Shown: piece after piece, positions 1-64,000 of the stretch
Layout of the letters: each line of letters begins with the position of its first letter
Position numbering within the stretch: position 1 is the stretch's first letter
Origin: Undaria pinnatifida
Taxonomy: Eukaryota > Sar > Phaeophyceae > Laminariales > Alariaceae
Length of the DNA stretch: 64,000 nucleotides
Reading direction: 5' to 3'
Assembly (NCBI GenBank): GCA_012845835.1
Contig: JABAKD010000021.1
Coordinates: 9,280,006-9,344,005 of the forward strand
Translations under genes and position numbers: made by a program
The notes under the pieces: generated by a model
Database searches by the model: none
The model's input: only the letters and a program-made list of their open reading frames with translations
What the model was told of the DNA's origin: nothing

Positions 1-1368
1 ATTTCTGTTCCCCCGTCATTCTTGTGCATGACCGAGACACCAAACCGGTAGAAACACGACCAAGGTCAACAACATGCCGTTTGTTTACATGAGATAACAA
101 CAACAAATACTGCCACTGGTATTCCCTTTGGCGAGCATGACCAGGCCTACTGTTTGTCTTCTTTGATTTGTCAACATATAATCGTGGTAACATCCAAACC
201 TTTCGGCGAACGTATCTCCACATCTGCCATTACGCAAAATCACGCTCTCTCCGCCTTCAGGACTTTGAATGGGAACCCTGGCCTGCAATGCATCCCCGCC
301 GCGTAAGTGATGAGGGACGAATGATGATTGTTTGGTGCTCGTAGGCGTGTGTGTGAGATTTTGTATTTTGCTTTCGGCCTCTGGTTTGGCCTAGATTGCT
401 AGCAATCGTCCAGTGGTGAATACACCCGAGGGATAGCCGATTATGACGGAAATGTTTCACCGTCGGGTTGAAATATTTGGTCTAGAACACGTGTTCATCT
501 GGCTATTGTAGATTTTTAGACTGATTGCGACGGATCATTCACGGTGTGTGCCAGAAATGGCGCGAGCACGGACGACTCTTCCCCTTCGACTGTCGACTGT
601 CTGACCTCAACCCAAATATGCCCTGCCAACTTCCGTCCGTTTCGTGCCGTGTTTCTTGAAACACAGAACGTTCGCCGACCCTATGAACTCTGTCGTTGCT
701 ACACTGGCCGACCCTAATGGCGTGTGCGGTAAGAACCTGAGGGCCCTGAAAAGAAAAAGTGTCGACCCCAATTCACAGTTTTCGGCGGCGAAAAGTGTCT
801 ACCGGTGACACCGACGGCATGTCGTTACTAATGGAAGCTGACGGGGGCGTTGCGTGAGAATGAACGGGGTTTGCTTGTTTCATCTTTCGGGTGCCGTCCG
901 TCGAAGGAGAGTCAAAAACGCACCGCATACTGCTGTGTATGAATAATGCATAAGTTGAATAGTTTCGCCACGTCAGTTGATGTCTCCAAGTTTGCGCACT
1001 GTTTAATCTTTGTCGTCGACGTACTAGATCATAGCACCAAATCATACGGAATATCTTCATGTCCCGTTATACCCTCTGCTGTCCGCCGCACGCACGAACT
1101 GACGAGCAGAATGTACGCCAGCCACTGCGGTTTGGTGTGCGGATGGTCTAACGTGTCAGGCTGGAGCAGAAGGTTACATCTGCAGCGGTAAGTTCTTCGA
1201 AATTTACTATCGTTGTAACACGTTGCTACTGCCATGGGCGTGTATGGACTGGTGTTCTTGGTTCTACGGTTCTAGTAGAAGAGTTCACGCACAATTCAAC
1301 GCACAATCAAGACGTGTGGTACGGAAGAAAACAAGGAAGAGCAAACAAAAGCATGGCTTTTCACGGAT
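1..1368. other. No recognisable gene
   Basis: All open frames here are short (under about 100 codons) and on both strands they lack recognisable motifs. No transposon ends were noticed. I see nothing that can be annotated. Confidence 0.5.
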
Positions 1369-1669
1369 CATGACCCGACTCGCGGGTCGGGTCAAATATT
1401 TTTCACACTCGCGGGACGGGTCGGGGCACATTTTTGAATATAAGCGGCCGGGTTAGGTCGGGATCGAGTGGTTTCAACATGTTTCGAGGCGGGTCGGGTC
1501 GGAAAAAAATGCTTAAAAACCTCGCCAAGTGGGTCGGATTGGGCTAAATTTCTTCAAAATCCCGGAGGTCGGGTCGGGTAAAGACCCGCAAGATACGGGT
1601 CAAGCCACCACGACCCGCGAGTTGTTCCGGCTGACCCGCGGGTCAAACCCGCAGATTTGGCCCGCGGAA
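1369..1669. repeat. Degenerate GGGTC-rich repeat, block 1
   Basis: GGGTC/GACCC pentamers, often as CGGGTCGGGTC, alternate with short A/T-rich spacers at a loose period of roughly 50-57 bp. The block is rich in G on the left and ends in the inverse complement (GACCC-rich), so it has partial inverted symmetry. Open frames through it give Gly/Ser/Arg-rich shadows and are not counted as genes. Related blocks lie at 2646-2924 and, with GGGCC instead of GGGTC, at 12118-12478. Confidence 0.6.
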
Positions 1670-1959
1670 TCGTTTTTTTTTTTTTAATTACAGCTGAGGG
1701 TCCCTGCCGTGCAGGCGCTCTGCCGGTCAGACCCGTGGATCCGCGGATCCGCGGAGCCGCAAATCATGCAGAACGAACCACTTCCTGCCTCTCTCGTTCC
1801 GATTCTCCGATCATAAGTCACGACAGCGTGAAAAACAATCACCAGGCGGTACCCATAGCCACTTGTACTAAAGCATGCAGTGTGACGCGAATCCCGTGCC
1901 GGCTGAAGTCGTAGCAGTACTATTTGAATGGTCATACCAGTACAAATGTGACCAACGTA

Positions 1960-2420
1960 AAAATGCAAAGACAGTCGTCGTCAAAGCAGCAGCAGCAGCA
2001 GCAGCACTGGCCGCAGCAATCACTGGCCGCAGATCCCGGAATCTCGCGGATCGCAGCTCCTGCGGACAAATTCAACGTCCCGGTTGTGGACTTGCTGACG
2101 AACGCGGCACTGCTAGGCCGTTTACCGGGGCTAGAGACTGCATAGATGAAAGATGGATACCACTCTGTCGGGAAAAATAGGAAACCTTTTAATGATAACA
2201 CCGACTCGAAACGTTGTTCTTATTTTCGGACGAAATGGTACAGTAGTAGTAGAGCTAGCTCGACAAATATCAGGCCAGTTCGAAATGTTAATAAACGCGA
2301 AAAAGAAAGACAAGTCGTCTTGGAAGCAGCAGCAGCCGCAGTATATCAGCAGCAGCAATCTGGCAGCAGCAAGCACCAGCAACAGACCTGCTTGCCGGGG
2401 CTGGAGACAGCATAGATAAC
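1960..2420 (+). repeat. Duplicated CAG-rich segment with short poly-Gln frames
   Basis: Two CAG runs (about 1985-2006 and 2321-2375) lie in two related segments. Each begins with a similar AAAGACA-AGTCGTC stretch and ends with a related GCCGGGGCTGGAGACAGCATAGAT-like stretch (near 2115-2145 and 2393-2415), which suggests an old tandem duplication of about 340 bp that has diverged. Two consecutive plus-strand frames (1924-2145 and 2153-2419) put glutamine in the CAG runs. They could be remnants of a Gln-rich protein, but no domain is recognisable and no start or splice signal singles them out. Confidence 0.45.
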
Positions 2421-2645
2421 TAGCTCTTTCGTCAGGTCGCTCGTCCGGTGGACACAGTGGTCAAATGCTAGGGTAGTGGCTAAATTTCTTATTCGCGCGG
2501 GCTACGGTTTCTTCGTCATTTTCCTCGCGCACACCACAAAGTTCTTCTGCGATCAGTACCGGAAGAAGAAAGTTTATATAAAACACGATATCCTGGGGAA
2601 AGTAAAATGTCCAAGGACAATCTACAACCCACCGGCATATACGTG

Positions 2646-2924
2646 CTTCGACCCGTGTCTTTTCGACCTTGACCGGTGAGAAATGTCACGGATCAAGTCG
2701 ACCTGACCCGCGTAAAACCTGAATCTCGCGAGTCACCAGAGTTGTGGCGTCTCGGGTCGGGGCAAGAGAATTCCAAAATCTCGCGGGCAGGGTCTGGTCA
2801 AGAAATGTTCACAATCTCGCGGGCCAGGTCGGGTCAGGTTAAGACGTCTCGAACTTATCGCTGGTCGGGTCAGGTCCGCCCTGGTGGGTCAGGACAGGTC
2901 CGACCCGACCTTTTCTACCCGTGA
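2646..2924. repeat. Degenerate GGGTC-rich repeat, block 2
   Basis: Three to four diverged units of about 50 bp, each with a CTCGCGGG-(GGGTC-like)-AAGA core followed by an A/T-rich spacer, flanked by GACCC-rich sequence in the opposite sense. The organisation matches block 1 at 1369-1669. The plus frame 2676-2924 (Ser/Gly/Gln/Arg-rich) is a translation of the repeat and not a credible gene. Confidence 0.55.
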
Positions 2925-3844
2925 AAATCCTCACGTTTTCAGTTTGGCGTCAATGCAGACACGACGTGTCAAATACCTGCTGTGTTTCTTTTCTTCCCAC
3001 GAACGATTTTCTTGCACAGGACAGATTGTGACTTGTTTAAATATTTTTGAATCGGGGTATGTGGGTCCTCCTACGTTTCCCTTGATTAATTTCATTGCTC
3101 ATTTGTGAGGTTTCTGTGTGTCGTCGAGGAATCGTTGTAGTCAGAATGCGCTCACGAAACACCGATGAATGAGGTAGTCCCGATGCTCTTGATGCTACAT
3201 CCGGACGGGGAACGGGGTAAATGTGGCTTAAGCGGGGTCTTGTGGCCAGAAGCAATTAGCACCCACGGTCGACTCTCGCCGTTAACATCGTATGTAATGG
3301 ACAGATCACTGGTGCCACGCCTACTCCTAGCGAAGACAAATTCGTTACCAGTAGCAACACCAAGTGAAATTGACGGGACGTTCAGGAACCATCTAAAATG
3401 TATTGACAGCGTATTCTACGAGAGAGGCAGCGCACGCAATTTATGAGGTCCTTGGCTTGTAGACCTTCATGCCCGACCCAACACCAGATAGGGAGAAGGT
3501 ATGGGATCACAACCGCATGTCAACGCCAATGGCCAACAAAAACAACTATGAAAAAACATCCCGAGGTGTTCGAACCACAATTGGATTTCCTTCGCGCTCA
3601 ATAAGTCTGGTATTTCTGAAATACGTTGGCCCAAACTATTTTTCTCCCATCGTAGAACATGTGACTCTCTGTCTTTAGGACGACGTGTTGGTGTCAACAA
3701 AGCGTGCGGGTGAAACTCTTGCGAGCAGTCAAACTGTTTTCAAGATGCGCTAAATCCGTGGTTTTACTTGTACATCGTTCGCGTCATCCGTCCTGATTTC
3801 CTGTCGGCAATTGAAACTATGCAGCGTGCGACCTAGGGACCAGC
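2925..3844. other. Upstream region of the root-cap-like gene, no clear exon
   Basis: No frame here carries a convincing signal peptide or domain. Because the frame of the downstream gene is open only from 3815, any 5' exon or leader of that gene should lie here. Possible 3' splice acceptors ending in AG occur at 3843 (CCAG) and shortly before. Confidence 0.35.
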
Positions 3845-4750
3845 TTGTGCGGTGACCCACACATGCAAGGCCTCCGTGGCCAGAAGATTGATTGGTCCGG
3901 TATCGACAACAGCTGGTACTGCATGGTTTCCGATGACACCGACAGCTTGAACGTCAACGTCCGCCTCAATGCTCCTCTACCCGAGGATTTTCCCGACCGC
4001 CAGCTCATTACAGGCCTAAGCGTCATGTCACAGGGTCATTCGCTGGTTATCGAAGTTACGAAGCCGTACGATGTCAACACCGACGGCTGCCCCCCCGACA
4101 TTTCCCCCTGCCTTTCTAACGGTGGACTCCGTGCTATGGTCGACGGCGAGGAGGTAGACGATCTGCTTCGGTTCTCCAGAGACGAATACGTTACTGACGG
4201 CATTGCTGTGTCGGCGTCAAATCTACCAGTGGAGTGCCGGCAGTTTGGAGGAGACAAAATATGGGCCCGGATGTACAGCGAGATGCTTCAGGGCCAGCGC
4301 GAATTGTCCGTGGAGGAAAGCTTCGAGGATTGGATTCTACGTTTCGACCACATGGCCGCCCCCGATTGGTGCGCGCAGTACGTCGCGCAGAACCACCTCG
4401 CTGATGTGCAGTCCATCCATTCCGTGTTCAAAATCGTAACATCATCTGTCACGGTGCGTCTTAACGTCGGCACCAACTTCCAAGGCAATGGGGAACTTGA
4501 CTGGGATGGTCGTGTCCTCCCCGACTTGGAGTTTTGGCAGATGGACGTAGGTGTGGACGGTCTGTCTCTGGAGAGCGAGTCGCTCACCGGCATTCTGGGT
4601 GAGACGGCCCGTCCGGTGCTGGACAAGGACGGACGCAAAGTTATGCAAGGGGTTGGGGCGATCCGTGGAACTGTCGAAGACTACCGCGTGTCAAGCGCCC
4701 TCAGCACCGACTTTGCCCTTGCCACCAAGAAACAGGACAACTCCACCTAA
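3845..4750 (+). CDS. GDPH / root-cap-like (von Willebrand D-related) protein, 5' end missing
   Basis: About 301 codons open to a TAA at 4748-4750, with no internal stop and a GC-rich, gene-like composition. The protein opens with the CGDPHM motif (residues 2-7), followed by G-K-I-D-W-S-G (residues 12-19). This is the hallmark start of von Willebrand D-like domains and of the plant 'root cap' family (PF06830-type). Near the C-terminus, residues 249-257 read GILGETARP, and a later stretch ends in an SSALSTDF-like segment. This matches the conserved GVLG-T-P and SSLL features of the root-cap tail. Cysteines at 2, 26, 82, 89, 131 and 176 fit a secreted, disulfide-bonded protein. The frame opens after a stop at 3812-3814 and contains no ATG before the GDPH motif. 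The first ATG (3863) would cut that motif off, so a spliced upstream exon, or 5' truncation, is likely. Biochemical role unknown; family members are extracellular. Confidence 0.72.
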   Translation: MCGDPHMQGLRGQKIDWSGIDNSWYCMVSDDTDSLNVNVRLNAPLPEDFPDRQLITGLSVMSQGHSLVIEVTKPYDVNTDGCPPDISPCLSNGGLRAMVDGEEVDDLLRFSRDEYVTDGIAVSASNLPVECRQFGGDKIWARMYSEMLQGQRELSVEESFEDWILRFDHMAAPDWCAQYVAQNHLADVQSIHSVFKIVTSSVTVRLNVGTNFQGNGELDWDGRVLPDLEFWQMDVGVDGLSLESESLTGILGETARPVLDKDGRKVMQGVGAIRGTVEDYRVSSALSTDFALATKKQDNST

Positions 4751-7700
4751 CGTCGCTGTCATCGTGGATCTGTTTCTGCACACATCTACTCCATGCGGCA
4801 CTGAATGCAGTGTTGGCAGCACTCTACTGTTTGTCGTTCTCCGTGTTGTTGGGTATACACGATCTGCCAAAAGACGTAGAGGTGTGGTTGCGGCAATAAC
4901 ATATATGCCGGGAAAACGTGTGTAGTCCGGAAGACTCGAGTTCTATAAGGGAGGAGGTAATTTTTGTCATCGTATTCTCAGTCAGATGGCCGACGAACCC
5001 TACCCCTTGCGGCATCATGCCGTGGAATTCTCAGCCTCTGGGTTCTTTATTATCTACGTTGTCGCCCACGTCACCGACAATATACGACGCGTGCTATAAA
5101 GGAGATATGCCTAGGCAATTTGTAACAGGATTGTTCATCGGGTTGTACATTCTTCTATCCTAAATCTTTAAGGATATCGTAGACGTCTGTTTTAGGGTTA
5201 CTGATACTCACCGCAACACTGTCTCCTCTGAGTTCTCGTCGATGTTTTCATATAGGCGAGAATGTAGGACAACGTATGGTAGAACGTCAGCACGAGAAAT
5301 TGCGGATATGACATACGTCTAGTTGTGGCGTGGAGAACACGCCCTTCTTCACGACGGGGATTATGATATTGTTTCGCCCCAATATATTTCATCATACGGT
5401 AGTGGTCGCATTCTTGACGGCCAAAACGACACGAGCATGAGATATAGGCTTACCTAGCTGACGGTTGGAGGAGGGATCTCACGTCAATATGTGATGAAGC
5501 TTACGTTGCTATTTTTCCTGCATTCCTGGGCATCACTGGGCTTCCGTTCTCGTTTGGTCATGGATAAAATGCTGTAGAATAAAGACATACATGCACTACA
5601 AGTACAGTGCAATGCCGCTGCATATCATGGAGTTCATATGGTCATTTGCCGCCTGGGTTTGCGGTGCACGTCGTTTCACTCCCTGCCAGGTCCAAACGTG
5701 CGTTATGACAGCGTCCACGCTGAGGCAGATATTTTGCTGAACAGATCGCTGACATCCACAAAAGTGGTTTTTGGCTATCCTTGTAACATATCGATTCGGA
5801 TGGAATGAGTGTAAAAGGGGCAATCGACGTGTGTGAAAACGGACATTTCTGATCAAGGAGGAGAAAAGCGGGTTGTTGAGTCGCTAGTCGTTACGAGCGT
5901 ATGTGGATGACGACGCAGGCTCATGCCATATGTCGTCGAAACATGCGATTGGTTTCAGAAGGTGTGAAGACTAATAATCATCGGTAGGTGTTTGCGATAT
6001 AAACACCGTCGTCACAAGAAGCATACATCGGTGGGCACAAATGTTCTCGGTGGTGTGTCATGCTCACGCATGAAATTTTGTTTGCTTACGCGATGGGTCA
6101 AAACCAAGACGCGAATATATGATACTGGCTCTTTCTCGTTATCCGCAATTCTTGTCCACACCACCAGAGTCCCGAACCAATTTGACTGACCGAACCAACT
6201 GTACCGGCTCTATGACGAACCCTCATCCATTAGGTCTCTTGGACATCATTCTGGGCGGGTGGGACTTGTCAAATAAACTGTTTTACTCAATTTATAGCGC
6301 GACGTCTGAACGGCGGGGGTTGAGCATTGTCTCGAACGTACAACGAAACTATGGCCCGAAACAGATGCCTCCGGTGCAATAAACACAGCGCGTGCTAGAA
6401 GAAAGCTGTTCGCGAAAAAAAATCTGAATGACAGAATGCGAAACAAACGGGCATGCCGCCGAAAAAAAGCCGGGTGAGGTTGAACCAGGGAACCTGTGCA
6501 TACAGACCCAGGCATCTACGCGTATGTAGCCGAACCTGTGTCGCGGAGTGGACGGCCTTCCAACACTTCCCCGTCTCACGTTTTTCGTGCGGCGGGCACG
6601 AACTACAGCCCCTGAAGCATATCTAGCTTCACTCTGTTCTCATGTTGCACACCGACCGAAGAAACACTCCGTCCTAGATTGGGCACAGTACACAATATAT
6701 GATGCGACGTTGCCGTATCAAGGATCCAGAAGCTGTCTATATCCGCCATACCTTGGAAAGTCGGAGGAGCACTGTTACACCATTCATGGGCCTGTAATCT
6801 GGATACAGCCCGTGCGAGGTTACTGTTCTCGTTGTACCTGGTGCCTTCTGCAATGGTGCTTGGAAGATATCACCTCGGTCACACTTCCCGTTGCCAATAG
6901 TATCCCCTTAGCCCTCCACACTAGCTAGAGCTAGGAATAGCGGGGTGAACTGGAGGGCACCACGCACTACAACTAGTTTTGTCTTCGGCACCGAACTGTC
7001 AACAACCTGTGTGTGCCGTGTGGCGCATTTCTGGTGGAGCGCGGGAAAGCAACATTCATGCCAACGGTGATACGTGGTGTGGCAGGGGTAACTAGATAAC
7101 CATAGCCGTTCGTGAAGTCGTTTTGGCCATGCTCTTATGTCGTTGACCAGACGCTTCGTATCTGTGAGCTGATTCTTGCGTCAGTTTTGCTCTGCCTAGC
7201 ATTTGTCGTCACACGAGATTTCGAGGCGTGCTGCAAGAGCGATCATTGGAAATGGCTAAAATGGTTTGCGTGATTCTCTTCGAATACTGAGGGCATGAAA
7301 TGTTTTTTATTTGGTATAAACTTTGTTTTGCTCTAAATCTTTTGTCGGAAGAGATCGCAAGCTCCCAAGTTGAGGAGACATCATACACAAGGTGGTGCAC
7401 CACCATCGTAGCACAGGCCCCTCTCTGTGAGTTGTTCCACCCCTATTCGTGGTGCCGCCATTGTTTTCGTTTTCGTGCATTGGGCCTGGTGGTGTTGATT
7501 CCGTCCTCCATTCCAAGCTCGCTCCGAAAAATCTTCTACGAAAGCTTCGCGAGACATCTCGTGCGCTGTCGTTTCCAGCCTTAGCTGGTGACATATTTCA
7601 TTATATATTTCTTCGTAAAGGAGTTGTGTTTAGTGGAAAGCCTTTACCGAAATACTACAACATGGTAGTATGTTCCAATGCTTGCTATTTCATGGACTAT

Positions 7701-8179
7701 CAGGGTGTTTCGTTCGGGTGAATACCACAATGCAGTACATACGTGAATCACTTGTAATCAACGACAACGATAGCACTAACAAACGAACGACTTCCGTGGA
7801 GGAGTCTTCTACATCGCCCATCCCTCTAACCTCGGTTCATATTCGGCGCAATTTGGAAGGTGCTACCTCGCCGATACTCTTTCGTTAACCACACGACATC
7901 TGAACGCCGCGATTTTTACCGCGGATGCGAGGTGATCACGTGTATTTGGGCGCACACCACTGCATGCTTGTTTCGCTACCCCACCGTGGGTAAAAGCTCC
8001 TGGTTAATCGCGTCGGTTCGTCTTCGAAGCGGCCGTTCCCGTTCGCGAACCGCGTCTTCTGTAGATGAGTGTCATTTTCTTTTAATGTTAGTGCTGTCGG
8101 TGCCTTCCCCGCGTATGGCATCATCTGACCGATACCGCCCTGGTGCATGAGAAGACATTGGATATCTGCCTTACCATGA
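4751..8179. other. Long interval without recognisable genes
   Basis: Only short frames with no motif or domain, on either strand, and no clear tandem repeats or transposon ends. The longest, 6548-6928 plus (126 codons), has no recognisable features. Low-copy or strongly decayed transposon sequence is possible. Confidence 0.45.
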
Positions 8180-10900
8180 TATCATTCAGGCTCGTTATAC
8201 GTGGTTGACCATGTCACTCGATCCGACCATTCTGTCCCGTAAACGGACAGCGGGGAAATGCAACACCATGCTGCACGAGCGGTTCTCGTCGAGAACGTGG
8301 TCGGTGGGGAAAGCCTTCTCGTCCCCGGCGGTGAGCTGGTTAATGGAAAGCGGCTCTTTTTGGGTCGCTCTGCTCGTTTCAGAGGGATGTGGGGAGCGTG
8401 CGCTAGGTTGGTTCTTCGCTGAACAGATAAAAAAACGAAAGCGTAATACGTACTCTTGGAAGTGGTGCGCTGAATGCGAGTGCACGAGTAGACACGGGAG
8501 AGGTAATCCATCGAGACAAGACATGGCCCCACAAGTTGTCGTTGAAGGCGATGTGGCGGATGGAGTTGCAAAACGTTCTTAGGTAGCCACCCCAGGTTTC
8601 AAGCCGTCGGTTGGTATCTTTGCGTAAGGTGGATACCACTTCGTGCGAGTCGAAAATTAGGATTATATTTAGGGGGTCGGTATAATAAGCGGCCTTCTCC
8701 AAAGCAGACATTCTAGATGTTTCAGCCTTTCCACTATGTCGAAAGCTCTTCTTCAAGAGTGGGCAATATCAACTCGGACTTCTTTAAAGCCCCACTGACG
8801 AAGCCTAGCGGATCGTGCATCATGTCCGAAAGGTCGATCCCCGCCCTGAGATCCCCATTGGGAACTTGTGTCACCATGGCCGCGTTTCGATGACGAGCTC
8901 TTCTATTAAACATTTTGCACGCGCGCTTACGCGGCCCCACACTCGGTGCTCCCCTCGTCCGCTGTAATAGCATCTCTGTTGGCCACGCGCTTTGCGCGAC
9001 GGCTGCAATTTGTAAGCAACAAATTCATGGAGATCCGCAGCGGAGCTTCTGTGAGGAGAAGCTTTTACCAGCTTTGTATTCACAAATCATGCCTGATAAA
9101 GTGCCATATATATTTTACTTTATCGAGGTGTTCCGGCTGTTTGTTGAGTCTTGGTGGTTTTGTAAATCGTGTAATAGAGTGGAGGCCCAACACAACCTTA
9201 ACCGAAACCCCAGAACAGGGGAAGGCTCCGACCTGCGATTTAGAAAACCTGAGAAACAATGTGCTGACCACAATTGAAACTCGAAATAAAATGCGTACTT
9301 TATCTGGTATGATTTGTAGAGTAAGAAAATCGCAAAAGCTACTGGCTCTTTCAGCCAAGTCCGGCAGATGCGTGTTCATCCTATAAACGCTGCAGTTTTA
9401 CGCCGGTTTCAGGACGGTGGAGAGGTGGAGCTCACATATCCTTGTTGGGTCGTGGCGCACGCCCGATGCAGAGCACAGGTTGCCACACCAGCTTACTTCT
9501 GCGCTGTAGAAAACAATTTCCTGCGCCGACGCGTACATACGATGGCGTTGGAGACGCTGATGGACCATCCGCTCGCGTTGAAACAATTAATTTTGTGTTA
9601 AGCAAATATCACGAGGTCGTCCACGTATCCAACACAGATGTCCCCAATGAGGGAACAAAACACGTAGTCCGTCACGGCCACGACATGGTCAGTGGCGTTA
9701 AGTCAATCTTGCGGCTTCCCGGTGGGCTTCCTCCCGGAACGATGCTCGTGAGCATCTTTCGGGAGTATACATGCACAGCGGGATCTGCCAGAAACCTTTG
9801 TAAATGTCGATAGACATGTGAAAATAGAAACCGGCAAGACCATCGTCTTGCAGAAGCAGGACGGGTCGCAGGTCAAGCTCTGTGTACGCGTTAACATCGC
9901 TATAATCGATGACCAGGCGGCACTTTACCGGGCAACCCTCCCCCAAGTTCTCTGCAATGGACGTAGGCTGTACGCCGTTTTCATATTGTTTCCAATCGCC
10001 CGCTGGTTCAAGCATGATTCCATGACGAGTTCAAGCTATCGTACGAGTTACCTAAACGTTCCCTTTGACGCACGACGGTTTGACACCTGCAATAGCGGGG
10101 TTTGCAAATAGGGACCCCAACGCCGCTACAACCATGCCGTTAGCTTATAAAGTTTGTAAATATAGTCCGAGGAACGTGTTTTGCTAAGACGCAGCTCGCC
10201 ACGCAAGCGCGCGGACCGGAGGCACGCCCGACCGAAGCTATAGGTTCAAAGACCACATCGGCCGGTGGGTCTTCCCGGCTCGGAAACGGTCCGCATACGC
10301 GACTAGGACAACGTAGCCAACTTACCGCAAAACGTCTTCGTCCATGACTGCCTGGGTGGATCTTTTGACACCTTTTTGCCTGAGCTTAAGGCGGTCTTGG
10401 AGTTTCACTTCCGGCTCCACAAAGAGACCTGGCGCCCTTTCGATGAGGAGGTATTCGGTGGCTTCCTGGCCCACCGGGGCTCCGCGGGCTTCAGCCATCG
10501 AGGCTACGGCCTGTCAGACCGCCGCCATTTCACCTTCGGCCGATAAACGGGTAAAAATGCTCTCAAAACAAATAGAAATATCAGCCTTCAGGCTTGATGC
10601 AAATGTAACAGGAGATAATCCATCCATTCCAGAACCTCAAACTTGATACCACTTACACGCAGTAGACCAACAACTGTACGACTTGTAGAAATGTTCAAGA
10701 TTTCGGTTTCGCCCACGGTCTTCGCGACAGGTTGGTCAGCCAATATAACGAAAAATACACGCGTAATCGACAGAGGTGTCGTGGAGAAGCTATTATGTAG
10801 TTGTTCAAGAAAACCACGACCGATTACATCGATTTGACTCCCCGTCTCTTTGAGAACGGGGTACTCGACTTTGTGACCGTTAATATCCCTGCCGGACAGA
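8180..10900 (-). pseudogene. Fossil Ty3/gypsy pol (protease-RT-RNase H)
   Basis: Read on the minus strand from high to low coordinates. Near 10.85-10.8 kb is a protease-like ETGSQIDVIGRGFL stretch, with the catalytic DTG changed to ETG. Near 9.9 kb is RLVIDYSDVNAYTELDLRP, followed by IDIYKGFWQIPL (RT motif A). At about 9609-9632 the YVDDLVIF catalytic box is readable. The RT thumb continues to about 9.4 kb. RNase H begins near 8.85 kb with GDLRAGIDLSD and ends near 8.5 kb with DNLWGHVLSRW. The pieces fall in different frames and are separated by many stops and a poorly conserved stretch at 9.08-9.4 kb, so this copy is long dead. No LTRs were found around it. It differs from the gypsy element at 51.9-61.9 kb, whose RT box is WLDD, so two gypsy lineages are present. 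Confidence 0.8.
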
Positions 10901-12117
10901 CGTGACCCGTACTATGCAAGCCATCGGAACCGGACATGTCCCCGTCGAGAGCAGAAACAACTCGACTTGCCACTATCCTTTCAACGTTTTAGCTGGTTCA
11001 GCACACCCGAAAAAGGCCGGCTCGACGGCTGAGAGGACAAGAACATAAGCAAATCCGGAAGCAATGACAAAAGGTCGACGAGGTACCGGGCCAACCCCCC
11101 CTCCCCCATCCCCAAGGCAATTTGTTAAAGGGGTCCTGAGAGAGGCCATGGGTTGCACCACCTACGTTCAAGGATAACAATGACACCTGCCCTCGAGAGA
11201 GGGAGGCCTCGACACATGGGAAAATCACGGGGTGACCCCCTCCCTCGCAATGTTTGCTCGCGCCGAAGCTAAGGAAAGAAGGGCATGGTCTGAGCCGATA
11301 CTATACCACTCAAGTAGGAGGTTGGGAGGTTGGGATGAAGGAGTACGGGGAAGCGCGGCGATCACGAGCGATACACCACGCCAGTGGTTGGGCTGTTAAC
11401 CGGGTGGCAGATATCGAACTCGAGGTAAGCACATTTTCTTACGGTAGAGTATAACGATGCGGGCCCCCGATACAATGGTTCATGATTCACGTGACAATTG
11501 ATAATTTATCCACCGTACGAGGTGAAGAGTCCGTGGCGGCCCGGGGAGAAGCATCATTGACCTAGGCTGGTATATACAAAGTTCACAACATGCATGCCGA
11601 ACAAACCGTTGTTGAGGGAGTAAAATGTGACCACTGATGGGCTTTGGCATTTATAGCCGTTGAAACGTAAATACAGGCGCGATGCCGGTTCACAATCTTT
11701 CTCTGTTTGACAGTGGTTAGTGGATGATGTCACCAAAGTCGGCCATATATCTGCCGCACGTGGGTCTGCTGTTGTGTTTTACTTGGTATGTTGCCGGGAG
11801 TTGTGACTCCGTTTTGAAGGGTTTTAGTTGAAGACAATGTCGCCTCAAACGAACTATGTGAATCAATACTTGGGAAAGCTCTTGATTAGGCCGTCCAAAC
11901 GGACCTTTTCAAAGTGTTTCATTCGACCTGGGTAGCGAGAAGTGGGCATTAAAACATCGCACGAGAAGGAATTTCCTCGCACCAAAATTGAAATATCTTG
12001 ACATTCCCAAAGAACCAACCTAATATCTTTGGATATATCAAAAACAAATATCACATCGATTGATGGCCTCCGAACCGTCCCATATCCGTTTCAGTCGACG
12101 CCGAATATTATCAGGGC
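10901..12117. other. No recognisable gene; possible gag-side remains of the gypsy fossil
   Basis: By position this would be the gag and leader side of the fossil at 8.2-10.9 kb, but no capsid or zinc-knuckle motif could be read. A C-rich and G-rich stretch lies near 11.08-11.25 kb. Nothing else noted. Confidence 0.35.
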
Positions 12118-12478
12118 GTGTCATGGGCCGGAGCTGGTGGGGTGGCACACCATTTTTTCACGTGGTGCGCCGCGGCCTGGCCCGGCTCAGCAAAGGTTTA
12201 GAAGTTGGGCCGGGCCCATCAAACGTTTAGAGACCTGGTCGCAGCCCGGCCCGGTCCGTCAATTTGTTCAGCTGATGGGCTACGGTACGGCTCGGCTCAT
12301 CGAATTTCGAAACATATCATCCCGACCCGGCCCAGCTAATTAATTGATCGAATTTGTTGGCCCGGCGCGGCCCCGCCATTGACATTCGCAGCGAGGCCCA
12401 TGACACTCAACCACAATAAGGGCCGGCCCGTGGAGTTGATGAGCCGGCCCGCGCGCCGGCCCACGGGCTGGCCCATGT
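12118..12478. repeat. Degenerate GGGCC-rich repeat
   Basis: Blocks of GGGCCGGGCCC/GGCCCGGC alternate about every 50 bp with A/T-rich spacers of the type CATCAAACGTTTAGA. The design is the same as the GGGTC-rich blocks at 1369-1669 and 2646-2924, but with GGGCC in place of GGGTC. Confidence 0.5.
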
Positions 12479-13567
12479 GTTACCCCGTACGAAAAAGTGC
12501 GGACTGATGTTTTTTATGGTTTCGTGTTGATTATTATCGTCGAATAGTATTACCAGGTATCATCTCTCACTTATACTGTTTCGTAGACGTTATGCTTCAG
12601 TTTCCGAAAAAATCTTCTCAGCACGTCAGCTGTGACAAATGATATGTGTGTCGGCACTCATTTTCGTCAAGCTGCGGGATACACCATATATTTTTCGTGA
12701 TCTACTATTTGCATCATACTTCTTGTTGCTGCGTCTGGCCCATGAGGCACACACATCCTCTGCCACCTTAGTGTTGATCCATCAACCAGCTAGAAAAAAA
12801 AAATCTTGCTCCGACGGATTATGTCCTGACTGGTGGTTCACCACATTCTTCTGTTCCTGCCACGTCCACACCGGCAGCAGCAGCAGGAGCAGCACCTGAC
12901 CTGCTGCTGCGACACCCGCACCTGCTTTAAAAGCCGCTGCAACGCCTGCACTTGCTCACGGTATTTCATCCGAAGGGAACGAAGAGAACGCTCTACGTAG
13001 TTTCTTGTTCTTTTTCGGTGGCTTTCCATGCCACGGCAGCAGCAAGCCTTATTCTTCATGAGACAACGACACCAACAAAGGTGATCACAGGTTGCAGATA
13101 AATGATGCCCCCTTCCTGGCCCTGCTTCGCCAAGAGTTCACCGGTGGTTCCGTCTGGGCTGAACCATGGCGAGAACGGTTAACAGTTGCTTTCTGAACCA
13201 CGAGAAGGCAAGGAGTGTCCCCTTGTGCACTCCCAATTTTACGAACGTTTTGATGAGACATTGCAGAAGCATGGCGATGCAGAGTTGAAATTGGTTGTCG
13301 CCGCGAGTAAGGGGTCCGCACACAGGCAACAAGTCAGCGCGCAGAGGCACTCGTCGAGGCACCAGGTGGGTAGTTTTGAGCATCGCGCTTTTGATGACTT
13401 TTAGAAAGGGGGCAAGAGTATATTGGCTGGACAGCAAATGTTTGTCTTGACGGGGATAAACGTCGTGTATAGTATAGTCTATGCGAGAATAAACATGCGG
13501 CGTATAGCGTATACGTCATTCCGATATATAGTCGATTTAACTTTAAACTTGCACCATTTTTGTAATC
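12479..13567. other. No recognisable gene; contains a CAG/CTG block
   Basis: A CAG/CTG-rich stretch lies at about 12870-12960. Other frames are short and without motifs. Confidence 0.4.
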
Positions 13568-13664
13568 CGACGAAATCTTCGATCTCACAGCTGGAGTGTA
13601 TTTTAATTTTTACAATTTATAAAAATTAAAATACACTCCAGCTGTGAGATCGAAGATTTCGTCG
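13568..13664. repeat. 97-bp near-perfect palindrome at a family-A end
   Basis: Two arms of about 45 bp are perfect inverted copies around a loop of about 7 bp near 13616. Each arm contains ACTCCAGCTGTGAGATCGAA (or its complement) plus an A/T-rich inner end. The right arm runs on into a full family-A copy (to about 14.1 kb). The left arm stops matching immediately outside 13568. A transcript through it would fold into a long hairpin. Confidence 0.85.
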
Positions 13665-14115
13665 AAACTCATCTTTGCAAGCTGTGTGTGATACTCCGAT
13701 CGCGCGCATTACGAGTTGTGTGTCCTCATTAAGGATATAGGTCGGCGACTCCCCTTACAACTACAGTGTAGCTATCAGGGTCAACAGGATGATTTTAGTC
13801 AGTCTGTGCGCAGAAACTATAAAACCCGTTTCTGAGGGGGACAAAATCTGACAGCTGTGAAGGGAAAGGGGGGCCTGATTTTGATCAAAAGCGAGCGGGT
13901 TTGGAGGGGGGCGGGGGGGGGGGGAGGCAAATAGGGCAATTTGTGCATGTAAGCTATAAATCCTTTCGAGGGGATAAATCTGACGGTTTTGGCACCAGTA
14001 TATAATTGGGGGCGGGGGGGGTGGGGGTGGGGGGGGGGGGGGGGGGGGGCAGCTCAATATGTGCCTGGAAACTATACATTATTTTGAGGGGATAAATGTG
14101 ACATTTTTGGAAATA
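13620..14115 (+). repeat. Family-A repeat, copy 1
   Basis: Starts at the TACACTCCAGCTGTGAGATC end and contains the shared body: a TTTGCAAGCTGTGTGTGATACTCCGATCG-like stretch, then ACTACAGTGTAGCTATCAGG. After that come three diverged sub-units of about 100-130 bp. Each sub-unit carries a GGAAACTATA-like segment, a GAGGGGATAAATCTGAC-like segment and a long G tract (for example 13908-13925 and 14010-14049). Closely matches copy 3 at 21.9-22.5 kb. Minus-strand frames rich in proline are translations of the G tracts. Confidence 0.75.
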
Positions 14116-14685
14116 ATACATCAGTTTATCATGTATATCCTGGGGTAATTCGTACAATCAGTGAGTAAAGAGAGGGTGGAGTGTTCGAGGGGGTGGGGTA
14201 TATATATACGAATACATTTTATAATTTTCGTTATTTTGTTTCCGTTGTTGTAGTATGATTTCTCTCTTTTTGCGTTCTTCTTCATCTCGTTTTTCTTGCA
14301 TTCAAAAAATAGGAGTGGCATCGCCACGTTCGCGATATATTTATTTGCCCTATCACATCGAAAAGGCGCGTCCTGCCTACCCTAGGCGTTCTTCGGGTCG
14401 ATTGGGGTCAAGCTGCAGTAGAGTTGTCAACGTAATGGGAATTGTCATTGACTTCGTCCATGGCCAGTCAGTGCTGCGTATAAACCTTTTCAAGCACTGT
14501 TGTTTGATGCCTATTTTTCGTTTTTAAGCGGATAGCCGGAACTATGAGACGGACTTGTATGGAAAAACTGATTATGAAATACTAAAAAAACCCTTCAGCC
14601 CAGAGTCATAAATTAATTGTGTTTGACCCGAAGGACAAGAGTGTCGGGCCCGTTGTTCTCAATTTTAGACCAACCTTCGTGACCA
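14116..14685. other. A/T-rich spacer between repeats
   Basis: No gene or clear repeat seen. Confidence 0.4.
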
Positions 14686-14962
14686 ACGTAAGGCTATGGT
14701 AGGGGGATCCCTTTTGAGCACATTTTTTTCAGTGGATCGGCATCACTCGCACGAGTAACCCTCGTGTTCCTTCCGGATACAGGCTTTTGTGCTGTTTATC
14801 ATTTTCGATATTTGTACGAAAAAGTATGGTTAGCTACGCTACAACAAAAAATCGATGAACGTGTTTACGTCAGCAAAGTGAAGTGTCACTCGCGCGATTT
14901 TGTCCACGAGTGGCTCATACCTGGTAGTGAAAATTGGGGGTACCCCACTACCGCAGCCTTGA
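14686..14962 (+). mobile_element. MITE with GGCTACGGTAGG-type ends, copy 1
   Basis: The left end reads AAGGCTATGGTAGGGGGATCCC. The right end is the inverted relative, GGGGGTACCCCACTACCGCAGCC followed by TTGATC. Just inside the left end lies ACTCGCACGAGT, and inside the right end are ACTCGCGCGA and CACGAGTGG, which are inverted subterminal motifs. No coding capacity. A second copy of the same length class lies at 25457-25724. The exact outer limits of this copy are uncertain by a few bases and no target duplication could be fixed. Confidence 0.72.
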
Positions 14963-15061
14963 TCTAATAACAGACGCATCCAACGATTTTCTCATTTCTT
15001 TTGGGATAGCAGCATGGCAGTGTAGAATTTGCAATATGTATCGCAACACCAGTTGCGTATA

Positions 15062-15765
15062 AATATAATGAAAGTTAAAGTACACTCCAGCTGTGAGATC
15101 GAATATGTTGTCGAAACTCATCTTTGCAAGCTGCGTGTGATACTCGAATCGCGCGTAGTACGGGTTGTGTTTCCCCATCAAGGATATAGGTCGGCGACTC
15201 CGCTTGCAACTACAGTGTAGCTATTAGGGTCAACGGGGTGATGTTGGGCAGTCTGTGCGCGGGAACTATAAAACCTGTTTTGGGGAAGGACAAAATCTGA
15301 CAGCTGTGGAAGGAAATGCATCAGTTTATCAAGTGAATCCCGTATATCGAATAACCGGCGAGGGGAGGGCGGAGGTTTAAGGACGTGGCGGCCTTGTTTT
15401 CATCAAGCAGGGAGGCGAGGGGGGGGCGGGGGGCAGCGCAACCGGCGCGTGGAAAATCTAAATCCTTTCCTGTGAATCGCACAACCCGTGAGGAGAGGGA
15501 AGCGCGCTCGAGGGGGTAGGTGTAGGGGTGGGGGGGGGGGGGGGGGGGGGGGGGTAAAATGGGGGGGAGGGGCAGAAAAATAATTTTCATGTAACATCTA
15601 TAGGTCGCATAGATGTAAGGGTTTGCTTCCTGCGCGGTGCTAGGTCTACGCGATGGTGCGGGTCGTGGGGAAAAACGGGGGCGTTGGAGGGAGGGGAGAG
15701 GAGGGGGAGGGGAGCGGGGGGGAGTGAAAGGTACGTCATGGATGACTAGAAAGATAATGACGCGA
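15062..15765 (+). repeat. Family-A repeat, copy 2
   Basis: Begins with the ACTCCAGCTGTGAGATCGAA end and carries the same body as copy 4 at 22660-23240, including a long G tract (about 15530-15554). The distal part (CATAGATGTA through GGTGCTAGGTCTACGCGATGG) is also shared with copy 4 near 23140-23200. Confidence 0.72.
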
Positions 15766-15960
15766 TATCAATTGCCTAGAGATATACTACTCTGGCCGAT
15801 TTGGATTGTAGGTGGGGCGTTCGAACAAAAAGGCGGGGGGAAAACATGAAAAGCGCGGGGGGGGCGGGGGGTGAATTGGAGGTATGTTTAGGATGGCTAG
15901 AAAGACAATGAGGTGATATTACCTGGCTGATAGTGTCTACTACTCTCAGACAGGTTTATA
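15720..15960. repeat. Imperfect direct duplication of about 147 bp
   Basis: Two related segments (about 15735-15810 and 15882-15960) share GGATG-CTAGAAAGA-AATGA and GATAT blocks followed by a TACTACTCT stretch. Both are preceded by a G-rich run. Confidence 0.45.
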
Positions 15961-18796
15961 TATAGTCTATATATCGACGTTTTTCCCGTATCCATGAATT
16001 ACCTTTCATGGAAGAAAGAAATTGATTGTTGCTAATCTGTCGAATTGCTGTCTGTGTCTTTGTCGTGTTCTTGGTCGTGTTTTCATCAAGATTCCTCCCG
16101 TTGTTTAGATACACGCACCACGGCCTCCTTCAATCTCCCATGTATGCCGTCCGCAAGTGTACCGTCTATCTCTTCAAATGGTACCAGCCAGGCCCCCTGA
16201 AGATTACCGTCTTCACAGTCGTTTGAGTGACCAAGCCCCCGAATGGTGCTGTACCATTCAACTCCTCCGATAAAGCACAAATGAATTCATACAACAATAG
16301 CATTTGTATGTATACAATATATATGTACGGAATCAAGGCGAACCGTAACCCCCCCCCCGCCTCCATTCAAAAAAAAACAAAATCGGGGCAGGTGCGTGGG
16401 AAAGAGAGTAACTTGCGGGCCACACCAGGGACTACCTTTCGTACGCTGCGCAAGTTATCAGCAAGAGCTCCAGGGTTTTTCGCCGCGACGTGCCCTTTAC
16501 AGCCTCCACGCGACAAGCTGCATCTGTTCGATTATATTACCTAAAATCTCCTACGACCCATATTCCCGACACAGACATACTTCATTTTTGCCGTAAAACA
16601 CCCCCAAAAAATTAACTTGCTCTTCTATATTGTTTCCTGTGCGTTGCAGACGAATTGGGTATGGGGAAATCTGTAACCCTTATCCTTACAAAACGGCAAA
16701 CATCTTTGGATGCGCCTTGAAAAACGACTTCTCGCACTCTCTGAAAAGAGCGGACAGAGAGCGGATCCGATTATCACATTCGCTGGTTTAAACCCCTCTT
16801 CGAAGCTCCTCAAAGACGCATTTTCGGGTGTCGGAACAAGTCTATCCTAAGAGTTGACCTGAGTCCTATGGTCGTTCATATATGGCATATCATGCACGGC
16901 GATTTACGGTTCTAGTTGATCTTGAAAATGTACAAGACAGGTCCGACAACAAATCACAACACGCCATTGAACGACGGTTGTCGCATGCACGACCGATGCC
17001 AAATGAATGCGAGCAACGCTCACTATTTTCGTCCACCATACCGTTCTTGGCGTGTCCCTCTCAAACCGTGGCAGGTGTACGACCCATGACATTATAGCTC
17101 GGTAGTCGGGCGCACGAGTCCTGTTGGCTGCGCGTATGTTTGGCGCTTACAATACCTACAATACTCGTTAGTGGAAATGAATAATATAATATATCTCAAT
17201 CTAACAACGACATTATATATATTGTTTATTTTATCCTGCACGCCTCAAACCCCTCCAGTTGCCGTCTGTGGGATCTCAGGGCTTGGCCCCGATTGACGAT
17301 GGGAACATGTATAACAAAATTGTGCTGTGACCGCATTTATCGAGTACCGACACGACATAGCGTCCAGGAAGTGGGCACCAACAGAGGGCTCAGGGTTTCT
17401 GCTCCCAAGCGTCCAAGAAGACGTAGAAGAACGGGGATCTAGCGCTGAAACCAGCGCAGACGACCACGACCCTCCAGGCTAACCTGCGTGCAGCCGGAAT
17501 GGAGGATAAGCGGTACATGTTGCAATTGTTTTTGGTGGGGGAGGTGGCTGGCCACCACATAGATGGTACGGCCATGGTCGTCCTCGTGGAATATGTCGGG
17601 TGGAAGTCGGCGGCAGTAGCCGGCTGACACGTAGGGATGACTGCGTCAGCAGGGGGGTCACGAGGAGCCAAGCGCTCACTAGACGTGGCGTTCATAAAAT
17701 AATACGCGCTGGGAAAGTGAGCCCATTCCTTGCCTGACATCGATATCCGAAAGCAGCACGACAAGAACACGGAGGTTATAAATTATCAGACCCCCCCGCC
17801 CGCCCATCGTAGCTGCGGGGTTTACCGCCGACAACGCGATCAGTTTTGATAGTGATTATTTGACTGGGATACCTACTCTCTGTGACGGGATGCCGCGTTG
17901 CTCGCCGTATAAAATTCCCGCTGGAGTAGTATCCTTGGATGGAAGTCTCCGGCTGGTCGCAGCCGACAGGCGTAGACTAATGTATCCCAAACTGCATATA
18001 ACTAGGCTATGTTGCAATGTTACAACAGTATTCTATCATATATGTGAATAGACACAGCATGTTATAGTATTTTCAAGTATGGTCCCGTAAGACGTACCCC
18101 GAACAACGCTGCTGTTCGTACCACGACCCAACTGCAGGCACTGAGGATACTCATAACGGCAGCAGAAAACCGTACCACGCAAGACAAATTGCATTTTTGC
18201 CATGACGGAAACAAACTATGACTAGCGTGCCTGTTGAGTCGTGATGGCTGCTCTCTACGGTTAATCGCAATATTGTCAGTGAAAAGGCTAGGGAGAAGAC
18301 AGCAAGAGGCAGTAGACAAAGCATGCTGAGTAGCGCCAGATGAATCAGTATGCCTTTTCTGTGGTGAGGGCAGTCCTGTTGCACAGCGTGCAATTTCGTG
18401 AGGGGACATTTATACTACCTGTCGTATCGTTGCAGGTCTGCATTTTTTATTTTCAATAGTACAGCCGTCTAGACCCTTTCCATATAATGGTGCAAGTTGG
18501 AGAGTGGTGATTGTTATATACATTTTTTCGGAAACAATTGTGCCCTTCGTGTCGCCAGGGAAAGGCGGGAACAGCCAACATGGCAGCCTGCTGGGAAGGC
18601 CGAGCATTTTGGTGTGGTGCGTGTTAGAATGTACCCATAATTATCATTATTTGTGAGGATCAGATCAAAATCCTTTCACGACTCGAAACATAAACGATTA
18701 CCGCGAATGGTAACGTGGATGGTTACAGCCGCTGCTGTACATTCGCGTTATCTACACGTTACACTATGCACGATGTCACACTGCATGCCGGACTTC
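15961..18796. other. No recognisable gene
   Basis: Short frames only, on both strands. The minus frame 17390-17770 (126 codons) shows no domain and its region reads equally open in other frames. No transposon ends seen. Confidence 0.4.
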
Positions 18797-18891
18797 GCAG
18801 CAGCTTGCTGCGAGGAGCACCGGCAGCGGCACAGCAACGGCAGCAGCGGCAGCAGTGACTATCGCGCAGCAGCAAGCAGCAGCAGCGGGAC
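18797..18891. repeat. CAG/CGG microsatellite-like block
   Basis: Mixed CAG and CGG triplets (CAGCGGCAGCAG and similar). Two plus-strand frames read Ser- and Ala-rich peptides. No supporting domain. Confidence 0.6.
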
Positions 18892-21339
18892 AGGAGGAGG
18901 GTGCGTAAGTCTCACGACTGATCATGTGTACGGGATCTGACACACAACTAAGAAAGGCGATCCCGCACAGATCGAGAGACCACCCGAACAACGGAGAACC
19001 AGCCAGTTGTAGTATACCACGCGACGCGCGCATCGCTCTCGTTGCTATCACGAGCTGCATGCAGCGCACTCGGTGTCACCCTATCTTCGTCCGAGCAATT
19101 ATCCAACGAACCTGGTAGAAACAGCATAGTGTGGGGTTATATAAAATGAAACACATATGTTGTGCTAAAAACAACACAACAACACGAAACATGCCTTAGT
19201 GGCATCACATCGTGCTGGATTAAGATTTGCGTCAAAGAGCGAACCCATCCAAGACTTCGACTTCGACGTTAAACAGTTAGAAAGCTACCCCTACGTATGG
19301 CGAGTTGGTACAGGGCAACGGCAATGATACACCTATCTTCTGTGACAAACAAACTTATAGACTTGTCATTACCGGTCGTATTGAGCTAATCACACGCATT
19401 CCCACTCAGTTATCTCTAGCAACAGTCAGTGCCGACGAACGTGGTCACTCAGATCAAACCGCAAAAAATCATTAGCACACGCAGAGAGCAGAAAGCGGTG
19501 GACCCTGCCAGTGACTGCTTCTGTAATACAACGTTGTTGTTGGGGTTTAACAGGGATCTAGCCTAGAGAAGGTTTGAGCGAGTAGCCACCTCAAGCAAGA
19601 CTGTGTAGAGGGGCTCCAACCCTGTTTACACGGCTGTGTGTGTCAGATGAATACCTGACAGCACGAGCATGGCCCACACTCGGGTTTAAAGGTCAGATCG
19701 GGGCATCTAGTCCCGACCCAGGCTGCTATGCACACCGGGACCTCTGTGGAAACGTGGTGTACGTGCGAGTAGTGCGCTTCGATTCACGGGAACAAGCTCA
19801 ATCTCAGGCTCAACTGTCTAGCTCGAACCACTACAAGGGGCGACCCCGGGCGGATAGCCTTTGTTGAATCCGCTATGCCAAGAGCCGAAGGAAGGGGCGT
19901 GGGGTTCCGTGGGCATAATGTGCAAGTGTACTCTTGTCACCCCTTATGCCAATGAAGTAAACGCCATTCGATCTTCAGCAAACCCTCCATATCGAGAAGC
20001 CAAAATTGACAAGAACAACAGCACGTTAATGTCATTGTCGAGATCCTTCATGATACTACCTGATATGACCGAACCAAACTTCTGCGCCGTTATGGTTGCT
20101 ACGCATCGATGTGGTAAGTTGTGGTTGTCATACTACCTGGAACGAACAAGTGTTTAGCGACCCCCCTGCTGTTGTTCCAGACGACTGTGACCTATTTTCG
20201 AACGGTGTCCAACGCTTGATATTTACACCTGCACCCACACAGGCTTTCCCAAAGGTTGCTTCAGAACCGGATTGGACCACAGGGTGCGGCAGAACCTACC
20301 AATGGTGCAGGTACTACAGTATCACCAATCACATTTCAACCGAGAATTGTACGGACTGTGAATTCTTCAACAGAAAGACAGCGAAGAAGGATGCGCTTGT
20401 GTTGTAATTGCTCTGCTCTACACACTTGCGTTTCTACAGTTCGATACTCTTTTATCGCCGCGCGAAGAACGCCTAGTTCCTCGCGTATCTGAGGAGTGCT
20501 TGAGGTGGAGAGAACGACGGTAGGGCTGACGACCTGCTCACGTACAACCTGTCTTTGCCATCTTTTTTTTCTTCACCAACAGCCTCCATTACGGGCCTAC
20601 GCTGTGTCTACGCGGGTGAGAACAGCATTCTATCATAGATACGGTAAACAGCTGAATGTATGCGCACGCAATCGCCACTGCATGTATCATTTCCCTTCTG
20701 GGTGCAGTAGATGTACCTGGATCGACCATACATAGGGCACGCCAACAACAGGTTCTTGGACCACCGCTGCTTGCCCGGGCGGCACCAGCGGAGGCCCGGG
20801 GCAGGCAACTGTGCGCATAATACAAATATGAAATACGTGAAACTCGGTGAATTCTAGGTAATTCGGAGATTTACCGTTCTCGTGCGCGCATTAATTTGTT
20901 TGTATGTGCTACCCCCCGGGGATCTCGTGTGTTTCGTTTTTCGTTTGCCATTATATAGGCGATCAGAGGAGCGAAACCCTTCTGTTCGTGGACTCTAGGC
21001 CGGCGGCTGTCATGTTGATTGATTCTTATAATTGAATGGAAATATGGGGCGAAACCCATAGTAGACACTATCGCCGGTACAGGTCGTTCATACTTATAGT
21101 CGGTTTAATTTACTGAAATTTGAAATTCCCCGTATGCACCGTGGCGTACCGTTGTGGTGCATTGGTTGATCACCATGCTAACTAAATCACGGCGAGAAAA
21201 ATATCTAGTACCAAGTTAATAACCGCGCGTGTGGATCACAAAACAAAATATGCCCGGAGGATCACCTGGCCCGTGGAACGCAAAAAAATACAATGCGCAG
21301 TAGATCGCCCGAAACAAACTGCCCTGGGGAATATCAAGT
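18892..21339. other. No recognisable gene
   Basis: Several plus-strand frames of 75-103 codons (19640-20735) follow each other, but none has a recognisable motif and no frame persists. No repeat structure was seen. Confidence 0.35.
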
Positions 21340-21884
21340 AAATTTAGTTTCGTAAATATTTTGCTACGAGGTTGTACCAGAAACATAAAATTCGTCGATA
21401 CATGGCACGAATTTCTCCTGCGACAAGATGCGTAAGCTTGCGCTGACTTTGTGCGAACTTCGTCAAAGTCAAAGCTTCCAAACCGGCTCTTTTTTGGGAC
21501 GAGCTTAAAACCACCCTGTGGTACATTAAAGTACGATCTCGTACCAACGACAGGAAGACAGAGCGAGGTCTGCGGTGTCGGGCTTCCCTCGATAGGGTAC
21601 GAATCTATGTCCCTGGTTTGCCTATATCCGATACGGTTTCGCTCGAAATGTCCCCGCTTAATCGTTTCTGCCCCAGTTTTGTACTAAAAATATGAAATTC
21701 ACTGGCGTTTTTATTTTTAATACGTTGGACATATTTTTCACCTTTTTTTTTTTTTTTTCTACGGCCAGGGAAAACGTGGAATTTTTTCCCCATATATAAT
21801 AGGAAACGACTTCGCTAATTTCCTGTTGGAAAAAGGCGAACTTCGGATTCACCTACTCGTAGGACACCGCCAAAACACATATTA

Positions 21885-22465
21885 TAAAAAATGAAAATAC
21901 ATTCCAGCTGTGAGATCGAAGATTTCGTCGAAACTCATCTTTGCAAGCTGTGTGTGATACTCCGATCGCGCGCATTACAACTTGTGTGTCCTCATTAAGT
22001 ATATAGGTCGGCGACTCCCCTTACAACTACAGTGTAGCTATCAGGGTCAACAGGATGACTTTAGTCAGTCTGTGCGCGGAAACTATAAAACCCGTTTCTG
22101 AGGGGGACAAAATCTGACAGCTGTAAAGGGAAATGTATCCTTTTATCAAGTGAATCTTGTAAGTCGAATAACCGGTGAGGGGGGTGGGGCGGAGTTTTGA
22201 AGGACGTGGGGGCCTGATTTTGATCAAAAGCGAGCGGGTTTGGAGGGGGGGGGGGGGGGGGGGGGAAGGGGGCAATTTATGCATGTAAGCTCTAAATCCT
22301 TTCGAGGGGATAAATCTGACGGTTTTGGCACCAGTATATTATTGGGGGCGGGGGGGGGGCGTGTGGGGCAGCTCAATATGTGCCTGGAAACTATACATTA
22401 TTTTGAGGGGATAAATGTGACGGTTTTGGAAATAATACATCAATTTATCATGTATAACACATATT
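21885..22465 (+). repeat. Family-A repeat, copy 3
   Basis: Begins with an ATTCCAGCTGTGAGATCGAA end (one base different from the consensus) and is nearly the same as copy 1 over its first 230 bp. It keeps an extra stretch (22130-22200) that copy 1 lacks. It contains G runs at about 22243-22265 and 22344-22363, and the same GGAAACTATA and GAGGGGATAAAT sub-units. Confidence 0.75.
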
Positions 22466-22661
22466 GTATTGTTCTCTCTTGGTTCTCTCCGAATTTCAAG
22501 GAAAACATTTTTTTTTTTTTTCTGTGTTTTTGACCGACGGGTATGCATTTGAAATATTGTGCAAATCGGAACCAACCGTACAAAAATGGGGTGTAATTTT
22601 TTCCAAGGCGTACCATTTTTCAAATTTACTGCTCGGTAAAATATATATATAATATAAAAAT

Positions 22662-23240
22662 TAAAAATACACTCAAGCTGTGAGATCGAACTATTTGTCG
22701 ACAATCAACTTTGCAATCTGTGTGTGATACTCCGATCGCGCGTGTCACGGGTTGTTTGTCCTCATTAAGGATGTAGTTCGGCGACTCCCCTGGCAACTAC
22801 AGTGTAGCTATCAGGGTCAACAGGGTGATGTTAGGCAGTCTGTGCGCGGAAACTTTAAATCCCGTTTTTTAGGGGGACAAAGTCTGACAGCTGTGGAAGG
22901 AAATGCATCAGTTTATCAAGTGAATCCTGCAAGTAAGTGGAATGTCCGGTGAGGGGAGGGCGGATTTTTTACGGACGTGGGAGCCTGATTTTGATCAAAA
23001 GAAGGGGGGAGGGGGGGAGGGGGGGGAGGGAACGGGTGGGACAGGTCAATTTGTGCGTGGAAACTATAAATATTTCTTGTGGGGGAGGGGGGGCAATGTC
23101 GCGGGGGGGGCCGGGGGCGGGGGGGAAGGGCTTTAGGGCGCATAGATGCAGGGATTTCCTATACGCGTGGTGCTAGGTCTAGGCGATGGTGCGGGTGGTG
23201 GGGAAGAAGGAAGCGTTGGGGACGGAGGTATACATATATA
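22662..23240 (+). repeat. Family-A repeat, copy 4
   Basis: Starts with ACTCAAGCTGTGAGATCGAA and follows copy 3 in direct orientation about 200 bp after its end. It includes G-rich runs at 23006-23045 and 23080-23130. Its distal end matches copy 2. Confidence 0.7.
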
Positions 23241-23597
23241 TATATAATCTTTATGAAAGGTAAATTATAGTGGTTTCTAAGGACTTGCAAACACGGAGTG
23301 AACCAAGGGAGAACAATATGGGAGTGTCATAGGTGATTCCGAAACTCACTTTTTTTTCCCTGTAAGAAATTAGCGATTTCTTTTCTTATAGGAAAAAAGC
23401 TCTTTTTTCTGATCTTAAATCAACAGAGCATTACTTGTTGTTGACATTACCTAAGAATAAAAGATGCCCAATTGATGCCGTTGCGCACCTTTTTAAAAAC
23501 CTCTCTTTCTTGAAGTTGAGTTTTTCCGATGGAAGAAATCAATTTCTTCACCAACTCAAAAAAATCTATCTGTATTGATAGGCACATGCTTGTTTCT

Positions 23598-24125
23598 GGT
23601 ACGATTTCGTATAAAATAGTAGTGTCTGCCGCAGCTTTCCGCGTTACCGATACGATTTCGTACCAAAAATGGCTGTATTTTGTACTGTTCGCAAATTAAT
23701 TAGTTGTGGTACGACATCGTAGCAGCGCGGCGACACTAGGTACGACATCGTACTGGAAGTGGATACATTTGGCCAAATTGGTACGAAATCGTACTCGCAA
23801 CTTATTGCCGGAGGGTACGAAATCATTGCGGCAACTTCCGAGCGGTACGAAGACGTGCAAGAAACAGGCCGAAGGACCAAAATTGTTGGTTCGACGCTTA
23901 ACACCGACCTCGTCACAAAGTTAAACGGAAATGTCGCTGGCACGAATTTGAAATGAAAAATGCCGAACAAGACAAAATCGTACCAGCAGCGATGTTGCTG
24001 TTAGTTCGGCGATGCTCTTTGGGTAATGTTTCACATCGATTCAACTTCGTTTTCGGCCTGTTTGTGGTGCAGAATCGTACCAACTACCGGTAGTTTGCCC
24101 CATTTCTCCTACGAATTCGTTCTAT
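23598..24125. repeat. Cluster of GTACGA-NN-TCGTAC palindromes
   Basis: Palindromic or near-palindromic 14-mers start near 23598, 23648, 23707, 23738 and 23779. Diverged or half copies lie near 23813, 23843, 23974, 24074 and 24110. Spacing is mostly 30-60 bp and the intervening sequence is not obviously repeated. Looser copies occur at 21362, 21530 and 21596. No gene is recognisable here. Confidence 0.6.
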
Positions 24126-24365
24126 CTGTGTATATGGTAGACGTGTGCGTGATGCGCCCTCTAGAAATAGCTTTATTTATCTGATATAGTCTAATATGGG
24201 CGATTTGTTTTTGAGTGATCCACTACATTTTTACCAGGTATTTTTTTTTGCGGTACACCAACAGGGTGATCCACCAGTCATTTCATATTTTTTTGTGGTC
24301 ACCTAATAATGCGGTGACCCGTTACCCTTTTTTTCCCTCGGTGAGATCACGTAAGGCCTACTATT

Positions 24366-24507
24366 ATGGAAACATTTTGGGCGATTATTTCTGCCGATTA
24401 TTTTTGTAGTTTTGAGGCTCCAGACCAGAAATAATGATGGAAACATTTTGAGCGATTATTTCTGCTGATTATTTTTGTAGTTTTGAGGCTCCAGACCAGG
24501 AATAACT
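24366..24507 (+). repeat. Two 71-bp tandem units
   Basis: ATGGAAACATTTTG through CTCCAGACCAG is repeated directly at 24366-24436 and 24437-24507 with only a few differences. Confidence 0.85.
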
Positions 24508-24659
24508 GCATCAAAAATATGGGGCGTCCATTAGAATATATATGGCTTCTGATTTTCGGAAAGTGGTTAAATTTTGAATTTTGAATTGGTAGGTCTTGTT
24601 TCGCCGTTTGCCTTTATTTTAGAAATCTGACACGTTCACTGTCGCTGGCGACGTTAGGT

Positions 24660-25115
24660 CACCACCGCATCTGCTGCTCTCCCTGCTGCTGTGCTGCTGC
24701 TGTGCTGCTGGTGTGCTGCTGTTGTGGTGTGCCTGTGGTGGTTTTGATGGGGTGCTGCAGCTGTTGTCGCGTTTGTGTGAAGCGTAAGCTCTGTCTCGCT
24801 CACAACAAGCGCGGTATGCTGTCGTAGGTGTGTTTGTGATTCTTCGTTGTAGGTGATGGTGACGTGTACAGCTGACAGAGTATGATGCCAGGTACTGCTG
24901 CTGTGCTGCTGCTGTAATGCTGGTGTGGTGCTGGTGCGGTGTGCCTGTGGTAGTTTCGATGGTGGTGCTGCTGCGGCTGTCGCGTTTGTGTGGGGACCAA
25001 GCTCTGTCTAGCACATAACAAGCGCGGTATGTTGTTGTAGGTGTGTTTGTGATTCTTTGTTGCAGGTGTACAGCAGACAGGTATCATACCAGGTACAGTA
25101 CAGGCAGTGGTGACA
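24660..25115. repeat. Two CTG-rich tandem units of about 212 bp
   Basis: The second unit follows the first with an offset of about 212 bp. GCGCGGTATG-TGT-GTAGGTGTG recurs at 24809 and 25021. Each unit starts with a CTG/GTG-rich run and continues with a shared GTCGCGTTTGTGTG segment. Minus-strand frames give Ser/Thr/His-rich peptides without domains. Confidence 0.75.
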
Positions 25116-25217
25116 TGAGATACTTGGTACGACGTAGCATCCAAACGTCAAAAAGTCCCAGTTCTGAGAGGTTGGAAGAGATGTTATTTCTGGGCTCAGA
25201 AACCACCAAATTGCTAT

Positions 25218-25853
25218 GAACAAGTGAAAAATATCATCTTCTCACCAGCCAGACCTAAGGCGCACTGATAGACATACAACGATCCTCTCGCAAAACACCT
25301 CAAACAGAAGTTTCAAGAACTGCCCCGACCCCAAAATCACGACAAATAGGCACGACGAACCAGCATAAATTCCACACCTATCTCTCTACATATCACCTCG
25401 GACCTTTCATACCCAATGGGTGTAGTTACAACAAACAAAGTGACAGTTACGGCTCGACCCAGTCTACGGTAGGGGGGTCCCTTTTCGGGCCTTGAATTTC
25501 AGTGGCTAGGGGTCACTCGCGCGAGTAACCCCTTTGTTATTTTGCGATTTTACGTTTTCTTTATGTTATATATTGACGAAATCGATCCGCAATGCAAAGG
25601 TAATCTAAGCTGCTCCAAAACAACTGTCTAAACCTTTTTCATCCTTGAGGTACAGAGCCACTCGTGCGAGTAACTCAAACACACCAGTGAAAACGGGGGT
25701 ACCCCCCCTACCGTAGCCTTGGTCGCTCGTGGATATTAAGGTATCCCAAATCTGATATCGAATCCAGTATCGTAGACGGTATGAAAATACCGCATTTTAC
25801 AATCCATACTTACAACAAGTGAAAAGTAACATCTCACCAGCCAGACCTGAAAC
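25218..25853 (+). repeat. Satellite array of about 324 bp, left part
   Basis: One unit and the start of the next, with the same core blocks as 40541-42970: CAGCCAGACCTAA, ACGATCCTCTCGCAAAACACC, ATAGGCACGACGAACCA and GACAGTTACGGCTCG. The unit is interrupted at 25457-25724 by a MITE and the array is then cut at 25853 by the 14.7-kb LTR element. With both insertions removed the period is about 320 bp, the same as in the right part. Confidence 0.85.
25457..25724 (+). mobile_element. MITE with GGCTACGGTAGG-type ends, copy 2
   Basis: 268 bp with inverted ends: the left reads CTACGGTAGGGGGGTCCC, and the right end, in complement, reads GGCTACGGTAGGGGG. The insertion is precise. The satellite reads GACAGTTACGGCTCG on the left, and on the right the satellite resumes with GCTCGTGGATATT, so GCTCG (25452-25456 and 25725-25729) is duplicated. 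Subterminal palindromes ACTCGCGCGAGT (25514-25525) and ACTCGTGCGAGT (25660-25671) lie inside the ends. Non-coding. Confidence 0.88.
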
Positions 25854-26262
25854 TGTAATGGAGTGCTCTCCGTAGAAGGATAGCTTTATAGATTCGACGT
25901 GAAGCCATGTCATGGTTGAGGTGAAACCACGTGACTTTAGATGCCACATTCACGCCAAGGCCATCATAGATGAGCGATAATGTAGGTGACGATGATGGGA
26001 CAAGCAGGACGCCCCACACCTCACTACCTGCTCTACCTGCTCTACCAGCTGTACCTGCTATACTTGCTCTGCCCTGCACTACCGTGTGCCAAGGGCCTGT
26101 GTTGTCTGTCTTTTAGAGTCCAATGAAGAGGAAGTAATGTATAAGCTTTTGAGTCTATCCAACGAGCCATGAGGAGAGACCAAACAAGGGCACCGGAACC
26201 CATGAGGAGCACGCTTCCCAACACCGACCAACCACGCATCCCCCACTCGGAGTACCACCACA
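25854..26262 (+). repeat. 5' LTR of the 14.7-kb element
   Basis: 409 bp, TGTAATGG ... CCACCACA. Differs from the 3' LTR (40128-40536) at only about eight positions by eye, most of them C/T changes. It contains a short run of CCTGCTCTA-like repeats near 26028-26066. Confidence 0.9.
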
Positions 26263-26264
26263 AT

Positions 26265-26281
26265 TGGCGACGTCGTAGCAG
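26265..26281 (+). promoter_or_regulatory. Candidate primer-binding site
   Basis: TGGCGACGTCGTAGCAG begins two bases after the 5' LTR. TGG pairs with the CCA of a tRNA 3' end. The tRNA cannot be named from sequence alone, though a discriminator G is implied. Confidence 0.5.
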
Positions 26282-29200
26282 TAAACGTGTCGACCTTGGG
26301 CTTCGTGACCTTCTCCCCGGTGCTCTTCTCTCCCCAAGGCAAGCTCTTTTCGCCTTTCATAGCTTTGCATTTTACTTTCGCTCTTTTATTTTTGGTAGTT
26401 TTTATTTTTTACTTTTTTTTGCTTTTCCTCTCGTATTTTAACATACTCCCTTTCATCCAGTAGCGAACTTGGTTATCTGTTCGTCTCCTATCCGCAAACC
26501 ACGGGCCTCTCCAGGCCTCTACTATGCGACGGACTTGTTGAGTCTGCAGCTACCACGGCTTTGCGCAGCAGTTTTTCGAAATATTGTCTTCCCGTGCTCT
26601 CTCTTCGTGGGACACTAATATGACAATCGAACGAAGAAAATGCTCCCCTATTATTTTTGTTTTGGTGCTATGGTCTATTCAGTTGTCTTCACCTCTTTTC
26701 CACTCCAAAAGCGTTCCCACTCTAATTCCACGTGGTTTGTGCCCATGTTGGGAGTCCTGTCCAGACGAATACCCCGCCAGGTTCCCTTAATAAAACCTTG
26801 TGGGAAATTTCGCAGTTGGACCCCCTGTGAGCTGTTTGCACTCGACTAATTCGAGTGGCCGGCTCCGTTGAACCACACCTTACTACTGTACCGTGTCGTT
26901 ACGGAATAGGGGTACATGTGCAATAGTTTGCTCTACCACACCCCCCCGAGTACGAGTTGCGCGCTTCGGATGAAGGCAATGACTCGCCCTTGTTCTCTCT
27001 CCTACTTTTGGTCATCCCCTCGCATTTCTGCTAAATTATTAATTGATCTATATTATAGACACAGCAGGCCTGCAGTAGTAGTGCGTGACTATTTCTTGGG
27101 TTTCGTTTTTTAGCTGAACCATGTTTGGGTTTTGGTTTCTTGGCATATTTTTACCAGGTACCAGCACGCTGTGTGCTTTAACCTTTCGAGCATTGCATCT
27201 CCGACCCACAGCCTATGAGACACTCCACCTTTATGTGGGTTCGCTCACCGTACGGCTCATGTATTCGTATAGGCCCGCTTTTCGTAATTCTCGTTTCTTT
27301 TCTTTTTTTTTTTCTGCCCGCATACTTTGCCGGTGGTGTCATTTTTACGGCGTGTGATTGGCATCGGGTACGACGTATTAGTAAAATTTTTGCTTGCGTA
27401 CCTTTGGTGAGACAGCGGCTCATCATAGATAATTTGCGTACCTCGTACACAGCATAGCAGTGGTACGTACACACGTATGGGTTGACACGTACCTTTCGGG
27501 CGTGGCACACCCCCATAATGGTAGCATACCTACCCCCCTCACCAGGTACGGAGTTGTACCGAGTCTGACTCCCAGGGTTTTAGGCCTGCATGCACGGTTG
27601 CGTCTTGTCCTGAGATACTCCCGGTAGTACCCCGTTTCCACCGCCATCCCAAAGTCGTTTTGGTTTGCCCCTGGTTTGTTTGTTCTTTTGTTTCGATGCA
27701 TTTCCCTTGTTTGCTTTATTGATAGCTACTTTGTTTTCTTGTTTCTTGCATGGTTAACAAGCACGTACGAGTAACTGCTGCTTAAATTTGTCATGGGGAA
27801 TTACTACTTGTACTGTTTTTTTTTTTTTTTCTCGTGCAAACTTTCGTTTTGTTTTTATACACTGGTGGTGTCGCACGTACCATCTCTCCAGTTAAAGACA
27901 TATCGTACGCGGCGGACCCTACACTGCTATGGCGAAATTACCGTTGTCCAGTGTGCAATTCTTACCAGCTTATGACGTACAGAGCTCTATGTTGCCGTTT
28001 GTCACCATGCTACTGTTTAGCGCACACTTCGTACATTTCGGCCATTTCATCGCATCTACGCTGTTAAATATTTGACAAAATACTGCTGTAGTACGTGTAT
28101 CTCGCCAGCCTTCTGTCATACACAGGCTTTATGCTGCCTTAATTTGTCAGGATACTAGTGTCATATATGTGAATTCCGTCGGTTTTGTCTCACGCACGGC
28201 CCCTTATGCTGCTCACATCATCCGAAATGCTGCAGTGACCGTGTCTCTTACTTACCAGTTTTAAGCTATATATGGGCTCTATCATGCCCATACGCTTCTG
28301 CTGTAAGAGCATTTTGCCAGTTTATTTGTCGTGCCCGAGCTCTACGCTGTCTAATATTGGATTATCCCCCCCCCGCGTTCGGCAAGCTTTTTACGCCATA
28401 ACAAAAGGAGGCTCTACGCTAACAGTGTTTTTTGCGACAAAAAGCATCGAAGTCCCTCGCATCTGCCCCATCTCGTATGATGAAGTGGAGTAGACGCTGC
28501 TGAGATTTGCCCGATTTTTGTCACCCGACCGAGTTTACTTTTCCCCGTTTCTGGTGATACAGGGTAGATGATGCCCTAATTTCAACGCATTTTCCGCTTC
28601 ATTTTTAGGATAACGCAGGATCTATTCTGCTCAAAATTGTAACGTTGCTGCGCAAGCTTGAAAGTCAACAACTGTTTTTTTTTTTACTCTTCATTTTTTT
28701 GGTTTGCAGGCATTCATTTCTGCTGTTAGTTCCTTGACAATAATTTTGCGAGTGACCACGGGAAATGCCCCCCCTCCGTTTCTATGCCGCACGTGTTGCT
28801 TTCATCACGCTGGCGCACATCTCGTCTTGAAAAAATGGTCGTGCAACCATGATCGTCTTGTCACGAGCATCAACACGCGCTGCACATGATGTTGACTTAC
28901 ACAATTGACAATGATTGTGCTCTGTCACGGTGCATTATTTTTTTTTAGGCGTTTCAACACCAGAATGCGCGAACGGCGGTATTACATGTCGAACATCCCA
29001 CTATATCATATTACTACTATTTTATAAAATCCTCTCACGGTGCACTGTGTTTTATTTGGAAACATCTGTGAAGGTGGAGACTCCACGTGCCACGAGCCTC
29101 GTCAATACGCTCAATACCCCACGCGTGTTTGAGCTATTTTTATGAGGCTTACGTTTTTGCTGTTACGCACCCCCGACCTGATGCAGCGTTGGAGTGATCC

Positions 29201-29499
29201 GAACTGTATCAAGATCGTGCTTGAGCAAAAATACGGTTGAGTAAAACCGCACCCCGAGTGCGTCGCGCTCCGAGTGCCATCTCTCTCCCTTTTTCACGAG
29301 TATCCTACGTGTGTTACACGGAACCCCCCCCGGTATTTTTATAAACAGTGCACCCCCGAAGTATACCGTCATTTTTAGGTCCGGATTTTTGCTTCGGAAA
29401 CCTCAAACATAGCTTAGGTTATCGACGGGTACAAGAGGTACACATAGTTTCCGTGTTGTAAGGTCTGATTTTGTTTTGTTTTGGACTGGATAACTCGGT

Positions 29500-32400
29500 G
29501 GTTCTAACCATCTCCCGAGCACCACGCTCCTCCCCCGGGAATATCTACAATCATCCATCACCCTCCGGTCTTCTTGGTGACGTTCGAAAACTACCTGTAC
29601 TGCATCCTACCCCTCTACTCCGGTGCGTGCGATACCTCCCTATCCATTCCGGACCAACATGGATCCCCCCCCAACCTTTGCGGTAAATCCCGCAACAACC
29701 AGGACCCAACCCCTAAACCCTCACAATGAACAATGTGCTTCGCGTTCTTCTCCTGCTGTAGCCATGGGTGGTACAGTCACAGTGAAGGACCTTGACATTC
29801 TGTCCGATAAAATCGAAATAATGCCCGGAGCGCATTTTTGCGGCCAGGGTCGTTGACGGCATTTCCACCACCGCCACTGACCCCGACCCATTCCAGTCAA
29901 ACCGGATCCCTCGACGTTTGGTACGGCCACCTTACACGCCGATACTAGGAGGACGGATCCCTCTACGAGAGACGCCCACCTGGTGCGACTGCGATTTTTT
30001 TTTAGCGCCTAAGGGCAAGAGGTTATTTTTTTTCCCGTGGGGGAGCGCAACAACGCCGCAAGTACAGCGACGACTACCACAGCGTGTATCGCCGAAGCGG
30101 CACCCATCAGGCCAGTGCCGCGGTGGTTACCGAATATCATGCCACCGCGACTACAGCCCTTTGTGCCCCGCCCCCTCCATCTGAGCCACGACTACCGTCC
30201 CAACCGACACGTTGCTGCTCACATCCCAACCCCGGCTCCCATAGCCGCCCACCCCACGCGGCCGCGTCTATCACCACAAAGGGTTTTCGCCCGCCCTTCA
30301 CCGCGCTTAACCCCGTGCGCCCGATCGCCCCTGCTTTTGTTTGCTGGTACTTGCTCACAACTGCATCCGGCGCGCCCACGGTCTCGACCGGGCGGCACCC
30401 AAAGACACCCCTGGGTGCGGTAAAATATTTTTTCGGTTATTGGCTACGTCGTACCTACCCAACTACGACTCATGTCGGCATCGTTAGACGGTTCGTCTGC
30501 GGTAATCTGCCGGTTCGATCGATTTCCTTGAAATTCCGAACCCCCCCCCCGCCGCTACTATAGTTGTCAAAACGGCCACAGAGCCGCCAAACCAACCTTG
30601 TTGCTGCATTGCCCAATACGCCCCCAAGCCCCAGCACCCACCTCCCGTGAACCCACAGCTTGAAAACGCCGCACACGCCCTCCCCAACCAGCCCCCCCCA
30701 AAACAAACGCCGCACGCACCCCCTCCCGCATCACCTACTCCTCGGGTCAAGACCACTGTTCTTCTCCGACTACCACCTACACCACCATTCTCCTCCGCCT
30801 AACACCTACCTCACCGATATTAACCGTTGTAACAGAGACAGCAAGGTCGCCCAACGACGCAGACGCCATCCTATCCGTAGTGGCCGCGACGGCGGTCGCG
30901 ACCACCCGGATTGTGACGCCCACGACGCCTGCGTCTGACTCACGAACCGCAAAAAGTGGTGGCTCGCAACCACCACATATTGCGATACGGGACACAACCT
31001 ACGACGAGCATCATTGTCAACTACCTGGCCATCGAGTACCACTTCGCTGGCTTTCGGGCGTTCTCCTTGACGTCTGCATCATGCCGGCGGCACTCTCCCA
31101 CTGTAGCAACACCGCTACGCCTCTGGTGCGCTCAACCCAGGTATGGGCATACTTCAGGATATTGGTTTTTACTTTTGGTATTTGCGGAAACGCGCGGACC
31201 GTAAACCCGGCGCTATTACCCGGCAATAACCCGCGACAACCAACGCCGCTCGTTATAATTGCCGTGACACCATATTTTTGGGTCGAAAGCGCCATGATCG
31301 CCTTTCTTCCTCGGGAAACTGCTGAGACAACGACGACAACATCGACAGCAACAGCGTGGCCTGCCGATACCCATTGCGGCAAAAATCCCTGGACGCTACA
31401 CGCTGATCAACCGATACAGCACTACCAGCACCAGGCCATCTAATTGCGGGACGAGGTTCCAGCTTCAACTTATCAAGAACGAGCTCCACCGACGCCCCCG
31501 CCCCCCAACAATCTACCTCCCCCGTCCAGCCCCATACATGCGATATCGCTTGTCCAAACCTGATCCCCTTGTTCTAGCGATGGTCTTGAGGTGTGGGTAC
31601 GAGGAGGCCAAGACGTCGAGCCCTACTGGGATGCTCCACTCGACGCCTTCCACCGATGAGCAACGCTACTTGCCGAAGACCACGGCTACCGGCGGTTCCG
31701 GACTACAGCACGAAACTTCTGCTTCCAATTCCGGGGCATCGCATCCTGAGCCCGCCTCGCCTATTAATCGGCGGCTTCACCCTCGCTCGTCCTAGGACGT
31801 GCGCGTTTCTCAGTGACAACGTTGGGCCCGCGAACGAAGGATTCCCACTCGCTGCCACAGTGTTGACAGCACCACTGCCCCTGGACCCAAGGGACAGTCC
31901 CGTCATGACGACGGAAGACTCGCGATCATAGTTGACCAGGACATGCCCTGAGCCCCCTGCCCCGTCTTCCCCGCAACCCTCGTGGATTGCGTGGACACGG
32001 ACCACAGGTACGGCATTTCCTAGCAAGTTGTATCCTGCTCATCCAACGCCGCTTGGAGACAGGACCTCCAGGGTATCTTCACCCCGCTCCTTTAAACGCC
32101 ACCCACGGAGACCCTCCAAGAGCCTCGGTGATGCAATACCGAGACTCCCTTTGCGATCACGTTAACCCAGCCGCGCATGTTCTCTAGATCAGCCAGCTGC
32201 ACCCTCGCCATCGCCACGCGACAGTCTTACAGACAGCCGCAACTGACCACTACTTGGCGACTCACCGCAGCCAGCCTACACCGGACTACCTCTTCTGGGA
32301 TGTTCAACCTTTAGCAGTGCCACCCTTTTGGATTCTTCTTCTACGGGTTTTTCTTATCACCGTGTGGAGTAGTTTCCGACATCGCCCGATACCGACATTT

Positions 32401-35350
32401 TGAGCGACACCACGACCCCGTAGCTCACCCGGCTTCGACCAGGTATCAGAACCGTTCCTAGGACCAATCATGGACATTGGTTTCGAGGCCAACAAACGCC
32501 GGAGCTCCTCCTTCATTACCTACCTGGGACAATGGTTCCGAGGCCGACAAACGCTGGAAACTATTCCCGCACCACCACCCAACAAACCTCGACATCTACC
32601 ACCGCCCTCCCAGTTCGTATCTCTAGCTTCGGCAACGGTACACCCGAGACTGGCAATCCCATCTATAGGCAAAAGCAATAACCGCTTTATTCGGTTGGCA
32701 GCCGCCTTTTTCCCATAACCCGCCGCGTTGCAAACGAGTCATCCCTTTCCGGTCTCGGCATTTCTCACCGAACCCTCCTCCTACCGACCTCGTTCCGACC
32801 CTTTCCATCGCGACAGAACAACTCTGCCGCCCCCCCCCCTTCAACGCGACCGGTTTCCACGGAACCCCTCTGTCCCGGCCCCCTCCATCACCACCGAGGC
32901 GCACCTGCCGAATCCCCCAAGCCGTTCTCCACCCCGACGTGTTACCGCAGAGTCGCCTTGCTCCGGTCTCCGCCGACCCTCTGGAGGAAGCAACCGCCCT
33001 CCCGCTCAAGGTCTGGTTAGTTCTCATTTCGACACACGATGGACCCCCTACCGCCCCCTTTTGACGGCTACCCTGGCCCAAACCATCCCGCCTGTTCCAG
33101 GCCACCGACGGTACCTCCCGGCCAACTTTTCCGTTTACCCACCAGCGTGCCCTGGTTTCCCCCAACCACAACAAACCCGCGGTTTATCGCTCCCGACCCA
33201 GCTCTTAGCTACTCCTTCATTAACCGATCCTTGCCACCAACGGCCCTTCAGCTTTCCTCCACGACACAGCCACAGACGACCCCGACTGATTCTGCTTCCG
33301 TTGCCAGTGAACACCGAACAGTTCCCCTCCAACCTAACGGTCGCGAACCCCCATCCGACACCAATACCGCCACCCCCCTTTTACCTCAACAACCCTGTAG
33401 GTTCACCACCTGAACCTAGGCATCTCTGTGACGCCGCTGTCGCCACCCCCCCCTGCCCTAACATTCGAATAGGTTTACCATCTTTGGTTTTGTTCCTTTC
33501 CGGTTATGACCTCTTCGAGCCGAGCATCGGCTTGGGTGGGCTCGTTCCCCCGTCCCTCCCAACCCACCACCACATTCCGCCGCTCCCATTTTCTGAGTTG
33601 GAGTTTTTTTTTTTTTCCGGTTATGAGCGTTTCGAACCGACTATCGGTTGGGGTGGGCTCGCTACATCTCCTCTACGACCCACCTCTACCATTCCACCGC
33701 CCTCTTTTTCCGAGTTTGTTATTTTTTTTTTTCGCCTCGGGCTCATGAACCTCCCGAGCCTGGTACGTACGGGACCTTTTTAGCCAGAAATCGGGCCCTT
33801 CCACGGCCTCTTCGCTGCCCACGTCGAAAGATGTCAGCATCCCATCCCGGGTATCGTTTTGGGTGGGCTAGTCCCCCCTCCCTTTCGACTCACCATCACT
33901 ATCCGCCCCCATCCACCGGCGACGCGCAAACCGCGCACCCTTCCTGTTAGGCATTGACTTGGGTGGGCTCAAACCCCCTCCCTCCTGCCCCATGCACCAC
34001 GATTCGCTGGTAATACTTTCGGCAACCCACCGTTGCGGACCATACCAAAACATTCCGACGAGCCCTTCTCCGCCTTAAAACCTCCGTCGGGTCTATTTCG
34101 GCCCATGACATCACCTTCGGTCCGCTAGCCAGCTCCGAGAAAGGCGCCGAGGACGCTGGCGCTCCTCCTGGATCGGCTTTCATGCCGTCCTTCGTTCTCC
34201 CCAGCGCCCACCATTGGCGCATCCCTTTTTGGCCCTTCTCATTCTTCGTCGGACCATTACTTTCCCGGAGCCGTCATCGCTCCACAGCCGTCGCTGGAAA
34301 CTGTGGACTGCCCTTCCGACTACGGTTTTTCTCGCCAGTACCTGTGGCTAAACTTCCAAGATCATCGAACCCCCCCCATCGCCGCGCGAACACCGCGACC
34401 AGAGCTCCATCGTCACCTGAGCTTCGCCGTCAGCTGAGCTTTGCCACTAGAGCTCCGTCGTCACCTGAGCTTCGTCGTCACCTGAGCATTGCCACCAGAG
34501 CTCCATCGTCACCTGAGCTTCGCCGTCACCTGAGCTTCGCGACCAGACCTCCACGTTCACCGGAGTTCCACCTTTCACCAGAGCTTCGACGTCGCCTGAG
34601 CTTCGCCGTCACCTGAGCTTCAAGACCAGAGCTCCACGCTTACCGGAGTTCCACCTTTTACCAGAGCTTCGTCGTCACCCGAGCTTCAAGCCCAGAAATC
34701 CACCTTTTTCAGAGCTCCAGTTTCGATAGAGCTTCGTCGTCACCTGTACTTCGCGACCGCAGCTCCTCCTGCACGGAGATTCGTCGTCACCCGTCGTCAC
34801 CCGAGCTTCGCGACCAGAGCTCCACTTTTTTCAGAGCTCCACCTTCGTCTTCCGCGACTTCATCATTCGATGTCTTTCTCCTTCAAGCCACTACCAACGT
34901 CAAGGCAGCCTTTTTCTTTTTGGCCACTACCACCGGCCCCGGCGTTGTCGCCACCATCTACTCCGACAATCTGGGAATTATTTCACCGACTTCTGCAGCC
35001 ATGCACCGATGGACCTGCCGCTTCAAACCGCTACCAGCGGCGAGGCGCCCTCTCCCTGGCCACTACCACCAACTCCGGCGTCATCGTGCCGTCAGCGCCG
35101 ATCAGCGGGGACATATTTCGCCGACTCCTGCAGCCACCGCGCCGGTAGGTTTGCTCCTTCAGTCCGCTACTAACCGCCCCGGCGTCACAGCCATCGCCGG
35201 CTACTTCGGGTCTTCTCTACCGTCTATTCCAGCAACAACGCCATTATCCTCGCCGCGTACAAAGCGAACTCCACCACCGCGAGAACCGCAGGCATCTCCA
35301 CAGGCCTACTTTAAAGGACTACTATAGCGTCAACGCTTGCGCTTACATGT
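29500..35350 (+). other. C-rich interior segment with proline-rich open frames
   Basis: The plus strand is strongly C-rich, giving long overlapping Pro/Ser/Arg-rich frames, the longest being 32728-33783 (351 codons). That frame has no domain, its amino-acid make-up follows the base composition, and neighbouring frames are open too, so I do not call it a gene. At about 33490-33980 it runs through diverged units of about 110-120 bp, each containing CGGTTATGA, then GGGTGGGCT, a C-rich block and a poly-T run. Confidence 0.5.
34396..34835 (+). repeat. 48-bp minisatellite (GAGCTCCATCGTCACCTGAG type)
   Basis: Units combine CCAGAGCTCC-TCGTCACC and TGAGCTTCGCCGTCACC blocks, about 48 bp in the left half and more irregular to the right. 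In the frame 34182-34616 they encode repeats of the type RAPSSPELRRHLSFAT (16 residues). The frame ends within the array. Confidence 0.75.
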
Positions 35351-35974
35351 ACGCTGCGGAACACGCACATTCCACCACCGCGTACGCTATCCGCCACCTT
35401 CTTCAACCTACCATATTGAGCTACTGCAACCTCGTCTTCTTCCGTCAAATAGCTCCAACCGCATCGTCCGCAAACAATCCGTCCTCACCGGTTCGTGCTC
35501 GGAGCTCTTCAACGCGTTCTACTGGACCATCATCCGTCTCCAGCGCTCCTACCACATCTTCCGCGAACACCACGACGTCACTGTCTCGCGATCGGAGCGC
35601 TGCAGCACACCCTAGTACGACCACCAGCCGCGTTCCATCGGATCTTTCTTCAAACCCTACATCACTCGGTTCCAGGTTCAACCTACGGCGTCTCTGCTGC
35701 ATATCTTCGCGGAGCACCATCTACGGACCGGCGTGCCTACAACGCCACGCGACAGGGATATCTGCAGTCAGGGTATTATCGCGTTGAGTCGCACTTACCC
35801 TTTTGTCTTGTTGTCCCTGACCCTCACCATGTTTCTTGAGTTCCTTCTTGAGTTTTTTTTTTTTCCATGGGATTTTTTTTGTGCGCATTGGCTTCTTGGT
35901 TTTCTCTTTTGGGTTTGATTTTGTTGTTCAGTTAGTTTCAAGGTGCCTCTTCTTCGCCTTGACCTTTAGAGTTG

Positions 35975-36620
35975 TCACACTTTTGACCAGCATGTATGTT
36001 CGCGTGCCTGTGTCGGTGTGATACCCTGACTTTTCGGGCGTTTCCACTTTTAACGAGCACATATGTTTGCGTGCTTGCGTCGGTGTGCTACCCTGGCCTT
36101 CCAGCCACTGATTTAGCTGGCTAGATTTTCGTAACCAGGCCGAAAATTTGTGCTGATTCCGTCTCCCTGTTTGTGCCGGTTTAACCTGCCCCGTTTTCGT
36201 AACTTGGCTCAAACCTGCCGTGACTTCGTTTTCCCTCGACGGTTTAGCGTACCCTTGTTTCGCAGCGCCCGAAACCGCTGTGGTATTTTTTTTGTTGGCC
36301 TTTCTCTTGCTTTCTGCACTACGTACGAAATAGGTGCATGTTTGGGCATCGTGTATGTCTCCAAACCCGCTGTGGTATGCCCATATTGGCTCTTCTTCTG
36401 CTTTTTGCACTACGTACGTCATTGGTACTTATTGAGTCATCATATTTGGATTCTTACCGCTATGGCATATATGTCTTAGCCCTTCCCCAACCCTTTTGCA
36501 CTACGTACATCATCCTTGAGGCGTCGTATTTGTTCGGTTACCACTGTGGTATACGTGGTATGTGCTCTGGCCCTTCCTCTATTTTTGGCACTGCGCACGC
36601 CGTAGGTGCTTATTGAGGCG
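35975..36620 (+). repeat. Two tandem arrays in the 14.7-kb element
   Basis: First, two units of about 75-78 bp (from about 35985 and 36060) share GCGTGC-TG-GTCGGTGTG-TACCCTG. Second, four units of about 91 bp carry TTTTGCACTACGTAC (key GCAC at 36316, 36407, 36498 and 36588). Both are diverged, so the arrays are old relative to the LTR pair. Confidence 0.7.
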
Positions 36621-38129
36621 TGTTGTCCCCCTTGTTTGCGTCATATCGCCCTGCCCAAGTCCCCTCTTCTCGATTGGAGATCCAAGTGCTTTCGCGTATG
36701 TTTTCCCCGATTTTTCGTCGCTTAGCTTCGAGTAGGAATGGCTCTATAGTAGGCCACATTTTCAGAGTTTCACGACATCAACTGCTAGTATTTTCGGGTC
36801 CGTCGTTTGTTCACGACCCCCCCCCCTCTCTAGGCTTCTTTATAATATCAACCCCCGAAACCATGGTAGTTTCGCTTGGTCCGTATTGGCCTGAACTTCG
36901 CTTGCATGCTGTGCATGCGCGCCGCTAGCATTATTAGAGTTGTACGTGACTTGCCCCCTCCCTCTGTCCGGCTTACGGTATCAGCCCGCGACATCGTAAT
37001 AGTTTCGCCTGATTCCTTCTCAGCCGAGATATCGTCTGCACCATGTGCGTGCTCGTTCACAGAGTTTATTAGCCCTCCGTTGCGTTAAGACCCCGTTTTC
37101 ACCGCTCTCACGGTATGAGTTTGAACATATCATCGTGTTAGCTTGGTTTTTCTATCTTGGTTTCTCCTCCCCCTGCACTATGTGCCGGATGGGAATGTAC
37201 ACCCCCTCCTCTCTGCAGTGTGTGCGTTTTCGGAACGTATTTCCTCCCGACTCTGGCGTTCGTGAATTTTCGGAACCGATACCTCCCGCTTTCGCGTCCA
37301 TGCAACGCGGGTATTATTTGATTTTTTTTTCTTGTTATTTCTGGTCACGCTTGCTCCTTAGTAGTTATCGCTGTGCGCAGTTAGCGGCCGACCGTAGTAG
37401 TACTATCTCCTTTCTTCTGGGAGTGAACGCTTAGTGCGCGTATTAGCTTTGGACCCTACTGTCTCAGTACAATTCTACCTGGTAGCTACCAGTATCGTCA
37501 GTGTTATCGCCTTGTGGTCCCCAAGAGTATTCCCTTACAGTCTCAGCATCATTGAGCCCCCAACAACGTTTTAACGTAGTAGTATGCCTTCTGTCTTATT
37601 TGCCGCATTCAAAGTATGGCACTTGTTAGTTTTTGGGTGACCTTCATGGGCGCCTTGATCCTGAACTCGCGCCCAAGTTGTTCCACTTTTCTACAGTACG
37701 ACGAGTGTTCGCCTTTGTGGTTTTGCTTCCGCCTTCTACCGCCGATGTGGCCTGCCCACGTTTTGTGCACAACGACGAACCATGGCGTTTCCGAACCATG
37801 TTGAGGTTTTCTATCGTGTCGTTCCCACCACGCCTTATGCGATTGAGGACAAAATGGATGCTTTCCGCGTTATTTCTCTTCGTTTTTCGCGAGGCATTAC
37901 CTCCTTTTTTGTTGTTGCTGTTGGACTTCTCCTTGCCCCTTGGCATACGTCTCTTTCGTTGTTGGACCTTTCTTTGTTCTTGCCGTACTTCTTCCCACGA
38001 CTGACGTCGCTGCACTTTAGCCTCAGCCACTTGGTATTACGGCGTTTCAGCTATTGCTACTGTCTATGGTCCCATGTTGCCGACCACTGGCTTCACATTG
38101 AGAGCCCCCCTTAGATTCCATGTTAGCGG

Positions 38130-38600
38130 TCCCGTGCTGACTCTTCAGCCCATCTGTCGGTTCTCTTTGGCCTCTGCCTTTTGGTTTGGTTGTACCTGCC
38201 GCCAAGAGCCCCTTGCTGTCGGGCTCCGTTCTTGCTTCGTAGCCAGCGGATCTATTCCCCTGGACCACTATTTCTTACCTTTTTCTCTCGGCACCGCTGC
38301 CCCTACGGTCCAACGACACTGACCCCCGTCCTGGCTTTGCAGCCAACAGGTCTTGTTTCTCTCGACCACTTTTTCTTGTTTCTTTTCGGCATACCTGCCA
38401 ATAGGGTTCAACTACACCGGCCTTAATCATGGGTTTACAGCCCGTCCTGACTGTGCAGTCCACAGGCCCTCCCCTCTTGGCCCCCGTTTTGCTCTTGGCT
38501 TGTTGGCGTACTTGTCGCATCGGGCCCACGTTTTGACTCCAGTTTGGCTTCGCAGCCCATACAGGTCGTTCCCTGTTGACCCTCTTTCGTGTTTTTTTTT
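38130..38600 (+). repeat. Diverged tandem units of about 95-115 bp
   Basis: A motif of the type CTGACT-TGCAGCCCA-CAGGTC..TCTC..GACC recurs near 38140, 38233, 38336, 38448 and 38549. Another irregular set with GATGGCCC-ACGTCAG-CTCC-GGTCCAAC blocks lies at about 39325-39665. Confidence 0.55.
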
Positions 38601-40127
38601 TTTCCGGCGAAATCGCTTTCGGAGGTATGCCTTCGCTACGTACCTAGTGTTGCTCGTTTTCTGAAAGTAGCCTTTCAAGGTCCTTTGCTATGGACCCTTC
38701 TTTTTGTCAGGCTGCAGCACGTTGCTATGACACGATTTGCCTACTTCCTGTTTTTCCGTGCATTTTTATTGGTTACCTTTTTAGGGTTGCTCCACGTTAG
38801 CGACCCCGCGTTCCCGACGTATAGTACCCAGCTGCGGCTTTTCTTCATATTGTCTTCTCTGTTCCCTGCATTATTTCTGGATCTAGACACTTTCAGCGCT
38901 GATTCGAGCTGAACGAGTATCCTCGTGTTGACCCCGTTTTTGGCTTGCTTCGTTATGGTTGAATAGCCTCGCTACGTTTGCTGGCATTGTTGCCGTTATT
39001 AGTTAGCCTCTCAAGGTGTCATATGTCGACTCTCTTTCCGGCTTCTGATAGTGCCTTCCGTCTTTCTGGTGTCTACGTTTCAGTTTCGTCCTTGTTTGCG
39101 TATAGCTTTGGCTAGGTGACTTCACCACATATTTCTTCCCGTTTTCATGGCACTGTACTCAGATAGCTTTCAAGGGTACTCCACTGTTGCCCCCCGGTTA
39201 AGCTTTCCGGCGTATCACACACGCCTCCAGTATCATCATTTTGGTGTTGTCTGTGCCACTGTTTAGGTGTTGTCTTTCACTGCGTTTTCTCGATTTGTTT
39301 GGTTGCCTCGGTTTCCCGTTCTACAGTTCGACCAAGGGCCGTATGCTAGCCTCCTAGGTCCCACATTACGGCCCCTGTGCTTTCGTTACACATCAGCGTA
39401 CTGGGGTTTAATAGTTTTGCCTTTCGACCAATGGTCCCACGTCAGCCTCCCAGGTCCAACCTTGCGGACCTTGACATGATTTTAGGCACTGTTTTTTGTT
39501 TTCTCTTGCTTCATGCTTCAGGCTCTTTCTCTTCTGCCTTTCGATTAATGGCCCGACGCTTGCGTACTTCTTCGCGTCTTGGTTGTATCTCTTTCACCGT
39601 CCAAGCGATGGCCCCACGTCAGGTGTCCATGTCCAACGTACCGGACTCTGATGTTCTTTTAGGCAGTGTTCCTTTATTTCTCTCTTGTCTTCCGGCAAAT
39701 GGACCGACCGCCCGCCCCTTCGGCACTACGCTTCAGGCCGTAAACTCGTCTGGCCTCCACAGCGTGACACGTGTTCCCTTCTTCTCTTTTGACTTGGTTT
39801 CCGCGTCTATACCTTCCTCTTTGGCCCCCTTCGCATCCTTGCGCTCAGTGGCCACGCCCTTCGTGTTTTCGTAGGCCGGTTGCTACTGGTATACCGTAGG
39901 TACATACCCTTTCTCGAGCTCTCACGGTTGTGAGCTCCATCATAGGGTTGTATATCTTGCAATGAGGCGTTCAAGCCTCATTATTACGAGGTGTGGGGGA
40001 ATCTATAGCCTCATTTTTGTTTGTTTCGAATAGCCGCATCTTCGATCCCCTTCCCAATTCTGTATGTTTTCTTGACATCCTTTGATTGGCAGGTGACCTG
40101 CATCTACGACTATTCAGGGTGGCCTAG

Positions 40128-40536
40128 TGTAATGGAGTGCCCTCCGTAGAAGGATAGCTTTATAGATTCGACGTGAAGCCATGTCATGGTTGAGGTGAAA
40201 CCACGTGACTTTAGATGCCACATTCACGTCAAGGCCATCATAGATGAGCGATAATGTAGGTGACGATGATGGGACAAGCAGGACGCCCCACATCCCACTA
40301 CCTGCTCTACCTGCTCTACCAGCTGCACCTGCTATACTTGCTCTGCCCTGCACTACCGTGTGTCAAGGGCCTGTGATGTCTGTCTTTTAGAGTCCAATGA
40401 AGAGGAAGTAATGTATAAGCTTTTGAGTCTATCCAACGAGCCATGAGGAGAGACCAAACAAGGGCACCGGAACCCATGAGGAGCACGCTTCCCAACACCG
40501 ACCAACCACGCATCCCCCACTCGGAGTACCACCACA
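40128..40536 (+). repeat. 3' LTR of the 14.7-kb element
   Basis: 409 bp, same ends and length as the 5' LTR, followed directly by the AAAC target duplication and the resumed satellite sequence. Confidence 0.9.
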
Positions 40537-40540
40537 AAAC

Positions 40541-42970
40541 CCACTGGTGGACGGCGAACGATCCTCTCGCAAAACACCTTAAACAGCATCTACACGAACT
40601 GCCCGGACCCCGAAATCAAGACACATAGGCACGACGAACCATCATACCCTCACTACCCAACCCTATTCCTCAACGTATCCCCTCGGACCATTCATACCTC
40701 ATGGGTGTGGCGCCAACAAAATGACAGTTACGGCTCGTGGATATCAAGGTATCCAAAATCTTATACTGAATCAAAATTCATAGACGGTAAGAAAATATTG
40801 CATTTAGATTCTTTACATACAACAAGTGAAAAATCTCATCTCCTCACCAGCCAGACCCAAATCTCACTGGTAGACAGCCAACGATCCTCTCCCAAAACAC
40901 CTAAACAGCAGTGGCACGAACTGCCCGGACCCCAAAATCACGACACATAGGCACGACGAACCATCATACACTCACTACCCAACCCCAGTCCTCAACATAT
41001 TATCACCTCTGACAAATTCTACCCTATGGGTGTAGTTCCGACAAAGTGACAGTTACGGCTCGTGGATATTAAGGTATCCAAAATCTAATACTATACCCAA
41101 TATCATAGACGGTAAGAAAATACCGCATTATAGATTCAATACATACAACAAGTGAAAAATCTCATCTCCTCACCAGCCAGACCTAAATCTCACTGGTAGA
41201 TAGCCAACGATCCTCTCCCAAATCTCCTCAAACAGCAGCGACACGAACTTCCCGGACCCAAAAGTCACGACACATAGGCACGACGAACCATCATACACTC
41301 ACTACGCAACCCTATTGCCCAACATATCACCTCGGACCATTCATACCCAATAGGTGTGGTTCTAGCAAAGTGACAGTTACAGCTCGTGAATATCAAGGTA
41401 TCCCAAATCTGAAACCGAATCCAATATCATAGACGGTAAGGAAAAACCGCATTATGCATTTCATACTTACAACAAGTGAACACTCTCGTTTCCTCACCAG
41501 CCAGAGCTAAAACCCACTGGTGGACGGCCAACGATCCTCTCGCAAAACACCTCGAACAGCATCTACACGTACTGCCCCGACCCCAATATCACGACACATA
41601 GGCACGACGAACCAGCTAACATTCACAACCCAACCCTTTTCCTCAATATATCACCACGGACCTTTCATACCCAATGGGTGTGGTTCTAACAAAATGATAG
41701 TTACGGCTCGTGAATATCAAGGTATCCCAAATCTGAAACCGTATCAAATATCAAAGACGGTAAGGAAAAAACGCATTTTACATTTCATACGTACAACAAA
41801 GTGGAAAATCTTATCTCCTCACCAGCCAGACCTAAGGCCCACTGGTATATATACAACGATCCTCTCGCCAAACACCTCAAACAGCAGCTTCAAGAACTGC
41901 CGCGACCCAAACTCACGACACATAGGAACGACGAACAATCATACACTCACTACTCAACCCTATTCCTAAACATATCACCTCGGACCATTCATACCCAATG
42001 GGTGTAGTTCCAACAAAGTGACAGTTACGGCTCGTGGATATTAAGGTATCCAAAATCTGAATACGAATCCAAGATCAAAGACTGTGAGAACATGCCGCAT
42101 TTTACAATCTATACTCACAACGAGTGAAAAATAACATCTCACCAGCCAGACCTAAAACCCACTGGTAGACGGCGAACGATCCTATCGCAAAACACCTCAA
42201 ACAGCATCTACACGAACTGCCCGGACCCCGAAATCACAACACATAGGCACGACAAACCATCATACACTCACTACGAAAAACCAACATACACCCAATACTA
42301 CCCAATCCTATTCCACATCATATCACCTCGAACCATTCATAATCAACAGGTGTGGTTCCAAGAAAGTGACAGTTACGGCTGGTGTATATCAAGGTATCCA
42401 AAAATGTTCACTGAATATATTATCATAGACAGTAAGAAAATTCCGCATTTTACACTCCATACTTGCAACATATGAAGAACATCACTTCCTCGCCACCTAG
42501 CCCTGAAACCCACTCGTAGACGGGTAGCGATGATTTTCCAAAACACCCCGAACAGCAGCCATACGAACTGCCCCGACCCCCAAAACCACGACACACAAGC
42601 ACGACGAATCAACATACACCCACTACTACCCAATGCCTTTCTACAAAATGTCACCTCGGACTACTCATACCCAATAGGTGTTGTTTCAACAAAGTGACAG
42701 TTGCGGCTTGTGAATATCAAGGTATCCAAAAATGAACTAGATACAATGTCATGGACGGGAACAAAATACCTCATTATACATTCCATACTCACAACAAGTA
42801 AAAAATCTCGTATCCTCACCGGCCAGACCTAAACCCACTGGTAGACAGCAGACGATCTTCTCCCAAAACACCTCAAACAGCAGCCGCACGAACTACTCCG
42901 ACCCCAATACCACGACACATAGGCACGACGAACCATCATACACTCAATAATACCCCACCCTATTCCTACA
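40541..42970 (+). repeat. Satellite array of about 324 bp, right part
   Basis: GACAGTTACGGCTCG or a close relative recurs at 40723, 41048, 41372, 41696, 42020, 42368 and 42696, giving spacings of 325, 324, 324, 324, 348 and 328 bp. Each unit also holds a TATCAAGGTATCC block, an ACAACAAGTGAAAAATCTC block, CAGCCAGACCTAAA, and ATAGGCACGACGAACCATCATACACTCA-like sequence. Identity between units falls toward the right end. Open frames that cross unit borders (for example 41520-41969) are incidental. Confidence 0.9.
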
Positions 42971-43679
42971 AATCAGGGGAAAAACTTGACCACAACGAAA
43001 CTGATATAAAGGGCTAAACCCATCGGAATCAACCCAAAACTAAACATACTGTAGAAGGCTTGTTTCCAGCGGGGTGGCTGACATGCTGACAACACACCAC
43101 CATCCAATAAAAAACACTCATTCAAATTCTCCAATATTATATATCCTATATCGCTCGTACATACATGAATCATGAATATTGTCTCCGTAAAAATACAAAA
43201 CTATACGGCTCATCGGGCAGGCTGCAAGTACTAGATCTTATTTCCCTCTTGCTCGCATGTCTGCCTTGATAGCAGTGTCTCGACATCTGATGCATTTACC
43301 CCGGAAATGAAACATGGTCCAATTATTCTTATTAGCACATATTTGACATCCCTCGGACATAGACCAGTCACAAATCCAAAACCCGAACAAAAAAACCGTC
43401 AGAAATTCGATCCAAAATCCCCCCAACTCTATATTTTACCTACTACCCAATCTGATCATCAGTCCAAGCGCAAAGATTTTAAATCGACGTCTCTGCTGAA
43501 CGAGACACGATGCCTTGCGACCTGTACCAACAGAGTTGACAGGAAAAAAATAATCATCCCTGATATGATCACGCCATTCTACATTCCTGCGAACTCAAAA
43601 GCACTATCCTCAAATTCAAACAAAGTATCATATTTATAAGAGGTTTGCCTTTAACTACATAATATAAAAAAGCTATGAT
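42971..43679. other. A/T-rich interval without a clear gene
   Basis: A minus frame at 43238-43426 contains CQIC and CIRC pairs 17 residues apart, like a small zinc ribbon. It is short, has no supporting context, and is left unnamed. Confidence 0.35.
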
Positions 43680-44830
43680 ACAACTCCTCCACTCCAGAAT
43701 CAATCCATATTGTGTCCAATCAGTTTCGCTCTGGTTTTGTCCATACCAGGCTCTCAACATGCGTTGGTGTTACAGGACGCCCTGATTTAAGGATATGTGC
43801 CTCTTCAACTAATTCTGGAAGCCAGCATTCGATTTTTGTCCACCATTGCTCGTCATTCACGTCTCCTAGCTCTTCCCAAAAACAAACTCGCTCATTCTCC
43901 AGTGCGCCGTTTTGTTCAAGCGGGAGCTGTTTCGCTTCCTTTGCGGGCGGGAGAAGCTGCGGCGGCGGTGTCGGCCCTCCTGTTCTACCGCCCCCGCCTC
44001 CTCTTCATCTAAATAATCCATAACAAAAGCACTGTATCTCGCCTCAAGAATGTCCCCCTCTATTTCGTCGAATAGTCTGGCAGTCCAAAACATCTGTTTT
44101 GTGAGCTGCTGCTCGTGCCACCAAAGAGCAAGACCCCCAAGCGCCTCTATGCTCTCGAGGCATCGCTGTATCTAGAACGCGCGGATCCTTGGTCTTTCCT
44201 GGCCAGGCGCTGATGCCTGGACATCATGGGAACTTGCGTTGTTGCGGTTTGCGTCCCTGTGGGCTTTCCAAGCCCTCAAGGTTCTTGCTGCTGTGGCGCG
44301 GACTTTGTACATTTAGGTTTTTGTGGGTGCTTCCATGGTGGCTTTCCTGGTATAGCATATATGCTGCTTCAGCGTGAGACCGGCGAATGACGTCTTCATC
44401 ATTGCGCTCACCCTCTGCACGAGATATTTGGATCAATCCCCAGGCCTAAAACGTCCATCAAACACTGCAGGCCAAACACTGGTATTCCGGCTGATACGAA
44501 CCGTCCCTGATAGCTGCTTATGCTGCAGCTGCACTGGAGTCCCTCTGAGAGCCCTTGTCACACCGTGCGCGATTCCGTCAGCGAAGTTGCGCCGCTCCTG
44601 GACTCCTCGTCCTGTGCTAACGTACTCGTGCTCGCTGCCTCTTCTCGTGCTCAGGCTGTGGCTTGTTCATGTTGGGATAGCCGGTGGGCTGCTTGCTGCT
44701 CGCCTAGGTTGTAGTCGATGTGGGCTTGTATGGTCTCCAGTTGCTCCGAGGAAAATGCTGAATGTGAAAGAAGATCCGTGCTTTACCTCTTTCAAACCCA
44801 TGCACTCGCTTCCGTTGACTTAATTTTAAA
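43680..44830 (-). pseudogene. Decayed coding region of unknown family
   Basis: Three minus-strand stretches read like protein but are broken by stops and frame changes. From about 44770 to 44570 is a Gln/Glu/Ala-rich stretch beginning SSEQLETIQAHIDYNLGEQQ. Around 44200-43870 is a stretch with QRCLESIEALGGLALWWHEQ and then FDEIEGDILEARYSAFVMDY, preceded by an in-frame TAG. From 43866 downward, in another frame, comes DEQWWTKIECWLPELVEEAH, continuing to about 43740. The amino-acid patterns (amphipathic, rich in W and E) look like a former protein and not random sequence. I do not recognise the family. It may be transposon-derived. Confidence 0.45.
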
Positions 44831-45175
44831 GTCGAACTGCTAGCATGATCGGAAACCCGGTGTATGGGTTAGAGACGTTGAAAATTTAGAATATTATTGC
44901 CACCCTCGGAGAGGACGATGGGAGGAGGAAGCGAAAATTGGAAGTGACCAAGAGAGTCCCTCCCTCCCCCAAGCTCGCCTCGTCCCCGAACCATAAACAA
45001 CGACAATCGCTCTCGTCCAATACTTGGACAATTCTACCGTATTACACAATACACTCACGAGGCTAAGTAATGCATACTGACCCTACCTTACATACCATAC
45101 TTAAGTCTCCCAATACGTGCGTATGAGATTATATGTGCAAGTGCGCATATTCCGTTTCTCTTTATATAATGGAGA

Positions 45176-46213
45176 TACACTCCAGCTGTGAGATCGAATA
45201 TTTCGTCGAATATATGATGACGATGCATGTGGCACACGAGCAACTATTCTTACGTGTATCATACAATAACAACTCATAGTGCGCACCAGTAAATATTGCT
45301 ACCGGTGGCTCCATAGGTCACGTAAGTACTACACAAATATATTTAGGAACGTTTCCCCATGGATTCTCCGCCTGATGAAATATCCGCGCTTTTTCAACAT
45401 AATATGCCACATACTGCAATACAGTTATAAAATATCCCTCTCTTGATTCACACATTACCTTTGACGGCGTATCTCCCCAACTACCACACTATTCCTCAGA
45501 CGGCGAATTGCCCCGAACACAATAATACCCCATCGTACATATTATATATGCAATGCGGTTCCACAAATCCAACCACATTATCATAACTTGTCACAGAGAG
45601 GGCGGAGTTTTGAAGGACGTGGGGACCGTGAGTTTTATCAAAAGAGAGCGGAGTTGGGGGGGGGGAGGGGGGAGGGGGGACCGGGCGGGGCAGTTCAATC
45701 GTGTGTGGAAACTCTAGATTTTTCAATGGGATAAATTTGACGGTTTTGGAAAGTGCTGCGATGAGTAGTCTAGAATACAAGTGTTCTCGTCAAACCTGTA
45801 CCGTATTCATCACTTCAAAACAGAGTATGACCCCCATGGAAACGGAAAATAGTAGTAACAAGAGCGACGGCGGGCGAGCGAACGAGAGAGCGATAATGAA
45901 ATACGAGTATTTGTTGTTGTGATCACACGCATTCGTACCCGTACTACGATATGTACCACATAGTACCACATAGTACTCGTCAAACATGGACTGTTGTACG
46001 ACACAATCATTTAGCAGCAATTGCAGGCTCGGAGTTGTATCATACAAGCCGGTAAACAAGTATGATCGGTCCCTCAGCACGTATGTAGATATACGACGAC
46101 GTATGCCATTAATGAGGACACATAACCCGTAGTACACGCGATCGAAGTATCACACACAGCTTGCAAAGATGAGTTTCGGCAAATGTTCGATCTCACAGCC
46201 GGAGTGTATTTTC
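45176..46213. mobile_element. Element bounded by inverted family-A ends
   Basis: The left end TACACTCCAGCTGTGAGATC (45176) and the right end, its inverse complement with one change (GATCTCACAGCCGGAGTGTA, ending 46213), face each other about 1.04 kb apart. The right end retains about 105 bp of family-A sequence; the left only about 45 bp. Between them lie a G-rich run (about 45655-45695) and one GGAAACTCTAGA/GATAAATTTGACGGTTTTGG sub-unit of the family. No long frame. It probably is a non-autonomous DNA transposon; superfamily unknown and no target duplication found. Confidence 0.55.
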
Positions 46214-46272
46214 AATCTTTTAAATATGTAGATGACGAAACTTTTCAGTTTTTCTTTCACGTATGGACATTT

Positions 46273-46923
46273 TTACGTACACCTGGTACCTGGCATATGA
46301 CGGGCCCTATATGATACCAGGAACCAGGTACTCATGGAAAACACTCCCTGTACGACGCGTCGGAAAGAAGCTGGAAATACCGCAGCCAAACCATGGTACG
46401 GATTGGCAGCCTCGGTGGCATCAGTAAGAAAGATGTTGCTGTGGGCATGCGTGGCGGTGCTGACGGATACAGGGACGGCAGGTTTCTGCTGGATTGTCTT
46501 CCTCAACGCCTTAACGCCGATGTCGGCGTTCGCGCTCAGTGTAGCCTTCACCAGTGGGTCGATCTCACATAGACGCGAGCGCGTTCCCCCCTGAACAGTT
46601 TGCGTGTTCAAATCAGCGTGAGTGACACGCCACTCGTCAACGACCGACTTCGTCGCGTGCACCTCCACCGTGCAAGCCAAGAACACCACCGGAGGCCCCA
46701 CAGGAACCTGCGACGGATCCTGCTTCGGTTTCGGTAGCTTGGCCGCCCCGGAGCAGGAGTACTTCTTCTGTTGCCCACCCCCTTCCCCAGAGGTCCTGCT
46801 GTTGAACCCATAACCGGTTGCCAGATACGCCCGCGCAACAGCCGAACGAAGTTCCTTCGTGCTGACAAACACAGAGCCTACACGCAGGTACGATACGGCA
46901 GCGGGACTGCCGTTTTTGGCCAT
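46273..46923 (-). pseudogene. MULE-type transposase N-terminal fragment
   Basis: 216 codons from an ATG, uninterrupted and GC-rich against A/T-rich surroundings. Residues 15-40 (VGSVFVSTKELRSAVARAYL) resemble the start of the N-terminal DNA-binding part of Mutator-like transposases. Cysteines at 57 and 84, then W98 and H102 in EWRVTHADLNTQTVQGGTRS, fit the zinc-binding end of that domain. Residues 125-165 (VKATLSANADIGVKALRKTI) fit the helical region that follows. The DDE catalytic domain is absent: the frame ends at 46273 next to family-A sequence, so the gene is truncated at its 3' end. The lack of stops leaves open a domesticated short protein, though recent truncation is simpler. Confidence 0.6.
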
Positions 46924-47106
46924 GGTGCTCGCCCGTAGGAGGTTAAGGTGAGGGAAGAGCTACACGTGTGTGACAGGGGTGACGGTGTGTTTAACCCCTT
47001 TAGACCCCCCGAACCCCCCCAAATACTAGATCCTAGTAAATGTGTCCCCCGAAACGGTTTTCCAGTGGTATAGGGGTTAATGTGGAAGGGGGTCGAAGCT
47101 GCTGTG

Positions 47107-47869
47107 TATTGATCCTTACGTGGCATGTGGCGTGTGCCAGCTCTTAGCTGGTGTACGCTTGTAGGCCCGTGTTTCGATTACGTGATGAACACACAGCCTA
47201 AAGGCTATATATATTATTTGAGGCAAAGGAGGGCCACGGTTAGGTGAGCCTGTGAGAGCAGAGACCTCTAGCAGAGAAGGTGTTGTTCGGCGACACCAGG
47301 CCGTCATGTTGGCGAATGATTTGTTTGCTCAGCAGATGAGAGCTGATGGTGAGCAAAGGGGAGTGATCGAAGTGGGCCTGATCATTACCTGATCGAGACG
47401 GTACAATTCCTTAATCTACGGACAGATGTACTCCACGGGTAGTTGTCTGATCTACCTACAGCAACGTTTCCTGAGGCTTGCTTGTGGTCTACCGTATCTA
47501 TGGCAATGTTCCCTGAGGTTCGCCTCTGAGAGCTTGGCTACGGCAATGTCCCTGCGTTTAACCTAAAATCATATCCCATGAACGTTGCTAACTTTACGTT
47601 ATTGCGCCGCATTAAATTTCGTACCAACATTACTCGTACATACTACATGTACCAGCTTTTGGATATGACTAATCAGCAAGCGGCTGTGAATCATGTATCG
47701 AAAATATTGCTGCTGAGACTTGTGCTTGCTACGTACTGCATCGATAAACGACAACTAACAGACTTATTATAACTGTCCGTTGTACGAACAACTCGCAATG
47801 TATGCCAGATGACTTTAAAGTGTTATCAAGTAACGTCTTGATGGTTACTGAGAAGTAGCATATCTAATA
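47107..47869 (-). repeat. 3' LTR of the copia element
   Basis: 763 bp, roughly 83-85% identical by eye to the 5' LTR. TATA-like TATATATAG lies near 47205-47214 in the minus sense. A plus-strand frame of about 64 codons (47578-47772) is shared with the other LTR; it is conserved only because the LTRs were identical at insertion. Confidence 0.88.
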
Positions 47870-47879
47870 CCTCCTCCCG
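47870..47879 (-). promoter_or_regulatory. Polypurine tract of the copia element
   Basis: Minus-strand CGGGAGGAGG abuts the 3' LTR start TATTAGA. This is where second-strand synthesis is primed in LTR retrotransposons. Confidence 0.7.
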
Positions 47880-48713
47880 TTAAGTAAACACCTTTTCACT
47901 CTGCGTTACATGCTAAAAAACTCCAAAACAGAAATGCATGCAGCAACAATGATAAATGTTGGGAAACATGTTTTGCGTAGAGCAAACTCATCTTGCTAGA
48001 ATACCCGAGTGGTGAACACAAAAAAAGCGGACACGATAAGTCCTGCTTTGACACTATACGTGTTTCTGCATATTTATGCAAGTTAACTTACTAGCTCACA
48101 ATACTAGAATCATCAGACGTGAACTATTTTCCAACCCGTTATTCAACCAAGAAATCGAAGATGCTTGCAGTAGTCTAAAACAGTGAATGTGTTCATCTTT
48201 CCGCAACAATCATAGGAGTGAACAGCCTACCAGCGTTCCGGCCACCCTCAAGCAAAGGAACAAAGGGGCACTGCCAGCTATTTACAGCTGAATTAAGACA
48301 ACTGAATCTAGCGAAACATCACCTCTCGTGTATTCAAATCTTCCTTGTGTACGTGTCCAGGTAGAAAGTTTTTCTTTATGTTTCCGCCGTATAGACTATA
48401 TCCTGAAGTACCGGAGATGGCGTAGTTAAATTCAATGATTAAACTGTCCAGTCGATATTACTTATTCGACTTGTACCCTTACTTGGTACTAACTGCGATA
48501 TTTCGAAATTTCCAAACCGTGCACAACACCGGTCGTTGTCTCTGCTCGCCCTATACAAAAAGAACATGCAACACTTTACGTACAGCTTGGGGGAAGAGAT
48601 AACGCACTTTACAGTTCCAGTGGCTTGACCTTGTTGGTGTAGACGTTGTCGGTGTAGACGTGCTTGATGTAGACGTCGTTAGATGTGCTTGATCGGTTGT
48701 CCGTCGCTTCGAC

Positions 48714-49786
48714 TTAGAGGCTTAATTTAACCTTGAAGTTGGAGAGATAGGTAGATCTATTTCTCTCAAAACGTATTGCTGTCATCGGCTCTGCCTCGAC
48801 TGTTAAATTTGCAGCCAGTCTCTGCGTCTTCGCCTCGATTCGTTTGCGCTCGTCGTTCAGGGTAGAGAGGAAGCTTGAGGTTAGCTTGCACGTGTAAACG
48901 AAGACCGGAGATGTCGCCAGTGGCTCTTGATCGTCCTGTGTTGATTCAGCAGATCCTGTCTCAGGGCGTACCCGTGACTGTCCTTTTGCTGTTTTGAGCG
49001 TGTGGACCTCCTCCTTACGATCTGTTTCGTTGTTGAGCTTTTCTCCAGGGGTTGGCTAAAAAGTAGCTGGTGTGATCTCGGGTGTAGCGGACATTGTCGA
49101 TCAGTCGACCATTGGCTCATCTGATGGTCCGGTGGTCCCAGATAGCGATGATCCAGCGATTCCAATGGTCCCATGTGATGGTGTTGGTCCGGGTGATGCT
49201 CTAGTGATTTAAGATGAAGTTGATCCAGTGATCCCGGATGCAGTTGCTCCGACGTGCGATAATGATGCAAATGGCGTTGCTCCGAAGATCCCATGCGAAG
49301 AAGCCTTGGAGATCCCAGCTCCGGTAATTCCGGTTCCAGTGATTCCAGGCGATGCTGATCCGCAAAGTTGATGGCACCTTAGTAAGTCGTTGGGGATTTA
49401 TCCACCCGGTTTTTCTCCTCCGAAATCCGGAACGGGTCTCTCTCGGTGCAGGTGAAATTTACGCACGTGATCGGTAGGGTTGTCCCCGATGATCCTGTTG
49501 CGTGCGTGTTATCGAAAACGTCGTCGACGCCTGGAGTAGGCCTTGTACTGGCGGTCTAGTAATGAGGGACATCCGGTGCGGCCCCAGTTGTAGAAGAATG
49601 TGCGTGCCAGGGCATAATAGCAGGTGTAATTTCTGTCAAGGACACTCCAACTTTTTGCGGTAGTGCTCCAGCCCTTGATAATGGTTCCGCAATCTCTGGT
49701 GATGATGACGTTTCGTCCGTTGTCGGTAATACTTCCTCTTTCAGAAGGTTGTTGTCGTAGTAGTGTAGCATGATCTGGACTAGCAC
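48714..49786 (-). pseudogene. Ser/Thr-rich region in place of integrase-RT
   Basis: Downstream of the protease, where copia elements carry integrase, RT and RNase H, there are only low-complexity, Ser/Thr/Gly-rich stretches in two frames with about five stops. One part reads GITGTGITGAGISKASSHGI-like repeats (DNA near 49090-49350). The end reads TAKGQSRVRPETG and then a charged segment with LNDERKRIEAKTQRLAANLT, ending at a TAA (48714-48716). No catalytic motif is visible. It may be the linker between former domains after a deletion, or a replacement open frame. Confidence 0.45.
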
Positions 49787-50586
49787 ATAGTAGCGTTCCG
49801 TCTCAGTGACAATGGCTTTTCATGCGTGATGTCCGGGATTCGCGCATGTTGGCGCTCAGTCTCCGTGACAGTAGCCTCTTCAGGCGTGTTGTTGCCGCCT
49901 GATGGTGTGCACTCCTTGTGGGTCGCATGATTCTGTCCATCCCGCACGGATAACATCTTTCGTTGGGGCGTTACCGTCGTGGTGTTCTCCATGTCTATGC
50001 TGGAGTTGGTGGAGAAATCTTGGATCTGTTTTATGTTGGAACCGCCTCGAATGGCGTCGTTGATGGCTTGTGCTGCAGGTACTACAGCAGACGTTGATGA
50101 CGTACCAGCCGTGTCGCCCAGAGTGCAAAGAAATACGTCGAAAGAGCATATGCCCTTGTACAATGAGTGTTGGGCAAGCGGAAGCGAAGTGCTGCTGTCG
50201 AACTGCAAGTGGGGGTTTCCCGTCACGAGGATAGTGCTTCCCCCTGATTGTATTGCTTGGATGGAGGAGAGGACGTTTCGTCCCAGTGCAAGTACGACCA
50301 TGGCCGAGGTACGAACAGAAACACGCTTGCCAGACCGGTCGATGATGTATCCCAAGATGGTGCCTGTTGCGGTTGCCAATACCTTCTTCTCGTTGGTCAT
50401 GATGATCTTCGGCTCCTTTAGCCTCTTGTAATCCTTCATGCGTTTCCGCAGTCTTGGAATCAGCTCCTCGTCTATCAGGTGGTCCGACGCACCGCTGTCC
50501 ACAAGCATCGTGAACCTGTCGTTGTTGGGGTAAAAACCCCTGTTGACGCCACCATTGGGTTGAAAACCCCTGGAGTGAAAACCCAT
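49780..50586 (-). pseudogene. Copia-type aspartic protease and adjoining region
   Basis: 268 codons. Near the N-terminus FTMLVDSGASDHLIDEELIP carries the DSG active-site triad of copia retropepsins, followed by VLATATGTILGYI and ALGRNVLSSIQAIQSGG, which fit the flap and C-terminal parts of that protease. The stretch after residue 115 (NPHLQFDSSTSLPLAQHSLY) resembles the gag-pre-integrase region, but no HHCC or DDE integrase follows. This piece has no internal stop although its gag neighbour is broken. Confidence 0.75.
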
Positions 50587-50789
50587 GTTGCTGCTACCAG
50601 CTAGCAGCTCTGTAATCCCTCTTCGAAACCATCGTCAACGTTGAGGGACGGCATTTCGTCGTCGGTGGTGCGTGTGCTCGCGTCTTGTACGGAATGGGCA
50701 GTGTGAGTGTTTCCACTCTGTGGTGGGCGTGGCGCTCCTTGCTTGTAGCAATCGTGTCGTCGTGCGAGGGAGTTTTGTGTACAGAACAC

Positions 50790-51690
50790 CACTTGTGCTC
50801 AGCTCAAATGTTGGATGCTGCCTTGATATTTGAAGATTCTTTGCTTTTCTGCTTGTAGTGGGCGCCAGTAGAATTGCTGTCGTTGTCGTCCTTCCTTTTC
50901 CAGCAGTTGTGGGCGTAGTGCATTTGTTTTCCGCGATGACTCCAAGTCGATGCCGCAGTCATGGCTACGCCACGATCAACGATTTTGGTGTCGCCGTTGC
51001 GGCAAAGATTATCGAAATAAAGATGGCGCATCGCGCTTTGCATCTAATTGATGTCGAAAGTCGGGTCTCGGTATATCATCATCTTGATGTGCTTGTACTC
51101 CGCCGTGAATCCTTGTACACAGATGTCCTAGAATCTTCGGTCGGAAATTATCTCGCCCTTATTTTCTAGCTCAGAGCGCGCGAGCGTCTTTTCCATAAAG
51201 GGGGAGTCCGGATCTTCTCCTTGCTACATGTTGATGTTGACGAGTTTTTATTTTGTCGCCCGGATCACTTCGTCAGTGACCTTGTTATACTTCGAGACAA
51301 GCTCTTGTAGGGCCTTTTGTCGGTCACCGGTCGTCCCAGTCTAATCCTCGTGCTTGAGTACAAGTAAAGATGCTGGTTTCTCCGTTAGTAGATAAAGCAT
51401 GTCGTACAGATCTTGACTTGCCTTTTCATAAGCTGCGACTTCTAGTGCACGTGGTGGTGAAGATCCCGTACCGACCGTCGCTTCGGTCGGCCGAGGATGC
51501 CGTTTAATGAGGCTAGCGATATCGCGTTTGGATACTCCAATTACAACCGCTAATCGTTTACCCCGATCTCGAAAATCAGCTTGGCTGCGCCCATCGAATG
51601 TTCTTAGTCCCATAATGGCGTTGGCGTATGAAGTGCTGTTGCTGCTGGATTCCCCTATGGTGATGATGAGTACGTGCCAGGGAGCAGTTT
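50790..51690 (-). pseudogene. Copia-type gag with in-frame stops
   Basis: One minus-strand frame reads a gag polyprotein from about 51680 to 50790. It passes through FDGRSQADFRDRGKRLAVVI (51341-51613 segment), then an alpha-helical stretch with NEKVTDEV-like and DICVQGFTAEYKHIKMMIYR segments. It ends in HLYFDNLCRNGDTKIV and a zinc-knuckle relative, SHRGKQMHYAHNCWKRK. The knuckle has lost its first two cysteines (expected C-x2-C). About five in-frame stops interrupt it, most TAG and several where CAG (Gln) would be expected. Confidence 0.75.
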
Positions 51691-51890
51691 ACTCATATGT
51701 CCTGTATGAAATCGGTACTCTTACAGCAGTGTAGAAGTACCAGTAATCCCGCCGCGCGTGTGATACGAGCTGCGGTATAAAACAGCCGTTTCAAGTGCAG
51801 TAGTGATGCTTGTGTAGAACTCGAAGGCATTATGGAGACTTCCCAAAAAAGAAGAGAATCCCAAAAAAATACTCCGGAGTACAGTAGTAG

Positions 51891-52331
51891 TGTAATGAAC
51901 GGATAAAGGGCTATTATAGATACACGTACCCAAGGCTCGAATCCCTTGTCCTAACTCTCTCACCGCTTTTAGTTATTTTCCTCAGTGTCTACATTCAGGC
52001 TGATTTCTCCCGTCTGCTTGTTGCAACAGCTGCCTGCAAATACCAGTCTCGTCTCAAGCAGTCCTCTTCCAAGCGCTCGTACAATATAACAGATCTCTGG
52101 ATGAAACCTCCAACAATGCCTCACGGTAACGATCGCTGTACTGAAGCTCGGTTCGCAGTCACTCACGCTCGTGTCAGACCAAGTTCAGGTTTCTTTTTCC
52201 CTCGTTTGGTTCTGTGTGTTTTTGGACTGAGGCCGTGAGCGGCACGCTTTCTATACTGATCGGCGTCATACAGACTTAGGCAGCATTCCGCCACGGGGTT
52301 TCATGTGACGTCATGTCAATCCGCTGCGACA
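51891..52331 (-). repeat. 3' LTR of the gypsy element
   Basis: 441 bp, about 94-95% identical by eye to the 5' LTR. A perfect TGACGTCA palindrome lies at 52306-52313 in the U3 side. Confidence 0.9.
52306..52313. promoter_or_regulatory. TGACGTCA (CRE/bZIP-type) site in 3' LTR U3
   Basis: The palindrome TGACGTCA, flanked by CATG on both sides, is conserved in both LTRs (see 61863-61870). TGACGTCA is the consensus site of CREB/ATF-class bZIP factors. In the 5' LTR it sits near the U3 start, upstream of a TATAAC stretch, so it may act as an enhancer. Function is inferred only. Confidence 0.4.
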
Positions 52332-52341
52332 CCCCCCCAGC
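52332..52341 (-). promoter_or_regulatory. Polypurine tract of the gypsy element
   Basis: Minus-strand GCTGGGGGGG directly before the TGTCGCAG start of the 3' LTR. Confidence 0.7.
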
Positions 52342-52734
52342 ACGGCTTTCCAGGAATACCGTGCTAACCGGACTGCGGATACACTTGAGTGAGAGTGAGG
52401 GCCTTTTCCCACACTTAGTCGTGTTTCGACTACCCCAAGGCTCGAATGAGTGGCGTCCAACATTTTCATGGATAGGCGTCTCTCAGGCGGTAAGGACCCT
52501 GGGTCTCTCGCTTTTTCGCATTAGGTCCCAGATCGGTACTGCTGGACTTGCTAGAATTTCTCGTCAAGTGCACCAGCTGAAAGCCTCTTATCCGCCACTC
52601 CCGGCTTTTCCTATTAACCCGGGTAGGCCGAGGCCTTGATCCTCCTCGCTGGTCGATCTTCGACCAACGTCATCTCCCTTTCTCCATCGGACTCTACTTC
52701 ACGTCCTTGTTTACGGGCAACCGCATTGCGAATT

Positions 52735-52885
52735 TGCGGTCCTCCCATCTTTCAGGATTTCATGTTCGTTGAGCTCCTCGCAATCTCCGTCTGGGTACCG
52801 AACCCGCCAGTACGGTGACTTGTAGTCGAAGACCTTCGAAAGGTGACGCTTCTTGTTTCCTTCAGCGTCCGCGAATTCCCTCTAG
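52735..52885 (-). pseudogene. Tudor-like 'DGD..EEL' module at the pol C-terminus
   Basis: After a TAG that ends the upstream frame, the minus strand reads a short module with F-A-D-A-E-G, then YWRVRYPDGDCEELNEHEIL. The pattern V/F-x-D-x-x-G ... W-x-V-x-Y-x-DGD-x-EEL-x-x-x-E is typical of small beta-barrel modules of the Tudor/chromo-like type found at the C-terminus of some algal and oomycete gypsy integrases. By analogy with chromodomains of chromoviruses it may read chromatin and direct insertion; this is inference. Confidence 0.55.
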
Positions 52886-53094
52886 ATCAAGGTCCCCACG
52901 GGGTGTTGTTTCAACGCTTGTTCGCGGTCGATCTCATCTCTTTCATTCCGCGTTAGCGTCGAAGTTGGTCTTGCCCGGCACTCGGCTCCGTGATACGTTT
53001 CCCACAGCGCATGGGAAACGTCCAGCTGTATAGGGGTGAAACTGTCTCGTGCCTTCTCTTCGGACAGCCACTGCGACTCTGTGCCATCCACGAA

Positions 53095-54860
53095 TCATCC
53101 CTTGTATCGCCACTTCCAAGCGTTGCCTTGACCCACCACAGCCTTTCTGTCTATTAGGGTATACATAGGCGACGCTACAATCGACGGCTCCGCCAGTCCG
53201 ATGTCAACTCCCCATGGCAGGTGAGTAAATTCGTTTTGCAAGTCGTGACGGAGGTCGTCCGGACGTATATGGAACATTTTGATAATCGACGCTGACGCCC
53301 GTCGTCGGCGAATCCCTCGTCCATTCATCGTGACGATGTAGCTGAGTCCTGGTAAGACAACTCCAGTCACCTCCCAAGGTCCGGTCCAGTGCTCGTGGGC
53401 TAGTTTATGATGCACCCCTTCCCTTGCCATCACAGACTCCGCCTCCTTTACCAGCACCTTATCTCCGACAACAACACGGGTTCCCCCGAGGTCCGACCGA
53501 TTTCAGCATTCCGACTCTCACAACTTTTCTGCCTGTCTTCATGTCTTTTCGATAGAGCCATCCGTACATTCCGTACCTCCTTGTGCGCTTGACGTTTGTC
53601 GGCCACGGAACTGTGCACCCCGCCTCTTAAATCACCACCATATATCTCGGGGTGCGTAGCATCAAGTTGCGTGCGTGCATCACGACCGAATAAAAGATGG
53701 AAGGGAGTTGGCTCCCACGGTGAGCCCAGGTCCGGCGTGGTACGATGGATCCACATTGCCGGTTGTACTTATTCGTCCCATCTGCGAGGCCAGGTCTTGC
53801 ACAATTCTCCTAGTGCTTCTTGTAGACACCCCCCTAGTCTCTCCAGCGTCCCCTGTGCACGTGGATTAACTGCAGGCCCGTAGGCGATGGTCATGTGCAA
53901 CGATTTACATAAGTGTTGCATCCCCTTTGCCGTAAACTCGGATCCCGGATCACTGCGAACAAACAGCGGTAGCCTATAGTAAGCATCACTTCGAGTAGTT
54001 TTCTCGCTACTCCGAATCCTTCTTTCGCAGGGAGTGGAAAGGCGGACAAGAACTTGCTGGCTTTGTCCACTGCTACAAGTAGAACCTTGTTGCCTGCGTC
54101 TGACGTCACCCCCATGTCCTGGATGTTGACTTCGATTACTTCCCCGGGTCGAAGAAACCTCGACGGTAGCATGGCAACCCGTTGACTCGCTGACCGCTTG
54201 CGACATCTGCACCCACACGAGAGGATGTAGTCTCTAACGTCCTTGGTGAGGGTGGGCCAGCAGTACTGATGACTAATCAAGGCTGTAGTTCTCGCCGTCC
54301 CCAGATGCCCATAGGTGCTGTGCGCCAGCGCCATAATCCCTGGAACGAGAGATCTGGGATCTGCAAGTCGTGGAATCTTTCCCCTAGGTGCTACCCACAT
54401 GAGGCCGTTATCATCCGTCGCGTGTTCGCCTCCTCCTGATCCTCGGTTTCCAGCTTCCTGGAGTTCTTTCCGAATCTTGCCAAGTACCATATCTTCGCAC
54501 TGCCTCTGCACCAGCTGCGACAAATGCTGGAAAATAGCTGTCATCTGTTCCAGCATGGATGGCTCTGACCGCTCGGGTTCCTTGGCATCTTTCCTTGATC
54601 CGCTTGAAAGGCTTCTGGTTCCCTTTGGTAATTCCTCCAATGGCTCACGCTGCCGTTTCGGTCTCGGGATGGTCTCTCTCGGTCCCCTGTCTTTGGGTGG
54701 GCGATCAACGTCCACTAGTAGTTCAGTAGTATTTACCGTCTGCGCTGTTGCATTTTCCATCTCCTTTTTCTCAGGTAACAGCGGTTCTGATTCCCAGACA
54801 ACCTCCGGTTCTTCCGAATTGGCCTTTGCCTGCGATCTCGTGACCGCTCTTGTCACCTGA
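53095..54860 (-). pseudogene. Gypsy integrase with GPY/F-like tail, frameshifted
   Basis: Read 54860 down to 53095 over at least three frames. First a linker rich in charged residues (54856 to about 54430). Then the zinc-binding region with HSTYGHLGTARTTALISHQY and a C-G-C pair (near 54330-54210). Then the catalytic core: first Asp in VIEVNIQDMG, second Asp in VRSDPGSEF and the Glu in QGTLERLG, the last two in a second frame (53769-54218) after a shift near 53.97 kb. A third frame (53448-53756) holds EPTPFHLLFGRDAR. The last (53095-53457) holds HEHWTGPWEVTGVVLPGLSY ... IIKMFHIRP, a GPY/F-like end. The DDE residues are present, but the frame breaks make it non-functional. Confidence 0.82.
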
Positions 54861-54979
54861 TCTCGTGACCGCTCTTGTCACCTCAAAGGCTTTTGCTGCT
54901 GGGAGGTAATCTTCAAACACCATGCCGGCCAATCCTTCCAGTTGCGCGACCTCTGGCACCGGTTTTCCCAGTAAGCCTT

Positions 54980-55865
54980 GAACACCTAGTTCAACTAATA
55001 CTGCTCGTAGCATTGGAGGAGACGTGAAATCTGCGATGGCATTTGCCGCTGCGCTTTTGCTGACCGTCTGCGGGATCACGGTGTGTTCCTGCCCTGTGGT
55101 GATCTTAGCGTAATTGTTGAAGTGCAACTCTTCGGCTTTTTCAAGGCGTGCCGCATTTGCTGGGTGTGCGATATAGCCTTCGGTTGGCATTTCCCCTATG
55201 ATATGAGCACGGTCAAAGAGATAGTGGGTTCGCTGAACAAATAAACCGCTCGCTCTCCGTTACCTTTCTTCAGGAAGTATGCGCCTTTTCGTCCCGGAAA
55301 TTCCCCTAATTTCTGAACTGGTTGCTTTATTTTCTCCAACCTCCACTTCCAAACGGCTAACTTCCTGTTTGTGGCAAGGCCTCGCTGGATTCGTACCACG
55401 ATTGTCCGTTTCGTCCTCCACGGAATCCCTTGGCTGGCTAGTATCGCCGCTTTGTCCACGATGTATGACTCTCGTTCTAAAGCGGGGAGAATCTCGTCGT
55501 TCCATTCCGTCGTTGGCAGAGGGTTGTTCAAACATTTGAGTATGAAAACTCGCGCGTCTGAGGCGACGGCAGATTGGGCTCAGCTACTTGCTCGGGATAT
55601 TCCCTCCTTCTCTCGTATCCCTTCAAACCACCTGCAGGTGTCACTGACCACCATGTCTCGTCTCACCTCTCTCAGCATGGTTAGGCATTCCTGCGACCCT
55701 GTTGTCACACTCAGTAGCTTCGCACCGTTGTCCAGTCCGTTTGCTCTGATGCATTCCAGTGCTCTCCAGTCCTGGTCTACTGCTCCTCTGACCGTCAGCA
55801 ATCCCTCTGACGCAAGGATGCCGCCTCCCCCCCCACAGTCGAGCATGACCACCACTGGAAGTTCC
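54980..55865 (-). pseudogene. C5 cytosine DNA methyltransferase-like domain in pol
   Basis: About 290 codons between RNase H and integrase, with features of C5 DNA methyltransferases in the right order and spacing. Motif I, VVVMLDCGGGGG (Asp codon 55838-55840), binds AdoMet in the family. Motif II-like AVDQDWRALECIRANG follows with the normal gap of about 20 residues. The motif IV region is DMVVSDTCRWF, where the catalytic Pro-Cys loop reads Thr-Cys (Cys codon 55634-55636). The motif VI position (VFILKCLNN) lacks the usual ENV. The motif VIII region, ILASQGIPWRTKRTIVVRI, matches GIPQ-R-R. Then come a motif IX-like arginine/proline segment (HPANAARLEKAEELHF) and a motif X-like end (AAANAIADFTSPPMLRAVLV). 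One in-frame TGA (near 55569) and one frameshift (near 55195) break it. Position suggests it was once part of the pol polyprotein. It may have set cytosine methylation on the element or host; activity in this copy is not expected. A non-DNA methyltransferase fold is the main alternative. Confidence 0.62.
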
Positions 55866-56049
55866 GGTGCGATGACAAGCTGAGCCTGTTGAGTATCTGC
55901 CTCTGATGGGTCTGCGGGTGTGAGTGCGACGGCTGCAAGTACTGTAAGACTTTGAGTACTAGATCCGTCCACATCTTCCACTCCTAAGGTTTCGAGATGT
56001 ACGCTGTCGAGCACTGGCCCCTGTGGCCAATTGTAAGCATTGGGCAACG

Positions 56050-56552
56050 ACTCATCTCCTGGACAAGAGTCGTCGAAATCTTCGATCACGATGCTCTTGT
56101 TCGGTAACCGCGACATGGCGTTTGGGAGCTGATGTTGTGTCCCTGGCTTCCACTTCAAGGTTATGTCGTGCTCCATCAACCTCAGAACCCAGCGGTGGTA
56201 TTTCCGTGTGAGAGGTTGGCTTTTGAAGAGCCAAAGTAACGCCGAACAGTCCGTGATGAGCGTGAGCGGTCGCCCCCAAAGATAGGGTTGGAATTTGCTC
56301 ACTGCCCACATGATCGCCATGCATTCACGATCTGTTGCTGACATTTTGGAGTGTCCTCTCGACCACTTTTTGCTGCCGTACACGATCACCTTTTCCACTC
56401 CTTCGATGCATTGTAAACACCGCTCCTGCCCTTTTTTCACTGGAATCGGTGGACAGCGAGAACGGTTCTGTCCACACCGGCAGGGCTAGGATTGGAGGTG
56501 ACGTCAAAGCCTTGATAAGAGCATTAAAAGCTTGTTCTGCTCTTCTCCCCAA
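56050..56552 (-). pseudogene. Gypsy RNase H
   Basis: Two frames joined by a shift near 56.43 kb. The first Asp is in FSLSTDSS (56325-56552 frame). The Glu is in SATDREC and the next Asp in LITDCSALLWLF (56440 frame). The final family motif, usually D-A-L-S-R, reads NAMSRL, so the last catalytic Asp is Asn. Continues from RT upstream and leads into a linker before the methyltransferase-like domain. Confidence 0.82.
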
Positions 56553-57894
56553 TGGACTTTCTCTTTCTTCGCTCTCTTGTTTCTGAACCTTGGATTCCTC
56601 AGAAAGTCGGAAATGGGCGCCACCACTGTGCTGTACTGGGGTACGAATTGCCGTAAGTACCCTGTCATGCCCAGCAACACTCGCACTTCCTCCATCGTGT
56701 TCGGCCTTGACAGCTGCGTGATAGCATCAATATTGCTCGGGGCCGGCCCGGTACCAAGTCTATCCACGATCATGCCGACGAACTCCATGACCGACTGACA
56801 GAAATGTGATTTCTGATAATTTTCGGTTAAACGTCCTTGCTGTAGACACTCTAACGTTTTTCGCAGCAGTCCCCATCGATCGTCAAGGGTTTCCGACGGG
56901 ATGGCGATGTCGTCCAACCAGCTCTTGATTCCCCTTTTCTTGACGGTTAACAGTCGCCCTCCAATGTAGTTGGCAAACGCCGAATGCACTGTCTTCAACC
57001 CAAAGCCATAGCGAACGTATTCGTACAGCTTTCCGTCAGCGTCTCGAAACGCCGTCAGGTGACGATCGTTCTCATGGATCTCGAGCTGTAAGAATCCTGA
57101 AGCTAAATAGATGCAGGAGAAATACTTTGACCATTCCATGTAATCCATGATGTGACGCAAGTCCCCGAGTCCACCACTCTGTGACTTGAGAAGCGCATTG
57201 ATACATCGGAAATCATGCACAACCCGCACTGTCCTTCTTTCTTGCGAACCGTCGAACATTTTGCGGCCCACTCGGAAGTTGATTCATAAATTGATCCATT
57301 TTTCAAGAGTTTCACCACCTCAGTCTGAATCATCTCGCGCTGTTCCGGGCTGTAGTGTCGAATGGACGCCCCGTATGGCTTGACGCTGGGATCTATGCCC
57401 TCCAGTCGCATGGGCACTCCTTTGCATGCTGGTACGCTCTTGGGGTTGACCGCGGACACGTCGATGTACTCATTGAGAATGATCATCAATGTGTCCATTT
57501 GGCTCGGACTGAGCTGTCCGAAGTTGGCCTCCCCCAGGTCCACCTTGGGGGCTTCGCTCGGAATATTTGCGATTTCACCCCCTTTGTTGCATTGCTCCGG
57601 TGGTCTCCCTTTCTCTTTCTTTTTGATGCCGTCGTCCGGTTTTGAGCTTGTCGGTTCCTCCGACACCGGCTTCATTAGTGACTTCATGCGTTCCCGATCG
57701 TAATTGCTAACAGCGTAAACCGTGGAAATCACCAGCCCCCTCAGGATCTTCACATTATCCTGGGTAACATTCGACAACTTACATTGAAGTGGTATACCCG
57801 GGAACCACCACTGTGCCCCCCTTGGCACTCCTAGATCCAATCCTAGTTTAAGATCATAGCGGTGAGTTGGTTCTAACACTACGAGCTGCTGCAC
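56504..57894 (-). pseudogene. Gypsy reverse transcriptase
   Basis: The N-terminal part (57103-57894 frame) has PVRLEGIDP-like and QREMIQTEVVKLLKNGSIYE segments. A shift near 57.24 kb leads to VRVVHDFRCINALL. Motif A, normally I-D-L-x-x-G-(F/Y), reads CIYLASGFLQLEI, so the catalytic Asp is Tyr (residue 55 of the 56504-57271 frame). Motif B is TVHSAFANYIGG. The active-site box is WLDDIAIPS (residues 118-126) and the thumb continues with GMTGYLRQFVPQYS. The changed motif A and the frameshift make it inactive. Confidence 0.85.
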
Positions 57895-57895
57895 T

Positions 57896-58530
57896 TCAGG
57901 TTGAGGGCCTTTGACAAAAGCGTCTACCTGGATATTGGTACCACCTGGAACCTCTACGTCTTGCGCAATGCATAGTTTTCAGTGCAGAGTGCTTTCGTCC
58001 TCCCAAACAGAGTTTCCTAACTCCATAATTCCCGCCGGGATCATTGGTTCCTCCATTTCTTCCGGTTCTTGCTCGTCCGATGACGGTTTCACCGCGCAAT
58101 ATTGGTCCCATTCGGAAACACATCGCTCCTGCCGCGGCCTCTCCGACCTCCTTCGGGGAGAATGGTACCCACGATGAGGATTGTGTCAGCCGGAAACCCT
58201 CCTCACCATCGAACCTGATGATACTCCGATTGTCTTTCATGAACGCGGCTTCAAGTACCATCGTATACGGAAGTCCTTTCACCACCCTGAACGTCACACG
58301 GAAGATTTGATCGACCGGTGCAAAGACCAGTGGCAGCAAGCACGAGCCTACCACTTCCATCGTGAGTACGGCGCTGGTTTTGGGTTTGCTGCGCTGGGTA
58401 GGCCCTTTCCCGTTGAATTTATCATCGACTTTCCCCAACCATCCCGTTATTCGATGGATTCGATGAACTGCCGTGACACGTATTTTCCTCCACCCGCCAC
58501 AGTATCCACCAGCACCGCAATCGAAAGTCG
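57896..58530 (-). pseudogene. Gypsy aspartic protease
   Basis: Near 58496-58509 the minus strand reads LVDTVAGG followed by YVSRQFIESIE, a retropepsin active-site region with DTG changed to DTV, ending at a TAA. The C-terminal part is in another frame: VTFRVVKGLPYTMVLEAAFM then DNRSIIRF (near 58300-58190), which fits the ILG-x-x-F end of retropepsins. Frame break and active-site change indicate loss of function. Confidence 0.65.
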
Positions 58531-58584
58531 CCGGCTCGAGCTCGTTGCATGCCACAACGTTGCATGAGCCCAAACCTATGACGT

Positions 58585-59345
58585 CTTAGTTTGCAGTGCT
58601 CCCATTCCCGATCGGTGAGAGGAACTCTCTGAACCCTGGCTGCTGTTGACCAGTGAACCCCGACTGCTGATGGCCAGCGAACCCAGGCTGTTGTTTGACC
58701 AGTGAACCCTTGCTGCTGTTGGCCAGTGAATCCTGGCTGCTGTTTGACCGGCGACCTTGGCGCCATCGGAGGTCGCCATCGCGATCTAGGGTTCGGCGGT
58801 GCTCCTCGTGGGGTTGTCTATTGACCCCGTCGTCCTCCGATTTCAAACGGTGACGGTAGGGAAGGAGCAGGCATCTGATTGCACCCGCCTCCCGTTCCTA
58901 CAAGATTTGCCAGTCCTGCTGCCCCTTGTCCTGCACCACCCTGTGGACCCCATCCCACCTGGCCGCCCTGTGGGGGGCCTCTAGCCTGGCCGCTCTGTAA
59001 CGGGCCTCCCTGTGGTGGGCCTCCTCTCGGGTAGGGTGCACCAGAAGGTCCCCAAAAAGGTCCCCCTCTTCCTGCCATGTTATTTCCTCCAATCACTGCT
59101 CCCCCCCTCCCCGGGACGCCGCCCGTTTCTACTTGACGAAACCTCTCGCTTTGCTGTCGTGCAGAGTAAGATGAACTCGACGAAGTTGTGCAGTACACGA
59201 CGGACTCGACGACGCTGTGTTGTATCCGACCAATGGAGCTGTGCAGCAGGAGCTGTGCAGTATGCGACGGACTCGATAAGGCTGCGTGGTACACGATGTA
59301 CTCCACGAAGCTGCGTCGTATAAGGTGAAAATGGTATCCAACCAT
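58585..59345 (-). pseudogene. Gag remnant with Gly-rich and QQPGFTGQ repeats
   Basis: From 59345 a frame reads a Gly/Pro/Gln-rich segment (GGPPQGGPLQSGQARGPPQG, DNA near 58930-59030). It then shifts into repeats of about 8-10 codons of the type QQPGFTGQ (DNA 58625-58755, about five copies split over two frames). No capsid fold or intact zinc knuckle is visible upstream, so most of gag is lost or unrecognisable. Confidence 0.5.
59170..59335. repeat. 29-bp minisatellite in the gypsy gag region
   Basis: About five units of 27-30 bp of the type GACTCGACGAAGCTGTGCAGTA-CAC, diverged, within the 5' part of the gag remnant. Confidence 0.65.
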
Positions 59346-59399
59346 GCATTCTAGGGAGACGAGTGGAGTCCAGGGAATCGATGAAGTCTAGTAGCAACA

Positions 59400-61427
59400 A
59401 GTTGTCCGCACCAAACTGGTATAAACATTGGCTTGGGACAAGGTGGGTGGGAAAAAGGGATCGTGAAATGTTTCGAGTACATGTACATTTATTTACCTTC
59501 CTGGTTTGTTGAAAGTTGTCCCCTTATCATGATATACATGCAACCCTTCGCAAGCAGGAGTCTTTACTAACAGAGTAACGTATGGAACCCCTTAGGTATC
59601 TAAGACACAACAATGATGAATATTCATTAATTCTTCACAAACCTCAAACTCCAACGTATTTATCAAGCTTCCCCCCTATTAATGCATTCTTACAATCCTC
59701 AAGACTCCAACACACATATCGAGCTTCCCCCCTTCCCATTCCAATATGATAATGTCCCTAAACCATGTTTCCATTTCCGGTAAGTTCTTAGCACGACAAA
59801 GAGCAGCCATAGAAAGGCTTAAATACCTCATACACAATTAAAACTAGGATCTAAAGCATGGTTCCAATTCCGGTAGGTTCTTAACATGACAAAGAGCAGC
59901 TATAGAAATACTTACATTCCCCATACAAAATAAAAATCTTGAGCCAGTTTGCAGTATCACTACTCTTGAAACACCTGTGAGAACGATCTTGCAGTGCCTG
60001 TACAATCTGCGAAGACAAAAAATCCTCATCACAAAGGCCAAAACCAAATTTCCTGCAGAAATTAAACCCTTGTCTTGTGGTCGTCTCACAGTATGCAACA
60101 AGTGTAGGTCAACTAACAGACCCGAACTCATTTTCAACCTGTATGATAGACGCAAGCACATTTCTACAGTGATTTATCACGTACGAACTTACTCGTAATC
60201 AGTAATGATGATCCTCCTTTCCCGACGTCCTATTGGTCCCGTATTTCTTAATCTACTTCCTGCATTTTATACAACTTAGTCCGCCCTTGATATATTTTTT
60301 CCAAATAACCCAGCCCATAGATTACGATTTCGCGCAGTATAAAGACCAATATGTGCAATATTCTGTACAAGGTACAACGAACAAAAGTATCCCCAATAAT
60401 AACGTCTACATATACTACTCTATACTCACAACCGCACACTGTTTTGACCATAAAGTCTCTACAGCAGTATTAGGTATATGTATGAGCAAATTATGTAAAC
60501 TATACTTATTACTACATTATTTTACTGGCTCAACAGTCCATGTTACTCCCTTCTAACCATCCTGCCAACATAAATACCCACCCAACTTGCATGTAGGCAA
60601 GGCTTACTAGCAGGTAGGGATGCATGTAAGTCTTTCCCAGTTCAAAATATGAAAAACTTGGTTTACGGATATTGTAAAATTTAAATTACGCTCCAGTTGT
60701 GAGATTGCATGGTACCATCGCTTGCTGTATGTATCCGTTTCGATTGAGTACGTACGGATACCCAAACAAACGGATAATATTTGTTTAGGCAAAATCAGGC
60801 ATACCTAGTCAGTTTGGTGTCAAACTGGTGCAGCACAAGAAAAACAAGAGCGTATCACAAACGACATACAAAACATATGATACGAACGTATACAGCACGA
60901 TGGCGCACTTACCTGGTACAACCATGCAGAAGTACTCGTCGTAAGAGTAAGTACGAGAACGAAAGCAAAAAAATGCATGTCTTGCGGAGCAATTTATACC
61001 ATTAATGCATACCAATGTTTCGTCTGCATCGCATACAAAAAAACAGTGAGTCAAAGCGGGGAGAATCTCGTTTGCCCTTTGTACTGTTGTACGTAGCATG
61101 AACTGCGTGACACCCTCATATTGTATAAACTATCAAGCGTCTCATTCCTCGCCACGACTATCTAGAGATCACGACCACCGATTCTCATCACTCACGCGGC
61201 CTGCTGCACTGCTGCTTCTAATTCTGCGGTGTCTGCCTGTGTTTATCTTGCAGCGTGTTGGGTTCGTGATACTGTTTCAAGCTGCTTCAATCGAGATTGT
61301 CAACATGAGAAAATAGAGTTGAACTGCCATGGAACTTTTTCAACACCTTATAAAATCCATTCATACTTCTACTTGCGCATTTACGACCGTACTTCTACCT
61401 GCGACAAGCGAGACTATCAACCCACAT
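59400..61427 (-). other. Long A/T-rich leader of the gypsy element
   Basis: Two kilobases between the primer-binding site and the gag remnant with only short frames. At 60671-60712 it carries a diverged family-A end (TTACGCTCCAGTTGTGAGAT) and nearby A/T-rich sequence, so a transposon fragment may have inserted here. No matching inverted end was found between 59.4 and 61.4 kb. Confidence 0.45.
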
Positions 61428-61447
61428 GGATCCCAGTTGAAGTCCCA
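61428..61447 (-). promoter_or_regulatory. Primer-binding site of the gypsy element
   Basis: In the minus sense TGGGACTTCAACTGGGATCC starts directly after the 5' LTR end (CGTTACA). It should pair with 20 bases at the 3' end of a host tRNA; the tRNA is not identified here. Confidence 0.75.
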
Positions 61448-61888
61448 TGTAACGAACGGATGAAGAGCTATTTTTGACACACGTACCCAGGTCTCCAATC
61501 CCTTGTCTCAACTCTCTCACCGCTTTTAGTTATTTTTCTCCGGGTCTACCTTCAGGCTGATTCCTCCCGTATGCTTGTTGCAACAGCTGCCTGCAAACAC
61601 CAGTCTCGTCTTAAGCAATTCTCTTCCAAGCGCTCGTACAATATAACAGATCTCCGGATGAAACCTTCAACAATGCCTCACGGTAACGATCGCTGTACTG
61701 AAGCTCGGTTCTCAGTCACTCACGCTCGTGTCAGATCAAGTTCAGGTTTCTTTTTCCCTCGTTTGGTTTTGTGTGTTTTTGGACTGAGGCCGTGAGCGGC
61801 ACGCTTTCTAGACTGATCGGCGTTATACAGACTTATGCAGCATTCCGCCACGGGGTTTCATGTGACGTCATGTCAATCCGTCGCAACA
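61448..61888 (-). repeat. 5' LTR of the gypsy element
   Basis: 441 bp. In the minus sense it starts TGTTGCGACGG and ends CGTTACA. TGACGTCA at 61863-61870 lies near its start, followed by TATAACGCC about 40 bp on, a possible TATA box. Confidence 0.9.
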
Positions 61889-62583
61889 GTAGTAGTACCT
61901 GATGCTGCTGATTGCTGGCGTGCACTAGTCGGCTTGATGATAAGAGTCTCATTACACAGACACTTCTGTACTGCCGGGAATGCTCTGGATAAAGGGTGTC
62001 GCTTGGAGTTTGGTGAGTCCTTACTGAGAAGTCACGCCTTTGCCCGCACTCTCAACCGTTTGCGTTGGGCAGCTTTGGTCGGCCTATCACGGCGATCACA
62101 CGTGAAGCCTATGAAGTAGAGGTCAGAGGTTTATTAACAGACAGTAGCTTGTACCGTCAAGAGTTGCCTTTGTACCGCTGTTGCTCAGAACGACCCGCTT
62201 ATTTATGGTCGAGGCAACGTTCAGCAGTTGTTTACTTGAGTATATTGAGGTTTTGGTGTTGGGTCCTTGACGATGCAATAAAGGGTCCAGTGCGCGTGGA
62301 TGGTTGACTTGGTACAACTTTTGATGTGGTGGCGATCTATACCTCTAGGTACCTCGATCATAGCTCTGGCATCAATTGCTCTGATTAAGTGCGCAGGATC
62401 CTCTAGATATGCTTACCCACTCACCGCGCGTTTCCAACGAAGTGCTCGTAGTCCTCAGTCTGATACTTCTCGTCGTACTCGTGCATAGATGTAAAAGCTC
62501 CCGTCAGCAGCAGCAGTAGATTTCTTGATCAGCCGTCTTCACCGAAGATGGTCGTGAATCCGTGCTGCCGCTCTCCTCGTTTA
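61889..62583 (-). other. 5' leader of the copia element
   Basis: Sequence between the copia primer-binding site and the gypsy insertion point; it continues at 51890 on the other side. No gene recognised; gag is expected to begin near 51680. Confidence 0.6.
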
Positions 62584-62603
62584 CGCGTGCGAGGCTCATA
62601 ACC
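62584..62603 (-). promoter_or_regulatory. Half-tRNA type primer-binding site of the copia element
   Basis: The plus strand CGCGTGCGAGGCTCATAACC directly before the LTR looks like the D-stem to anticodon-loop part of initiator tRNA-Met (GCTCATAACC contains the CAU anticodon). In the minus sense the element therefore carries its complement directly after the 5' LTR. This is the arrangement of Drosophila copia, which is primed by a cleaved tRNA half. Confidence 0.65.
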
Positions 62604-63371
62604 TATTGATCCTTAGGCAGCATGTCGCGTGTATCAGCTCTTAGCTGGTGTACGGTCGTAGGCTCGCTTTCGGATGACCCGATGAAGACACAGCCTATAT
62701 ATATGATTTGAGGCAAACGAAGGCCACGGTTAGGTGAGTCTGTAAGAGCAGAGGGTTCTAGTAGAGAATATGTTGTTCGGCGACCCCAGGCGACCCCAGG
62801 CCGATATGTTGATTGATGATATATTTGCTCTGCCGATTAGAGATGATGGTGTGAGCAAAGAGGAGTGATCGAGGTGGGCCTGATCATCACTTGATCGAGA
62901 CGGCGCGATGCCTTAATCTGCGGAAAGATGTACTCTACGGGTAGATGTCTGAACTACCTGCAGAAACGTTTCCTGAGGCTTGCTCGTGGTCTACCGTACC
63001 TATGGCAATGTTCCTCGAGATTTGCCTCTGAAATCTTTGCTACGTCAACGTCCGGCCGGTCAACGGTGAATCATATTCTATGAACGCTGCTAACCATATG
63101 TTCTTGCGCCGCATTTTTTTTCGTACTAACATTACTCGTACGTACTACATGTACCAGCTTTTGGATATGACTAACCAGCAAGCTGCTGTGCATCATGTAT
63201 CCAAGATGTTGCGGCTGAGACTTGTGCTTGCTACGTGCTGCATCGATAACAGACATCTAACAGACTTATTAAAACTGTCTGTTGTACGAACAACTCGCAA
63301 TGGAAACCAGATGAATTTTAAGTGTTATCAAGTAACGACATGAGGGTTACTGACAAGTAGCCTCTCTAATA
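62604..63371 (-). repeat. 5' LTR of the copia element
   Basis: 768 bp, TATTGATCC at the left and CTAATA at the right on the plus strand. It has a small internal duplication (CGACCCCAGG twice near 62780-62805) absent from the other LTR. Followed by the CTATG target duplication. Confidence 0.88.
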
Positions 63372-63577
63372 CTATGAACTTTTTGGCTCTTGGCCTTTCT
63401 TTCAGGCACCACTCGATAGCGTTCCATCCCATCGAAAGCGACGTTCTTGAAGAGGGGATCGTATAGAGGAGATAAATGTGTAACTTCTGATCGGGTGTAA
63501 TGTATATGAAGGCATTAAATCAGGTTAGATACAATCAAGAACGGGTCAAAGCCAAGCATAATCGATATTCACTGGTG

Positions 63578-63815
63578 TCTTCGATCTCACAGCTGGAGTG
63601 TATTTTCATTTTTTTTAATATAATACTGTAAAAAAAAGTACACTCCAGCTGTGAGATCAAATATTTCGTCGAAACTCATCTTGGCAAACTGTGTGTGATA
63701 CTCCGATCGCGCGTACAACGGGTTGCGTGTATCCTCATATATATAAAGGATTTAGGTCGGCGACTCCCCTTGCAACTACAGCGTAGCTCTCAGGGTCAAC
63801 TGGGTGATGAAATTA
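63578..63815 (+). repeat. Family-A ends, head-to-head
   Basis: The inverse family-A end (TTCGATCTCACAGCTGGAGT, 63579-63598) is followed about 40 bp on by a direct copy (ACTCCAGCTGTGAGATCAAA from 63641) that runs on through the shared body to about 63808. The arrangement mirrors the palindrome at 13568-13664 but with a longer, less perfect A/T-rich centre. Beyond 63815 nothing is recognised. Confidence 0.7.
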
Positions 63816-64000
63816 TATCTGTTCGTCGTTTGCCATGTATGTTTCTCCTGCTCAATACTAAATGCTCAGGGCAAAACTAACCAGCCCCGCATAGATCTGT
63901 TTCTGTCTCTCTTACAACAAAAAAACGAAACCGCATTCATGGGGCTACCAATATTACACCGTCGGGCTGGCAGCATACGGAGACGCTCGTCGCTGATACA

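What the first reader, a model, noticed from the sequence alone, without database searches (positions are those of the whole stretch)
54980..55865. A gypsy retroelement carrying a C5 DNA methyltransferase-like domain between RNase H and integrase
Motif I (LDCGGGGG), the motif II-like segment (VDQDWRALECIRANG), the motif IV loop (SDTCRWF), the motif VIII region (GIPWRTKRTI) and motif IX/X-like ends occur in family order with family spacing over about 290 codons, inside pol. To my knowledge C5 methyltransferases captured by retroelements have been reported only in a few eukaryotes, including some algae. The position inside pol would make the enzyme part of the polyprotein, available at integration. 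Such an element could methylate its own new copy or the host target.
Basis: partly seen in the sequence, partly recalled or inferred. Interest (0 to 1): 0.92.

Follow-up and report, generated by a model that had tools for sequence, protein, structure and literature searches.

The report
Kelp retroelement with worn-down methyltransferase domain
A repeated mobile element in what is very probably the genome of the seaweed Undaria carries, inside its replication polyprotein, a domain descended from DNA cytosine methyltransferases whose active site is partly eroded, which is surprising in a group of algae reported to have lost its DNA methyltransferases.

Summary
Confirmed: an LTR element (51891-61888, minus strand; Ty3/Gypsy-type Pol order) carries a ~300-codon domain related to C5 cytosine methyltransferases between RNase H and integrase. 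The window copy is broken and its pieces hit no methylase profile, but relatives do: PADLOC models to E=1.7e-12 (17 of 27 rows; reversed control none), PF00145 just under cut-off (1.5e-4), hhalign against eight C5 enzymes aligning motifs I to VIII. 150 matches were scored in the host genome, very probably Undaria pinnatifida: one contig length equals that assembly's printed N50. Brown algae are reported to lack DNMT1/3/5. None of 131 relatives has PCQ. Window-type genomic copies keep the Cys (44 of 46), but subfamily C (0 of 9) and the divergent relatives (0 of 38, mostly Ser) do not. Copy-to-copy pN/pS (0.49, young copies) resembles the integrase side (0.48) and the spacer (0.44). I favour a captured C5 methyltransferase domain kept for a mainly non-catalytic role; activity in the Cys-bearing subfamily is not excluded. 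DNMT-bearing Gypsy elements are known (KnitGypsy-Dnmt3), so this is a new variant.

The parts
61448..61888 (-). 5' LTR of the element
   Evidence: Self-BLAST 92.7% to the other LTR; TG..CA ends; PBS-like TGGGACTTCAAC follows directly; flank CTAC/CTAC, or 7 bp within a CTA repeat, reads as a target duplication (my reading); K2P 0.077
51891..52331 (-). 3' LTR, preceded by polypurine-like tract GCTGGGGGGG
56768..57229 (-). Reverse transcriptase region (RVT_1)
   Evidence: Pfam PF00078 E=1.1e-8 in frame 56507-57283
56171..56407 (-). RNase H region (RT_RNaseH)
   Evidence: Pfam PF17917 E=7.1e-21 in frame 55583-56485
55583..55855 (-). C5-methyltransferase-like domain, N part: motif I (LDCGGGGG), acidic motif II (VDQDW), motif IV (SDTCRWF)
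   Evidence: sequence; homologous to the domain scored; motif mapping by hhalign
54965..55579 (-). C5-methyltransferase-like domain, C part: motif VI-like (LKCLNN), VIII (GIPWRTKR), IX/X-like end (SAAANAIADFTSPPMLRAVL); separated from the N part by an in-frame stop at 55580-55582 and itself split by a frame change near 55.2 kb. The low end is approximate.
   Evidence: tblastn of an unbroken relative covers it in two frames (L001 = the window copy)
54212..54358 (-). Integrase zinc-binding domain (Integrase_H2C2)
   Evidence: Pfam PF17921 E=2.2e-13
53769..54180 (-). Integrase core region, frame-broken in this copy (bounds by eye)
   Evidence: Reading of the frame (DPGSEFTAKGMQHL...); no rve hit was obtained in the window; rve E=2.3e-9 after H2C2 in copy L036

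Best explanation
The domain is descended from a C5 cytosine methyltransferase that was captured, probably once, into Pol between RNase H and integrase of a Gypsy-type retroelement lineage, before its present subfamilies split. Shown: the homology, the position, the many copies, and the absence of PCQ in the relatives examined. Inferred: the domain is kept mainly for a non-catalytic job. As part of Pol it would bind nucleic acid, perhaps SAM too, and help the reverse transcriptase/integrase complex with its DNA product or target. The window copy is a dead insertion.
For: PADLOC on P0016: MTase_II PDLC03270 E=1.7e-12 over residues 54-265, PDLC03234 4.8e-7, DruM2 cytosine methylase 1.8e-6; 17 of 27 rows hit PDLC03270 at E<=1. 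Of five divergent relatives scanned singly, four hit it, best P0033 at 3.2e-8, P0057 none; exact reverse of P0016 none. PF00145: P0016 1.5e-4 at 21.8 bits against a cut-off of 22, L036 7.8e-4. hhalign with Dcm and seven phage C5 enzymes: E=1.9e-5, probability 77.6%, DACRR on FPCQA, ECLSNLL on ENVPELL, GIPWRRKRTFV on GLPQRRERVFI. Pol order in a copy with an open Pol frame: RVT_1, RNase H, domain, H2C2, rve. Non-catalytic reading: PCQ in none of 131 relatives; Cys in A 44/46 and B 6/6 genomic copies but C 0/9 and divergent relatives 0/38. Constraint: pN/pS in young copies 0.488 domain, 0.411 RT+RNase H, 0.482 integrase side.
Against: Subfamily A keeps the aligned Cys, the Glu of ENV (43/44) and both Arg of QxRxR in most copies, so loss of activity there is not shown. 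Constraint on the domain is moderate and not clearly its own: the spacer is similar (0.444 young), the old copies give 0.655 for the domain, the highest of the four regions, and between subfamilies the domain (0.47-0.59) is looser than RT (0.29-0.44) and integrase (0.37-0.46), with saturated pS. L061-L063 share a frameshift inside the domain (98.4% identical to each other) and L037 has lost most of the domain in frame within a 1194-aa open frame, so it may be dispensable in cis. PF00145 hits stay under its cut-off, 3 of 27 rows; A4 gave only 30.6% in hhalign. Both AlphaFold models are poor.
Confidence: 0.58

Rival explanations
1. Subfamily A encodes a working, unusual C5 methyltransferase that methylates the element's cDNA or nearby host DNA.
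For: Cys aligned with PCQ kept in 44 of 46 A copies, motif VI Glu in 43 of 44, RxR of motif VIII in most; acidic motif II residue kept in most members compared. SymbioDIRS-Dnmt3 can methylate CG (PMC5890265, abstract and discussion). Low 5mC reported in kelps, highest in repeats and intergenic regions in S. latissima (passages).
Against: Pro and Gln of PCQ, Asn and Val of ENV and Gln of QxRxR are gone; among window-type database proteins only 7 of 11 have the Cys; relatives in the same Pol position lack it. CpG observed/expected is 1.0 in the window and 0.93 in the element; 4 of 21 LTR transitions touch a CpG where about 12% of LTR bases lie in CpG, too few to judge.
Confidence: 0.2
2. The domain is a passenger: captured long ago, no longer useful, and decaying with its copies.
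For: Eroded catalytic motifs; copies sharing a frameshift in the domain (L061-L063) and one copy with most of the domain deleted in frame; pN/pS no lower than in the spacer in young copies, highest of the four regions in old copies, and looser than RT and integrase between subfamilies.
Against: Still recognisable over about 300 codons at roughly 25-47% identity between subfamilies; pN/pS well under 1 in all regions.
Confidence: 0.16
3. The domain methylates something other than DNA cytosine, such as RNA, or uses SAM differently.
For: GxGG loop and acidic residue mostly kept while the nucleophile varies; an RNA role has been proposed for SymbioLINE-Dnmt (PMC5890265 discussion).
Against: No alternative catalytic residue is evident; no direct test.
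Confidence: 0.05
4. Not a methyltransferase relative: a chance resemblance of a low-complexity Gly-rich stretch.
For: Window pieces hit no methylase profile; AlphaFold models poor and the second has no PDB match at E<=0.001.
Confidence: 0.01

Closest known systems
KnitGypsy-Dnmt3 of Klebsormidium nitens (de Mendoza et al. 2018, PMC5890265; abstract and sections 6, 9, 11 read)
   Same: C5-type methyltransferase domain inside the Pol frame of a Gypsy element of an alga, multi-copy, under constraint
   Different: There Dnmt3-related with key residues kept and Ka/Ks below 0.2, in a host with a methylome like that of land plants; here a divergent domain under the Pfam cut-off, PCQ lost, pN/pS about 0.5, host group reported to lack DNMT1/3/5. 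The place within Pol there was not compared.
SymbioDIRS-Dnmt3 and SymbioLINE-Dnmt (same paper)
   Same: DNMT in retrotransposon coding regions, in hundreds of copies
   Different: DIRS and LINE elements, dinoflagellates, key residues conserved, CG methylation shown for SymbioDIRS; the tested SymbioLINE enzyme showed none in yeast
Ectocarpus Gypsy families with NADAR, chromodomain or Tudor domains (PMC12477816, passages read)
   Same: Brown-algal Gypsy Pol with extra non-canonical domains
   Different: Other domains; 'DNMT' has no occurrence in its main text. One methyltransferase passage concerns an N4/N6 type in a Sola1 DNA transposon.
C5 cytosine methyltransferases PF00145 (Dcm and phage enzymes)
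   Same: Motif order I, IV, VI, VIII and similar spacing; profile significance
   Different: PCQ, ENV and QxRxR not kept; fused inside Pol

Membership tests
C5 cytosine-specific DNA methyltransferase (as enzyme) | Significant profile match over the domain | tested here: met
   PADLOC PDLC03270 1.7e-12. Ten of the 15 models that P0016 hits are also hit by all eight known C5 enzymes; PDLC03270 itself was not among the 25 of 66 families shown for them. PF00145 21.8 bits, just under 22.
C5 cytosine-specific DNA methyltransferase (as enzyme) | Motif I GxGG and motif II acidic residue (SAM pocket) | tested here: met
   Aligned; kept in most copies; Asp in 28 of 33 rows with a residue there. The Phe of FxGxGG (recalled motif) is not kept.
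C5 cytosine-specific DNA methyltransferase (as enzyme) | Motif IV PCQ with nucleophilic Cys | tested here: not met
   PCQ in none of 131 proteins. Cys: A 44/46 and B 6/6 genomic copies, C 0/9 (one has a Cys one column earlier), window-type database proteins 7/11, divergent relatives 0/38
C5 cytosine-specific DNA methyltransferase (as enzyme) | Motif VI ENV | tested here: not met
   ECL in A (Glu 43/44), mostly EST in divergent relatives (Glu 36/42), Gln or Arg for Glu in B
C5 cytosine-specific DNA methyltransferase (as enzyme) | Motif VIII QxRxR | tested here: not met
   WRRKR in A (Arg kept in most), mostly STKRK/STKRR in divergent relatives
C5 cytosine-specific DNA methyltransferase (as enzyme) | C5 methyltransferase fold | tested here: inconclusive
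   Model 1 pLDDT 45, best PDB matches DNMT1/2 and M.HaeIII at E 2e-4 to 7e-4 with DOT1L also among 19 matches; model 2 pLDDT 57, no match at E<=0.001
C5 cytosine-specific DNA methyltransferase (as enzyme) | Methyl transfer to C5 of cytosine | not testable with these tools
   needs an assay
Ty3/Gypsy LTR retrotransposon | Two LTRs with PBS and PPT; Pol order RT, RNase H, integrase | tested here: met
   No RT phylogeny was made.
KnitGypsy-Dnmt3-like elements | DNMT with conserved key residues, of Dnmt3 affinity | tested here: not met
   Key residues not conserved; Dnmt3 affinity not tested

The most novel reading that the evidence does not exclude
The Cys-bearing subfamily is an active, non-canonical cytosine methyltransferase and the overlooked source of the low 5mC reported in kelps, whose only recognised DNMT is DNMT2. 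It would have escaped surveys because it scores just under the Pfam cut-off and sits in repeats.
Probability: 0.1. Interest if true: 0.88.

Novelty: new variant of a known kind. Interest (0 to 1): 0.62.

Why it matters
A 2026 survey reports that brown algae lost all DNA methyltransferases except DNMT2 homologues (PMC13076208, passages), yet kelp papers report low cytosine methylation: 1.4% in S. japonica (PMC6916402, passages) and 0.21% in S. latissima, against below 0.035% in Ectocarpus as cited there (PMC9923482, passages). A high-copy retroelement domain derived from C5 methyltransferases in a kelp bears on that: either it is an unrecognised source, or it is a captured methyltransferase kept after its catalytic motifs wore down. 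Both can be tested with one expression assay and long-read data. It also adds to the list of extra domains taken up by brown-algal Gypsy elements.

Tried and rejected
Tried without result: NCBIfam on three window pieces (none); PDB sequence search with one piece (three weak unrelated hits) and with profile A2 (ten hits, M.HhaI at E about 0.9 behind two unrelated chains); the search for related loci in viral contigs (23 pattern stretches, none a relative) and genome contigs (37 stretches, none), each with one peptide pattern, so no bacterial or viral donor was found; two AlphaFold runs, both low confidence. A count of RT copies with and without the domain was not obtained (genome search busy). 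Rejected: chance Gly-rich motif (reversed and shuffled controls); an isolated insertion (150 scored matches, eight in open frames over 1000 aa; some places are pieces of one copy). Not done: phylogeny of the domain against host DNMTs. The young and old copy sets were chosen by me from earlier identities.

Full report
WHAT IS THERE. The finding lies in an LTR element on the minus strand, 51891-61888. Its LTRs are 92.7% identical, begin TG and end CA, with a PBS-like stretch beside the 5' LTR, a polypurine-like tract before the 3' LTR and a short duplicated flank in a CTA repeat. The LTRs differ by 21 transitions and 11 transversions in 441 sites, K2P 0.077. Pfam finds RVT_1, RT_RNaseH and Integrase_H2C2 in its pieces. 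The window copy is therefore a dead insertion, and its own pieces match no methyltransferase profile significantly (MTS at E=0.14 is the nearest).

HOST. The genome (G000) has 511,146,479 bases in 68 contigs. Contig C34 is 16,510,065 bases long, exactly the scaffold N50 printed for the Undaria pinnatifida assembly of Shan et al. 2020, whose scaffolds total 511,280,173 bases at 50.14% GC (PMC7058681, passages). The window is 49.7% GC. I take the host to be this brown alga; the tools name no organism.

COPIES. A search with 106 residues of the N part gave 150 scored matches (of 209 candidates, a lower bound; some places are pieces of one copy), eight of them in open frames over 1000 aa. Of 63 loci taken from the genome, 46, the window copy included, are window-type (subfamily A, over 70% identity), six form subfamily B and nine subfamily C, groups that I set by reading the alignments; the other two (L039, L040) are PF00145 hits elsewhere. 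Protein searches gave 32 relatives at E<=0.01 and then 161 at E<=0.1, 120 listed. A group at roughly 25-42% identity comes mostly from long contigs of unnamed source (call it D); whether that is another species is not shown, and I saw no D-type copy among the divergent own-genome matches read. In D too the domain follows RNase H (P0026) and precedes the integrase zinc finger (P0057), as read, so one capture before the subfamilies split is the simplest account. In copy L036 Pfam gives RVT_1, RNase H, PF00145 (sub-threshold), H2C2 and rve in this order in one open frame.

IS IT A C5 METHYLTRANSFERASE DOMAIN? By descent, yes. PF00145 reaches 21.8 bits against a cut-off of 22 in P0016; 3 of 27 rows match at E<=1 and 4 of 8 proteins, where L003, P0006 and the D members P0026 and P0029 do not. 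PADLOC is more sensitive: P0016 matches 15 models at E<=1, by name all methyltransferases (DrmMII recalled as the DISARM methylase), best PDLC03270 at 1.7e-12 over residues 54-265; 17 of 27 rows match that model at E<=1. Scanned singly, four of five D proteins match it, P0033 at 3.2e-8, as does the C-terminal piece of a B copy (1.2e-3), while P0057, an N-terminal B piece, two window pieces and the exact reverse of P0016 match nothing. Ten of the 15 models are also hit by all eight known C5 enzymes; PDLC03270 was not in the part of that list shown. A profile of those eight enzymes, scored against 131 relatives with their reversed and shuffled forms, has only real sequences in its best 40, best E=2.2e-4. 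hhalign of A2 with the eight enzymes gives E=1.9e-5, probability 77.6%, and lines up motif I, the acidic motif II residue, the Cys of motif IV, the Glu of motif VI and motif VIII; with the gappier A4 it gives 30.6% and only motifs VI-VIII. The motif IX/X-like end is my reading plus the reach of the PDLC03270 match. Structure prediction does not decide: model 1 (pLDDT 45) finds DNMT1, DNMT2 and M.HaeIII among its best 19 matches, at TM-scores under 0.3 and with DOT1L among them; model 2 (pLDDT 57) finds nothing at E<=0.001.

ACTIVE SITE. In subfamily A, motif IV PCQ reads ACR (Cys in 44 of 46), ENV reads ECL (Glu in 43 of 44), QxRxR reads WRRKR; the GxGG loop and the acidic motif II residue (VDQDW) are kept in most copies. 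B keeps the Cys (6 of 6) but has Gln or Arg for the Glu. C has no Cys at the column (0 of 9; one copy has one a column earlier). In the 68-row protein alignment, window-type proteins have the Cys in 7 of 11 rows that reach it (Arg in 3, Trp in 1), and D in 0 of 38 (Ser in 32); Glu of motif VI is kept in 36 of 42 D rows. PCQ occurs in none of the 131 proteins.

SELECTION AND DISPENSABILITY. Pooled pairwise pN/pS: young A copies 0.488 for the domain, 0.411 RT+RNase H, 0.444 spacer, 0.482 integrase side; all A copies 0.533, 0.461, 0.564, 0.570; old copies 0.655, 0.558, 0.534, 0.619. Twelve copies without a stop in the domain give 0.555. Between L036 and copies of B and C the domain gives 0.47-0.59 (7 comparisons), RT+RNase H 0.29-0.44 (6), spacer 0.43-0.56 (6), integrase 0.37-0.46 (5), with saturated pS. 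So the domain is under moderate constraint, near the spacer and, at long range, weaker than RT and integrase. Against necessity in cis: L061-L063 share a frameshift inside the domain and are about 98.4% identical, and L037 has lost most of the domain in frame.

HOW IT MOST LIKELY WORKS. As part of Pol the domain would be delivered with reverse transcriptase and integrase. Since its position and SAM-pocket motifs persist while the catalytic motifs differ between subfamilies and some lack the nucleophile, I favour a role that does not need cytosine methylation: binding the cDNA, RNA or target DNA, perhaps with SAM as ligand. This step is inference. An enzyme in subfamily A remains possible at about 0.2, a decaying passenger at 0.16. 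The window gives no sign of past CpG methylation: CpG observed/expected 1.0, and 0.93 in the element; 4 of 21 LTR transitions touch a CpG where about 12% of LTR bases lie in CpG, too few to judge. This says nothing about CHH sites.

KNOWN OR NEW. Retrotransposon-borne DNMTs were described by de Mendoza et al. 2018 (PMC5890265: abstract and sections 6, 9, 11), including KnitGypsy-Dnmt3 in the Pol frame of a Gypsy element. For brown algae, the Ectocarpus TE paper reports NADAR, chromodomain and Tudor domains in Gypsy; 'DNMT' does not occur in its main text (PMC12477816, passages). None of the listings and passages I saw reports a C5-methyltransferase-like domain in brown-algal retroelements (searches: of which the last four returned no paper; open-licence PMC papers only). 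Brown algae are reported to have only DNMT2 (PMC13076208, passages; S. japonica likewise, PMC6916402, passages), while low 5mC is reported in kelps. Hence: new variant of a known kind, with the eroded active site and the methyltransferase-poor host as the new parts.

Noticed in passing
L039 and L040 (G000:C33:9584045-9584356 minus and 9595022-9595297 plus): The only two PF00145 matches reported in the host genome (36 candidates scored), both over the cut-off, about 11 kb apart, with more canonical C5-methylase pieces (GIGG, NVP, ENM, GNSV). Possibly a viral insertion or split host genes; not determined.
   Followed up: partly
window 49780-51688, minus strand: Frames next to the element read like part of another retroelement: DSGASDHLI (aspartic protease-like, as in Copia Pol) and a gag-like frame. 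By eye only, from recall.
   Followed up: no
window 40535-42975: Tandem array with a repeat step of about 324 bp, copies about 78-80% alike.
   Followed up: no
window 47107-47870 and 62604-63372: Two direct repeat copies, 83% alike, on either side of the LTR element.
   Followed up: no
G000:C18:9010167-9010397 and three other places: Short PsaA/PsaB fragments in large contigs, which look like plastid DNA inserted in the nucleus.
   Followed up: no
L061, L062, L063; L037: Copies with a shared frameshift inside the domain, and one copy with most of the domain lost in frame, suggesting mobilisation in trans or dispensability of the domain.
   Followed up: partly
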